The position numbers were made by a program, and so were the translations under genes. Of a DNA stretch of 64,000 nucleotides, positions 1 through 64,000 are shown one piece after another. The notes under the pieces were generated by a model. The model was not told the origin of the DNA. It saw only the letters and a program-made list of their open reading frames with translations, and ran no database searches. Position 1 is the first letter of the stretch. Every line of letters begins with the position of its first letter. The DNA is from Saururus chinensis. Its lineage: Eukaryota; Streptophyta; Magnoliopsida; Piperales; Saururaceae. The stretch covers positions 24,101,092 through 24,165,091 of the forward strand of contig CP141143.1 in assembly GCA_035235625.1 (NCBI GenBank), in the 5' to 3' direction.

Positions 1-347
1 CAATACACTTTGCAAAATACATGAGAACTCTTGATATTTGAGATCAACAGTGCACACATTAGCACTAGTACTAACGTGCATTAGTGTGTACGCCATCAAT
101 CTCTTGGATAAAAGGCTCCAATACATTTTTTGAGCTGAGCTCATTGCTAGAATGAAACATTCAAAATACTTCCCAGAAAAAGAGAATGGGGCCTGTGGCA
201 GTGTGGCAGAGGAGTGTGCAGGTTCACGGACGAAGAAGGGCTGAGGGGGCAATGCTAGAATTTGAGGCAAAAACAACTTTTTAACTCTTGGTGGAATTAC
301 CCACCTGTCAGATGGAAGGCACAACAAAGTGCACTAAAACTTCTTAT
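1..347. other. Intergenic sequence, no gene seen
   Basis: I see no supported coding region here. A stretch around 57-110 with repeated GTGCATTAG/ACGTGCATTAG words loosely resembles a stretch near 12410-12490, so it may be an old dispersed repeat, but no ends can be drawn. Confidence 0.4.
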
Positions 348-355
348 GTTGCAAT

Positions 356-1127
356 CATAGAAGGCCGTATTGATACGCATGAGAGTATCGATGATCATGA
401 ATACGGGTACGCGCCGATGATACGCTTGGTACGGGCCGAAACGGGCATAAACCCTTTTATAAATATAAAAAAATATTATAACTAATAATATATTATTATA
501 ATACTTCTTTTATAGCATAATAAGACCATATAATACCATATCAACCGATATGTATATTCTAAAATTAGTTCATTTAGAACCATATACTATTACGCTCTCT
601 GTCCCATATTAATATTAGTCATTCTTTCTCATATTAAATACTTTAAACTTAGTTTATTTTAAAAATAAATAATATACTTAATACAAGTCTAAATTACATG
701 TTTAAATAAATATATATTTGTGGAACACTATATGTGAAAAAACAATTATATAAATTGCATAAACCTACCTAGATTGATCTCATATAACTTTAAAAATATT
801 ATTTTTAATATAATAAAAACTTAAATTTTTAAAAAAGTTGGGTTTGAATTGTGTTTTTGTTTTTAATGAAAATTTTTTAAAAAAATTTAAAAAAATTTTT
901 TGTTCAAAAATTTTTAAAATTTTTTTAATTAAAAAATAATTTTTTAAATAAAATAATTAATTTTTAAATAGTATATCGATATATATCGGCCGTATCAATA
1001 CGATACGGCCGATACGCATCAGTAATACGTGTAGGGGGCGTATCACCCCCCATACCATATCGGTCTCGACCGATACGAGTACGTATCGGCCGATACGCAC
1101 CCGTATCGGCCGATATAGCCTTCCATG
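356..1127. mobile_element. Non-autonomous hAT element (772 bp)
   Basis: The element begins CATAGAAGGC and ends GCCTTCCATG, so the ends form imperfect terminal inverted repeats. It is flanked by the perfect 8-bp target duplication GTTGCAAT (348-355 and 1128-1135), the length hAT transposases make. Both subterminal regions are full of GATACG/CGTATC words and the palindrome GTATCGGCCGATAC. The ends match those of the 5.47-kb hAT at 29346-34816, so this is a deletion derivative mobilised in trans. Its AT-rich middle holds a Stowaway-like stretch (around 595-640) that is also present in the relative at 10150-10804. It encodes nothing. Confidence 0.88.
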
Positions 1128-1135
1128 GTTGCAAT

Positions 1136-2990
1136 GCTTTCATAGATGAAACTCTCCAATAAAAAAACTTCATTCTCTTTTCAATAAGAATTTTTATGAA
1201 AGCATTTTAGTTGCTTCTCTTCTACAAGTTCAGTAATAAGTTAAATAACTGCTTAAAACAAATATGCCTGAGTTTCCAAAATTCATATCTTCAACCAACA
1301 AATTCGCAAAGAAAGCAACAGATAAATTTGTTTCTACTTAGAACGAACATGAAGGAATGGATCACTTTTAGAAAAAGAGGAATCCTTTAGTCTAAGAGTA
1401 TAACCTTTGGAATCCTTTAGTATATGAGTATGGTTTTTTATTATTTTGTCTATATGAAAAAATCTAAAACTAAGTCAGTTCCTAAAATTAGATATTTGTA
1501 ATGCATGTTCAAATCTATTAACTCTGAACCGTAAGTAACCTGAGAAGAAAAAAGCGACAACTAGATTTTAACTTGTTGGGTCTTTCTATTGCTATTCTAC
1601 ATCAAGGTACAACTTCTTGGAAAATTAGGTAACAAGAATATTTCTTATGTTGCCTTAGGCAAGTCGAATAATGTCTAATTGTCATTTGATAATTAATTGC
1701 TATCTTGTAACCGGATAAAAAATGACAAACCCTAGCACCAAGGACTAGGCGGCGGATACAACTGGCAAATTGGTAATGCAGACACTAGAGGAACTTTTTT
1801 CCAGGCCCATAATTTATTTCTCGCACAAGTTTGAAATATAAAAGTCACTGAACAAAAAATAGATTTGAGCAACTCCAAGTGATTTGGAGTTCAATGATAA
1901 CTTAACTGCAAAGGTTTAGGTGCTACGATGTTTTTTGTCTATTTCTCCCATGCGGAATAGTTTATTCTTACCAAATAACATTTGTTTAAGTAAAGCAACA
2001 TCATTCGTGCTAAGAAGACAGTGTATAGTGAAGTTCTCTAATTTCTTGTTGGTAGATTTGTTAAAATGGTACGATTTTAAGATCATCCAAAATCATATCA
2101 TCACCTTACATATACTAGCCGTCATACGTCGTAAGTGATAAGTTAGACAGGAAACATAAATATGAAAACATATCTTATCTGATGCCAATCTTAATTTTTT
2201 ATGGCACAGAGTTATAAATTGGAAAAAAGACTTAACAATCGCATTCGAATGAATAGTGGAATTTATCACTTGAACCTCTGATGAAAATAGAACAATTATT
2301 GGCATTCTCCAGCACTCTTGTGCTAGTGGAGATATTTGTGTGACGGTCAAGTAAATCAATTCTTGGGTGGTTGAGTTGAAATGAAGTGGTTCCCTTAATT
2401 ATAAACTTTTACATAATTATGAAGTCAATTAAGTGATGCCGATTATTTTGTCACATCCCCACCAGTTCCACTCACCCAAATCCCCCCACATCCACCAACC
2501 GTTTTGAACCAGCCAAGCTAGCTACACCAACTCGTCTTCTATTATTTCTTATGTTTTATTAGAAATTCATCGCTCTTACATATTTCCTGATTTTGGTCTA
2601 ATAAAGATTTCTCTTTTCTTTAGGAAAAAGGAACACAATTGGGCTTTCATGGTCTCTGCGAGAAAATGACAGCTTTCAAGAAATCTAAGTACCTTTAATG
2701 GACGTTGGTAGAGCATTAAAAATTTTCTGGCAGTGTAAGCACCAAAAAGCCCAGTTAATTTTAATTATGAAGTACAAATCCCGACAAGAGAAAGTAATAC
2801 TTCATAATCGATAAACGGAAGTTTTGAGGCAAAGAACAATCGAGATTGCCCTTCTGACGCAGACCTGTTTCCATGTTATCATTAATCAATTAATTTAGGA
2901 CAAATAATTATCACATTGGATGATTATAGCTTTGATTCGAAAGACCATCGGAATTTCCCAAAATACAATATACAAAATTTTCAAACAAGA
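1136..2990. other. Intergenic DNA between hAT derivative and histone-fold gene
   Basis: This AT-rich stretch has only short, low-complexity open frames with no family resemblance. The right part is the 3' flank of the minus-strand histone-fold gene. I see no RNA gene or mobile element with definable ends. Confidence 0.5.
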
Positions 2991-3009
2991 AAAAATCGTC
3001 CTGCACCTC

Positions 3010-3450
3010 CTATTCCTGAACATCATTTGCTGGCTTGCAGAAGAAATCGTCGATCCGGCGTGTGCCTGCGGGAGGAGGCGGCGGTGGCTCATGAGAAGCA
3101 GCAGCAGACTTCGACTGCGCGGTAGAGGGCTGAGGGAGGCAGTCCAAGAGGAAGTCGCGGGTCGGGGGGTGCCGCTTGACAGCAGCACGGAGGTGTTCGA
3201 GATTGACTGTTTTGCGCTTCTTCTCGGTGGTGACGTCAGCGGACTTGTCGGCGAGGAAGCGGAGGAAGAGCTGGGAGGAGATCCTGATGAGGAGGAGGGC
3301 CTCCGAGTTCACTTTCTTCACGTCCTTGTCCATCTTCACGATCTTCTTCACCTTCGACACAGGAAACTCCGTGTAGGTGGCGGACTCGTCTGCCTCCGCC
3401 GCCGTGGCTTCCATCTCCATCGGCGGCGACCTCCGCTCTTCTTCCGCCAT
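3010..3450 (-). CDS. NF-YC13/DPB3-like histone-fold protein
   Basis: A complete 146-residue intronless frame. Residues about 28-98 form a histone fold of the NF-YC/H2A-like type: FPVSKVKKIVKMDKDVKKVN, then a long alpha-2 helix with SSQLFLRFLADKSAD, then KKRKTVNLEHLRAAVKRH. This variant (KxDxDVxKVN start, RKTVNLEHL) fits the plant NF-YC13/DNA polymerase epsilon subunit C (DPB3/POLE4) branch better than classical CCAAT-binding NF-YC. Such proteins pair with an NF-YB/DPB4-like partner in the nucleus and take part in polymerase epsilon or chromatin assembly. The tail is proline-rich and ends in TRRIDDFF, a PCNA-box-like motif, about nine residues before the C-terminus. The start at 3450 is the first ATG and precedes an acidic lead typical of the family. 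It has no close coding neighbour and its GC content is far above its surroundings. The main uncertainty is whether it serves polymerase epsilon or transcription. Confidence 0.88.
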   Translation of the reverse strand: MAEEERRSPPMEMEATAAEADESATYTEFPVSKVKKIVKMDKDVKKVNSEALLLIRISSQLFLRFLADKSADVTTEKKRKTVNLEHLRAAVKRHPPTRDFLLDCLPQPSTAQSKSAAASHEPPPPPPAGTRRIDDFFCKPANDVQE

Positions 3451-3652
3451 GAGAGGGGCTGTTGGATGGACTTTGTCTTCTGGACTCGACTTATGTTGGG
3501 CTTACTGAGCCGTTTTAGTCTTTTCACGTGTGATGCTCCCGCCATGACCAAAGCGTTTCCCGCCAGAATTCTGTAAAAGCTGGCAAATTTTATACGATAC
3601 CAAACTACCGTGTATTATAGACCATTTAAAATACGACGTTTTGGGTCACATT

Positions 3653-4065
3653 TAGGGCTGCGTTGAAAACTTGGACTGGACCGATTTGGATAAAACCGAC
3701 TTGAAATTAACTTGAGTTAGGTCTGGTCTAAAAAAAATACCCCAGTAAATCTCGAGTGGGTTGAGTCTAACATGTCAAAAATTAAAAAATTGACCCAACT
3801 TAACCTAAGTTCTTAAATAATTTATAAAATTATATTTAATCTGAGTTATATAAATTTTTATAATATTTTATAAATGTAACCAACTCAATATAGTGTCAAA
3901 TTGGTTTCAATTATTGAAACCAACCTGACCTAAAATAAAATCTTGGTTCTTATTTTAGATTTTGGGTTTTTTTGTCCTTATTTCAATCGAGTCGGGTCTA
4001 AGAATTTTAGTTCTTATCTCAGGTCTTACAAAACCCAACCTAACCTGATTCGAGATGCAGCCCTA
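3653..4065. mobile_element. hAT-like MITE (413 bp)
   Basis: The ends are complementary: TAGGGCTGCG at the left and GATGCAGCCCTA at the right. They are flanked by imperfect 8-bp repeats, GTCACATT (3645-3652) and GTCATACT (4066-4073), which match at 6 of 8 positions. The interior is AT-rich with repeated GGGTTGAGTC/AACCCAACC words. It has no coding capacity. The size, TAGGG start and 8-bp duplication indicate a hAT superfamily MITE, unrelated in sequence to the GATACG family elsewhere in the window. Confidence 0.7.
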
Positions 4066-4724
4066 GTCATACTCCACCTATTTTTAAAAAAAAATACTAT
4101 TTTTTTAATTAAAAAAAATATTATGTTTAACTATTGGTGACCATTGATATGTTGATGGAACTACCAAGGAAATCGAAACTGCATTATCAGCAAGCATTGA
4201 TAGGGAACATTATCAGCAAGCATCGATAGGGTTGTCCATAATAACTATATGCATATAGTTGTCACATAATACGAAATGGTTAAGAAGGTTTGAACTTCAA
4301 GAGTAACTATCTAAGTATTTAAGGGAGTAGAAACCATCTCTAAGTGAGAAAAAAAATCCACAAAGAGGCCAATCACCACTGAGAGAACATCTGAAGGGCA
4401 TTCAGGAAGAGCATTCACTATGTAGAGAAGGAAGATTGCGCTTTGAGGTCAAATTATTTTAAAAACTTGAAATCTTAAATAAAATGCTTTCTTTCTAATA
4501 TTCTTCAAGTTTTTATGATCGTTGAACTTGTAATTTTTTTTTAATTAAGGTAATCCTAGTGATTGTCGTAGTCTTCGTGGAGTACTCGGGATTTTGATGT
4601 TTTTAGTTAGAATTTTGGTTCAAATACCTTAATTTTTTACTATAGAAAGAATTTTGTTGGATTCTTCTAATAAATACATGTTTGAAATTGGATTTCAAGT
4701 ACTTGGACTTAATTTTCCGATTGT

Positions 4725-5545
4725 TGGTAAGATCACGATGTGTTGGTAAACACATCGGTGAGAGGAAGAGGATAAATAGTACTCTGCACGCATGCAATGG
4801 TGTGCACGATGCACGATATTTTGATCATCAGCAGTGGAGTCGACTCATCAATAGACGTTAATGAATAAGGCAAATTGATAGTCATCCCACCCTCGGTAGG
4901 GTTTGATGTGTTGGTAAGCTCATCGATAGTAATCAATGATGTAGCCGATTTGTCAGAAGTTTGTCAATAGCACCTTTAGTCTACTATCAGTGGGGTTCAA
5001 CATGTTGATGAACCCACAATGGTCATCGGCGACGTAGCCGATCTATCGTAAGGTTGCCTATAGTTAAACAAGATTTTGGTTTTTTAATAAATGTTATAGC
5101 AATGATTAAGCTATGATCATTATGAATGTAAATGCATGATTTAAGGCATTTGATAATGTGATTTAACTGTTGACTATGCACTAGTAAATAAAGGTTGATG
5201 AACCCTAAGATATGTGTATGAGACCACTTGATGTGATGAATAAGTACCTAAAACAATGCAATAGGCACCTAAGGTCAAGAGTTTCTTAGTGTCTTAGCTT
5301 CTCAAGTAAGTCATTAGCTATGTAAACGGAAACAGTTTGGTATAAAATAAGACCAAACTTTTCCAATAAGGATAAGAATTATGTAGAACCACACCCTAGC
5401 CTAAGGTTATGTTCGAATGAATTAGAGCATTAAGAGATGACTGGGCATGCGTAGCATAATATAGGAGGTTTTGATGATCATGAAAGTCATAATCTCAATA
5501 CTAGGGTCCATGAGCCTTTTTTTCATAACATGGATGGGGTGAGGT
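4725..5545 (+). repeat. Left arm of a giant inverted repeat (LTR-like fossil)
   Basis: This stretch matches, in reverse complement, 6230-7180. The shared course includes degenerate ~100-bp subrepeats (TTGATGAACTCATCGATGG-like units), then a long colinear stretch with ATGTGTATGAGACC, GTTAGCTA(T/C)GTAAA, TTCGAA(T/C)(G/A)A(A/C)T and ACTAGGGTCCATGAG. By eye the arms are well diverged (roughly 70-75 % identical). The outer end of the partner arm looks like a Gypsy LTR start, so this is most likely an old LTR fragment. Confidence 0.6.
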
Positions 5546-5559
5546 AGGTCTTCGATGCC

Positions 5560-6030
5560 ACACCCATAATTTCCACATACAATTTTTTTTGTGAAATTTA
5601 TATTTTTTATTTTCTTTAAAAGAAAATAACACAAATCTCCATTATTCTTCCTTCTTAAATACAACAGTAAAATATATGAAGTAAATCATTGAAATATTAG
5701 AAGATTAAGGGTACGAAGATCATCAACCTTCACAATCTTTTGGTATGATATTAACAACTTTAATGAAAATCTACATAAATAATACCTTAAAATATTCACA
5801 TGACCCACAATTTAATCATTATATATTAATAATATATAAACAAGTGAAAGTTATGGCACACTCACGTGCCTAGTCAAACCTAGATGAGTAAAGTCCGTAA
5901 GAACAAGGTAGAATTTAACTACAACTACAACTTTCCCATTACCTTCTAATTGCGACCCAAACACCTACACTACAACGGATGTTGAGTATACAAGAATACT
6001 TAGTAGGATAACAATCTTAAACAAACATAA
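5560..6030 (+). repeat. Second inverted-repeat segment, partner at 8030-8395
   Basis: Words such as CGTGCCTAGTCAAACCTA, ATATTCACAT and GATGTTGAGTATACAAGAAT recur in reverse complement at 8030-8395. The order of this segment relative to the larger arm differs on the two sides (arm then segment here; segment then arm when the other side is read in reverse). The two halves are therefore not a simple foldback. They may be two opposed LTR-element fossils. Confidence 0.5.
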
Positions 6031-6229
6031 AAATTTGATCAATATGTTAGGAATCCTTGTTAGAAACCAGACGATTTATCATAATTGAAAGAGTACATAC
6101 CTTTCATGTCAAATATTCTATTCATGAGCACAACCTTTCACAAAAGTTCTCCAGACACTATGACCTCATTTAGGAGCTCAATTTTACTAGATATTAGGAC
6201 ATCACATTAGAACCTCAGTTATTCTAAAG

Positions 6230-7245
6230 TATGCTTCACCCTATCCATGCAACAAAGTAAAGGCTGACTAGGACTCATGGACCCTAGTGTTGGGATTCCA
6301 ACTTCCATGATCATCGAAACCTCTTGTATTGCATTGCACAGGTCTAGTCTTCTTTTAATGCTCTAGTCTGTTCGAACATGACTCCCGGGTCAAGGAAGCG
6401 GTTCTATATAACTCTCGTCCTTAGAGAGCTTCAAGACCTTGATCCTATTCTACACCAAACCCTTTCTATTTACGTAGCTAACAACTCACTTTTGGAGCCA
6501 ATGCACTAAGGGTTCCTGTAACCTTGTGTCTCGTATGCATAGTCTTTGGGCACCTATATATCATAGTCAAGAGTCTCATACACATGTATTAGGGTTTACT
6601 AGCCCCTAAGTAATATATGCATAATTTATCATTTATACACATCACATAAATGCCTCAAAACTATGTCAATCATATTTACTATAACATATTTTAGCTATAA
6701 TCACAATAAAATCCACAAATCGAATGTTCCATTAGCAACCTCATTGATGTGTCGGTTACCCCACCGATAACCATAAATGGGCCCATTGCCACATTGGCCC
6801 CTGCCGATAGTGGTTAGGAGGTTCCATTGGTTACCTCATAGGTAGGTCGGTTTCTTCTTTGATAATCATCGATGAGTTCTTCAACACATCGAACCTTACG
6901 GACAAAGATGTCATATTCTATCGGTGACCTCATATACGGAATGGCAACCTCACTGATGACCATCAGTTAGTTCACCAGCACGTTGAACCTTACTGACAGG
7001 GATGCCATACTCTATCGGTGACTTCATAAATGGTTGACAACCTCACCGATGACTATCAATGAGTTCAGCAATACATCAAACCTTATGATAGTAGAATGAC
7101 ACTATTCTTCCATTCTCATCAACGTCTCATCAATGCGTTGTTATAGCGGCAAGACCATTGACATGTTGATGGTCACCGGTGACTTAAAAATATAAACTTA
7201 AGAAAATAAAATATAATTTTTTTTCAAAAAATATGGGGTATTACA
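6230..7245 (-). repeat. Right arm of giant inverted repeat; probable Gypsy-type LTR fragment
   Basis: Read on the minus strand it begins TGTAATACCCC at 7245, a start common to plant Gypsy LTRs. It continues into several diverged ~100-bp units carrying GGTTCGATGTGTTG, CTCATCGATG and GAGGTCACCGATAG, then the colinear stretch shared with 4725-5545. No reading frame of length is present. I treat it as a fossil; its missing partner parts and target duplication could not be identified. Confidence 0.5.
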
Positions 7246-7634
7246 TTAGAAGCATTGAGGTCATATCATGATGACTCTGAATATAGTGGAGTAGGGCTCT
7301 TAGATGAGGTTATCATGCCTAAAGAACTTTGAAATGAGATTACTCTATGGAAAATGATTACTTGCTGAAATAAGGTTTATTTGGTTTGTGGTTTATGTTG
7401 ATTTCCTTAGGGTTTGTTTAAGTCGGTAGGAAGTGGGGGAGAGTAAATGAATTTTTTTAAATCCCCGAGTTTCCACTATTTTGTACAACAAGGAAAGAGA
7501 AACTAAAGTGGAAACTAGGAGAAAATTGGTGAAAAAGTGGCCTAAAAATTGTTCACTCCTTAACCCATGGATTTTGGGAGAAAATCTACATATAAAAAAC
7601 TTATGCCTAATATTCCTAATGTCGACCATGTAGC

Positions 7635-7865
7635 TACCACCAACACTGCCACTATTGCCACTGCTACTGTCGTTTCTACCACCACTGCCACCGCCGCTAC
7701 CATCAACACCACTGCCGCCTCCATCAATGCCACTGCCGCCACCACCATGGCCACCACCAACACCTTTACAACCACTACTACCATCGTCGCAACTTCCACC
7801 TATGCTACCACTACCACCCAGACTACCATGGTTAACTCTACTACTACAACCAACATTGGTGGATT
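7635..7865. repeat. Degenerate (ACC/GCC)n trinucleotide repeat
   Basis: About 230 bp of CCACCA/ACTGCC/ACCAAC triplets. It opens long frames on both strands, Thr/Ala-rich on plus and Gly/Ser-rich on minus. Because all frames stay open through triplet purity alone, I do not call a gene. The block lies between the two halves of the inverted repeat described above. Confidence 0.75.
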
Positions 7866-8029
7866 GAAGCTTCAATTTTCTATAGCAACACTCCAAACAT
7901 TGGAAATTTTTTAGCAAATACCTATTTTCTCCTTTACCCGAATTCACTTTCTTTTTCCTTTTCACCCGGTTTCCACCAATCCAAATAGATCCTTTAGGTT
8001 TTATCAACACGAAATTCTTTGTATGCTGT

Positions 8030-8395
8030 TTAAAATTTTGGTTTTTGTTTAGATTGTTATCTCACTAAATATTCTTATATACTCAACATCTTTTGTGGTG
8101 CAGGTTTTTAGGTAAAGAAAAGAAATAATGGGAAAGCTGTAGATATAACATGACTCTTCCTCCAGCCCGTTGAGACATTTTTTTTAGGTTTGACTAGGCA
8201 CGAGAGAGTGTTATTTTAATTTTATTAGCTTTGATATAGTCAACAAATAATTATGTAATTTATGGAGTACTATGTGAATATTTTAATCTATTTTTATATT
8301 TATGTTAAAAATATTACAAGAATAAATTTGTGAAATATGATGGATTCTCAGGCACCTAATTTTCTTATTTCAATGTTTTGGTTAAATGATTTAGA
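8030..8395 (-). repeat. Reverse-complement partner of 5560-6030
   Basis: On the minus strand this stretch reads CGTGCCTAGTCAAACCTA, then GATGTTGAGTATATAAGAAT and AGATAACAATCT, in the same order as 5560-6030. Length differences show small indels. It is separated from the larger right arm by the triplet repeat block. Confidence 0.5.
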
Positions 8396-8929
8396 TTTTC
8401 AAATTGTTTCTTATAAACAAGCATTTTGTTTTCCATAAATAGTGTTTTTAAAATTGGAGGCATGACAATTTGACCCATGTTTTGTACCATTAATCTTTAT
8501 TTTATTCCTATTTGATCTATTCTAATCCTTGAAAAGTCGAAGATAATAGAAACTTAATCATTATTTTTTACATTATGTTAATTTTAATTTTATAATATTA
8601 TATTTGCACTCTCGAACTCGAATTCTCACATTCTTAGTTTCGTTAGAAAGCTCTCGACAAGCTTTATCAAATAAGAACTTACATGGTTATGTTTGCTTGG
8701 TATTTTTTGTTAGCCACATATATAACACATTTCTCAATATCCCTTAGTGCATTGTTCAATACCGTAAGAAAGTCACAACATAAGTTAATCTCAAATTGCA
8801 TATTCACTAAGGCTGCATGAGAAAATTTTGTGAAGTATAATGAGGAAATTGAGATGGTTAAAATGTCTAGGTTACATGTGCTTACCCTTAAGTTCAACAA
8901 CATAATATGAATGAATATGTTTTGAATAT

Positions 8930-9790
8930 TATGTTAAGTTATCAAATATAGTTAACACTTGTGATTAATTAGTGGATCTCATTCCTGATTGCCTAGTTGT
9001 AAGAAAATAGTCAAGTTCCTTATCCTCCAAATTTAAAATTAAAGCGGTAGCAATTAATGAATTTAAAAAGATAGATACCTTTGACATAGAAGAGTTGCTT
9101 GAGAATCTTAGAACTTTTGAGATGTAAGAAGAATCTTATGAAAATAAGGAAAATTATTTTAAAAATCCAAGGAAAAATAAACTACCCTTAAAGCATCTAA
9201 GAAAACTTTCAAAAAGAATAAAGTTTGAACATCTTAGGAGAATCTGAAGAATCTAAGTATGATGAACAATTAATGCTCTTGTTAGAAAAAAAAATTCAAG
9301 AAATTTCTAAAATATCAAAATTTTAGATTTGGGAATAAGGGTTAAAATTTAGGGAAGTAAGAGGATATAAAAGATGAGAGACAAAACAAATAAGACAATA
9401 AGAATATGAAGTGTTTTGAGTGTGGGAAGTTAAGTAAATTTACTGCTGATTGTCCTAAGAATATTTTGATAATTCTCTTGATAATAAGCCTAATAAATCA
9501 AGGGGGTTTGATAACAAGAGAAAGGGCAAAGTGCTTTAAGCAACTTACTCTAATGAGAGTTTTTTCGATGATGATAAAATGTTTAACTATACTATCTTCA
9601 ATGTAAGTGTGAAGGAAGATAGTTTTTGAGAAGAGCTTTATGAGTTCACTTCTTTTGAAGGGAACTCGTCGTCTAATTTTAATTCTGATGACTACAAAGG
9701 GTTCCTCCAACAATTTATAGCTTTGACTAGAAAAAACAAAAGCCTTGTTAGAGAGTTAAAAAGAGAGATGGTAAATTAGTTGTGTCTTCT
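8930..9790 (+). mobile_element. Decayed retrotransposon gag-like fossil
   Basis: Broken plus-strand frames include a lysine-rich stretch followed by CFECGKLSKFTADCP at about 9410-9455. This follows the layout of the UBN2-type gag of plant Copia elements, where a zinc knuckle closes the gag. A later piece (around 9690-9770) with RKNKSLVRELKRE resembles the coiled-coil that often follows. It is badly decayed, with many breaks, and no LTR, primer site or target duplication is visible. It is old. Confidence 0.5.
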
Positions 9791-10047
9791 CAAGGGGCAA
9801 ATAGGTTAGTGGTCAGAATTTATATTTTTTTAATATCATAATATTTAGGGGTTAGTCAATTAAGATTTAAAAATAAAATGCTAGTATTTTAAAATTTCTG
9901 TTTAGTCATTTAGAATTGTCTATGCCATATTTACAATCCAATGTTATTACATTAAAATTTAAAATATAATATTTTAAATACCACGTTAGTGGTTAAATAA
10001 TTGATTCTTGTATTTGAAATATAGCGTTAGTTAAAAACTTAGGATTG

Positions 10048-10093
10048 TGTCATTTTACAAGAGCACCTCTAGAGGTGGTATTGTAAAATGACA
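10048..10093. repeat. 46-nt hairpin with perfect 13-bp arms
   Basis: The arms are TGTCATTTTACAA and TTGTAAAATGACA. The loop itself contains the palindrome CACCTCTAGAGGTG, so the whole segment can fold almost completely. It lies about 55 bp left of the hAT derivative at 10150. It could be a MITE remnant or a small foldback. Confidence 0.7.
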
Positions 10094-10149
10094 GAGGCAC
10101 TGGAAAAGAGAGCCTAACACGCACTAGAAAATGGAGACTGGCACACACT

Positions 10150-10804
10150 AGAGGTCGATACCAATACGGTACAGGGGGCGATATGCCCCCCACATGTATC
10201 TTTGATATGTACCGGCCGTATCAGACATATGGTATACGACTAATACATATTAATACTCTAATATTTTAATATATATTTTTAATTTTTTATTTAATTTTTT
10301 TCTTAAAAACAAAAATATAATTCCAATTCAACCTCTTCTAATGACTATGGTTTTATTATATTAAAAATAATTTTTAAAAAATTATATGAGATCAATATAA
10401 GTGGGTCTATATAGTTTACATAATTTTTTTAAAAATATAGTGCTCCACAATTATGCATTTACTTAAACATCTACGAGTTTCTCAATAATATTCATATGAC
10501 TCATTAAATATCTTATTTGATTTGAAAATAAATTAATTTTAGAACACTTAATATGGGACGGAGGGAATAATAGTTTGTAGAGGACAGATGGAGTAAAGTG
10601 TATGGTTCTAAAATGAAATAATTTTAGAGCACTCATATCAGTTTATATGACCTTCTAAAATGAAGTATTATAATGATATATTATTAGTTATAATATTTTT
10701 TATGTATATCAAAGGGTTTACGGGTGCGTACGAAGCGTATCATTGGCGCTTACCCGTATCCATGATCGTTGATATTATCATTCGTATCGATACTGCCTTC
10801 CATG
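10150..10804. mobile_element. Non-autonomous hAT derivative, second copy
   Basis: The right end reads ACTGCCTTCCATG (ending 10804), the same terminus as the elements at 356-1127 and 29346-34816. The subterminal sequence carries GATACG/CGTATC words and GGGGGCGATATGCCCCCCAC near the left, matching GGGGGCGTATCACCCCCC in the 356-1127 copy in reverse orientation. The AT-rich core, including a Stowaway-like TATGGGACGGAGGGA stretch, is also shared with that copy. The left terminus is degenerate and I could not see a matching 8-bp target duplication, so the left boundary is approximate. Confidence 0.72.
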
Positions 10805-11345
10805 GCTTGGAGGAGGTTGCATTTTCATGCGGAGACTGGAGCTTGGCAGAGGTCGCCATCCTTGTCGGAGAAACCATTGTGGCCAGGTAACGTTTCCTCT
10901 CACCCTCCAACCGCCGCTGTCTTTCATTCTCTGTTTTGATTTTTTTCCTCCGCATACCCTATTGCCTACTCCGCTCATGACCACATCTCGTATTTTTTCA
11001 AATTATGGATTAGTCAAATTTTAAAATTGTAGATAAAAATTTTTTAGGAGTTAATTATTTTGAAATCAACAGCTAAAATCCCGGGATTCTAGTAATACAA
11101 GATTTGGGTATCCAAATATTTTAAAATTTGACAGTTCAAATCCAAGAATTTGGATTATATTCTAAAATCTCATATTTTAAATCCAGTATTTAAAATTTTG
11201 ATTGACTAACCCCCTCTAATGAGATTTTGATTTATAATTGCTACTATGCATGAATATGGGTTAATATAGAGTTTGTTTATTACTAATGATCATTGTGATT
11301 CTTAAAGTAATACATTATAATTATATCATCAAAGAGAGACATTTG

Positions 11346-11470
<125 letters not shown>

Positions 11471-12393
11471 TTACTTTATCCTATTTAATCTATATATACA
11501 TAGATAATGCATGTACATTTTTGCTAGTTTCTCTCCGGGAAAATGATATTTATCCTTCACTTTTCCTCGCTAAAGGCCTACTCATATATTTTTATTAGAT
11601 GAGAAAAAGCTCCACTTTTCCTCTTAAACATTTGGGCAAAATTGAAAGTTGTACAATGTCTATGTTTTAATTACATAAATGCCATCATTGGAAGTGGCCA
11701 TCTCTTAACCTTTCAACCCCTATCTTATACATTGAAGGTGGACATCCCCTTAGAGCATATCCAATGAGAAATGTTAAATTGAGCTCTTAGAGATGTTTAT
11801 GTGACTCAATTTGACATCTCTATTTACCTATGTGACAAAATAGAGACTCATGAACTCTAACCATAGATGTCAAATTCATTATCTTAAAGAGGTAGCTTGA
11901 TGGAAAATGGGTAAAATGAGGGTGAATATGATTAAAAAGAAAAAGGAAAAAAAAGGCCATAAATGGCACCCCAAATAGGGATGCCATTTCCCAACCTCAA
12001 TTTGGCTATGTGGGACACCATTTAGAAATGATGTCCCGCATAAGAGAGGCCCTTAGCCTTGATAAGCGGACACTCAAAGTAAGATTAAGAAGCATTTCAA
12101 GGTGAGTACACAAGTGGGTAACCACTTTGGAGCATTTGCAAATAATATTAGTGGGAGTCCTATTCTTAGTGAAGCTCAGTTGTGGGCTTGGCGTCACAGC
12201 ATATAGCTAGATGAATGATAGAAGAGTACTAATTGTATGCAATTAAGCATTTATTGGCAAACTCTAAGCAAAGCTTTGTCCTTGTGGCTCTAACTAGGAA
12301 GAATGTTTCAGCTTCTCTATGACAATGTGCTTGGATAAGGTATGCATTAGAGCTATTCATCCATGAGATTGACAGAGCATATACTAGCGAATA

Positions 12394-12420
12394 TTAGCGT
12401 AAGTAAATTACTTACGCTAA
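12394..12420. repeat. 27-nt perfect hairpin
   Basis: TTAGCGTAAGTAA and TTACTTACGCTAA are exact reverse complements separated by one base. Flanking words (ATACTAGCGAATA, ACATGCACTTAAC) suggest a tiny foldback element or the end of a dispersed repeat. No open frame is associated. Confidence 0.7.
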
Positions 12421-12542
12421 CATGCACTTAACATGTACACCGTTGATTCGAAATATCAATAACTCCAATTGTACCATATATTGTACCATATATTGGACTC
12501 ATTGTTACAAGTGGAACATGAAAAACTCTTCCCTCCTCTTAC

Positions 12543-13430
12543 TAGGGGTGTCAATGGGTAGGGTATAGGTCGGGTAAGGCTTTACCCACATTCATACAAA
12601 AAATTTACCCATACCCTACCCATTACCCATTTCCTTATTTATTTTTCATACCCTACCTACTACCCATTACTCATCGGGTAAATGGGCGGGTAATGGGTAA
12701 ATGGACAACAAATCAATAAACAATAATAAATAATATAAATAAATTTTCTTAAATTATTTATATTTTTTAAAAGCCTATCCAGTGTATTACAGGTTCAATC
12801 CAATAAGGACATGAACAATATTGCATATACAAACTTCACAGTTTATATAAAAAAATAATATAATAAAAATATAACACCTTATATATACATATAAAAAAAT
12901 CAAGACTTAAGTAATTTTTATTACTCCAAAGTCCTTTGATCATCATACAAAAATGCTACAATATACAAGACTAATGTTGTTACATATACAAACTTTAATT
13001 TTTCGATTAGCTATAACAAAGTAAAAATTGAGTACTTATCAAAATAAAAAAATATGATATAAAAAACTAATAATAAAATTCTCACTGCTCACTCAACATT
13101 AAATCTCCTTATTTATTATTTACTTTCATACTGTGATTCGTCGAGGATAAAACTTATATTAACATAAGAAGACACAAAAATTTGCATTATAAATTTATAT
13201 ATATTTATTAAAAATTTATCTAATATATTATAATGAAAGTACAAAATATTTTAAATATAAAATATTCTCCTTGGACAACGGGTATAAATAAGGAGTTACC
13301 CATATCTTACTCGCATAATAAATAAGTAGGTAAAATTACTTATTTTTTATTTATTAATTATCTGTCATAAATTTTAAATCAGGTAGGTGGGTAAGGCAGG
13401 TATACGATTACTCGTTGAAAAGCGCTGCCT
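12543..13430. mobile_element. Possible degenerate hAT-type non-autonomous element
   Basis: The left part starts TAGGGGTGTCAATGGGTAGGG, a terminus frequent in plant hAT MITEs. It is rich in GGGTAATGGGTA/TACCCATTACCC words; the right part (13255-13410) carries similar GGGTATAAATAAGG/GTTACCCATA and GGTAGGTGGGTAAGG words. The middle is AT-rich and non-coding. I see no clear right terminus or target duplication, so the right limit is a guess. It directly precedes the SF1 upstream region. Confidence 0.4.
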
Positions 13431-13702
13431 GTTACGAGCTCGACCCGTCGTGAACCCGGCAATGGACTTGGGCCTGTGGTCGGACTTTACGGAGGCCAGC
13501 TCGGAAACCCGGCCCGTCAAAACCCCCGAAAAACCACGAAGCTGAGGCTTCAACAACCTCGACACAAACATGAACGGCTTAGATCTGTGGACCCCAAGGC
13601 ACCCGCAGCCATAAAAACTCGCCCGCAGACTCAGACTAGAGCTTCAATCGAGATCCGAATCCTCAGAACCCCTGCAATTAAATCCGAATTTCCCCGGAGA
13701 CC

Positions 13703-13710
13703 AAACCCTA
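13703..13710 (+). promoter_or_regulatory. Telo-box in the SF1 leader
   Basis: AAACCCTA followed by GCCCTAG, about 30 bases before the SF1 start codon. Telo-boxes near the start are common in plant genes for RNA processing and translation, and suggest constitutive, growth-linked expression. The role here is inference. Confidence 0.45.
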
Positions 13711-13737
13711 GCCCTAGCTCCACCTCCGCCGTCTCCG

Positions 13738-15966
13738 ATGGAGGCCTCTGCAATTCCCTCCACCGAAACGCTGCCCTTCCAATCCCACGACGCCGCGGAA
13801 ACCCTAGATCCCCAGCTGCCCCTCGAACCCAACCCTCTGCCCCCTCCCGCGGCTCTCTCCGACCAGTCAAACCCTCCGCCGCCCCCCTCCAATCACGTTC
13901 CCAACGGGTCGGCTCACCCGGGCAGCAACAGCGGCGGTGCGGCCGCCGAGGCCTCCGGCGGAGAGGATGATGCCTCCAGCCGGCGGCGCCGTCGCAGCCG
14001 ATGGGACCCTCCTTCGGGGTCTGGAGACGGGGACGCGTCGTCCGGGGGGCGCAAGCGGAAGTCGCGGTGGGCGGACGACGAGCCGGCAAGGACGGTGATC
14101 CAGCTGCCAGACTTCATGAAGGACTTCACTGGGGGGATGGAGCTGGACCCGGAGGTGCAGGCGCTTAACATCCGCCTGCTCGAGATCAGCCGCATGCTTC
14201 AGTCCGGCCTTCCGCTCGACGACCGCCCGGAGGGTGCCCGCTCGCCGTCGCCTGAGCCCATCTACGACAACATAGGCATCCGCATCAACACTCGGGAGTA
14301 CCGGGCCAGAGAGAAGCTCAACCGGGAGCGCCAGCAAATAATCTCGGAGCTCATCAAGCGTAACCCGGCGTTTAAGCCGCCTGCGGACTACCGACCACCC
14401 AAGCTCCAGAAGAAGCTTTACATACCCATGAAGGAGTATCCCGGATATAATTTCATCGGGCTTATTATCGGGCCGAGGGGCAATACCCAGAAGCGAATGG
14501 AGAAGGAGACGGGGGCGAAGATTGTCATTCGAGGGAAGGGGTCGGTTAAGGAGGGCAGGCTGCAGCAGAAGCAAAATCTGAAGCCAGACCCGGCGGAGAA
14601 CGAGGATTTGCACGTCCTGGTTGAGGCGGAGACGCAGGAGGCACTTGATGCCGCAGCAGGGATGGTGGAGAAACTGCTCCAGCCGGTGGATGAGGTTCTC
14701 AACGAGCACAAGCGGCAGCAGTTGAGGGAGCTGGCGGCCCTTAATGGAACGATAAGGGATGACGAGTTCTGCAGGCTGTGTGGTGAGCCGGGGCACCGGC
14801 AGTTTGCCTGTCCTGCCCGGACCACTACGTTCAAGAGCGATGTCTCGTGCAAGATTTGTGGGGATGGGGGACACCCTACCATTGATTGTCCGATGAAGGG
14901 CTCTGGGAAGAAGATGGACGACGAGTACCAGAATTTCCTGGCTGAGCTGGGAGGGGCAGCACCCGAATCGACACGGCAGAATTCATTGGTGCCGGCACTT
15001 GGGTCGTCAACTGGAAGTAATCCACCATGGGCCAGTGGAACTGCGACAGGGGCTTCCGCGGGGGTGAAGCTTGTGAAGGAGTACGACGAGACCAATCTGT
15101 ATATCGGATACTTGCCTCCTAACTTTGATGATGATGCACTGATACGTTTATTTTCTCCATTTGGGGAAATTGCTATGGCCAAAGTCATTAAGGATCGGAT
15201 AACGGGCTTGAGCAAAGGGTATGGATTTGTTAAGTATTCGGATGTTGCTCAAGCCAACACGGCAATTGCTAGTATGAATGGGTATCGATTGGAGGGCAGA
15301 GTTATCGCAGTCAGGGTCGCAGGTAAGCCGCCGCAACCAACAGTTCCCCCGGGCCCTCCTGCAGCTCCTGCTGCACCAACGTACCCGGATCCTGGATCAT
15401 ACCCATCCCAGCAGTACACCTCCGGTGGCCCCCTTGGAAGTGCTCCGCCTGGAGGCTACATGGGAGCTCCGGTTCCTTGGGGACCACCTGTGCCCCCTCC
15501 TTACGCTCCATATAACCCTCCACCGCCTGGTTCAAATGTGTATGCACAGCCAATGCCGCCTTATGGTGTTCCTTACCCTCCTCCTCCTATGCCTTTGGCG
15601 CCTACCCCGACCTCTACAGCTGCCCCTGCGCAAACTGTGCCCTCCAGTGACTCCCAGAATTACCCTCCTGGAGTGCAGTCTCAGAGCAGTACTTCCTCAC
15701 ACTCTGTCACAAATAACGTTTATGGAATGAACCCTAATGTGCAATCCGCATATCCACCATCTTCTTATGGTTATCCGTCATACTATCCTGTCCCTCCTGT
15801 GCCTCACTCGTCAATGGACCCGACACAGAGCTTGAATAATGCTCCTTGGGCAGCTCCTCCTCCTCCTCCACCTCCTCCTGCGGTAGCAGTATCGGTTTCT
15901 TCTACAGAAACAGCCACTTATGGTGGAGAATCGGAGTATGAAAAGTTCATGGCCGAGATGAAGTGA
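13738..15966 (+). CDS. SF1: Splicing factor SF1 / branchpoint-bridging protein
   Basis: A complete 742-residue intronless frame. SF1 recognises the intron branchpoint in the nucleus and bridges to U2AF during early spliceosome assembly. Domains in order: a proline-rich head; two arginine-flanked tryptophan motifs, RSRW near residue 88 and RKSRW near 110, of the kind that bind the U2AF65 UHM; the SF1 helix-hairpin with an SPSP motif near 168 (phosphorylated in animal SF1); a KH domain about 226-325 with the GPRG loop near 245, followed by the QUA2 helix; two CCHC zinc knuckles near 345-358 ([14 protein letters not shown]) and 371-384 ([14 protein letters not shown]); an RRM about 453-530 ([17 protein letters not shown]); and a long Pro/Tyr/Ser-rich tail. 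The extra RRM is the mark of plant SF1 and is absent from yeast and animal forms. ATG 13738 gives the full head. The first half is very GC-rich, which opens long antisense frames that I discard. Confidence 0.96.
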
Positions 15967-17060
15967 ACTGTATCTGTTCCCTGGAGTCTGCGTTCTGATG
16001 GTAAGTTGGCTATATTAATGTTTCAGATTATGAACTTGTTTCATTCTTGCTCCTATTTTTTTCCTGAAGGAACCGTAAGAGTATCTCTTAACTTAAGCGG
16101 GTCTATGGAGATCTGATTTAAAATTTGATATAAGTGTCAACACTTTCTTCTGTCCTACATCCTCACTTGTCACAAATAAAATTTGAACTGTTAGGGACTT
16201 ATTCCTGTAGTGAGGTAGAGTAGATTTAGTAGTTTGGGATTGAAAACAAGATGTATCTTATGATAGACCAAGTGTTTTAAAGAAGAAGGTAAGCCACACT
16301 TTTTCTTTTGAGCATAATTATTTAAATATAAATTTAGAAGATTTCTATATTAAATAATAGCATCCTTCTTAAGGCAAAGTTACATTCTTAGTATATATTA
16401 ACGCTATTTTTTTCTAGGTTTTGAGACTCTCTCCCTCTCTCATACACACACACACACTAGAGTGCGCACACACCTTTTTTATTCTATTTGTTAGTCTGGA
16501 ATTTGCTTCATGCACAGGGATAGCTAATGTTGAACACATGAATTATTTTCTCTGTGAAATGTTACAGTAGAATAGAACTAGAATTTTGAAAGAGTGCATA
16601 CATTCATTTCTGTTCTTTTTAACGACTAACATCATTTTCTTGGAATATGCTACAAATATTTTTTTTTGGCTTCCAGTGAAATGAACTGATCAACAGGAAC
16701 CTGTGCTGCTGCACCAGAATTATCTTAAATTGGAATAGTTTATGATCAGCAGTCATGCATAGGTTTTTTGCCACATCTTTTTTATTAACTCTTCTGGTGA
16801 TGATTGGATTTTTTGGCAGGCAGAAAAGTCTTGGAGCTTGACATGAACCCGATTTATTACCTCTTGCTATGACTTCAACTTGTTGGAAGTTTGGGACTTA
16901 CATCCTAATGTTTCTGTACTGTTATGACAATGCAGAGATGTGGTGTTGGAAAGATCTTTTCGTCAGCAAGGAGTCACTGTTCTCACCTATTTAAGTGCTT
17001 TTCATGATAGGGATTGAACTCCATATCCCTTTGGAAGGATGGGGTCGGCTTGCAACATCC
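15967..17060 (+). other. SF1 3' untranslated region (approximate)
   Basis: Sequence after the SF1 stop is moderately T-rich and non-coding. It contains the putative 3'UTR intron listed separately. The end of the transcript is not defined by a clear signal, so the limit given is nominal. Confidence 0.4.
16001..16819 (+). other. Putative intron in the SF1 3'UTR
   Basis: A strong donor, GATG/GTAAGT, lies 35 nt after the stop. A plausible acceptor, TTTTTTGGCAG, ends at 16819; another, TTGGCTTCCAG, ends at about 16677. Because the donor is less than about 50 nt from the stop, splicing here would be expected to escape nonsense-mediated decay. The exact acceptor needs transcript data. Confidence 0.5.
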
Positions 17061-18780
17061 TATTCCTCCATATTAGTATCTTTCATTATTTAGTGTTGGT
17101 TTTGACTATCTTCTAATGGCTGACTATTTTCACTTTGTGATGCTTTTGTGGTCTTGGCCTAGTGACTTTTGGCAGTTTTTATTACTTTTATTTATGCTAA
17201 CAATAATATCTCTGGCGTTTTATTATATTTAACCAATCTTGGTGATCATGAAGGTGTTCAGTGCATGACGCTCTCATCAGAGTAGAAGGTATTTGATGTT
17301 TATTAAATTGGATAGTTTTGATTAGATGGTTAAAGATATTAGTATTCATAGTAAACTGTTCATCTGCTTACATCTGAGCCTGATGTGCTTTTCCCAGTGG
17401 TTATGTGGCAGGTTTGGAACAAACTTGATGGTTGCCAGGGTTATTCTGGTATTGTACCGAAATCATGGATGAAGTGTCATCTTAATTAGTTACCTAACTT
17501 TGCATATAATCACATAGTTTATTTATCAGTATTCTTTTACCATCTGGGATTTTGAAGTAAATGTTTTAATACCGTGTTTTCTTCGTTAACTTTTTGTGAA
17601 TGTTTTCTGCCTTCTGAACTACAACGACGGCATAAGAAACATGAAAATTGGATGACATCCCAGAGTGTTTCACACGAAAGGTTTATGAGATCTTTCATTA
17701 TATTTAACAACTCTGGGGAGAAGTCAATGTCACAGAAATTTGCACCTAGTGAAAATGGAAACAGACTATAAAAGTCAAACTGAAAAATAATTTTATTTTT
17801 CCTTTTTAAATATCTTGTTAGTTTATACTTATTGGGTAAAAATTCTAGCTTTCAAATTTTGAAAACCTTATGGAAATTTGGCTGAGCGGACACTTCTGTA
17901 TCTGTTGGCTGACTAGCAGGGTGTCTTATCATTAGCTCGAGTGTACAACTCTTGTTGTACTGCTAGATGTCATTCTGCATTGGCAGGATATGGTAGGATT
18001 GTGTCTGGTTGCTAGCATCTTAGAATTTTGCCTATATTTGTGCATGGATGTTGGTAAAAAATTCAACATCATTCTCTGTCCTAGTGAACAGCTGTGTACT
18101 TCGACATTTTTCATTTTTCTTTCATATTTGAATGTGAAAAAGATTTTTATCTTGCCATTGCATGGTTGGAAACCATCCTCTCCCCCCTGCTGCCCCTCCC
18201 CTCTCAGCGAAGGAAATTTCAATCTTTTTATCAGATAGGATTTACTTGATAAATTGTTTTATTCAATACATAAAATTTTAAATCATAAATATATATTGTG
18301 GATTACATCAGTTATAAAAAGTAATGCAAAAATGGAGTGGCAGATTTCTTCTACACTTTTGGGTAGAATGTTGTGCTTGTGGGTTTTTTTTTATCACCCG
18401 AAAAAGAGTCTTCTCAGGTTTTTTGTTTTGAAATGACCTTTGCTAATAAGTAAGTTCATAGAATATTGCATGATCTACTTTATGTAAATTTTTGCGCTCA
18501 GTGATCTACTTTACAGATTGTGTGGATTGTCTTGCTTGTATGGGCGATAGTGGATGGATAACTGTTTTGACAGATTTATGGGGTCTTGGCCTGATTTTTT
18601 TTTGAAAACTTTTATATCATTTCCTGATCGCGTGCTTATTCCAACTTTTATGTTCAATTCTTGTTATTGGTTCTTATATTATTGATTATATAGAACCTCA
18701 TCTCTATTGTTTGACAGTAATTACTTCTTACATTTAAGCAGAACATATGATGCAAGCTTGATTTTTTCCTATGGTGTTTC

Positions 18781-18862
<82 letters not shown>

Positions 18863-20945
18863 CAATTAGATGCACGGATGGCGTTTTAGAGAGTGCATTT
18901 AGCTGGTAGCACCATGAGGTGTTGTAGTACCTAGTGAACGACTAGATAAGAGTTTGGTTGTATATCTTGCATGCACCTCGCTGTTATTTTCTTTTGCAGA
19001 GGGATGAAATCTAGCTTTTGTCAAGTAATTATGGTGTTCAAGGATTCTCTGAGATAGTAGAATAATAGGGTTGCCTTTTATTCAGTGCTATTGAATCTTT
19101 GTTTTTTCTTTTAACCCTTCTGTGTTGTTTTTGGCCTGTACTTGCTGTTCCTTTCGGTGCCTAACAAATGCCATTGTAGGTGTGCTTTCTGTTTATGAAG
19201 ATATTGCCTTCACAAAGTGCTTTGGTATTTCCCACCTCTGCCATTGTTGTGTAAATTCTGCCTGAGCCCCCTTTTACCCTCTGTATTACTGTTGCCTGGG
19301 TGCCACCAAGGCATCTGGGTCTCCTGAAATGAAAATGATATTTGTGGCTGATAACTAAGATGGCACATGGGATGGGAGATAATTGTATACTCTCATTATT
19401 GGGAAAGGTGTCTTAGTTTCGGAAAATTGAATCTTTTTTCCCAACGACCACATTTAACTAGTGAGAACATATATTATAATAGTTTCTTGTTTCTTTAAAT
19501 TTAGTGATGGTAGGAGAGACAATTTGTACAATGAAGCCTTCTTAACCTGAGTGTGTATAAGACTACTTTGCAAGCTCCACAAGAATTGGAGTTTAGGCTT
19601 ACTACAATTTTGTCATGGTGTTGGAAAGCCTGACAGGCTGCATTTTGATGCCTGGCAAGTTCCATGATTGCCTAAGCCTCTTCTGGTTTCATGGTGAGAT
19701 GAGTGTATAAAGAGCGAGATGTAAATGAGAAGTGGGCAGAGAGACATGGAAGGAGGGAGTAGGGAGGAGAGAAAGCCAAGAGTGGAGATGCACGAGAGAG
19801 CTTGGATGGTGTGAGAGAGAAGGCTTGAGGAGGGGAATGTGAAATGGGGGAAGGGTGCTAGTATTATAACCTGGGGTGGTATTGGGCTTGTGCGGTAAAG
19901 CGACGGAATGTCAGAGTCCTTGCTGAGCTTTGCAGATTACTTGCTGAGCATTGAGCGTTGTCGGACTGCAAAATTGCTGAGTCTAGAGTTCACGTCAACG
20001 TGGATTAGGGTTTCAGTAATCTGAATTGTCATGCATGATACACAGCTACATGATTATATCAATAGTCATTGGGTTTTATTATCATCGACGAGCTAGATAT
20101 CGTTTCATTCTTTATTTCTTATGTCTTTTCATAATTCGAAAGGAGTAAGCATTGTTTGCATTGGCCTTGATTTTGTTGAGGGGTTGGCTAACTTATTAGG
20201 CTGCAATTTGCGTTCGTCCCCCGTCGTTTCCACCTTCCTGTTTTCATTCACTTGTCTTGCCTTCTGTCGTCTACCTGGATATAATGTGTGGGCCCCATGG
20301 TCGCCCTAATTAAATTGGCAACTGTCAAATTTTCTTGTGGCGTGGCATGAAAGGTTTACAAACAGTGTAATAAGCCTCCTGAAGTTCATTTCAGCCAATT
20401 TACTCAAATTTGGGAGGAATTTGGCGCGTTTTGTGATTTTGGCCTGCCAAAATCACTTATGGTTGTGAGGACATAAGAGGGCTCCTCCAATGGACATCGG
20501 GGAAGGTGAAGCTGTATGGATTTTGGCATGCCGGAATTTCCATCCCGTAATTAAACCTAGCATTGTAAAGCGTCCCTAACATGCGCGAGGAACCTTTATA
20601 TAGACCGGACAGGATCAAAATCAGGCCTTTCTGGGGTCATCAGTTGGCCTTAATGTTAGACTACGACAATGTTTGTTAGATGCGGCTGTTCTCGAAATGT
20701 CTCTTCCTGCCGGCGTCTTATGCTCAATGTTAAGTGACAGTCAGGATGATTTTTTCTTCGGTACATATTGACCATGCAGACTCCAAATTTAGTGTCAACA
20801 TTGCCCGTACTTGTTGCTTGGGGGGCGGAATTATTCCGCAAAGCCTACATATTGAACTTGTACGAGTTGTGTTCAGTCGCTACCATTTTATATGGGTTTC
20901 CATTGAAATAGCCATTTTTTTGAATTTCTAACAATTTTAACCATT
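17061..20945. other. Long intergenic region downstream of SF1
   Basis: About 3.9 kb with only short frames and no recognisable gene. It contains the TA tract listed separately. A purine-rich run with repeated GAGAG/GGAGGG words lies near 19690-19860. A TTTATATAGA box near 20595 with GC-richer flanks is promoter-like, but no coding sequence follows it. Confidence 0.5.
18784..18859. repeat. (TA)n microsatellite, about 38 units
   Basis: A pure TA tract in the SF1 downstream intergenic region. The open frames on both strands are produced by the repeat itself. Confidence 0.98.
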
Positions 20946-20948
20946 TAA

Positions 20949-21596
20949 GGGCTGTTTTGGTGTAAATTTTTTAAAAAATAGATGTAGAATGTTTTTCAAT
21001 TAATTTTATTGATTTGGTGTTGGATGAGAATTACAATTGGTAATGTTATATTTTAGAATAAATTTAGATGTTGCAATAAACTTATTTATAAAATTTTAAA
21101 TTAACATAACTCTTTTTCATGTTTTTCGAAGTTTAAATAAATATAAGTAGTAGTAATTGAAAATTAACAAATTTTTTAATTTTGAAATGGGGGTTGGGAG
21201 TTGGATTCAATGGAATCAATCTAGAGGATTTTTTTGTTGATTTTGTACAAAATGATATAAAATGAACATTTTGGATGTAGTGATAAATTTATTTATAAAA
21301 TTTTAAATTAACATAACTCTTTTTTATGTTTCTCGAGGTTTAAATAAATATAAGTAGTAGTAATTGAAAATTAACAAAATTATTAATTTTAAAATGGGGG
21401 TTGGGCGTTGGATTCAATGGAATCAATCTAGAGGTATTTTTTGTAGATTTTGTACAAAATGATATAAAATTAACATTTGTGTGACTTTTTTAATTCTGGT
21501 CACTATTTTGCACTGAACTAAGATTTTGGTGATTTTGAGTGAAATTAGGGTGGAATCAATAGGTTTTTTACCTAAATTTTTTACCCAAGCAGCTCC
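20949..21596. mobile_element. MITE (648 bp) with TTAA/TAA target duplication
   Basis: The ends GGGCTGTTTTGGTG and, in reverse complement, GGAGCTGCTTGGGTA form imperfect inverted repeats and are flanked by TTAA on both sides (20945-20948 and 21597-21600). GGGCTGTTTGG-type ends with a TTA/TAA target fit Tourist/PIF-Harbinger MITEs. The interior holds two tandem copies of a ~210-bp unit (about 21065-21275 and 21280-21485), sharing AATTTATTTATAAAATTTTA and GGAATCAATCTAGAGG. It is non-coding. Confidence 0.75.
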
Positions 21597-21600
21597 TTAA

Positions 21601-23140
21601 TATATAAATGGGATTTCATGTAATTTAATGGAGGGGGTAAAGGTGACCAAAATTGTTTTTGGCAGCTAATACGAAGGTCGCCTTTTATTTTTTAACATAA
21701 GATGATGATGGGCTAAGATTTAGCACATGGACGATGCTTATGTGGACTGTTTCATCAGCTAAAAATATAGATGAATGTGGACTGTTTTAACCATTAAAAT
21801 TCTCTTATCACCCGAAGAGCCTTATTAGTGTAGTTGGTGAAATTTCAAAATTCGTTGATCACCCAAATTTGACAGTGCCCACAGTCGTGATGTGATCTTC
21901 GCTTGAATTGTGACCGTTTGGATTCTTTGTATATTTGACGTCAATTTTTGGTGTTTAACAGTCATGAAACTTCACAAACAATAGCAAAATTGAGTTTATC
22001 AGGTGTGTTGTACTTCTTTCACCACCACATAGGGATTCTAGTAGGCCCAACTCACATTCTAATTATTACTAGTATTCGTATATGGAGATATGTTCATATA
22101 TCCTCGTAAAGCAAGTACCATGTGGAAGAGCTGATCGGGCTATAGAGGATTAGGGTTTGTTAAAAGTGAGGATCTATTTAATTAAAGTTATATTTTATAC
22201 TCCCTTTGTCTTAAATTAATAGCATTAATTGACAAAAAAATTTGTTTTACATTGATAGTTTCATTTTGTACAATTTAAGTAGTTGGGTACTTAAAAAAGA
22301 ATATTATAAGCATATATTTTCTTCTCTTATATATGGGTTTCACCATTCAATAAAATTAATTTTTTTTAAAATGTGACTATTTATATAAGATAGGGGGAGT
22401 ATTATTTTGTGTTATTGTTGGAACGTGTAGTGCCAATTAATTTTTTTTAAGCTAAACCTACTATCTATATGCACGATTGTGTATGCCATATGTTGGAAAA
22501 AACAATGATCATATAATGTAGTTAATTTAATTGAGGTTTTGTTTTTTTTCCAAGAAAAGAAAAAGTTTTGCATTTTTTTGCACTTCAATATGCTTTATAA
22601 AGACATTTAAACATCTCAAGTCATGATTTACAGAGACCCATAGTCGTTCTAAGACATCGGATGAAATTTAAATGAGCTCGTTTCCGTAAAAAAAATGGAC
22701 TAATTGCCTTGGTGAAAATAGTGGGGCATGATATTCAAACTTTTATGCCACAATCATGGCTTTTTTCATATGCTTTTGATCAAACATCTCATAAGCATAA
22801 TCTGATTTCCCATCTTGTTCGAGAAGCAAGCTTAAATAAATGAAGGAATAAAATGAAGATTTTATTCAATTTACATTCCTCATTGGCTCTTCCTCATTGG
22901 CTCCATTTATTGGAACAAAACCAAAATCAATAAAATACGAATTGTGGGAGCATAGGGTACTAAAGAAAGGGAAGCATGCATGAGGTGTTTGGGTGGGATA
23001 TCAAAATAGTGGGGGCCGTAGGGGTACTGCATAGAAAAAATTACGAATTTTTTTTTTTGTGATATTGAGTATTAGTTGGAGGAGATATAAATGCATTCTA
23101 ATGTTAATTAGTGAATAGTTGGGAACTGGGATGAGGAATT
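21601..23140. other. Intergenic DNA, no gene
   Basis: AT-rich sequence with a Stowaway MITE (listed) and no supported frame. The right edge runs into the duplicated SKP1 flank. Confidence 0.5.
22200..22399. mobile_element. Stowaway MITE (200 bp)
   Basis: The ends CTCCCTTTGTCTTAAATTAA and, in reverse complement, CTCCCCCTATCTTATATAAA are Stowaway-type terminal repeats. The element is flanked by the TA dinucleotide target duplication. The interior is AT-rich and non-coding. It belongs to the Tc1/mariner superfamily. Confidence 0.85.
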
Positions 23141-23144
23141 ATGG

Positions 23145-24513
23145 AGGCACCACATGCTGTTCACGAACCAGACCACCTGCCTACGTATGGTGGTGTATCA
23201 TGTGTTCGGTGGGTTAGAGATTATTCGGTGTATTACTAATATGTTGACTTTATTAAATACAATGAGGAAAGAGAAAACCTATAAAATGGGGGTAGAAGGA
23301 GGAACTTTTAATTGTTGGCCAATTGCTATACGTTGCCTGTAAAAAAATGTTAGGACTTTGGAAATTTTTGGCCCACTTTAAATAGCATTAGGTTTGAGTT
23401 AGTGGCAAAACACCCCAAACCAATTTTGATGGGCCCAAAATATAAGAAAGATTATTTAATAATCACACATAAATTAAAAAAGAAAGGACGAAGGGGGGAA
23501 GTTGTGTATTTTAAAGAAGTTTAAAGATTTCAAAGCTAGTAAGTCATCATGGCTGAATGTGAGTGATCCCGTCTAAATACCAAGTTATAGATTTTTTATT
23601 AAAAAAATAAAAATAAAATAAAAGCATATAGCCCAGCCCGAGTTACTTAAAGCCAAGATTAATTTTAGAAGTCCCACCTTGGGTTAAGGCCAGGCTAGGC
23701 CAGGGCCGAGCTCCCGGCCAACCAAGCCTGGCCCGATTTTACCTTTAATTAAGTGCAGTACAACCTCTGAAATTACTTAATATAGTGTATGATACAATGC
23801 AAAGTACAAGTAACATAGTGTATGTATTTCACTTACATTGTTATTAAACAAAATAAATTAACATAATGAAATATTCATGGCTGTCTGATCTTGATCTAAC
23901 GGTATGGTCCTTTCCCCCAAGAGCTTAATTAGTCTATGGAAGACTATGTGCCCTCTTTGATTAATGGTCAGTAAGGGCTTTGGAATGTGAATACCATCCC
24001 GTGGTAAATGGCAGGGATCAATTGACGAAGAAAAATAATTTGACTTGCAGAAAAGTTAGCTAACTAAAGAAAAATAATTGACACTCAGAAAAGTTTACAA
24101 TCAAATAATAATGTTCAACTAGCGCTTATTCCCCTCTGGGGTCTCATGGTTTCGGTTCATCGTCACTGGAAGGCCCTTCCATTCTTCATCCGAATTGCCT
24201 CTTCCTCTTCTCGGGTGAAGTTGTTCTCGAAGTGAAATGTCTTGCAGATTTCCTCGGTCGACTTCCCCTTGATCATGTCCGTGACTTTCTGGCACCCCAA
24301 GCAACCAAGCTCTTGATTTCCAGGTAGTTTGCCACCATAATGAGGTGGAAGAGCGTCTCTTGGTTGACATTGACGAACTTGGTGTTCTCGACCTTGAGTT
24401 GCTCTTCCTTTTTGGCCTTGTTGTCCTCCATCTGCTTATGCTCCGCATGCCTCTTACAGTACTTGCTCACCTTGGCGAGGGTCTTGCCTGTTACGTTTGG
24501 CTTTGGGATCTTT
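23145..24513 (-). repeat. Inverted segmental duplicate of the SKP1 locus (copy B)
   Basis: In reverse complement this segment follows the functional SKP1 coding region and its downstream flank (about 40430-40847 continued at 45457-46346) almost without gaps. Shared words include CAATTGATCC, TGACC(G/A)TTAATCAA, ACACTATATTAAGTAATTTCAG, GGTGGGACTTC and ATAGGTTTTCTCTTT. The 4.6-kb Copia present in copy A is absent here, so copy B preserves the empty site. The flank is clearly diverged, so the duplication is not recent. Confidence 0.88.
24163..24513 (-). pseudogene. SKP1-like pseudogene, N-terminally truncated
   Basis: The minus-strand product aligns to the intact SKP1 of this window from the [11 protein letters not shown] region to the C-terminus: [12 protein letters not shown], then [17 protein letters not shown], then in another frame [16 protein letters not shown] and [15 protein letters not shown]. 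Roughly the first 45 residues are missing; homology stops near 24513, where sequence of the duplicated upstream block begins. A small deletion after LEIKSL shifts the frame. The BTB/POZ-like N-terminal fold needed for cullin binding is incomplete, so no SCF function is expected. Confidence 0.9.
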
Positions 24514-24530
24514 GATCAAGAGAATGTTTT

Positions 24531-25190
24531 CAGTGGAACGCTTCTACCACGTGACAATGCATAAGTCCATTTATGTTTTAACATATATAATTAAGTTAAA
24601 ACCTGAATTTATTCATGTTCAAACATGTATAAACTATTTAATTAAACATGTCAAATAGTGAATAAATTTATCTACCACATTGCTTATAGAACGGTTCCAT
24701 TGGATAATTTTTCCTCCGATCAATTGTGACATTCATATGTCATAATGGTCAATTAGGCTCTAATGCTTGGGTCTACAATCTACAGAACAACTTCGGTAAA
24801 ATTGTAGTATTTATTTTATATAGTGGCAATTTTTGTAATTGTTTTGGGATATTTTCCTATATCACCTAAACCAAGATACAAATATTTCTTATTCTCTAAA
24901 ATTTAACAGATAATCCCATATAGCTTGGTTTATGACAAAAATACTCTTAGGTAATAAATTAATTAAATCTCAAGACCTTATCAACGACTGATCAACATAG
25001 GCATATCTCTGACTATGACTACCGTCGGGTAGTTAGAGGAAATAACCCCTTGCCCCCCCTCCTTTTTCCTTCACATGAGCTTTTCCTGTAAAAAAAATCA
25101 TTCTTCGGCATAATGGACAAAATAATCATCAATATTCACAACATGCATGAACACGATATGTATACTTTGAATGTATTTGAAAACATGACA
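24531..25190 (+). repeat. Upstream block of SKP1 locus, copy B (matches 52545-53215)
   Basis: Direct-orientation match to 52545-53215, including CATGTCAAATAGTGAAT, ATGCTTGGGTCTACAAT, CCAAGATACAAATATTTCTT and AACATGCATGAACACGAT. In the 52-kb copy this block lies upstream of an SKP1 promoter remnant; here it abuts the truncated SKP1 body directly, so the promoter has been deleted. Confidence 0.9.
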
Positions 25191-25261
25191 TGTACTATAT
25201 CGTATTAATTAATATGTTGTGGTTCATATTACATCAATGATAATATATTTCAACAATATGT

Positions 25262-25383
25262 ATCATATAGTACTAATGATAACCTGATATGTGTCGTATA
25301 GTGTTAACGATAATACAATATGTGCCTTATAGTGTTAAGGATAACACGATATGTGTCCTATAGTGTTAACAATAATGTGATAT

Positions 25384-25462
<79 letters not shown>

Positions 25463-25560
25463 TTAATGATAGCACGATATGACATATAGTGTTAACGATA
25501 ATGCAATATGTGTCATATAGTTTTAGCGATAACACGATGTGTACCACATACTATTAATGA
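25262..25560 (+). repeat. ~31-bp minisatellite split by a (TA)n tract
   Basis: About seven diverged units of the type CGATATGTGTCATATAGTG plus TTAACGATAACA. One unit has been expanded by about 35 TA dinucleotides at 25389-25459. The array starts next to ACACGATATGTATAC, a word present at the same place in the 52-kb duplicate, which lacks the array. It therefore arose, or was inserted, after the duplication. Confidence 0.82.
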
Positions 25561-26194
25561 GCTCGTTGTATGGCAGCATAAACCCAACCAAAGTAGCCAT
25601 GCCAAGGGTGTTGACGAAGCCCAACAAGTATTGGGTGCTAGAAACGCTGGGAGGATGGTCCTGCTATCACGGATGCCGAGAAGAACTGCACCTAAGGTGA
25701 TTAGCACTTCTGCATTAATGGAATAAGGGGTCAACCTCTACTTACGATGATAAGGGCAAAGAAAGCAATGAAGGCGAATGGGTGGAGATAAGAAGGAAGG
25801 AGAGCCCCTCTGAGTTCATGAAGTTGTCTGATCCCATTATGAGGCCTATGATCCCACTTACTGCTGATGGGAATTGCTGGTCAAAAGTCAAAAATTACAA
25901 AGTGCCGCTGGTCTCTAATGATTTCTTTGCTCATGCGTCATCGCTGACATTTTTACACAAGTTTAACCCCTAACCCTTGTTGTACGGGTATTTTGGTTCA
26001 ATTTTTTAAAACACTCATTTGAACCCTAGTTTTATAAATTATTTTTTTACAAAACCATGTAATTGAGAATATTTGCATCTTGGGGAAGGTAATATGGAAA
26101 AATCCCTTGTTATGGTCTAATGTTTATACTTAGACAATTCATCTTCCAAAAAAAAAACCTCTTTTCAACGTTTCTTTATCATTGTAGTGTTTCC
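25561..26194. other. Unrecognised sequence specific to copy B
   Basis: This stretch is absent from the paralogous position near 53215. A plus-strand frame around 25770-25973 reads GEWVEIRRKESPSEFMK, with weak likeness to stretches in plant LINE or other TE proteins, but nothing that secures a family. I leave it unassigned. Confidence 0.35.
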
Positions 26195-26530
26195 TCTCTC
26201 ATCAAAAGGCATTGATTATTGAACAAAAGAAAACCTTAGTGTTAAAGGAAAATAAGCTGCATTTATGTTTGTAACGTGTTCCATTCTTTAGTTGCAAATT
26301 ATGCTCGAGCAAGACTGTATGAATGCAGGGTTGCTCGTATTTTGGATCTGCCACATCTTGGTTTATTGCAAACAAGTTTAGTAAGGTTCTTATTACTAGC
26401 GATTGGTTTTTTTGCCCAATTTTTTTTTCTCTTTTGTGGAGGTGGGGAGAGGTATTCTATTACTGAATTTCAAATTGGCTTAATAATGAAAGGTAAATAG
26501 CTGTCATTATCCACAATAATGGGTATATGT
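26195..26530 (+). repeat. Continuation of upstream block, copy B (matches 53225-53548)
   Basis: Shares GATTATTGAACAAAAGAAAA, GGAAAATAAGCTGCATTTATG, GTTTAGTAAGGTTCTTATTA and TCTATTACTGAATTTCAAAT with 53225-53548 in direct order. It also holds the unoccupied version of the site where the second Copia sits in the other copy (ATATGTA near 26525). Confidence 0.88.
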
Positions 26531-26668
26531 AAAGAGTCTTTGTTTGTTTGTTATTGTTATTGTATTTCACAATTGTAATTTATTATGTTTCACAATAATG
26601 GGTATATGCAAAGAGTCTTTGTTTGTTTGTTATTGTTATTGTTAATGTATTTCACAATTGTAATTTAC
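26513..26668 (+). repeat. Two tandem ~78-bp units
   Basis: Units starting AATAATGGGTATATG(T/C)AAAG follow each other, each with AGTCTTTGTTTGTTTGTTAT and CACAATTGTAATTTA. They are nearly identical, so this is a recent local duplication, unlike the older locus duplication around it. Confidence 0.88.
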
Positions 26669-26697
26669 TAGGAATAGAGCACGTGCAAAAGCACGTG
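26668..26697 (-). mobile_element. Helitron-like 3' terminus
   Basis: Read on the minus strand the sequence is CACGTGCTTTTGCACGTG, a 7-bp stem with 4-nt loop, then CTCTATTC and CTAG followed by T. A short hairpin about 8-12 nt before a CTRR end with T after it is the mark of a Helitron 3' end. The element would extend to higher coordinates, but I could not identify its TC start, and no Rep/helicase is seen. This could be the edge of a Helitron covering some of the 26.7-39.9 kb region. Confidence 0.5.
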
Positions 26698-26699
26698 AA

Positions 26700-28980
26700 A
26701 CTTGTTTAAACTTTACTTTGATGTGAAAAAATAAATAGAGTCATTACAACATTCCAAAAAAATTGTTAATCATTGTGTATGTGGACAAAAAACTTGTATA
26801 TCATATATATTATAGCAAATTGTAAGTTGAAAAAATTACTTTTAAAAAAACCAAGATTAACTAAAGCAATGATAATCATTATAAATATTTTAAGAAATAG
26901 GTTTAATTTCAAGTGTGTGTTAAAGTTATAAATCAACATATTTAAAAAAACAATAGATTTTAGAATGAACTTTTGAAAGTCAAACATAGTAATGTAATAA
27001 AAAGAATTAACTTTGATATATTGTTAAAAGAAAAGACACACAATTCTCTACAGGTCCCATTAGAATTAGCCATCTGAAATGCCTTTTTTTCTTTGATCCA
27101 TATACACTATCCCACAAAACAATTATCAAAATGTACTTTTAGGAATATAAACAAAGCTATGAAGTTATATGAGTGAGAATACATTAGATTACATGAAATT
27201 GCTTTCCATTTGTGATCCTTATATCAAGAAATTTACAGTTGAATATAAATTACTCATACAAAAGAATTTTAGAGTGATAGAATAAGAAGGGGGTTCAATT
27301 TTTAGGTGTGGAAATGCTATGGTGAGACCAAATTATTTTTGAAAATAATCATTTGACCATAGCAAGATAGTAGAAATCTTAGCTAGTTGATCACTTTAGT
27401 GCATATAAGTTCTTCCATCTATTTTTTGAGGGAGACAAAGCCCTACCTCATGGAGTTCATAAGAAAATCCACTGATTTTTCCAATTCTTCACTACCTGAT
27501 TGGCTTTGTAGGGTTTTGTGGTGCAACCGTGGTGGTACCTCTATGTTATCTCCCTCTCTATATAAGCATGAGAAGAACAATAGGATGTAAAGGAGAACAT
27601 CATGAATAGATCAAGGCTACACATATTTATTGAACTTAATGTAAGTCTAAGTGAAAGATCCTCACCTTCCATCAATATCATGAACTCTTTGGATTGCTAC
27701 CTATAATCAAAATCATGATCCCATAATTCAATTTCTATCGAACATGAAGATGTTGTGGTGACAATAATTTAGGTATAAATATTTCAGCTTTAATATATTT
27801 TAATTTTTGTTACTTGTCTAATATATGCCTAAGGAGAAATGACATGCAAGGGCACCGACTCCTAAGAAAAATTGCTTCAAAATTGGAAGATCTTAGCGGT
27901 AGAGTTGCAGAGATAGATCTAATTTCATTAGCATAGTTTGCAAAGTCAATGATGACTTCACCCACAACACCAATTTTTGATGATCCTTGTAAACCAAATT
28001 ACATTTTTTTGCATTTAGGTACAAAAAGTAAAATTTAGGAAGAATAACACACATATCTTATCGAGAAAACAACAATTTGGGAGACTTTCTCACCGAATTT
28101 TCCAGTTTTTGGATCATCGTTGAATCTAATAGTCTCATAAATTGGCTTTTCCTACCTACAGGCTCCACCATGGACTGTAGCCTATTCTAATTTCATTATA
28201 GGCTTCCCAACCTCTAGAGGAATCAGACAAACCACCATAGAATTGCATCCTATTTTTGGGACCTAAGAATAAAATTATAAGAAAAATTACCCAATGCTCA
28301 ATCAAACCTCTGTTGATCTCATATAAACACATCACCGCCAACATCAGGATGACAAGCCTAACCCAGTTCAAATTACTTGAAAAAAAAAACATGAACTTGG
28401 TGCTAACATTGATAAATAGGAGATGACAAAAGAGAAAGCTACAAATATAGAAGGGCATTTGTACAAAGGTCAAAACACATCTTAATATGGACAAAGAAAG
28501 ATGATTTCCAAGCCCGCCTAAATCGGACCTCAAGACTACTCGTAACAACAAAAAAGAATATCCATACTAAAGGCAATGAGTAGAACCCATGTTGTCTAGA
28601 ACTACAACTTGAACATAGTTTTGGTCTTGTTCTTATCAGCTAGATATAAGTTCGTCGCCTCCGCCTATTTGCAGGTAATGTCTCGAAATACCTTATAGTC
28701 TCAAAGTCACATAGACCCAAGTAATCCTCCCCTAAAAATTAGCTTTCTTCAGTTATAATTCTCAATATCAGGCATTGAGATTGTATATGGAAAAGACAAA
28801 TCAAATGTGCAACTATATTATAGGATTTAAAGGATTGAAGGTACCGGGAGAGCAACGAGATCAAAACTTCAATCTATGCATGCGGAAATGGCTCGTGTTG
28901 CTTGTCAAATTTGCACTGAGGTTTGGTGATAGATAGGGACAAGCGGGCTAGGGAGCACAAAAGATGATAAAAAGTCACAG
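26700..28980. other. AT-rich region with decayed minus-strand sequence
   Basis: No complete gene. A minus-strand open stretch at 28156-28551 (with SDSSRGWEAYNEIRIGYSPWW near its end) is of unknown family. The style of the region, T-rich on the minus strand with short exon-like islands, matches 36-38 kb, where minus-strand exon remnants are clearer. Confidence 0.4.
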
Positions 28981-28984
28981 GAAA

Positions 28985-29337
28985 ATAAACAAACACGAGC
29001 AAATAAAAGTAAGCAACCAAAACACACATCTATAACCAAAACTATTTTAGAAAGACCTAAAAAAAACTTCACCGAAATGAAACAAACATTGACAAAAACC
29101 CACAAGTATATACACAAGAAAAATAGTAATAGAATATACAAAATCATCCCAAATTTGATGACACCAAAAATCCCACACAACATCCTACTACTACGAGACA
29201 AAAGCCACCAAGAATGCGAACAATCAACACTGTAAACGAGAAAAAGAAAGTCAACACGAAAATACAAACCAAATGAACATAAGAAAAAAAAAGGCACAAC
29301 TATATGTATAGACACGGGACACGAAAGCGAATAGAAG
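28985..29337 (-). repeat. ~300-bp repeat unit R1 (interrupted by the hAT element)
   Basis: Shares GAAATGAAACAAACATTG, TATATACACAAGAAAAA, ACAACATCCTACTACTA and AAATGAACATAAGAAA with units at 36980, 38395 and 38700. R1 stops at the hAT insertion site at 29338 and its continuation resumes at 34825. The hydrophobic minus-strand frame through it is not conserved between units, so I do not call it a gene. Confidence 0.82.
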
Positions 29338-30234
29338 TTTGAAAGCATGGAAGGCAGTATTGATACAGATGACAATATCAATGACTATGGATACGGGTAT
29401 GCGCTGATGATACGCTTGGTATGCGCCGATACGATCGTAAACCCTTTGATACACAAAAAAAATATTATAACTAATAATATATCATTATAATACTTTGTTT
29501 AAAGTATAGTAAGACACTAAAATATATGATTGAATATAGCTACAAGAAATGCGGAATAACACCATAAGAAAATATAAATCAGTTCAAAGTACAATATACA
29601 TAATAGTAGAACATAATAGAATATTATATCATCAATGTCTTGTCAATTAAAAATACTATAATGCCAATATAACTACAAATATTAAAACACTTAAAAGGTA
29701 GAATCCATAGACCATAGTATTTTCATCCAAACCTACAAAAGCAAATATACTGGAGAAGAAAAATATATAGAATTATGGTAATATAAAATTCTTAAAGCCT
29801 TTTAAAAATTAGTATACCTCTCAAATCCAAAAAGAGTTACGTGTATGCTCATAACCATTATTGTCGTCATTTACCGAGTCTTGATGATTTAATTGATTCA
29901 CATGGTTGCAATATTGAGCCCAACTCATATAATTATGATAATGTTGAAGATATTGATCATTATAAAACTGATAAAGTTGAGAACTCCATCCAAAGTGCAT
30001 TGTCGAATAACTGTGAACCAATGTTGGGTAATTTGAAGCTTAAGACTGAGAATCATTTTGAGATCTAGAACCATAACTATTGTATGAAGAAGATTGTGCA
30101 TTATATCCATCATGTCCATATCCATATGCAAGTTGGTTCACCCCAACACTTATATTTTGAATCCCTTGTGCAATATTATCCTAAGGTAAAGGTTGGTTGT
30201 AACTAGTATCATGTTGAACTGAAATAGGTTGGTC

Positions 30235-33039
30235 ATATCACTCATGGTGATGCCTTTGTAATTGACTTCCATGTCTACCTCTATAAGAACTCAAATTTTG
30301 ATGACCCCTACTGCCATAGTCTTGATCTTGGGTGGCATGATCAAAATATTGTTCTTTAGTAAAAACTATATGACTTGATGATCTACCACCCACCCCACAC
30401 CCACCCCCTTGACCACCACCATCCACTTCACAATTACCACCATCAACTTGACCACCACCATCATTAATACTAGAAGAATTCGAATTTGATTCTATTATTG
30501 TTCCTCTTGTAGGGGTCTTCATCATGTCATAAAAATTATCATCATCATCTTCCATTATCCTTGTTACTGTACTAGAATAATTATTCACCCATTCATGAAC
30601 ATCAACACCCATTTGTGCACCTATTAATTGACTAGGTGCTCGTGGTGGCTCCCTTGCCTCATCCAAAACAGTTTCCCCAATTTCTGCTAACCATGAATTG
30701 AATGGGTCATCTTTTCCAAATATATGACTCAAATTAATTGGATCATAATAACCCTCTTCTCTCTTGTGATTTATCTCAAGATTTTTTACTCTATTGTGCA
30801 TGTTGTAATGAACATATACTAATTGTTCCAATTGTTTGTATGATAGTCGATTCCTTTGTTTTGTATAGATGAGGGCAAAAGTACTCCAATTTCTTTCACA
30901 TCCAGCTGATGAAGTTGTTTATGAAAGGATCCTAACTGCAATCTTCCTTAAATCAGGGGCATCCATCCCATAACCAAGCCACCACTCAGCTAAAATTATA
31001 AGATTAAAATTTAGAAATCAATTAAATCATTATTTTAGAGATAAAAATGACATAATCTAAGAACCACAAACAATATATAGCTTACATGGTTTTGTGGTTT
31101 CCCAAGATTTCATGGCCACAGCTGAACCAAAACTGATTTCTTTTTGTCTAAATATCCTTCCCTACAAAATAAAATTTACACACTAATGTGAGATACTATT
31201 TAATGTTTCATAAATTCTAAAATATTATAGGTTATCATAATGTACTTGTCGAAAAGCTTTGATAGCTAGATTTATATTTCGTTCTAGTGTCTCAATTACT
31301 CTTTGTAAGCATTGCAACAATATATCATCAGTTGCAATATCTTTGCTATATTGATATTTAGGTTTAAGACAGAAAGCTAAAACAAGGTTAAAAAGATAAA
31401 TTAGAGATAAAGTTGTGTAAATATTTACTAATCAAAAAGGGAAATATATACATGCTCCATGTAAATCATGCACAAGTTGTTTGTTCCATCTATCTTCAAT
31501 GATATCACAAAATTGCTTATGATCTCTTGTAGTTTTTTCTATAGCCTTCTTACAAAGCCTCATATTTATATCCCATTGTAGGTTTTTTGTAACCATCAAC
31601 TATTCTTAATACTTTTATATGGGCTCTAAGATGACAACCATCTCTTTGACAGCATCCCAAAAACTGTTACTCAACACAACATCTTCAACCTATTTTGTTT
31701 GTTTTGTCCTATTCAACTTGTGATTAAACCATTTTTCTAATGTAAACATGGCTTTCAGACCTTGTTTCTATTTTAAAATGCTAGAAAGAGCTACAAAGTT
31801 AATAGCAAATAGTGTAATACTTGGTCGTACTAACTCTTAAGATGTAAACTCTCTCATCAATGCTAATACCCTCAAGCGGTTGTAGATGACATTAGTAACT
31901 GTTTTTGCCTTTTTCATTGTACTTTTCATCTTATCCTTAGCTCCAATATCTTTTAGCATCAAATCTACACAATGTGCAGTACAAGGGGTCCAATATAAAT
32001 GTTTCCTTTTTACTTCAAGATTTTTACCTGCCTTCTTGTAGTTTGATCCATTGTCTGTAACAATTTGTATGACATTTTCCTCACCAATCTCTTCAAATAT
32101 ATCATCCATCAACTTAGACAAGTACTTAGAGTTTTTACTTTACTTGAAGCATCAACTAACTTCAAGAAAATTGTTCTACTTGTAGATGATATTAAGAAAT
32201 TGATAATACTCAATTTTGTTGTTCCAGTCCAGCGATCACACATAATAGTGACTCCATATGTTTCCCAAGTTTTCTTCATACCATTGATATGTTATTTCAA
32301 TTCTTGAATCTCCTCCTCAAAGTAGATTCCATATACTTCTTTGGCAGTTGGAGCTTTCACACCTGCACTGGCATCTTGAATCTCATTAACCATAGTCTTG
32401 TAATAGGGAAAATTGCATACATGAGCTGGAATATGGTTGTAAAAAAGAAATTTTGAAATAGCTTTGCCAATTTTTTTCCTTCCCTTCCCTAGCCATGTCT
32501 CATCCAACCTACTTTGTTTGACATTTTCTGACCTAAACAAGTATGGATAAGCTAATAGCAATTGTTTCCCCATTTTACTCTCCTTCGATCTTGAGCCAAC
32601 ATGTCCTTTGTCCAAAGCCTCTCTCACACTTTGAGTTCTACGCAAACCTCTAAATCCATTGGCACCCCTTAACGTATCCTCTTCTTCTTGATGTGCAAAT
32701 GCTCGACTCTCATGCATTGCTTCTTTGAATTCCTTTCTTTCTCTAATTGACAGTTCATCATCATCATTCACATTGTCATCATCAATATCAACTATGCTCA
32801 CACTTTACTTATTCTTACTTCATCGCAAATGCTCTCTTATTTTTATTTTCACTTCCTTTGGGCATGTTGGACACGCTTGGGCATTACCACCTAAACCTGC
32901 CAAATGAAGCTTTAGTTGAGTGACACCTCCCCTGGCTATGATACATCCACACTAATTACATTGCATCTTATGCCTACTTCCACCAACCCTTGAACCGTGA
33001 TTTCACCGAATGTCAAGCTCTTTCTTATTTGATGCCATC
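30235..33039 (-). pseudogene. hAT transposase, degenerate
   Basis: In minus-strand order: MASNKKELDIR, then a BED-type zinc finger (GSRHKMQCN, CGCIIARGGVTQLKLHLAG) with stops inside it near 33005 and 32950; a block with GLRRTQSVREALDKG and LFYNHIPAHVCNFPYYKTMV (32801-32292), the conserved start of the DUF659/transposase core; VIQIVTDNGSNYKKAGK and LYWTPCTAHCVDLMLKDIG (32121-31837), containing the catalytic-core Asp and the CxxH motif; and a C-terminal hAT dimerisation stretch SSAGCERNWSTF with NRLSYKQLEQLVYVHYNM (about 30930-30780). The tail is Gly/Asp-rich. Several stops and frame changes separate the blocks; some gaps could be introns. The protein would have bound the subterminal GATACG motifs and cut at the CATGG ends. 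It cannot be active as it stands. Confidence 0.88.
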
Positions 33040-34304
33040 TTGAAAACCCTAAGTACTAGCAATCCTTTAAGTAAAAAAAAACTAATTAATATTCAATCAA
33101 ACATGCAATATTTTTGTATTGTTATCATACTTATGGTGCAAAAAAGACTTAAAGAGATATATTTACACAATGAAGAGTATGATTTATAAACATTTATACT
33201 AAAGAAAAAAAAGATCCAAACAAAAAACATTCAAAAGCAATGCATTCAAAGACAACCTATATAATTTATTTAAAGATAAACAAATCCAAGCAAACAACAT
33301 TCAAAAACAAATTGTAAACATATTCATGACAAATTTTGTTCAACAAAATAAGCATATTCTTCAAAAGAGGCAAGAAAAATCGAAGAATGGAAGCCAATAG
33401 TCCATACAAGAAATTTAACTTAAGAATTTGTTGGGCCCGAGTAAAAAATTTAATTGAATTTTCTTATGCTTCATTTATGATATTTTCTAAGTCATAAAGG
33501 ACATAAATTCTTTAATTGCATCTACATATGCTTTAGTTTTAATATTTTCCAAATCGTGAAGGAAGGACATAAATTCTCTAATTGCTAAGGCCAATGTCCA
33601 TAAATTTTCTAATTGCCGAGGCCAATGTTTAGTTGCAGCAACGATTTTTTAACTATTCAGAACCCAATAAAATGACATCCAACATTTAGACCTAATAAGT
33701 ATTACTTAGAATTCTACATTCAAGAGATTCATTACAATCACAGAGAGATGGAAAGAGAACAAAATGAGCGTTGCATGTTAGCAATCACCATAAGAGAGAA
33801 AGAGAGCGAGGAAATTGAGTCTTGAGATGGGTTACCCACAGTACTCTAGGCTCTAAACTAATTTTTTAAAATGAAAAATTTGTTTATCAAAAGTATCAAG
33901 CAGGTTGGCAGGGGGCACCTTAACAACAAACCGCAACTAGCTTTGGATTAGTTATACAACTTTTTAAATTACCTTACCAGGATTGGACAAGGGAATTGTC
34001 AATTGATTTTTTTCTAGTTTTGTAAAATCATTGAACAATTGAACACAAAAACTAAAGCTGAAAGTAGCATCTCATAGAAGAAAATTCTTTCAGTTTTTCA
34101 TCCTTGATTTATACACGCAAAACAAGACAACACAAAATTGACTTCACCATGATAAGAGAAAGGAAACGACTAGAAAACACAAGTGGGAAAGAAAAACAAA
34201 CAAACCACTTCCTCCTATAAGAAACCAAATATCATTGGTTCGTTAGCTTCATGAGGCGCTGAGGATGAGGATGACGAGTTCAACAGACAGCGAAGAGGAG
34301 AGTA

Positions 34305-34570
34305 AGAGACGAGGAGGCCAGGGGTGGTTTCCGGATAGATCGGAGTTGGGGAAGACGATGCCCGTGAGTGCCCACGTATAGGGAGGCTAAGGGCGGTTTC
34401 TGAATAGATCGGAGCTGGGGAAGACGAGACCAGTGAGTGCCCACATATAGGGAGGCCAGGGGCGGTTTTCGGACAAATCGGAGATGGGGAAGACGGGCCG
34501 GTGAGTGCCCATATATAGGGAGGCCGGGGGCGATTTCTAGACAGATCGGAGCTAGGGAAGGCAGATTGCC
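34305..34570. repeat. ~69-bp GC-rich tandem array inside the hAT element
   Basis: About four units beginning GTGCCCA(C/T)(G/A)TATAGGGAGG and containing GATCGGAGCTGGGGAAGACG, with spacing 68-69 bp. The period is close to a multiple of three, so the minus-strand frame repeats peptide words (ICGHSLVSSSPAPIY). It lies between the transposase start and the right terminus, where hAT elements often keep transposase-binding repeats or a captured leader. Confidence 0.82.
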
Positions 34571-34824
34571 TCGCCCTCTTGCAGATCGCCATATGTGAGA
34601 GAAGCCGAAACAGGAATATGGCAGGGGAGGTGAAGAGCCTTTTTCTTTGGTTCTTCCATGTTCGGGCGTCGAGTTCGCAGCGGATCGAGCCGGATCGAAT
34701 CGATACGGGTGAAATGCGGAGTTCGTGCCGATAAATTCTGTGCTCGCCGTATCAGTGCCCGTACCGTATCGGTCTTGGCTGATACTGGTACATATTGGCC
34801 GATACGACCTCCCATGTTTGAAAG

Positions 34825-36200
34825 CCACATAATGCATAACATAAATATGGAAACCCAAAAAAATGCCCATAGAAGTTTAAAAGTCACAGCATAAAGAGAG
34901 CACCAAAAATTCCAAACATAGCACAATTTTATAAACCAATAAAAAAAATACACAATATCCCACACAAAAAATAATGACATAAAATTTGGTAAAAAAAACT
35001 TAGGAAGAAGTTTAAAAGGCATGACAATAGTTACACACAAAGAATACCAAACGTAGGCTACCACTAATTAGGTAGGATATTAACACCCCACATACTCATA
35101 CATGTACTTATTACAAGGTTCACATGATAATAAATGTCATATTTATTATTATCAATCAACCACAACCAAAATACCATGTTCATCCCCATTAAATTTAAAT
35201 ATTTATACCCCAATCTATATTATTGCAACAAGTAATCATGGAGGCCATTTTCGGTACTTCATGCCCAAATGTCTCATCCGTATTTATTTTTGGTCTAAAA
35301 TTCCCGGTATATACATGGAGAAGGTAAAAAGTCACGAAGCTAAAAAGGCAAAAACGAAACTTAAAATAGAAGACCAAGAGTCATCAACTCTAAAATACTA
35401 TAACCAGACATGCATGGAAGTTAAGCACACACACATGCCAATAAAAAACTGTCAATAATAAAACCAACATTTATTAGTATCAATTAATTATAGCCCGTAT
35501 GGTAAGTATACCCCAATAAATTGCCAAATTTACATTCAATACTGTAAAAAAAGTAACCTTATCCGTAGAGGACTTTTTTATACATCGAGGCAAAAATGTC
35601 TCATCCACCATTATGGCCCCAAATACCAAGGATACCCCTACAAAGCCACTTTATTTTTATACATACTCAACTATAAAAACATGTGAATACCCACTCTTTG
35701 ATGGCATAACCAGTCTTTTTCCCATAAAAAAGTCAAACTTAGCTTGATGCTCTTCATGTAGTATAAATTTAATTATGCATATTTCTTACGGAACTGTAAA
35801 AATATGTATTAAATGATATTCTGACATTAAAAGGATAAAACTATGTACCTAAGAGCAAGATCCGGTAAACTTTGATCACTTCTAACTTCAAAACAAGCAA
35901 TTGGTAGGTAAAAGGTAAGTTGTTTGGTGCCTCATATACAATAGTTATTGCATCCAAGTATATCACAATATTAGGTGTATTTGAGGGAGACTCATTATGC
36001 AAACACCATATGAGTCATAGCCATCCAAATTTGTAGAGAAAACTGAACAAAAGATTCAAACTAAAAACTTAAACATTACATATAATGTGGTCCAATAGAT
36101 TAGTACCTTCATCTGAACACAGAGAAGATCATCTATTTTAAAATTAGCAAAAAACAAATGTCTCAACACGAGTTGCACAGTTTCAATTTTCCTTGTCTAA
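34825..36200 (-). repeat. Continuation of the R1 duplicate after the hAT (matches 38977-39600)
   Basis: CATAATGCATAACATAAATATGG, AAAGTCACAGCATAAA, AAATTTGGTAA and the GAAGCTAAAAAGGCAAAAAC block run in the same order as 38977-39600 (diverged). Later sequence to 36.2 kb is AT-rich with no recognised gene. Confidence 0.6.
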
Positions 36201-36204
36201 CTTC

Positions 36205-36700
36205 TTCCTAGTAAATAAACACTTCTAAACGACAATGGGCACAAAAACTGTCTGGTTCAAGAGCCACCCCACGAAAAGATAGAAACCCATCACTCACTAC
36301 TTTGATTTTCACATAATTTTGCGAAGAATACATGTTCCAATTGTATAAGTCAAAATTGGGTTTTGAGTAGGAAGAATAAACAAGTGAAGGTGTGGCTACA
36401 ATATGAGGGATAACAGACATTGAATAACTCCTAAAGTGGCCAAAAGAGAAACATTGCATGACACACAATTAGTGAATCTTTGAGAAACACTTATAATCAT
36501 TGTTGAGCTTGAGCCAAGTTAGGAGGTGATAATGGATGGGCTAGAGGTGGGAGAGTTCGGTTGATCGAAAGAAACCACTTGAGAAGATCTCCATATAGAA
36601 GGACCTCGGGAACAAGATCCTTAACAAAATTATTTCCAACATTAACTTGCAAAAGAACCCGAATCCTTCAAGTTAGAAATAGTATGAGTATTAGGACCAC
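36205..36700 (-). pseudogene. Decayed exon remnants, minus strand, unknown protein
   Basis: Around 36680-36510 the minus strand reads VLLQVNVGNNFVKDLV, then LLKWFLSINRTLPPLAHPLS and PPNLAQAQQ, exon-like in composition. A further open stretch at 36468-36208 contains PHIVATPSLVYSSYSKPNF. They lie downstream of the CHCYVCD exon at 37.4 kb and may belong to the same broken gene. I do not recognise the family with certainty. Confidence 0.4.
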
Positions 36701-36979
36701 AACAAAATTTGCTCAAAGCATATTTGAAAGAAAAGGTTCAAATGAACAACACAAGTCTAAGCTGAGTCCATTGCCAAAAGCAGATTTGGAGAAAATAACC
36801 TTGCAAAACTTACAAAAAAGTATAAACTAATATTTGTTCTACTCCAACAAAAATATATTTGTTTCTACCATTTCAGCTGAATTCTGGAGCAACCAAGGTC
36901 TCTTTTATCTTGACCAATCTAGTATGTGGTGGAATCTCATAATCAAATATCTCTTTTTTGTAAATCACATAAAGCAACA

Positions 36980-37275
36980 AAAAATACACATCTACAACTG
37001 AATCTATTTTTAGAATGACCTATAACAAAAATTCACTGAAATGAAACAAACATTGGGAAGAATAATTGCACACAATATATTATATATACACAAAAAATAG
37101 CAATACAATATAAAAAATGACCTGGAAGTTGCTGACACCAAAAAAACCCACACAACATCCTACTACTACTACCACACAAAAGCCAACAAGAACATGAACA
37201 TTCAACATTGCAAAAGAGAAAAAAGCAAGTCAGCATGTAAATAAAAACTAAATGAACATAAGAAATAGAAAAAAA
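36980..37275 (-). repeat. ~300-bp repeat unit R2
   Basis: Aligns to R1, R3 and R4 through TGAAATGAAACAAACATTGG, CACACAACATCCTACTACTA, AACA(C/T)GAACA and AAATGAACATAAGAAA. On the minus strand it follows the donor-like site after the CHCYVCD exon, so it would be intronic in that gene. Confidence 0.82.
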
Positions 37276-37330
37276 TCAAGAGAAAAACATACCCACAATT
37301 GAAAAGGTAGGATTCAGAAGCTTCTATACC

Positions 37331-37466
37331 CCAACACATTCCTTTAAACATTTTCTTTTGAATCTCCATATTTCTTCTTTATCTATAGCATGACAATTCC
37401 CGGTGTTGGAACCTTCAAATATCCATGGTGCAGGTATATCACAAACATAGCAGTGGCACAACACTG
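37331..37466 (-). pseudogene. Exon with CHCYVCD cysteine motif (RIN13-like), gene broken
   Basis: On the minus strand a T-rich tract and TTTACTTTACAG acceptor precede an open exon reading LCHCYVCDIPAPWIFEG, then GNCHAIDKEEIWRFKRK. A C-x-C-x2-C cluster with D-x-PAPC and a following HC-H-A-x-DKEE-x-W is, as I recall it, a motif of a plant family that includes RPM1-interacting protein 13-like proteins. Here the second cysteine of PAPC is W. A stop follows soon after. The surrounding locus is riddled with duplicated intron-like repeats, so I regard the gene as dead or as a fragment carried by another element. Family assignment is from memory and moderate. Confidence 0.55.
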
Positions 37467-37539
37467 TAAAGTAAATACAGTTTAAAAGAAAATATTATCG
37501 AGGGATATAAGATTTGCACATTCATAACCAAGGCTCGTA

Positions 37540-38394
37540 AATATAACCTCTACAAAAATTAAAGAGAATAGAATGTACAAAATTTATTTAGTCTAAAAAA
37601 AATACTATAGTGATAAGAGTGTTGTACCTGTATCTATGAAATCGATGATGACAATTAAAATTTTCTTGTGCGAAACATGATAAAAACTATAGGAAAATAA
37701 ACAAAAAATCAAATAAACCAACAAAAACACACATATACAACCAAATCTATTTTAAAAATATGTTTTAGAAAGACCTATAACAAAATTTCGCCGAACCAAA
37801 ATAAAAATAATTTATTCATAAAATTAATCCAAAGGTTAATAAGAAGCAAGTTACCTCTAAGGGATTTCCAATCTTATCACCTATATTCTTAAGAGAAGAT
37901 GTAATTGATTCTAAACCTCTTTGAAATATGGGACTTTCTAACTTGGAAATTACCATAGGTGAATGATATGGCTGACTAAACTATAGTCAGAGATACAATA
38001 AAGAAAATGAAGCAGATAAAAGATCATTAACTACTGATATCAAATAGCATGAATTTTGGCAGAAATAATTTAATCATAAAAAAGAGAGTAGAAGGTACAA
38101 AATACAGCCCATATTAAAGCTATAGTGATAAAAGTGGCAGACCTTCTACAAAAATGAAAATGAGAGTAGAAGTACAAAATTCCTTTAGTTTTAAAAAATA
38201 CTATACTGATAAGTGGTGTACTTGTATCCATGAAAATGATGACGACATTTAAATTGTTCTTGTTTGAGAATACAATAAAAAATCACAGGAAAATAAATAG
38301 CAAATCAAATAAACCAACAAAAACATACATATACAACTGAATATATTCTAAAAATCTATTTTAGAAAGACTTATAACAAAACTTTAAGGAAAAA
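37540..38394 (-). repeat. Further locally duplicated blocks between R2 and R3
   Basis: A block with GTACAAAATTTATTTAGT...ACTATAGTGATAAGAGTGTTGTACC (37575-37635) recurs diverged at 38090-38145 and 38170-38225. A following block with AAATCAAATAAACCAACAAAAACA recurs at 37700-37735 and 38300-38330. The region grew by repeated local duplication. No gene is supported. Confidence 0.65.
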
Positions 38395-38698
38395 TAAATA
38401 TAATTTATTTTATAAAGACCCATAACAAAACTTTACTGAAATGAAACAAAAACTTGGAAAAAAAACTTACGCACAAGAAAAAATAACACTACAATATAGA
38501 GAATCACCTGAAATCCAACAACAAATTTCCAGGACAACATTATACTACTACCATGCATAAGCTACCAAGAACGCGAACAAGCAACATTGCAAATTTTTAA
38601 AAAAATCAGCATGCAAATACAAACCAAACCAAGATGAGAAACAAAAAAATCAAGCACAACTATATATATAAATAGAGGATACAAAGCGAATAGAATTT
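38395..38698 (-). repeat. ~300-bp repeat unit R3
   Basis: Matches R1/R2/R4 (CACAAGAAAAAATA, ACTACTACCATG, AAGAACGCGAACAAGCAACA, ACAACTATATATATAAATAG). R3 and R4 are adjacent in tandem and more alike than to R2. Confidence 0.82.
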
Positions 38699-38699
38699 T

Positions 38700-38985
38700 A
38701 AAAGCTAAAAACTTACACACAAGTATATATACACAAGAAAAAATAGTACCAAAATATAGAGAATCACCTAGAATCCGATAACAACAAATTTCTAGCACAA
38801 CATCCTACTACTATCATGTACAAGCCGCTAAGAACACGAATAAGCAACACTGCAAATTTTAAAAAAATTTAACATGCAAAATTCAAATCAAACAAAGTTG
38901 AGAAACAAAAAAATAGAAAAAGCAAACACAACTATATATATAAACAGAGGACACAAAACAAATAGAATTTTAAAAGACACATAGT
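38700..38985 (-). repeat. ~300-bp repeat unit R4, with the empty hAT site
   Basis: Tandem neighbour of R3. At 38969-38976 it carries TTTAAAAG where R1 has the TTTGAAAG target duplicated around the 5.47-kb hAT. The flanks on both sides match those of the hAT, so this is the unoccupied paralogous site. Confidence 0.84.
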
Positions 38986-39287
38986 GCATGCAATAAATAT
39001 AGAAAAACCTAAAAAAAAAAGCTACAAACCTTGAAAAGTCATATCATAAAGGGCACACCAAAAATTTCAAATACACCGAATATTACCAACCAATCAGAAA
39101 TAATACACATACATCACACTCAAAAACTAAGGACATAAATCTGGTAACTAAACTTAGCAAGAAGTTTAAGAGGTAGGATAATAATTACAAATAAAGAATA
39201 CCAAACACTGAGGATATTAAGACCCCATGTACTAGTACATATACTTACCAAATGGTATACAAAATCATAAATGTCATCTTTATTCTT

Positions 39288-39525
39288 TGCTCAAATTTGA
39301 TGAAGCTGAAAAAGCAAGAACGAATTCGAAAATACAAGACCAATGGTCATGCAAAATGTCCCAAAATTTATAGAGCTGAAAAGGCAAGAACAAAACCGAA
39401 AATAGAAGACCGATGGTCATGCCTAAATGCTTGTCTGTATTTATTTTTTCCCAAATTTGATGAAGCTGAAAAGGCAAGAACGAAGCTAAAAATAGAAGAC
39501 CAAAGGTCATTGAGGCTAAAATATT
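39288..39525 (+). repeat. Three diverged units of a GAAGCTGAAAAGGCAAGAAC repeat
   Basis: Units near 39300, 39370 and 39463 share the words GAAGCTGAAAAGGCAAGAAC, then AAAATAGAAGACC and GGTCAT. A fourth, diverged copy is at about 35335-35375. Unit spacing is irregular (about 70 and 95 bp). Open frames through them are lysine-rich and not conserved. Confidence 0.72.
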
Positions 39526-40165
39526 ATTATGAGACATACAAGGAGGTTCATCACACGCACTTACCAAATAAAAACACTCCTAATAAATATGACATTAACT
39601 ATTGCCAACCAAGCATAATGTAATTACCAAATCTATCCTATCGAAAATACTAATTTACAATATCCATCACACGAAAATAAAACACATGCATGAAGGATAG
39701 TTTGTCTACTCATTGCAATTTACACGTCCTTATTTGTTTTTGCCCCAAACTTTTTGGTATACCCATGCCAGACAACCACATTTACATATCAACATATCAC
39801 CCAAAAATAGCAATTTTTAAGTATGTAATGTCCAAATTGGTCTTTTGGCATTGAAAAATTAAATTTGGCCTCCTTAAAAGATTATGTTTTAGGTAATACT
39901 TAGAAATTATATAAATCTGCAAGGGAATATCACCAGGCTGAGGAGGCACTGAGACCCTTAAGACCTCCTCCCGACTACGTGTTCATGAAGAGCTGAAGGA
40001 TCCTGGACTCACCAGCAATGCACTCAACTAACTGCCATAGGAAAAGGGCACGTTTCCAAAAAGGAGTCCTAATTGGAACTTTGTTCGAAGTCTCAGTTCA
40101 ATTCAAGAAGGGATAGGAATCCTAATTTGGGAAGTTTCTTCCATCCCAGAGTGAAACCCAGCAAC

Positions 40166-40173
40166 TATAAATA
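40166..40173 (+). promoter_or_regulatory. TATA box of the SKP1-like gene
   Basis: TATAAATA, 106 bases before the chosen start codon. The same box with its neighbourhood survives in reverse orientation near 52030-52075 in the third copy of the locus. Confidence 0.72.
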
Positions 40174-40271
40174 GGCGGCTCCTGGCACCGCCTGTAATCA
40201 CTCAAATCTTGCTTTCTTCCTCAGTTTCTCTCCCTCGTGTTGTGGTGCGATTGTAAGCCGCTTCGGTGGAG

Positions 40272-40754
40272 ATGGCCATGGCGGCGGGGAAGAAAGTGAC
40301 GCTGATGAGCTCGGACGGAGAGGTGTTCGACGTGGAGGAGACTGTGGCCATGGAGATGCAGATGATCAATCTCATGATCGAGGACGACTGCGCGAACGAC
40401 AAGATCCCATTGCCGAACGTGACTGGCAAGGCCCTCGCCAAGGTGATCGAGTACTGCAAGAAGCATGCGGAGCAGAAGCAGATGGAGGAGGACAACGAGG
40501 CCGACAAGAAGGAGCAACTCAAGGTATGGGACGCCGAGTTCGTCGATGTCGACACGGACACGCTCTTCCACCTCATTATGGCGGCAAACTACCTGGAAAT
40601 CAAGGGCTTGATGGATCTGGCCTGCCAGAAAGTGGCGGACATGGTCAAGGGGAAGTCGGTCGAGGAACTCCGGAAGACGTTTCAGATCGAAAACGACTTT
40701 ACCCCAGAAGAGGAAGAGGAGATTCGGAGGGAGAACGCATGGGCCTTCGAGTGA
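40272..40754 (+). CDS. SKP1-like protein, SCF ubiquitin ligase adaptor
   Basis: A complete 160-residue intronless protein. SKP1 links cullin 1 to F-box proteins in SCF E3 ligases, in nucleus and cytosol. The N-terminal BTB/POZ-like domain reads [37 protein letters not shown], with a charged linker (about residues 70-83), and the C-terminal SKP1 dimerisation/F-box-binding part reads [56 protein letters not shown]. Both core domains and the terminal WAFE are intact and length is normal. ATG 40272 is chosen; an in-frame ATG six bases later is equally plausible. The often-expected CSDG near the start is SSDG. It is the only intact copy of three related SKP1 loci here. A Copia element sits 94 bp past the stop, possibly within the 3'UTR or terminator region. 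Confidence 0.95.
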
Positions 40755-40847
40755 TGATGAACTGAAACCGTGAGACCGCTGGTTTGGACATTATTATTTG
40801 TTTGTAAACTTTTCTGCAGGTCATTTTTTTTTTCTTTAGTTAGCTAG

Positions 40848-41131
40848 TGCGGAGAGGATGAGAGAAAAAGAAAAAAAAAATTAATGGATATAGTTTTTAA
40901 TAGAAAATATCAAAGTATTTGATTTTTGAGAAGATAACGACACAAAGCAAAGAAATGCTCCGTTTCTTACTGTTTGCAAATGGCGGCTTCTCACTTTGCC
41001 GGAATGTATAGTTACTGTTTCAATATCAAAATCCCTAATATACACAACAAGGTCATTACATAAATAAACTATTCTAAAAATTTATAAAAATTACGAAGTA
41101 ATGCCATTAGACCAGTGACCCGTTTTTAACA
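40848..41131 (-). repeat. 3' LTR of Copia fossil 1 (284 bp)
   Basis: Plus-strand boundaries TGCGGAGAGG and TTTTTAACA. Aligns over its length with 45175-45456. Confidence 0.9.
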
Positions 41132-44100
41132 CTCCTTAATTTGTAATTTTTATATGGTTTTTAAAATATATAAACTTCTTAATTGTTACCGTTTTGGTGA
41201 ATATATCGGCTAATTAATCATTAATTTTGATAAACTTCAATTTAACTTTACTTTTCTTGACTAGTTCTCTTATGTAATGATGTCTTAACTCAATATATTT
41301 TATTTTTTCACGAAAGATTAGATTTTTAGTCATCACAATGGTCGACATGTTGTTACAAAAAAATTATTGTTAGATATGCTTGCTCACACTTGAGATCCTT
41401 GAGAATTCTTCTTAACCAAACCGCTTCATATGATAAACTTGAAGATGAGATATATTCGGCTTTGACGGAGGAGAGAGCAACAATGTCTTGCTTCTTTGAT
41501 GACCATGATATTACCTTGCTTCCCAATGTGAACATATAGTCGAAAGTGCTTATTCTATTATCAATGCTACCGGCCTAATCACTTTTGGAATAGCTAATCA
41601 ATTCCTTCTCCTTTTTACAATCATATTTTAGCCAAAAGTTCTTTGTTCCTTTCATATACCTCAAAATTTTCTTTGCCGCCTTAAGATGAGTTTTACTTGA
41701 TTTGGTCATGTACTTAACAACAATGCTTACACTATGCACATATCGGGTCTCGTGTTTGTTAAGTATATCAAAGAACCAAAATGACTTCTATAAGAAGATT
41801 AATCCACCAATTTACATCCATCATCTTTTGACAATTTCACATCCATAGCCATAGGAGTAACTATTTCTTTTCAATTAGTTAAATTAAATTTTTCAACAAA
41901 TCATCAACATATTTTTCTTGAAATAAAAATATTTCACCATCTTTTTGTTTCATTGAATCCTAAGAAAATATGTCATGTGTCTTAGATCGGTCACCTCATA
42001 TTCTTTCTTCATAGTGTACTTGAATTCTTTTATCATCCTTGGGCTATTGCTAGTGTAAATCAAATCATCTACATAAAGATAAACAATGATAAAATCATGC
42101 ATATATTTTTTCTTTACATAGAGAGATGACTCATTTGGGCTTCTTTGAAATCTACTTTGTTTAAAATACTTATCAATCTTGCTATTCCATGCTCTTGGAG
42201 CTTGTTTGAGTCCATACAAAGCTTTGTTGAGTTTGTAGACCTTCCATTCCTTACCTTTGACTTTGTATCCTTGTAGTTGCTCAACATAGACTTCTTCTTC
42301 AAGCTTTCTATTTAAAAAGGCCGATTTGACATCAAATGATACACTTGTAGTTTCAATTGAGCGGCAAGTACAAGAATAATTCTTATAGTTTACGTTCTTG
42401 CAACGGGATCATAGGTTTCATTGAAGTCGATGCCGGGTTGTTGTGAGTACCCTTTTGCAACTAGCCTTGCTTTATATTTTTGAATTGAGCCATCTTTATT
42501 GAACTTTATTTTATACACCCATTTCAATCCAATCACTTCTTTGTCTTGAGGTTTATCAACTAACTCCAATGTCATATTTTTCTCAATCATATTCATCTCA
42601 CTATTCATTGCTTTTATCCAAACTTCTTCTCTTGAAGCATCTTTAAATTTTATTGGATCATAAGAAAAGAATGCAACATCACATTCATTATAAATTTCTT
42701 GAAGTGAGCGTACCTTTATTGGAGGTGAATCACTATCCACATTATTTGGATTAATTTGATATATGCTTGAATCTTGCCTTGAAAGAGTTTCATGCTCTTA
42801 TGATTATAAAACATTTGAAGTTTGATGACTTAATGAAGCTTCTTCTTTTTTATCTTCTACATACACTTTTGAAGATCCACCATTGTTTTCTTTAAAGTTC
42901 CATGAGCCTTCTTCATCAAAGATTACATATCTTGAAATCACTAATTCCTTTGTTTTAAGATTGAAAAGCCTATAAGCCTTAGATTCTTCACTATTTCTAA
43001 TAAAGATGCATTTTCTCCTTTCTCATCAAACTTTCTTTTTTTTTTTGTGTAGAAATATTAGTATAAACAATGCATCCAAAAATTTTGAAGTAACTTACTT
43101 GTGATTTTTTCTTGTCATGCCTCATATGGTGTCATATTTCGAACCGCCTTTGTTGGAGACCTATTAAAAATGTAAGTGGCCGTATTAACGACTTTTGCCC
43201 AAAATTGGTTTGGAAGATTCTTCCCTTTAAGCATGCTTCTTGCCATCTCTACAATGGTTCTATATCTTCTTTTTGCTACACCATTTTGTTGAGGTGTGTA
43301 GCTAGTTGTTAGATCTCTCTTGATGTCATGTTCTTTGCAAAAATTCTAAATTTTTTTTGATGTGAATTCACCACCACGATTAATCCTCAAGGCATTTAAT
43401 TTCTTTCCACTTTGATTTTCTACAAATGTTTTGAATTGCACAAATATAGAAAATGTATATGATTTGACATATATAATATAAACCCACATCATTCTTGTAA
43501 AATCATCTACAATGAGTATAAAGTACATTTTCTTGTTAAATAATGGTGTGTTTCTTAGTCCACATATATCGGCATGAACAAGCTAAAGTGGTTCTTTTGA
43601 TCTCCAAGTCGACTCCAAAAATGGTAGTCTATGTTATTTCCATATATGCACCCCTCACAAATATCTTCTTCTTAATTGATTCTTTGAAGTCCAAAAACTA
43701 TGTTCTTTTGATTGAGCAAAGTGAGAATCCTATAGTTCAAATACCCAAACCTCAAGTGCCACAATAGAGAGTCATCCATATGAATAACCTTCATTCCATA
43801 GTTTGCACAAAGAGACATAACTAATGAAAATATCTTGTTTGATGCAATTTTGACTTTTGCTATCACTTGCCCCATGCTTTTATCAATTATAACACATTAA
43901 ACTTTGCCAAAGTGTATTTTATAACCTCTGTGCATAAGTTGCCCCACACTAAGTAAATTTTGTATTAAATTAGGAACGTAAAGAACATCATAAATGAGTT
44001 TAGGCTCACCTTTCTTTGTTTGGATGGCTATGATTCCTTTGCCCTCAACTTTTTGCATTTTTTCATTTCCTAGTTTTACTTGAGAGTTGTTATTTTGTTC

Positions 44101-45159
44101 AAGCTTCACAAAGCTTTCTTGGTTGCCCGTCTTTTGGTTACTACAAGCACTATCTAAGTACCAAACATCATTCATTTCTTCTTGTGTGTTCATGCAAGAG
44201 TAGAATAAGTGGCTTTGTTTATCTTCCTCATTTTTGGTGAGTGTGGTACTTGCATCTCTTACATCTAAAATAACAATAATCGACAACATGATTTGTCTTC
44301 TTACAAATGAAACAACCATTATTTTGCTTCTCATATTTACCTCTTCCATTTGAATTCTCTTTTCCACCATTTTCTTGATTTCCCTTTCCTCTACCTTGGA
44401 ATGAATTATTTTAAAAAATTTTCTTTCCTCTATCTTCCTTTTTCTCCTTGAAAGTCAATTTAGATTTAAAAGCTTGCTCAAAAGAGCAAGGAGTAAACTT
44501 CTTCATTCTTGCTTCATGAGTTTCAAGAGAACTCATTAACTCATAAATGCTCAATTTTGATAAATCTTTTGCCTCTTCAATAGTGGCCACAACATGCTTA
44601 AATTTAGCTGGCATGCTTCTTAACACTTTTTGCACAATCTTCTTATCCAGAATACTGTCACCATATATTTAAATTTGTTTAACAATGGTAGAAACTCTAG
44701 AATTAAAATATTAAACATTCTCACTATCTTTCATTTCCAAATTATCGAAATGCCTCAATAAGTTTGAAGCTTGATAGCAATTACCTCTTTGGTCCCTTGA
44801 AATTCATTCCTCAAAATTTTTCATGCATCTTTTGATTTTGTGGAAGCCATGATTCTTGGAAAAATTGCTTGTCTCACCGCTTGTTGTATATAGAATTGGG
44901 CTTTTGCATCTTGATTCTTGTTCTCTTTGTATGCCTTCTTCTTCTCTTCATCCTAAATTGCTAGGTCTTCTCCATTTTGTGTTTCTTCATAGCCTTTTTT
45001 AATATACTCCCATAGATATTTGGATATAAAGAGGGTCCACATTTATATTCTCCAAAAATCATAGCTTTCTCCATCGAACACCAGCAACGGAAGCTTCTTC
45101 GATGAACTTGAACATGAGGCCATGATGGTTTAAGAAAACTCAAAGGATTGATATTTTCC

Positions 45160-45171
45160 CTCTAGTACCAA
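45160..45171 (-). other. Primer-binding site of Copia fossil 1
   Basis: Just inside the 5' LTR the minus strand reads TTGGTACTAGAG, close to the TGGTATCAGAGC primer site complementary to initiator methionine tRNA. Confidence 0.6.
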
Positions 45172-45174
45172 ATT

Positions 45175-45456
45175 TGTTGGAGAGGACGAGAGATAAAGAA
45201 AGAAAAATGTAATGAATATAGTTTTTAATAGGAAAGATCAAAGGGATTTGTGTAGAGAAGACAACAACACAAAGCAAAGAAATGTTCTGTTTCTTACTAT
45301 TTGCAAATGGTAGCTTCTCACTTTGCCGGAATGCATTGTCATTGTTTCAATATCAAAATCCCTAACATATAAGATGGTCATTACATAAATAAATTATCCT
45401 AAAAGTTCATGAAAATTACAAAGTAATGCCATTAGACAATTGACCGGTTTTTAACA
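45175..45456 (-). repeat. 5' LTR of Copia fossil 1 (282 bp)
   Basis: Plus-strand boundaries TGTTGGAGAG and TTTTTAACA, partner of 40848-41131. Confidence 0.9.
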
Positions 45457-46346
45457 GCTAGCAAGTAAAACTTTTTTCTTCGTCAATTGATCCTTGCAAT
45501 TTACATTCCAAAGCCATCACTGACCGTTAATCAAGGAAAAGAGGGCACAATATTCGCCATAGACTAAGCTCTATAGGGGAAAGAACAATACCGTTATATT
45601 AAGATCAGACAGCCGCCAGTGCATCTTTATGTTAATTTATATTGCTTAATAACATAGTTGTGGTACTAAGCAATATAAGTGAAATACATACACTATGTTA
45701 CATCTATGTTACTTTGTATCATACACTATATTAAGTAATTTCAGGCTGTACTGCAACTTAAGGCTAAAATTTGGCCGGGCTAGGGTGGGCCGGAGTTGGG
45801 CCCGGGCCTGGCTTTGACCCTAGGTGGGACTTCCAAAATCTTCTTTAGGTGACTTGGGCTAGGCCACATTGCTTTATTTTATTTTTTTGAAAATATTTTT
45901 TAAATCTTTAACTTGGCCTTTAAGTGAAATCACTCATGACCAATTATGGTGACTTAGAAGCTTTAAAACATCTTAAACTTCTTTTAAATACACAATTTCC
46001 TTCATTCCTCCTATTTTAATTTATGTATGATCATCAAACAATCTTTCCTATATTTGGGGTTGAGCCAAATTGGGTTGCGGGCATTTTGTCACTAACTCTA
46101 ATCTAGTGCTATTTAAAGTTGGCGAAAATTTCTAAGTCCCACTTGTATTCTTACAGGCTATAGCCACTGATCAGCCATTAAAAGTTGCTACCCCCACCCC
46201 CACCCTTATTTTATAGGTTTTCTCTTTGTTCATTGTATAAACAATCAATATATTAGCAATACACCAAAAAATATCCAACCCCACTCCACACATGATACAC
46301 CATCTTACATAGGAAGGTGGTTTGGTTTGTGAATACCATGTGGGGG
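45457..46346 (+). repeat. Downstream flank of the SKP1 locus, copy A
   Basis: Continues the SKP1 3' flank on the far side of the Copia and matches 24015-23145 in reverse complement. The match ends where a second LTR element begins (46347). No gene is present; the shared GGGCCGGAGTTGGGCCC-type stretch and poly-T tract are part of the duplicated intergenic DNA. Confidence 0.86.
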
Positions 46347-46545
46347 TGATGAAATTTTGAATTATGATCCTTGATGTATTCTATTGCATCAATGATATTT
46401 ATACATAAACGTTAGGGTTCTTTCCCAAAAGGGAATATAGTCTTCTTGAGAAGAACAGAAAATGACAAAGAGAAGATATTCCATAACACAAAAGATATGG
46501 CCTAACTAATTACAAATAATTAAGGAATAATAAATATGATTAACA
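46347..46545 (-). repeat. Copia-type LTR (199 bp) of a partial element
   Basis: On the minus strand it runs from TGTTAATCATATTTATTATT to AATTTCATCA. It is preceded (higher coordinates) by the purine tract GAGGGGGGA (46546-46554) and by an RNase H tail reading IFTKSL and FDFLKAKLMVRT, the usual order at the 3' end of a Copia element. It contains a TATAAATA box near 46397. It truncates the SKP1 duplicate flank. Confidence 0.75.
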
Positions 46546-48420
46546 TCCCCCCTCAAGGTGATGGTGGTGTTCGAACCATCAGCTTGGCCTTCAAAAAATC
46601 AAATATGTTGGAAATGAGAGATTTTGTGAAAATGTGTGGTGACTTCATAAGCATCATAATTAAGAAGTTAGACCACTCTTTCTTTTCAAACAATGCTACC
46701 TCACTTGGCGCTCTTTTATCCATAGGGGTGGTGGCTACATCCTTACGAAATGCTAAATCCAAGTCCATGCACCCTAATAATAAAATAATTTTTTCCTTCC
46801 AATCCGAAAAATTGTCCTAGACAATAATAGAAGGTGTTGATTAGGGTCAGAAATAAAAAATAGATAAACTGTAATAAAAGAATAAATACATGTAAATAAT
46901 TAATAATGACAAGAAACAAACTAAAACATGAAATAACGAATGCTAAAATCAAATAGTATAATATTGAACCGCCCTTTATTCAAAGGTTGCATTTTGTACC
47001 AAAATTACTAAAATTGTATAAAGACAAATGGTCATTTTGCTTCATGATAAGGCTAGTGGGTATACACATACATTACAAGAAAATCTCAGCCCTTTGGGCC
47101 TATGGATTCACTGATCATGTTTCAATATATAACCCTCTACTCTATCCTAATTATATGATGCTAACTACCACCTCCCTTTGGGGTTAGATGATAATTATTG
47201 CCACATAATCAAAATTTGGTGACAATACATGATTTATGTATGTGAATCCATGCACCCCATGGTATCATTCTATACAATTCACACTTTGAAAATAACTTAG
47301 AATGCATTTGCCACATCTAAGTCGTCCCAACGGACGTGGGAACTAAATTTGTGGTTATCAACTTCTCATATAAAAATATGAGTGCAATTAATTATCAAAC
47401 AATAAAAAAATATACACACACACAATTAACAAGGGCCTTTTAGTCAATTTTGTTATTGGGATTTTGGGATTTGACTAGGGGTTCCCATCATCACATACTA
47501 CAATTAATAAAATATAGTCCATAGTCCATGTACAATCCTTAAAAAAAATAAATTAAAAAAATTGTACCAAGTTGGAAGCACTAAGGCCCCTTAAAAGAGA
47601 AAACATGTGCATTGATTTCTTATGACTGCATCCACCTCTAGATGTTATCCTTGAATTCTAGTGAAGCTAACAATATGCCTAATGTACACTCTCTAGCAAA
47701 ATTGCATAAGTAGTGCACTAAACAATTTTGTTAAAAAAAATTGATAAAGCATAAGATTGCATTATGATCCTTTGGCTGACCCATGACAATAATAAAACCC
47801 TTGAAAGATAATTAATACACATCCACATGCAATCACATATATAGAAAAATATATTCCAGAAATATTCCATAAACTTCTTTAAAAAAGTACATAATTTTTT
47901 GGCCTGAAATTGGACCAAGCGGGTCAAAAATTGACCCGCATCACAGCTATCCTGTGCCTAGTGGAGGTTGAACCAGACCCCACCCGATGCAGGTTGAACT
48001 AGACCCACGCTCAATGCGGGTTGGTGATGACTTGCAGAAGCAAGTCGAGTGGGTCATCTTAAACCTCTCAATGGAGAGGTTGAAGACACTAGGAGAGGCG
48101 TCACTCATGTTCGTCATCCGACAATGGATTCAGGTGGTTCCATAAATTGGAATCTTGTTGCCTTATGGCGGCGATTCGGTGAGGCTGGTTCAAACCCAAA
48201 CAGAGTAGAAAAACCCTACGGTCATTGAGGTGCCCGCCCAATTTGTTTTCATTGCCAGATTGATCCTTGTGGTTAGAGGGCCAGCAGCACGGCAGAACTG
48301 GCCAGAGCCCAATGCCCGACTGCGAAGGCTTTGGCAAGTGGGTTTACTCTGGCCAGCAGTCTTGCGGCCATCCGGCAGCCTGGGCATCGTCACAATTAAC
48401 GTAGCTTCGATACCAAATTC
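46546..48420 (-). mobile_element. Partial LTR-retrotransposon fossil
   Basis: Internal sequence beyond the LTR above. The polypurine tract and RNase H end are at the left. Near the right the minus strand carries TGGTATCGAAGC (48404-48415), resembling an initiator methionine tRNA primer site, followed by a GC-richer open stretch (48393-48190) with PDGRKTAGQSKPTCQSLRSR. Most coding regions of a Copia element are missing in between, and sequence right of the primer-like site does not match the LTR at 46347. This may be two different fossils. It is old and incomplete. Confidence 0.45.
48404..48415 (-). other. Primer-binding-site-like sequence
   Basis: TGGTATCGAAGC on the minus strand, matching the TGGTATCAGAGC primer site at 10 of 12 positions. 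The adjoining LTR could not be recognised. Confidence 0.4.
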
Positions 48421-48850
48421 ATATAATAAAATACAATGGGATTAGGCTTACATGTAGCAATTAGAGCTTAAATAGAGTTTGATCCTCTTTGATGAAGCTT
48501 TTCCTCTGCTAATCACCTGCAAATCTTCACAATGTGTTTCTAGTTAAGAACTTAACTGAAAGTAATACTTTCTTAAGGCACCCTATTAGGATGGCTAACT
48601 GTGTGTTTATTACTAAACAAGGACACCACTATTATGAACCTTAGAATCTTGACCCTCTAGTCAAAGGTCAGTCAACGGTCCATATTTGCGTCCATATTTG
48701 CCACTAAAAGCACATCTTAATGGGTATTTTTACTCATTCCCATACACAGACAGTTTTGAAAGCCCAAAACCTTTGTCAATTGAGACAATTGGGCTACCTT
48801 ATATTTTAATTTATAAAACAAACCCAATAGTTACATGTGGTGACATGAGT
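48421..48850. other. Unassigned intergenic sequence
   Basis: No gene. Possibly the remains of the LTR expected right of the primer-like site, but it does not align with the other LTR. Confidence 0.35.
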
Positions 48851-51800
48851 TGTCATGCCTCGGCATTGCTTGACCCGAGCTGAACCCGGTCCAAGGGCTG
48901 GTCAAGTGCACGGGGACCACATAAATTGACTGATTAACGTATTGGGGAAGTCTTAGCCCCTCAAATGGGCGATTCACATAACAGAGTAGCGCACCTAATG
49001 TCCTTTGAGCAAGAGAAATAGGGATAACAAAGCGGATAATAAAATTGTCATAGTCATCACACCAACCCACATAATAGCCACTAGAGCCTACACATGGCTC
49101 GAAATCAGAAAAGTTTAGACAAGTCTAAGAACAACAGATAAATGCGGGCATAATACATAATTCACCATATAATGTTCTCTAATGTCAACCACGAGAAAAT
49201 CAAAAAATAAAATATCATCTGAATGCAAACAAGGCTAATCCCACGCGTACCCATGTCGTCCCTCATATAAGGAGTCCTACTCGTCTGCACGTTGCACTAA
49301 GCAACCCCAAAACAAATCATAGAAAGAGGGGTGAGTATAAAACTCAGTAATGGTTTGAAAACAATAACTTTAATCAGAAAATTATCATGGCCCAACAACA
49401 TAGCAATTCAAATCCATAAATGACATGACATACGCCTTTTCTGATCATCTCCCTTACTAAACCCCTACTTATCCATAAGTAAAAGATTTAGCATGCATAT
49501 CACACATATGTAAAAATCTGGGCATAAATGATCATAATATGACCTAACATCCATCCTGCATAACTAGTGATTCTCACATCATCACATTCACAATTATGCA
49601 TATCAAGCCGTTCTCCTTCATAACAATAAACCTCCATAACACACATACACAACACGTACTCATATAATATATGTTCATATTATTCATCTATAGATCATTC
49701 ACCCTGCATGATAAGAGTCTCAATCACACGATACTAAATCATGTATAGTACATCATATTCACATGTGTTACATAATCTTAAATTATCCCGACACAACCTG
49801 TGTAACATGGGCATAATATTACCTCATACACATGCATCATCAACAAATGGTGAATGTCTCCATCATGGAGAGAATACAGTTAAGTCACACAGGCTGGACA
49901 TAGTCCAGTTTCCACATAGGAAACATAAAGTGTTCTGGGTAGTTAGCCCCTATGTCTGCTCGCCCTGGACAATCCTGACTAAGGAATGTTTGAATCTCAC
50001 ACAGAGAACTTAGAGCAGGTGTGTTCGCCTTGGAACATCTTTTGCGGTGGGAAGAGTCCGAATTCCACATAGGAAACCTAGAACACGTGGTAGCCGGTGC
50101 ACAAAGGTATACCACTCTCGATTCTCAGGGTCCAGATGACTATCTCAAGAAATCTCAATCGCAAGACAAGTACACAACTCATCCCCATTCATCTCAACTT
50201 AATTCAGATCGACTCAACCCGGGGAGTATCCATGTTCCACACAGGAACTAAAATCGAAATCATGTCCTTTCGGACCAACCAAGTTCTGATTAAGCCAACG
50301 ATTGACTAATCCGGCACACAATCTCACATCATTGCATCCAATCGATCAACAATGGCTAAACATCGGTAAAATCTCATTCATAAAATCCGTTTCATGATGC
50401 ATGCAATGTGATTCATATAGGAGAAATCTCTACATGAATTCCAACACATGGAATGTACTCCATCAGTCCCCACATGCATTATATTTAAATCATAAACAAC
50501 CATGATTTCATAATTAATTGCCTCTCATGTGTGTGTTAAAATACAACATACATTCCTAAGCATATGACCATGGTTTGATAATAACTCACAAGGCACTACA
50601 CATATATTTTTTTCTAACATCTAATCATGGATCCAAGTTGGAATCATGAGTGAAAACTATCGGAAACCATCATTCAAATCATGGATTCAAGTTAACAAAT
50701 CTAACATGTTTAACCAACGTCATGTAATTTTGCATAATACCCAATTATTCTTCATGCATTCCAACATCACTAGCATACCCTTCAAGTAGCTTATTCTAAC
50801 TCAAATCAACCCACATGAACATGAGAAATAATATTTGGGAGTAGAAAGATCAAAATAAACAAAGGAATTAAAATGACCAAAAACTGAGGTACTGCCGATC
50901 AATAGGCCTATAAGCCTGATTGATCGCCATAACGACAAGTCTGGTTCATCTTATCCATTTTGAAAACCAAACCGAGATTCCATCAATCAAACTTAAAACC
51001 TCCAATCAAAGCTCCAAACTTCATAAAAATCTAATTAAAACTTTCAGAATGCTAAATCTACTCATTTTCAATTAAAGCCCTAAGAAATTAATACAAAAGA
51101 TTAAGTTTTTACTAATCTACCATTAGAGCACTAAACATGGAATCCATTGATGAAAACACATTAAAAACAAAGATTTAAAAACACAGTAAGATTTAGGCTT
51201 AAACCCATTACTTTTCACCACTCTTTGGGTTGGAATAGCTCCTTAATCTCCTTCCAAACCTACCTAGAAACATGATTTTCATTAATACTTCTCAAATATG
51301 ATTTTAGAACACTAAAAACCTTCAAGAACAAGTAGATCTAGGGTTTTAGAAACCGAAAAATGAAACTTTGAACCTTAGGTTTTGAAATAGAAACCCAAGT
51401 CAGTAGTTTTTGAGTGAAAACTGAGATTAATTCAAAGCAAAGGAAGTGATTTGAAAGATTTAGGCAAAACCCTAATGGATTAAGGAAAAATTAAGAAAAT
51501 AAAACCTTAGTCTCTTTCTTTTTTAGGCAAATGGGAGATTAGGCCTATTGATCCCAGGCTCAGCCATTTTCCAAATGGGAAATAGGTAGCCTCTTTCCTT
51601 ATATAGTAAGGAAGGGTTAGACCTAATCAAATATAGAAGTACAAATAGAATTTATAACTAAAAATGGGTAATTTGGCTATTTAAATCTTAATTAAGATTA
51701 AAAAAATTTTGAAATCAATTTTTAATGTCATAGTTTAATGTTAGGGATGTTTTGGGTTAAAAATCTCAATTTTGGTCATGGGGCCCATAGGGGTCCCACC

Positions 51801-52024
51801 AAACCCTAATTTTTTTAAAAAATAGTAAAAATTCTAAAATTCCCAAATGACTTAAATTCACTTAAAACTCTTAAATGTGAAGATAATTTTATTTAAATCC
51901 TTTGGTAACTACTTTAAATTTTTAAAAATCATCAAAACCGATCAGAAATAGCTTAAACCACATAATGACAATTAAATAATAAATAAAAATAGAAGTTAAC
52001 TGGTTCAAGATAAGATTTCTCACA
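48851..52024 (-). mobile_element. Probable Gypsy solo LTR (about 3.2 kb)
   Basis: On the minus strand it starts TGTGAGAAATCTTATC and ends GCCGAGGCATGACA, the TG...CA form with a GxCATGACA end typical of plant Tekay/Del-type LTRs. A promoter-like TATA box (CTTACTATATAAGG, near 51600) lies about 400 bp in, followed by a long non-coding leader with leader-like CTAGGGTTTT/AAACCCTAG words. No gag-pol sequence borders it, so I read it as a solo LTR. No 5-bp target duplication is visible, which leaves boundaries uncertain. It sits between fossil sequence and a SKP1 promoter remnant. Confidence 0.5.
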
Positions 52025-52205
52025 ATGGCTGCAGTTTATAGTTGTTTGGTTGCTCTTTGGGAGGGATGCAAGAAGAACCGACTTTAAAAACTTCCCCAAT
52101 TAGGATTCTCGGCCTTCATTGAATCGAATTGAGACTTTGAAGAAAGTTCCAATTAAGACTCCTATTTGGAAACATGCCCTTTTCCTCGAATTGAACTGGA
52201 GTCAT
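52025..52205 (-). pseudogene. SKP1 promoter remnant without coding body (locus copy C)
   Basis: In reverse complement it follows the intact SKP1 promoter at about 40030-40170: TTTATAGTTG where copy A has its TATA box, then AAACTTCC(C)CAATTAGGATTC, GAATTGA(G)ACTTGA, AAAGTTCCAATTA and TTTGGAAACATGCCCTTTTCC. The coding region that should follow on the minus strand (lower coordinates) is absent and replaced by the LTR. Confidence 0.75.
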
Positions 52206-52544
52206 GTACCTTTGTAGTAGGGATATTCTGCTCATTGCCGACCATCCACTGCTTCAACTCTTGCATTACCAACTACACGGGATCTATTCCTTGGTGTTGT
52301 TGTTTGTTAATTTTAGTCACTTTTGTTGTGCATCTTAAGTTAAAGTGTTTGAGTGCCATATTCCATTGCCTGATTATGCCACTTTTAATGTTTTGCACTT
52401 GTATTTTGAGTTGGATTCTTTCTTCTCATTGACTAAGCACCATATTCTACCTATACTTGTATCTCTTTTTGTATTTTGTATGTACAAGTATGAAAGAATG
52501 GGATCATGTTGTCAGTGAGTGCAGTCATCTTCGATTAAGAAATT
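52206..52544. other. Upstream sequence specific to copy C
   Basis: Lies between the SKP1 promoter remnant and the upstream block shared with 24.5 kb. It does not match the region upstream of the intact SKP1. No gene is seen. Confidence 0.4.
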
Positions 52545-53548
52545 GTATCCAATGGAACCATTCTACCATGTGGCCATGCATAGGTCCATTCATGTTTTAA
52601 CATGTACACCTAAGTCAAAACCTGAATATATTCGCATTCAAACATGTATAAACCATATAATTAAACATGTCAAATAGTGAATGGATTTATCTACCATGTG
52701 GCATATGGAATGGTTCCACTAGATTATTTTTCCTTCATTCAATTGTGACATTCATATGTCGTAATGGTCAAATAGGTTGTAATGCTTGGGTCTACAATTT
52801 ATGGAACTTCTTCGGTAAAATTATTGTATTTATTTTGTATAGTGGCAATTGTTGTAATTGTTATGGGACATTTTTCCATATTACCTAACCCAAGATACAA
52901 ATATTTCTTATTCCCTGGATTTTAACACATAATCCCATATAACTTGGTTTATGACAAAAGTACTCTTTAGGTAATAAATTAACCAAATCCCCAGATCTTA
53001 TCGACGACTCAGCAAAGGCATATCACTGACTATCACTAGAGGCGGTTCATTAGAGGCAGTTACCCCACCACACCTTTTTCCTCCACATAAGCTTTTCTTG
53101 TTAAAAAAAATGTCCTTTTCTCTAGCATTGATGATCCACTCTTTAGCATAATGGACAAAGTAATCGTCAACATTCACAACATGCATGAACACGATATGTA
53201 TACTTTGCATGTATTCAATAATCAAAAGGTACTGATTATTGAACAAAAGAAAATCTCGGTGTTAAAGGAAAATAAGCTGCATTTATGTTTGTAACGTGTT
53301 CCATTCTTTAGTTTCAAATTATGGCCTAGCAAGACTGTATGAATACAATGTTGTTAGTATTTTGGATCTGCCATAACCTTGTTTATTGCAAGCAAGTTTA
53401 GTAAGGTTCTTATTACTAGCGATCAGTTTTCTTGCCTAGCTTTTTTCTATTTTGTGGGGGTGGGGAGATGTATTCTATTACTGAATTTCAAATTGTCTTA
53501 AGAATGAAAGGCAAATAGTTGTCATTATCCACAATAATGAGTATATGT
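52545..53548 (+). repeat. Upstream block of SKP1 locus, copy C
   Basis: Direct match to 24531-25190 followed without gap by the counterpart of 26195-26530. The minisatellite and unassigned 1-kb stretch of copy B are missing, so copy C keeps the simpler, probably older state. The block is cut at its right end by the second Copia element. Confidence 0.9.
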
Positions 53549-53549
53549 A

Positions 53550-53828
53550 TGTTGGAGATGATGAGTAAAAGAGTAAAATAAATGCAAAGTTTAATGTTTT
53601 TAATGGATGAAATCATAGGTTTTTGTGGTTGAGAAGATGGACAACGAGCGAAGAAGAAAGGAAAAAAAGGCTCTATTTTTTTTATGTAGCAGAGACAACT
53701 TCACTTTTTCATCATTACAAAACCCTTACGTTGGATCCCATGCAAGATGATATTACATAACCAAACCACCCATATAAGTAACAAAAATTACAAAGTAGCC
53801 ATTGGACTCTTTTGACTCACTTTTAACA
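53550..53828 (-). repeat. 3' LTR of Copia fossil 2 (279 bp)
   Basis: Plus-strand boundaries TGTTGGAGATG and TTTTAACA. Aligns with 57892-58188 and, more weakly, with the LTRs of fossil 1. Confidence 0.85.
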
Positions 53829-56800
53829 CCCCCTTCTTAATTTATAATTTTCATAACATTTCTAAAATATATGAACTTCTCAATTGTTACTGCTTTGTTG
53901 AACACCCCGACTAATTGATCATTGGTCTTGATAAACTTCAACTCAACTTCACCTTTCTTCACTAATTCTCTTATGTAATGATGTCTCCAATGTGCTTTGT
54001 CCTTCCATGAAAGGTTGGGTTTTTAGTTATTGCAATGGCTGATAGGTTGTCACAAAAATTGTTGTTGGATATGCTTGCTTACACTTGAGAGCTTTGAGAA
54101 TTATTTTTAACCAAACCACTTCACATGATGCACTTGAAGATGAAATGCACTATGCTTCGGCAGAGGAAAGAGCAATAGTGTCTTTCTTTTTTTATTACCA
54201 TGATATTATTTTGCTTCCCAATGCGAAAACATAACCAGAAGTTCTTCTTTTATCATTAATGCTACTGGCCCAATTATTATCAGAATAGCCAATCAATTCA
54301 TTCCCTTTTTTGCATTCATAATTTAGCCCAAAATTCTTTGTTCCTTTCACATACCTCAAAATTCTCTTTGCCACCTCAAAATGAGTTTTACTTAGTTTAC
54401 TCATGTACCTAGCAACAATGCTCACATTATGCACAATACCAGGTCTTATGTTTGTCAAGTAGATTAATGAACTAATAAGACTTCTATAAGGTAATTCATC
54501 CACCAATTTGCATCCATAATATTTTGAAAACTTCTCATTCATAGCCGTAGGAGTAAATATTTTTTTGCAATTAGTCAAATTAAACTTTTTTAACGAATCA
54601 TCGACATATTTATCTTGAGATAAGAATATTTCACCATCTTTTTGTTTCACTTGAATCTCAAGAAAATATGTCATAAGTCCTAAATTGATCATCTCATATT
54701 CTTGTTTTCATAGTTTACTTGAACTCTTTTATTATCTTAGATTATTGCTAGTGTAAATCAAATCATCAACATAAGGGCATACAATGATAAAATTATGCAT
54801 ACCTTCTTTTTTTTTTCAATAGAGAGATGGCTCACTTGGGCTTCTTTGGAATCCATTTCATTTAAAATACTTGTCAATGTTTTTATTCCATACTATTGGA
54901 GCTTGTTTGAGTTCATACAAGGCTTTGTGGAGTTTGTAGATTTTCCCTTCCTTGCATTTGACATTGTATCCTTGTGGTTGTTCAACACAGACCTCTTCTT
55001 CAAGCTCTCTATTTAAAAACGCTGATTTGACATCAAATTGATACACTTATAATTTCAATTAAGTAGCAAGTGCAAAAAAAATTCTTATAGTTTTCATTCT
55101 TGCAACGGGAGCATAGGTTTCATTAAAGTCAATGCTGGGTTGTTGTGAGTACCCCTTTGTAACTAGCCTTTCTTTATGTTCTTGGATTGAGCAATCTTCA
55201 TTGAACTTTATTTTGTATACCCATTTCAAGCCAATCACATCTTTGTCTTAAGATTTATCAACTAACTCCCATGTCTAATTTTTCTCAATCATATTTATCA
55301 CATTTTTCATTGCTTCTATCCAAACTTTTTCTATTTTGTTAAATTAAAAAAATATGCAACATCACATTCGTCATAAATTTCTTGAAATGAGCTTACCTTT
55401 CTTGGAGGTGAATTACTATCCACATTATTTGGATTAAGTTGTCATTTATTTGAATCTTGCGTTGAGTCATGATGTGTAGGAGTTTCATGCTCTTGTGATT
55501 ATGAACAACTTGATGTTTGATGACTTGATGGAGTTTCTTCTTTTTCATCTTCTACATACACTTTTGAAGATCCACTATTGTTTTCTTCAAAATTCAATGA
55601 GCTTTCTTCATTAAAGATTACATCTATTTAAATCACCAATTCCTTTGTTTTAAGATTAAAAAGCCTATAAGCCTTTGATTCTTCACTAGATCCAATGAAG
55701 ATATATTCTTCTCATTTCTCGTCAAACTTGCTTCTCTTTTGTGTAAGAATATGAGCATAAGCAATGTATCAAAAAATTTTGAAATAACTTACTTGTAGTT
55801 TTCTCTTGTACCATGTCTCATAAGGTGACATATTTTGAACCGCCTTTGTTAGAGACCTATTAATGATGTAGGTGGTAGTATTGATGGCTTCCACCCAAAA
55901 TTGGTTTGAAAGATTCTTCCCTTTGAGCATGCTTCTTTCCATCTCCACAATTGTTTTATTCTTTTCTCTGCTACAATACCATTTTGTTGAGGTGTGCAGA
56001 TAGTTGTTAGATCTTTTTTGATGCCATGTTCTTTGCTAAAATTCCAAAATTCTCTTTATGTAAACTCACCACCATGATATGTCCTCAAGGATTTTAATTT
56101 CTTTCCACTTTGATTTTCTACAAGTGTCTTGAATTGCACAAACATGGAAAATGGATCCGATTTGGATCTATAAGATAAACCCACATCATTTTTGTAAAAT
56201 CATCTACAAAGAGTAAAAGATACATTTTCTTGTTTAATGATGGTGTGTTTGTTGGTCTACATATGTCAGCATAAATAAGCTCAAGTGGTTCTTTTGATCT
56301 CCAAGTTTACTCTGAAAGTGGTAGTCTATGTGGTTTTCCATATATGCATCTCTCACAAATATTTTTTTCTTGATTGATTTTTTGAAGTCCAAAGACCATG
56401 TTATTTTAGTTGAGTAAAGAGAGACTCCTATAGTTCAAATTTCCAAACCTTAGGTGTCATTATAAAGAGTCATTTATATGAATAACCTTCATTCCATGGT
56501 TTGTACAAATAGACATAACTAATGAAAATAATTTGTTTGGTATCATTTTGACATTTGGTATCACTTGCATCTTGCCTTTATTAATTACAATACATCATCT
56601 TTGTCAAAATGCACTTTATAGCTTCATTGCATAAGTTGTCCGATACTAAGCAAATTTTGTGTTAAACTGTAAACATAAAGCACATCATAAATGAGTTTAG
56701 ATGTGCCTTTCTTTAGTTGGACTGCTATGATTCCTTTACCCTTAACTGTTTGCATTTTTCCATCTCCTAGCTTTACTTAAGAGTTGTTATTTTGTTCAAG

Positions 56801-57891
56801 CTTCAAAAACTTTCCCGATTGCCCGCCATGTGGTTGTTACAACCATTATCTAAGTACAAAACATCATTTCTTTCTTCTTGTCTGTTCATGCAAGAGTAGA
56901 ATAAATAACTTTGATTATCTTCCTCCTTTTCGGTGAAATGTGTTTGGTCCTTATTTTGAAGCAATCCTTGGAGCATAAGTATGGTGATTGCATCTCTTGC
57001 ATTTAAAATAGCAATCATCGACAACATGATTTATTTTCATACAAATGAAACAACCATTGTTTTTCTTTTCATATTTACCTCTTCCATTTCCCTGGTACCC
57101 CTTTCCTCTACCTTGAAATAAATTATTTTGAAATTTTTTATTTCCATAATCTTCCCTTTTTTCCTTGAAAGTCAATTTGGATTGAAAAGATTGCTCCATG
57201 GAGGAAGGAGTAAACTTCTTCATTCTTACTTCATGAGTTTCAAGATAACTCATAAACTCAAGCATGCTCAATTTAGATAAATATCCTCTTCAATAGCTGC
57301 CACAACATGCACAAATTTGGTCGGCATGCTTCTTAAAACTTTTTGCACAATCTTCTTTTCCGGAATACTATCTCCATACTTTCTAATTTGATTAACAATG
57401 GTAGTAACTATAGAGTTAAAATCTTGAACATTCTCACTATCTTTCATTGCCAATTTGTCAAAATCCCTCCATAAAGTTTGAAGCTTGATAGAAATTACCT
57501 TTTCAGTCCTTTGAAATTCATTTTTCAAAATTTTTCATTCTTCGTTTGATCCTGTGGAAACCATGATTCTTGAAAAAATTGCTTTGCTCATCGCTTGTTG
57601 TATGTAAAATAGGGCTTTTGCATCTTGCTTCTGGTTCTCTTTCTATGCATTCTTCTTCTCTTCATCCCAAGTGGCTAGAGCTTCTCTATTTTGTAGTTCT
57701 TCATAGCCTTATTTAACATACTCCCATTGATCTTTGGATATGAAGAGAGTCCTCATTTGTATGCTCTAAAAATCGTAGCTTTCCCCATCGAATGTCTGCA
57801 ACATAAGCTTCTCCGATGAAAAACTTAAACATGAAGCCATGGTGATTTTAGGAAACCCAATAAATTTGATATTTACCTCAACTACCAAATT

Positions 57892-58188
57892 TATAAGAGA
57901 TGATGAGTAAAAGAGTAAAAGAAATGCGAAGCATAATGTTTTTAATGGAAGAAATCAAAGGGTTTTTACGGTTGAGAAGATGGACAACAAATGAAGAAGA
58001 AAGGAAAAAAAGGCTATGTAAAAAAAGGCTATGTTTTTTTTACTGTAGGAGAGATGGCTTCTCTTCTTCATCGTTACAAAAGTCCTTACATTGGATGACA
58101 TACAAGATGATATTACATAAACAAACCATCCAAATAAGTAACAAAAATTACAAAGTAGCCATTGGACTACTTTGACCCACTTTTCACA
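57892..58188 (-). repeat. 5' LTR of Copia fossil 2 (about 297 bp)
   Basis: Partner of 53550-53828. It is slightly longer owing to a short tandem duplication of AAAAAAAGGCTATGT near 58005-58035. Confidence 0.82.
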
Positions 58189-58297
58189 CTCCTTAATTTG
58201 TAATTTTTATAAAGTTTCTAAAATATAAAACTTCTCAATTGTTAATGCTTGGTGAACACATTGGTTAATTGATAATTGGTCTTGATAAACTTCAACT
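58189..58297 (-). other. Extra internal-type sequence outside the 5' LTR of Copia fossil 2
   Basis: Matches the stretch just inside the 3' LTR (53829-53937): CTTAATTTGTAATTTTTATAA, AACTTCTCAATTGTTA, GGTCTTGATAAACTTCAAC. It lies between the LTR and the target repeat ATGTA. Confidence 0.8.
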
Positions 58298-58302
58298 ATG
58301 TA

Positions 58303-58560
58303 GAGTCTTTATTCGATTGATATAGTTATTGTATTTCACAATTTATAATTTAGAAAAATATGTCATCCACTGTTATGAGCAAACTTTATTTGATGCGAGG
58401 TCTCAAAAGCCTATGAAATTTATTTAAAGTTCAAATAATTTTTATTTTTGGACAAGTTTACCTTCTTCCTTCTTTCTTATGTTTCCCCTTCATCTTCCTT
58501 CCACCTTCATCCATCATCTAGATCTTTAGTTCCTCCTTTCTCTTTCTTTCATGGATCTTC
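58303..58560. other. End of locus copy C and AT-rich spacer
   Basis: GAGTCTTTATTCG...GTATTTCACAATT continues the copy C match to about 26535-26667, then homology ends near 58360 where copy B has the Helitron-like terminus. The rest is unassigned. Confidence 0.5.
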
Positions 58561-58599
58561 TCCTCTCCTCCCTCTTCCTAGTCGTCCTTAGCTAACTCC

Positions 58600-59095
58600 A
58601 CCTCACCCTCAGAGGCCACCTCTTCGGCCACCGCTGCAGCCCACCGAGACCCTGGCCAATCCTCAGCAACCTCCCCCACCTTGGCCTCATCCCCCGTAAA
58701 GGCCCTCAACGACTTCCGCCACATTCGAGAGGACGAGGTCGCCACTATCGTCACATCCCTCTCCCATTGTGCCACCACCGGCCAGGTTGCCAAACTCATT
58801 GATCTGCTCAACGTTTGCACCACCAACACCCTCAAAAGGGTGCTGCTAGGTTCGTGGAAGGGGTAGGGAAGGAGGCGAGTGAGTTCAAGGAGATGGTGGT
58901 GGAGTTGATGGTCCTGGATGGCATCTTCAACGTGGGTGACTTCATCCCAGCCCTTGACTGGCTTGACTTCCAAGGCGTCGCCAGAAAGATGAAGCGCCTC
59001 CATTGCCGCTTCAACTCCTTCCTCTTCCGCATCCTCGATGACCACCATGGCTCCTTCGGCCTCAACCAAGAGTGCCACCAGGATATCCTAACAAA
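58600..59095 (+). pseudogene. Flavonoid 3'-hydroxylase (CYP75B-like) fragment
   Basis: The plus strand encodes pieces of a P450 of the F3'H type, which hydroxylates the flavonoid B-ring at the ER. In order: PRPWPILSNLPHLGLIP (the proline-rich N-terminal hinge), then directly KALNDFRHIREDEV and LLNVCTTNTLKRVLLG, then after a frame change FKEMVVELMVLDGIFNVGDF, IPALDWLDFQGVARKMKRLH. In intact F3'H about 80-100 residues separate the first two pieces, and some residues near GRRVFG are missing before the third. The I-helix, ExxR and heme-binding cysteine are absent. It is GC-richer than its surroundings and looks like a captured or shuffled gene fragment. Confidence 0.88.
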
Positions 59096-59178
59096 GACAG
59101 TAAATATTTACTCTCTTTGTATATATATGAAGAGAGTAAATTACTCTCTTTGTATATAACAAAGTGAGTAAATATTTA
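59093..59178. repeat. Short inverted/direct repeat cluster
   Basis: GTAAATATTTACTCTCTTTG TATATA is followed by GAGAGTAAATTACTCTCTTTG and then GTGAGTAAATATTTA. Each contains a self-complementary AGTAAAT(ATTT)ACT core. It separates the F3'H fragment from the next GC-rich piece, as expected for a fragment junction or small foldback. Confidence 0.65.
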
Positions 59179-59179
59179 A

Positions 59180-59440
59180 TGTCTTCTTCCTTCACACAGT
59201 TGCTGCAGCAGAGCTTGCTGGAGGTGCTAGAGTCGAACATCTTTGCTGCCTCCAGTAGCGCCGATATGAAGCTCATCGCCCTTTTGATCAATTGGTTTCT
59301 CTCTGATTCGCAAGTCTACGATTCGAGGAAGCTCAACAAGGAGAGGTGGACGGACTTGGCGGAGGGATCCTCGGCAGAGCTACAGCCGGGAGGGCCTCAA
59401 GGAGTCCCTCCATACCATCAAGCTTTGAATCCTTAGTGTT
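59180..59440 (+). pseudogene. Unrecognised GC-rich gene fragment
   Basis: A plus-strand frame with TQLLQQSLLEVLESNIFAAS, DMKLIALLINWFLSDSQVYD and RKLNKERWTDLAEG is protein-like but I cannot place it. It lacks a proper start and end. The composition resembles the F3'H piece next to it, so both may have been moved together. Confidence 0.4.
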
Positions 59441-59860
59441 AGTTCCAGTTTGGGCTTTTGGCTCAGTAGAAAAATATTAGCGCTTGAAGGGGAGGAGTGC
59501 AGTCATTTCTTGTAGCAATAGGGGCGAGGTTGAAGTGGTGAGAAGGAGCAGAGGTGGCGACCTTGGGAGAGGGATGGTGACCGGCAGTGCGAGGTGAACC
59601 AAGAGGGAGAGGAGAGTGGGGAGCGAGGCATAAGCGGGTCAGTCTGGATGGAGATGAGAAGAGGTGGGGTGATGGGAGAAGAAGGTGGAGGTGGCCGGAG
59701 ATGGAAACCGCGGTGAGGAGATTGTACGGTGAGCGGCAGTAGGGATGTGAGGTGAACATAGATGGAAATGGAGACGAATGAATGAGAATAGAAGAAGAGG
59801 AGGGTGGCTGGGGGCATTTTTGTTGGAATATAAATTTTAGAGTTAATGACAAATTAATAA
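59441..59860. other. Purine-rich GC stretch, no gene
   Basis: GGAG/GGTGG-rich plus strand, giving Ser/Pro/His-rich minus-strand frames of low complexity. A TATGTTTTAGGTAATACTTG word just after it (59887) also occurs near 39886, in front of the SKP1 promoter, which may mark a shared repeat. Confidence 0.4.
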
Positions 59861-60499
59861 GTTTTTTTGTAGTTAATGTTTTAATATGTTTTAGGTAATA
59901 CTTGAAATTATATAAGAGGTTTTTCCATATTGCCTTGCCGAAGAGTACAAAATTCCATATTCCCTAGATTGTAAACACAAATGCCATCAAACCTGGAATA
60001 TCATGATATAATGTAATTTTTGGACAAAAATACCCCTAACCGAAGATAGGGTTTTATATCGTGTAAAACCCTCACGAAGTCGCATTCACACGCAAACGAC
60101 TTCAAACGCTGGCGATTCCTTCGATTGAAAAGTCTATTTCAATTTTTGACACATCAATTTCGTTATTTGGAGCAATGAGCAACATTCACGCAGCATGAGA
60201 GGAGATTTTGTGACCTATCTGACCAGCGATTACAAAAACCTATAGTCGAATTTTCAAAGATTAGGGTTTTTTGTATTCTAGAAGTAGTTTTCGAAAAACA
60301 CTCCAGCGTTAGTTCCGTGTCAACATGTTTTGCAAGGTGATTTTGAAACTGTATGCCCCAAAGCAAGTTTTGGCCATGTAGCGAGGTTACATTTGACTCG
60401 ATCCCAGTAAAGGAGTGAACTTTGGAGATAATCAACAGCCGATCAAGGGGTCAATCCAGCTTGGATTTGGCTTGGAGAAAACCACCTGTTGTTTTGTGG
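59861..60499. other. Upstream/leader region of the mobile-domain gene
   Basis: Probably 5' flank and a first non-coding exon ending at the donor GTAAGG at 60500. The segment 60050-60480 is GC-richer and has no stop-free frame of note on the plus strand. Confidence 0.35.
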
Positions 60500-60829
60500 T
60501 AAGGCCTTTACCAAAATCTATATGGTATGTTTATATACATGATTTTTGGTTTGTCGTGTGATAAAACACACGACATAGCTAGTCAAAGGAGACTATCGAG
60601 TTTTTAGAAAGACGATAAGTCATATATCATGTGTTATATAAGACACTGGCAATACGATATTCAACCATTGTGATATCGTGTATGAGAGGTCCTCTTATCG
60701 TATGTCTGATAACACGATACATATACTTATTGTATATATAGAAGTTAGTTAGATCATGTGAATCAATGCAACTATTGATTATGGTCACTACCCATTGTTG
60801 ATATACATATATTTATCCAATTTTGCAGA
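60500..60829 (+). other. Putative intron 1 of the mobile-domain gene
   Basis: GTAAGG donor and TCCAATTTTGCAG acceptor. Contains the palindrome GTCGTGTG-ATAAAA-CACACGAC (60553-60574) and the degenerate form ATCGTATGTCTGATAACACG (60697-60718). Confidence 0.55.
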
Positions 60830-61571
60830 AAGTTAGGGTATTATAGCAAATGGTGGAGTCAATGAAGGCAACAAAAGATAAGAAGAAGAGAATCTACGAG
60901 AGAAGGCTGGGTTTGGGAACAAATAGTTTCCCCGCTCGACTTCTTCTATCAAAAGGCCTTGTAGATTCACATCCGGGATGCAAGGCCATCTTGGTGGAGA
61001 CTAGGTTCTACCTAGTATTTGATTGCGAGCCCATCATCATCTGTAGGCCGCTCTTGGATGTTCTCATTAATGAGTGTTGGGACGACTCACAGGAGGTCTT
61101 CAACATTAGGGGCAAAAGACTACCCCTTACTATGGATGAAGTGGCTATGATCACGGGGTTGAGTGGAAAAGGGAACCCATGTAAATTGGAAAGTAGAAAA
61201 GGGAAAGTTGCCCAAGGCAAGGGGCAATTCTACAAGAAGTTCTTCCAAGGAAAGCGGTTGGAGAAGATAGGACTTGAAGAAATGTGGAAAGAAGTAGCTA
61301 CCGACACACGGACTGTGTCAGATGAGGACATAGCATAGTTGGCTATCATGCACATGGGGGTCCTAGTGTTATTCACACAACAACAAAGCTGTATCCCTAA
61401 CTCTGTGTGATTACATAGATGACATGTCAGTCGTGGGGAGCTACAATTGGGCTAGGGCTGTACATGATAGTTGATGAGAGGCATATCATCAGTCTACCAG
61501 AACATCATGAGCAGATAGGATGAGCGCTCCACCATAGTCGAAATTCTCATTGGGGCTTCATTAGTTCTCCA

Positions 61572-61853
61572 GGTAACGCTCGTATTATTAATATCATGAT
61601 AAATTCTATTATCGTTTGTCTAATGACACGATATTTCTACAAAACACATGTATATCGTTGTATCATATAAAATCCATCATGTTATAAAAAATACATGGTA
61701 TAAGATACACGTAGAAATATCATGTATAGGACATTACACGATAATGAAGTATTGTGTAATCGCTAACATGATTTGGCAGTGAAGCGTGTTATACGTAACA
61801 CGACTATTATTGTCATATTTACACAACTGATCATTTTCTTTTGTTTTGTCCAC
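61572..61853 (+). other. Putative intron 2 of the mobile-domain gene
   Basis: CCAG/GTAACG donor and TTTGTCCACCAG acceptor join LVLQ to RWFYEHT. It contains ATCGTTTGTCTAATGACACG (61611-61632) and CGTGTTA-TACG-TAACACG (61785-61802). Confidence 0.6.
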
Positions 61854-62619
61854 CAGAGATGGTTTTATGAGCATACCTCTATATGGGCTCCCAGTGGTCC
61901 TCCATTTAGCCCGAGGTGCAAGAGGTGGCCCAGATTCACCCAACTTTTGAACAACATTGAGAAGGATGCTAAACTTGACCTGGCCGATGAAAAGGCGAGG
62001 AAGAAGCTTCTAGCTCATCATCAGATGAGGAAGTGGTAAGAGGAGGTGTTCATGCGTTTGAAGCCTGACTCCCATATTATTATGTGAATTACACCAATTG
62101 CCAAAGAGTCCCACTTGATGGATGGCCAAAGGGCGACCCTGAAGCCTAAGAAGGTAGGTACGGAAAGAATGATACATCGGACAATGAAACCCATCCACTC
62201 CCACCATGGCGAGACTTTAGGGCATATACATTCTGGCTAGGACGTCATTGAATCATTTGTCATGTTAGTTGATATCACGACCGAAATTTGTGATGTTGTT
62301 TTGGAGAAGGCTGTTCTCTACGGTGAGCTGGGATGGAGCACTGAGAGAGCTGAAGCTGCACGCAAATGAGTTAAAAATGATATGGAGGTGGCAACAAGTC
62401 TCATAGAATAGATGCAACACTCTGAGGAATTGGAGATAGAACATCCGCATGAACCCCCTCAATCGGAAGTCCCCTAAGCATCAATCCCTCCTCCAAGAAC
62501 CAAAGGATCGTTGTTGGTTCGTGTCAAGTCAAGAGCTTCAAAATCTAGAGGTCCCCAACCATTTGCCCATGAAGATAAACCAGTACTTGTCCCTCAGCCG
62601 GTGGACGAGGGATTCATTT

Positions 62620-62920
62620 TGAGTAAGCACAACAATTTAATGTATCATGTTGGTATGGGAATATTTGTGTAATTGAGTACATGATAGCCTAAACAGTCAT
62701 GCTTTAAGAAAGACGATTTCGTTGTGGTCGTGTGATCGATCACACGAGCATTGAACTAGGGGTTTGTTAAAAAAATACTCTGGTTGTGGTCGTGTGATCA
62801 TTAAGACGATTAGGCCATTTTTCCATTTTTTCATCAATACGATCATGTTTCATCGTGTAAGCTAAAACAAAATTGTCGTGCGTATCGTTTATTGACTAAT
62901 TTGGTTACTTCTTAAATGCA
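62620..62920 (+). other. Putative intron 3 of the mobile-domain gene
   Basis: GTAAGC donor and CTTAAATGCAG acceptor. It contains the perfect 20-bp palindrome TCGTGTGATCGATCACACGA (62728-62747) and, 60 bp on, a diverged second copy preceded by the same GTTGTGGTCGTGTGATC word. Confidence 0.58.
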
Positions 62921-63786
62921 GAGAAAAGGCAGCCACAAGCTGCCTCCAAAATAAAGAAGAAGACATGTCAGAAGTTGCAAAGGACCATAATGAGATTTTT
63001 AAAGAAAATAAATGAAGAAGTCCAAAATCAAACCTAGGAGGTTGAGGAACAACCTTGGGAGGTCGAAGAACAACCCCGGGAGGGACTGGAACAACCCCTA
63101 GAGGGACAGGAAGAACCCCGAGAAGCAAATAAAGGAGGGGAACGTACAAATAAAGAAGTAGTTCGTCAAAAGTCAATAAAACTGAGATTTAAGTGGAAAG
63201 CTGCCCATGTCGCACCCTTCCTACGTCCGGTGCCCTAGAAGTTGAGGTACACCACTGTTGAACCATTTGCTAAAGGTGAGGAGGCAATCGACAAGGGGGT
63301 CACTCAGGGCTCAAAGAAGATGAAGCATTTCAGTAGCTACATGGAGGAGAAGTTAGCCAAGTTTGGACCATGGAACAAAATGCAAAGCTTGGTGATGAAG
63401 TTCCTCTGGCATCAGTCCCTGGTACATACATTATTCATCCGGCACCGCCAAAGTCAATCACCCCAAAACCAGTGGGCTAAACTGCTGGCTCCAGTGGTAG
63501 CAATTTATCAGATACTTCTCCAGTTGATCAGGAAGTACTAGAGAGTATCTGCAATGTGATAGAGGTCAAAGAGGAGGTTGAGAAGAAGACAATTAAGGAG
63601 GAGGTCAGTCTGCGGCCAAAGAACTATCTTGACACAAAGTTGGTGTTCTACATTGAGATTCAGAAGTATGTAGATAAGGACATTATCATGGAATTTCTGG
63701 CACACCTATACAAGACGTGGCCGGTAGAAACTCTCTTCTACACCGACTACCTATCTCTGTTAAAGATAGAGTGCATGACCAATGAG

Positions 63787-64000
63787 GTAATATCGTTTTA
63801 TTGATCAAACATTTTAAACTATCTCGTGTTATTAATCACACGATAGCGTAACTAACGAAATGAAACATTTATATATCTCTCTATCAGTAACATGACATTT
63901 GCTCATATCGTTGTTTGCATAATACGCTAATTTTCATCTCTATTGTTGATGTATAAATAGCATATTGGTTAATACATGACTTGGAAATTCATTGTGTTAT
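63787..64000 (+). other. Putative intron 4, runs off the window
   Basis: GTAATA donor after ACCAATGAG. It contains TCGTGTTATTAATCACACGA (63824-63843), a near-perfect palindrome of the same form as in introns 1 to 3. Confidence 0.5.

Follow-up and report, generated by a model that had tools for sequence, protein, structure and literature searches.

Palindromes reiterated in the introns of a Mutator-like transposon gene of Saururus chinensis, candidate target sites of a VANC-like protein

Genes for Ulp1-like peptidases are carried by several plant Mutator-like elements (MULEs), namely the Kaonashi/KI elements and the melon CUMULE; to our knowledge, motif arrays have been reported neither for Kaonashi/KI nor for CUMULE. 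Eudicot VANC genes with DUF1985, DUF287 or Ulp1 domains were reportedly described by Sasaki et al. 2022 (EMBO J 41:e110070), who are also said to have found that the sequence, the density and the helical periodicity of the motif set VANC specificity. The VANC systems of the Arabidopsis VANDAL elements are considered here from two published accounts. VANC proteins combine a DUF1985 domain with tandem peptide repeats (PMC5735166). VANC21 binds YAGTATTAY in introns, intergenic regions and terminal non-coding parts of VANDAL21, the targets of VANC6 have different motifs, and both VANC21 and VANC6 motifs occur in tandem repeats (PMC5735166). Silencing by RdDM and anti-silencing by VANC converge on the same non-coding DNA, and the VANDAL elements are described with degenerate inverted termini (PMC10398659).

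The element carrying the palindromes

The window, i.e. the whole stretch of 64,000 nucleotides analysed here, had previously been read from its letters alone as containing a gene whose introns share a palindrome, unlike ordinary introns of one gene. The shared palindromes are real, but their carrier is a transposon gene and not a host gene: judged from its sequence, the palindrome-bearing gene makes up the left half of a Mutator-like DNA transposon (MULE) that has decayed. The features of this copy are as follows.

59914..59995, + strand: left end of the MULE, a terminal inverted repeat of ~82 bp whose inverted counterpart is found in sibling copies
59914..60498, + strand: 5′ non-coding stretch of the MULE, no palindrome by scan
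60499..60828, + strand: putative intron 1, preceding the ATG (60850); palindrome sites at 60554, 60627 and 60698
60829..61572, + strand: exon A, the DUF1985 exon of the VANC-like gene; interrupted by a TAG at 61336-61338 and a frameshift
61573..61856, + strand: putative intron 2; palindrome sites at 61580, 61612, 61677, 61752 and 61784
61857..62622, + strand: exon B of the VANC-like gene, open-frame pieces; 2 motif matches in 11,785 bases of 16 copies
62623..62921, + strand: putative intron 3; palindrome sites at 62665, 62728 (perfect), 62790 and 62853, in steps of 63, 62 and 63 bp
62922..63786, + strand: exon C; 1 motif match in 10,809 bases of 16 copies
63787..64000, + strand: putative intron 4, continuing to ~64088 outside the window; palindrome sites at 63793, 63824, 63992, 64024 and 64055, the last three at or past the window end

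Ten of the loci with the best matches to the palindrome pattern in the genome were taken with 20 kb each, and five further loci with 3 kb each. In the nine 20-kb loci other than that of the window, the main pieces share ~72-85% DNA identity with the window copy, and in six of them the similarity begins no more than 17 bases away from position 59914. The five 3-kb loci also match the window copy (~63-78% identity). All 15 best palindrome loci, including that of the window, belong to one element family. The left-terminus sequence was found inverted at the far end of copies E5a (82 bp, 87.8% identity), E8c (82 bp, 86.6%) and E3a (75 bp, 77.3%). The two arms of E5a itself are identical at 72 of 82 bases; its terminal inverted repeats are not degenerate, and for this reason we did not file the element as a VANDAL. 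In this one full-length copy, a 9-bp flanking target duplication was read by eye. For the copy in the window, a right terminus was looked for but not found. The right half of the MULE codes, on the minus strand, for a MURA-type transposase (DBD_Tnp_Mut, 5.2e-8; MULE, 1e-10; SWIM, 2.8e-10), and a MULE domain match of 42.4 bits was obtained in the right half of the window copy itself, which lies beyond the window end. Related copies present, as an element with two genes, ~82-bp inverted termini, a MURA-type transposase and a gene for a DUF1985/Ulp1-like C48 peptidase.

The donor GT of introns 1 to 4 is kept in 10 of 10, 14 of 15, 13 of 15 and 10 of 11 copies, respectively, and the acceptor AG of introns 1 to 3 in 10 of 11, 8 of 14 and 11 of 15 copies. 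The four putative introns have the appearance of true introns in a gene family undergoing decay. In exon A, the in-frame TAG at 61336-61338 is followed by a frameshift and further stops, and the window copy of the gene looks dead. The DUF1985 match of the window exon A piece (E 0.0055, 17.1 bits) is under the 35.1-bit cut-off, and that of a sibling copy (L036, 36.8 bits) is above it. The fold predicted without an alignment for the window DUF1985 piece had a mean pLDDT of 36, and no inference was drawn from it. In exon C, a 21-bp tandem repeat (63037-63123) codes for a reiterated 7-residue peptide of the EQPxE type. The C48 exon lies downstream of intron 4, outside the window; Peptidase_C48 was matched in four of five sibling pieces (best E 3.3e-11), and a Pfam scan of two pieces on their own gave no C48 match. 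Compared with solved structures, the C48 exon matched SENP proteases in all 10 cases listed (best E 0.0016). No DUF287 match was obtained in the pieces scanned.

Other features were observed elsewhere in the window. Positions 58439-59915 form a direct repeat (83-86% alike) of ~72739-74140 (window coordinates, locus L017), which lies outside the window, and this repeat ends at the MULE left terminus. One of its frames resembles a cytochrome P450 fragment (F3′H-like by eye; structure matches with E 0.15 and 0.21) and has no Pfam match. An open frame of 783 residues, resembling by eye the plant splicing factor SF1/BBP, is located on the + strand at 13615-15966. Fragments of Copia-type retrotransposons (Pol_BBD, RVT_2, gag) and one of a hAT dimerisation domain, the latter slightly under the cut-off, were found at 43897-44451, 54195-54704, 57268-57531 and 30238-30915.

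Number and position of the palindromes

With CpG decay tolerated, the 20-bp consensus of the palindrome is approximately TCGTGTNATNNATNACACGA. We searched the whole window for this pattern with at most 3 mismatches, for which the chance expectation is a mean of 0.01 match per window (100 shuffles). The palindromes that the sequence-only reading had placed at 60554-60573, 62728-62747 (perfect) and 63824-63843 were all recovered (1, 0 and 1 mismatches, respectively), together with matches at 62790-62809 (3 mismatches) and 30762 (3 mismatches). The copy given by the same reading at 61611-61632 is present as a decayed site at 61612, but it is weaker than supposed (4 strict mismatches), and the diverged copies given at 60697, 62789 and 61785 exist, with true starts at 60698, 62790 and 61784. 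Sites 61784 and 60698 have, like 61612, 4 strict mismatches each, and the comparison with sibling copies identifies these three as decayed sites.

A scan tolerant of CpG decay gave 28 matches in the window. Fourteen of them are within 60554-63843 and every one is intronic, in agreement with the earlier claim that the palindromes lie in the four putative introns and in none of the exons between them. The remaining 60 kb contain the other 14 matches, 4 of which are in the array of a second MULE (25.3-25.5 kb). Over 16 copies, the comparison of introns with exons that had been proposed as a check shows a motif abundant in introns and nearly absent from coding DNA: the same scan found 205 matches in 16,050 bases of introns vs. 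7 in 35,687 bases of exons A-D, and 5 in the 1,632 bases downstream of exon D. With the strict pattern and at most 4 mismatches, 95 matches were found in introns, 1 in exons A-D and 0 in both the 5′ stretch and the stretch after exon D. As the 15 loci were selected for matching the pattern best in the genome, the counts and the conservation of intron 3 are biased; introns 1, 2 and 4 without intron 3 contain 146 matches in 11,424 bases. In the transposase half (five copies), 0 matches were found in 6,073 coding bases vs. 22 in 6,998 other bases. The scan of the 5′ stretch, i.e. the first 585 bp including the terminus, gave 0 palindrome matches in 5,220 bases of 10 copies.

This 5′ stretch contains a 19-bp near-palindrome, TCGTGTAAAACCCTCACGA, at 60059-60077, next to an AAACCCT word; this near-palindrome is possibly a promoter version of the motif. 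The best conserved window of the stretch is 60048-60067 (0.96). A second short word, AGAAAGACGAT, is common to introns 1 and 3 (60602-60616 and 62703-62717) and is also found between palindromes of other copies.

Alignment of the introns of paralogous copies, as had been recommended, places the palindrome sites at homologous positions. For the 17 sites of the window element, chosen by the CpG-tolerant scan of the window copy, the cross-copy consensus resembles TCGTGTNATNNATNACACGA, only in part at some sites. CpG transitions represent 201 of the 579 differences from the site consensus at these sites, themselves picked by a CpG-tolerant scan, which suggests that the palindrome sites were methylated in the past. 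In introns 1, 2 and 4, intron 3 being biased by the choice of loci, the palindromes do not clearly stand out as the most conserved stretches of 20 bp, and the copy alignments show overall about equal conservation of introns and exons, which speaks against reading the sites simply in terms of constraint.

We then searched the genome (516 Mb, 11 contigs) with at most 3 mismatches, an equal frequency of the motif in other DNA having been named beforehand as grounds for refutation. The palindrome was found at 4730 places vs. 165 for the reversed pattern and therefore belongs to a large repeat family. A chance origin of the palindromes is ruled out by this control and by the shuffles. Among the near-perfect palindromes listed for contigs C1-C3 (at least 44, as the matches for C3 are possibly incomplete), 7 of 44 are within 3 kb of a DUF1985 exon, vs. 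~0.07 expected (computed for 43); the exons compared are the 47 listed for the subfamily of the element, from the best 150 of 2315 candidates. One palindrome (C3:48590080) is more than 1 Mb from any DUF1985 exon compared, and a further DUF1985 match (C2:29956661) is 1.3 kb from a palindrome (C2:29955351).

Spacing of the palindromes and a related element

Within the introns of the window element, neighbouring palindromes are 73, 71, 32, 65, 75, 32, 63, 62, 63, 31, 168, 32 and 31 bp apart (13 distances), with a mean cosine of 0.82 at 10.5 bp (p 0.0002 after scanning periods 8-13). The favoured spacings are close to multiples of 10.5 bp (31-32, 52-53, 62-64, 71-73 and 82-85 bp), and the palindrome sites would thus sit on one face of the helix. 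When tested copy by copy, 9 of 10 copies show the 10.5-bp period (p ≤0.022), one copy fails (L011, p 0.15), and the best single period of E4w is 15.4.

Palindrome pairs were also counted in the genome, with totals of 752 and 695 vs. 41 and 35 for the control, and of 820 and 772 vs. 46 and 53 in another search. Spacings were taken from the first 100 pairs of each of two lists, all on contig C1 and with paralogous copies included. Of the 82 distinct places listed with a spacing of 28-58 bp, 53 are at 31-32 bp and 11 at 51-54 bp, with no peak at 42 bp; without the 31-32 class, this list is weakly phased (mean cosine 0.30, p 0.016). The 82 distinct places listed with a spacing of 59-89 bp include 26 at 62-64, 16 at 71-73 and 22 at 82-85 bp, and none of 50,000 uniform draws was equally phased. 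Of the 8 places that this second search gave with a spacing of 82 bp, at least 4 belong to a single other repeat. The genome-wide phasing is due in part to the paralogous copies and to the 31-bp unit; spacings of 52, 72 and 84 bp are not multiples of 31.5.

The second MULE of the window, hereafter element X, has the following features.

24848..26106, no strand assigned: element X, a short MULE relative that has inverted ends, placed by eye, and is flanked by a near-perfect duplication of 9 bp
25256..25542, + strand: 31-bp tandem array in element X, carrying the variant motif TAGTGTTAACGATAACACGA

Tandem Repeats Finder gave a period of 31 for this array, with 9.2 copies and 71% matches, and an AT microsatellite splits it. 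Seven copies of the variant motif were found with at most 5 mismatches, spaced by 31, 31, 31, 97, 29 and 31 bp. A second copy of element X, without the array and without the right end, is located at 52527-53400 in homologous surroundings. Over 79 bp, the terminus of this second copy shares 79.7% identity with that of the first MULE. The same 31-bp step with an altered motif would be the expected trace of co-evolving pairs of motif and protein, as a single case and not as a proof.

Explanations of the palindromes and comparison with described systems

The palindromes are probably the target sites of a VANC-like anti-silencing protein made by the very gene that they interrupt. The MULE gene would encode a VANC-like protein with DUF1985 and an Ulp1-like peptidase domain; this protein would bind the reiterated palindromes in introns and other non-coding DNA of its own element and, once bound, would strip silencing marks from its own transposon family alone. 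The anti-silencing role is proposed by analogy with the VANC of Arabidopsis VANDAL elements. This reading is favoured by the confinement of the 15 best palindrome loci to one family, the transposase and DUF1985/C48 genes, the preference of the motif for non-coding DNA, its proximity to DUF1985 exons, its spacing and the variant in element X; the unremarkable conservation of the sites in introns 1, 2 and 4, their absence from the first 585 bp, the non-degenerate termini, the lack of a 42-bp peak and the one copy that fails the 10.5-bp test weigh against it. The three origins first imagined for the palindromes included conserved regulatory sites, which fit best, provided that they are placed in a transposon and not in a host gene. 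A more elaborate version, which we regard as rather unlikely, is that a dimeric VANC-like protein assembles cooperatively on phased palindromes at least 3 helical turns apart, along one face of the DNA, while its Ulp1-like domain de-SUMOylates silencing factors and opens the chromatin of its own family.

Dyad symmetry over 20 bp and helical spacing would fit any dimeric DNA-binding protein, and the element could have accumulated, as enhancers, sites for a host transcription factor or chromatin protein. We consider this unlikely: the 15 best matches are all within a single element family, and the related element X has an altered motif with the same step, as expected of a co-evolving element protein. 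The element also encodes a transposase with a DNA-binding domain, which might recognise the palindromes. Sites of MULE transposases are expected at the element termini, whereas the palindromes lie in introns or between coding exons and are missing from the first 585 bp with the terminus, so that this origin has a low probability.

Each palindrome could fold as a 9-bp RNA stem, and intronic hairpins might affect splicing or yield small RNAs. However, compensatory changes are few (13, vs. 169 one-sided arm changes that break a pair and 98 that lead to G-T), the motif is also common outside the VANC-like gene, and its spacing tracks the DNA helix, which makes RNA hairpins very improbable. The other two origins that had been imagined, introner-like introns and a tiny mobile palindrome settled in introns, agree with the presence of copies in each intron and are still harder to believe. 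In the repeat search, the introns matched one another in the motif and in other short stretches but showed no similarity over intron length, each intron contains several sites, and the motif recurs in the transposase half and, in variant form, in the array of element X. The sites are at homologous positions in copies ~63-85% alike, and a mobile palindrome would not account for spacings near multiples of 10.5 bp. In five alignment blocks, no homologous introns differing by one palindrome with a target duplication were seen.

With target sites of a VANC-like protein as the preferred reading, an odd intron palindrome becomes a testable pair of protein and DNA. The transposon family looks very large (2315 first-look candidates for DUF1985 exons, of which the best 150 were scored). 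As the window contains a relative with a variant motif and the same 31-bp step, the genome may supply a natural series in which to follow changes in the specificity of anti-silencing and to ask if phasing and the Ulp1-like domain play a part. If the cooperative version were true, both motif phasing and the Ulp1 domain would be tied to the mechanism of anti-silencing.

Like the VANC21/VANDAL21 (Hiun) and VANC6/VANDAL6 systems of Arabidopsis, the element is a MULE that carries one gene for a transposase and another with DUF1985. As in VANDAL21 and VANDAL6, a short motif is found in introns and other non-coding DNA, often in tandem, here with near-absence from coding DNA, and related elements carry different motifs. 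Tandem peptide repeats, here in exon C, are another feature shared with VANC proteins. In contrast, the motif is here a 20-bp palindrome, vs. YAGTATTAY or AGTTGTCC/AC in VANDAL21 and VANDAL6; a C48 domain is present, with no DUF287 match in the pieces scanned; and, unlike VANDAL21 with its terminal sites, the first 585 bp contain none. Unlike in VANDAL elements, inverted termini of ~82 bp are kept (72 of 82 bases identical between the arms of E5a). The likeness to VANDAL21 and VANDAL6 is one of anatomy, the present element being known from its sequence. The combination of a MULE transposase with a C48 peptidase gene is common to Kaonashi/KI, to CUMULE and to the present element, a MULE whose inverted termini are clear and whose palindromes are best interpreted as the target-site array of a VANC-like system.
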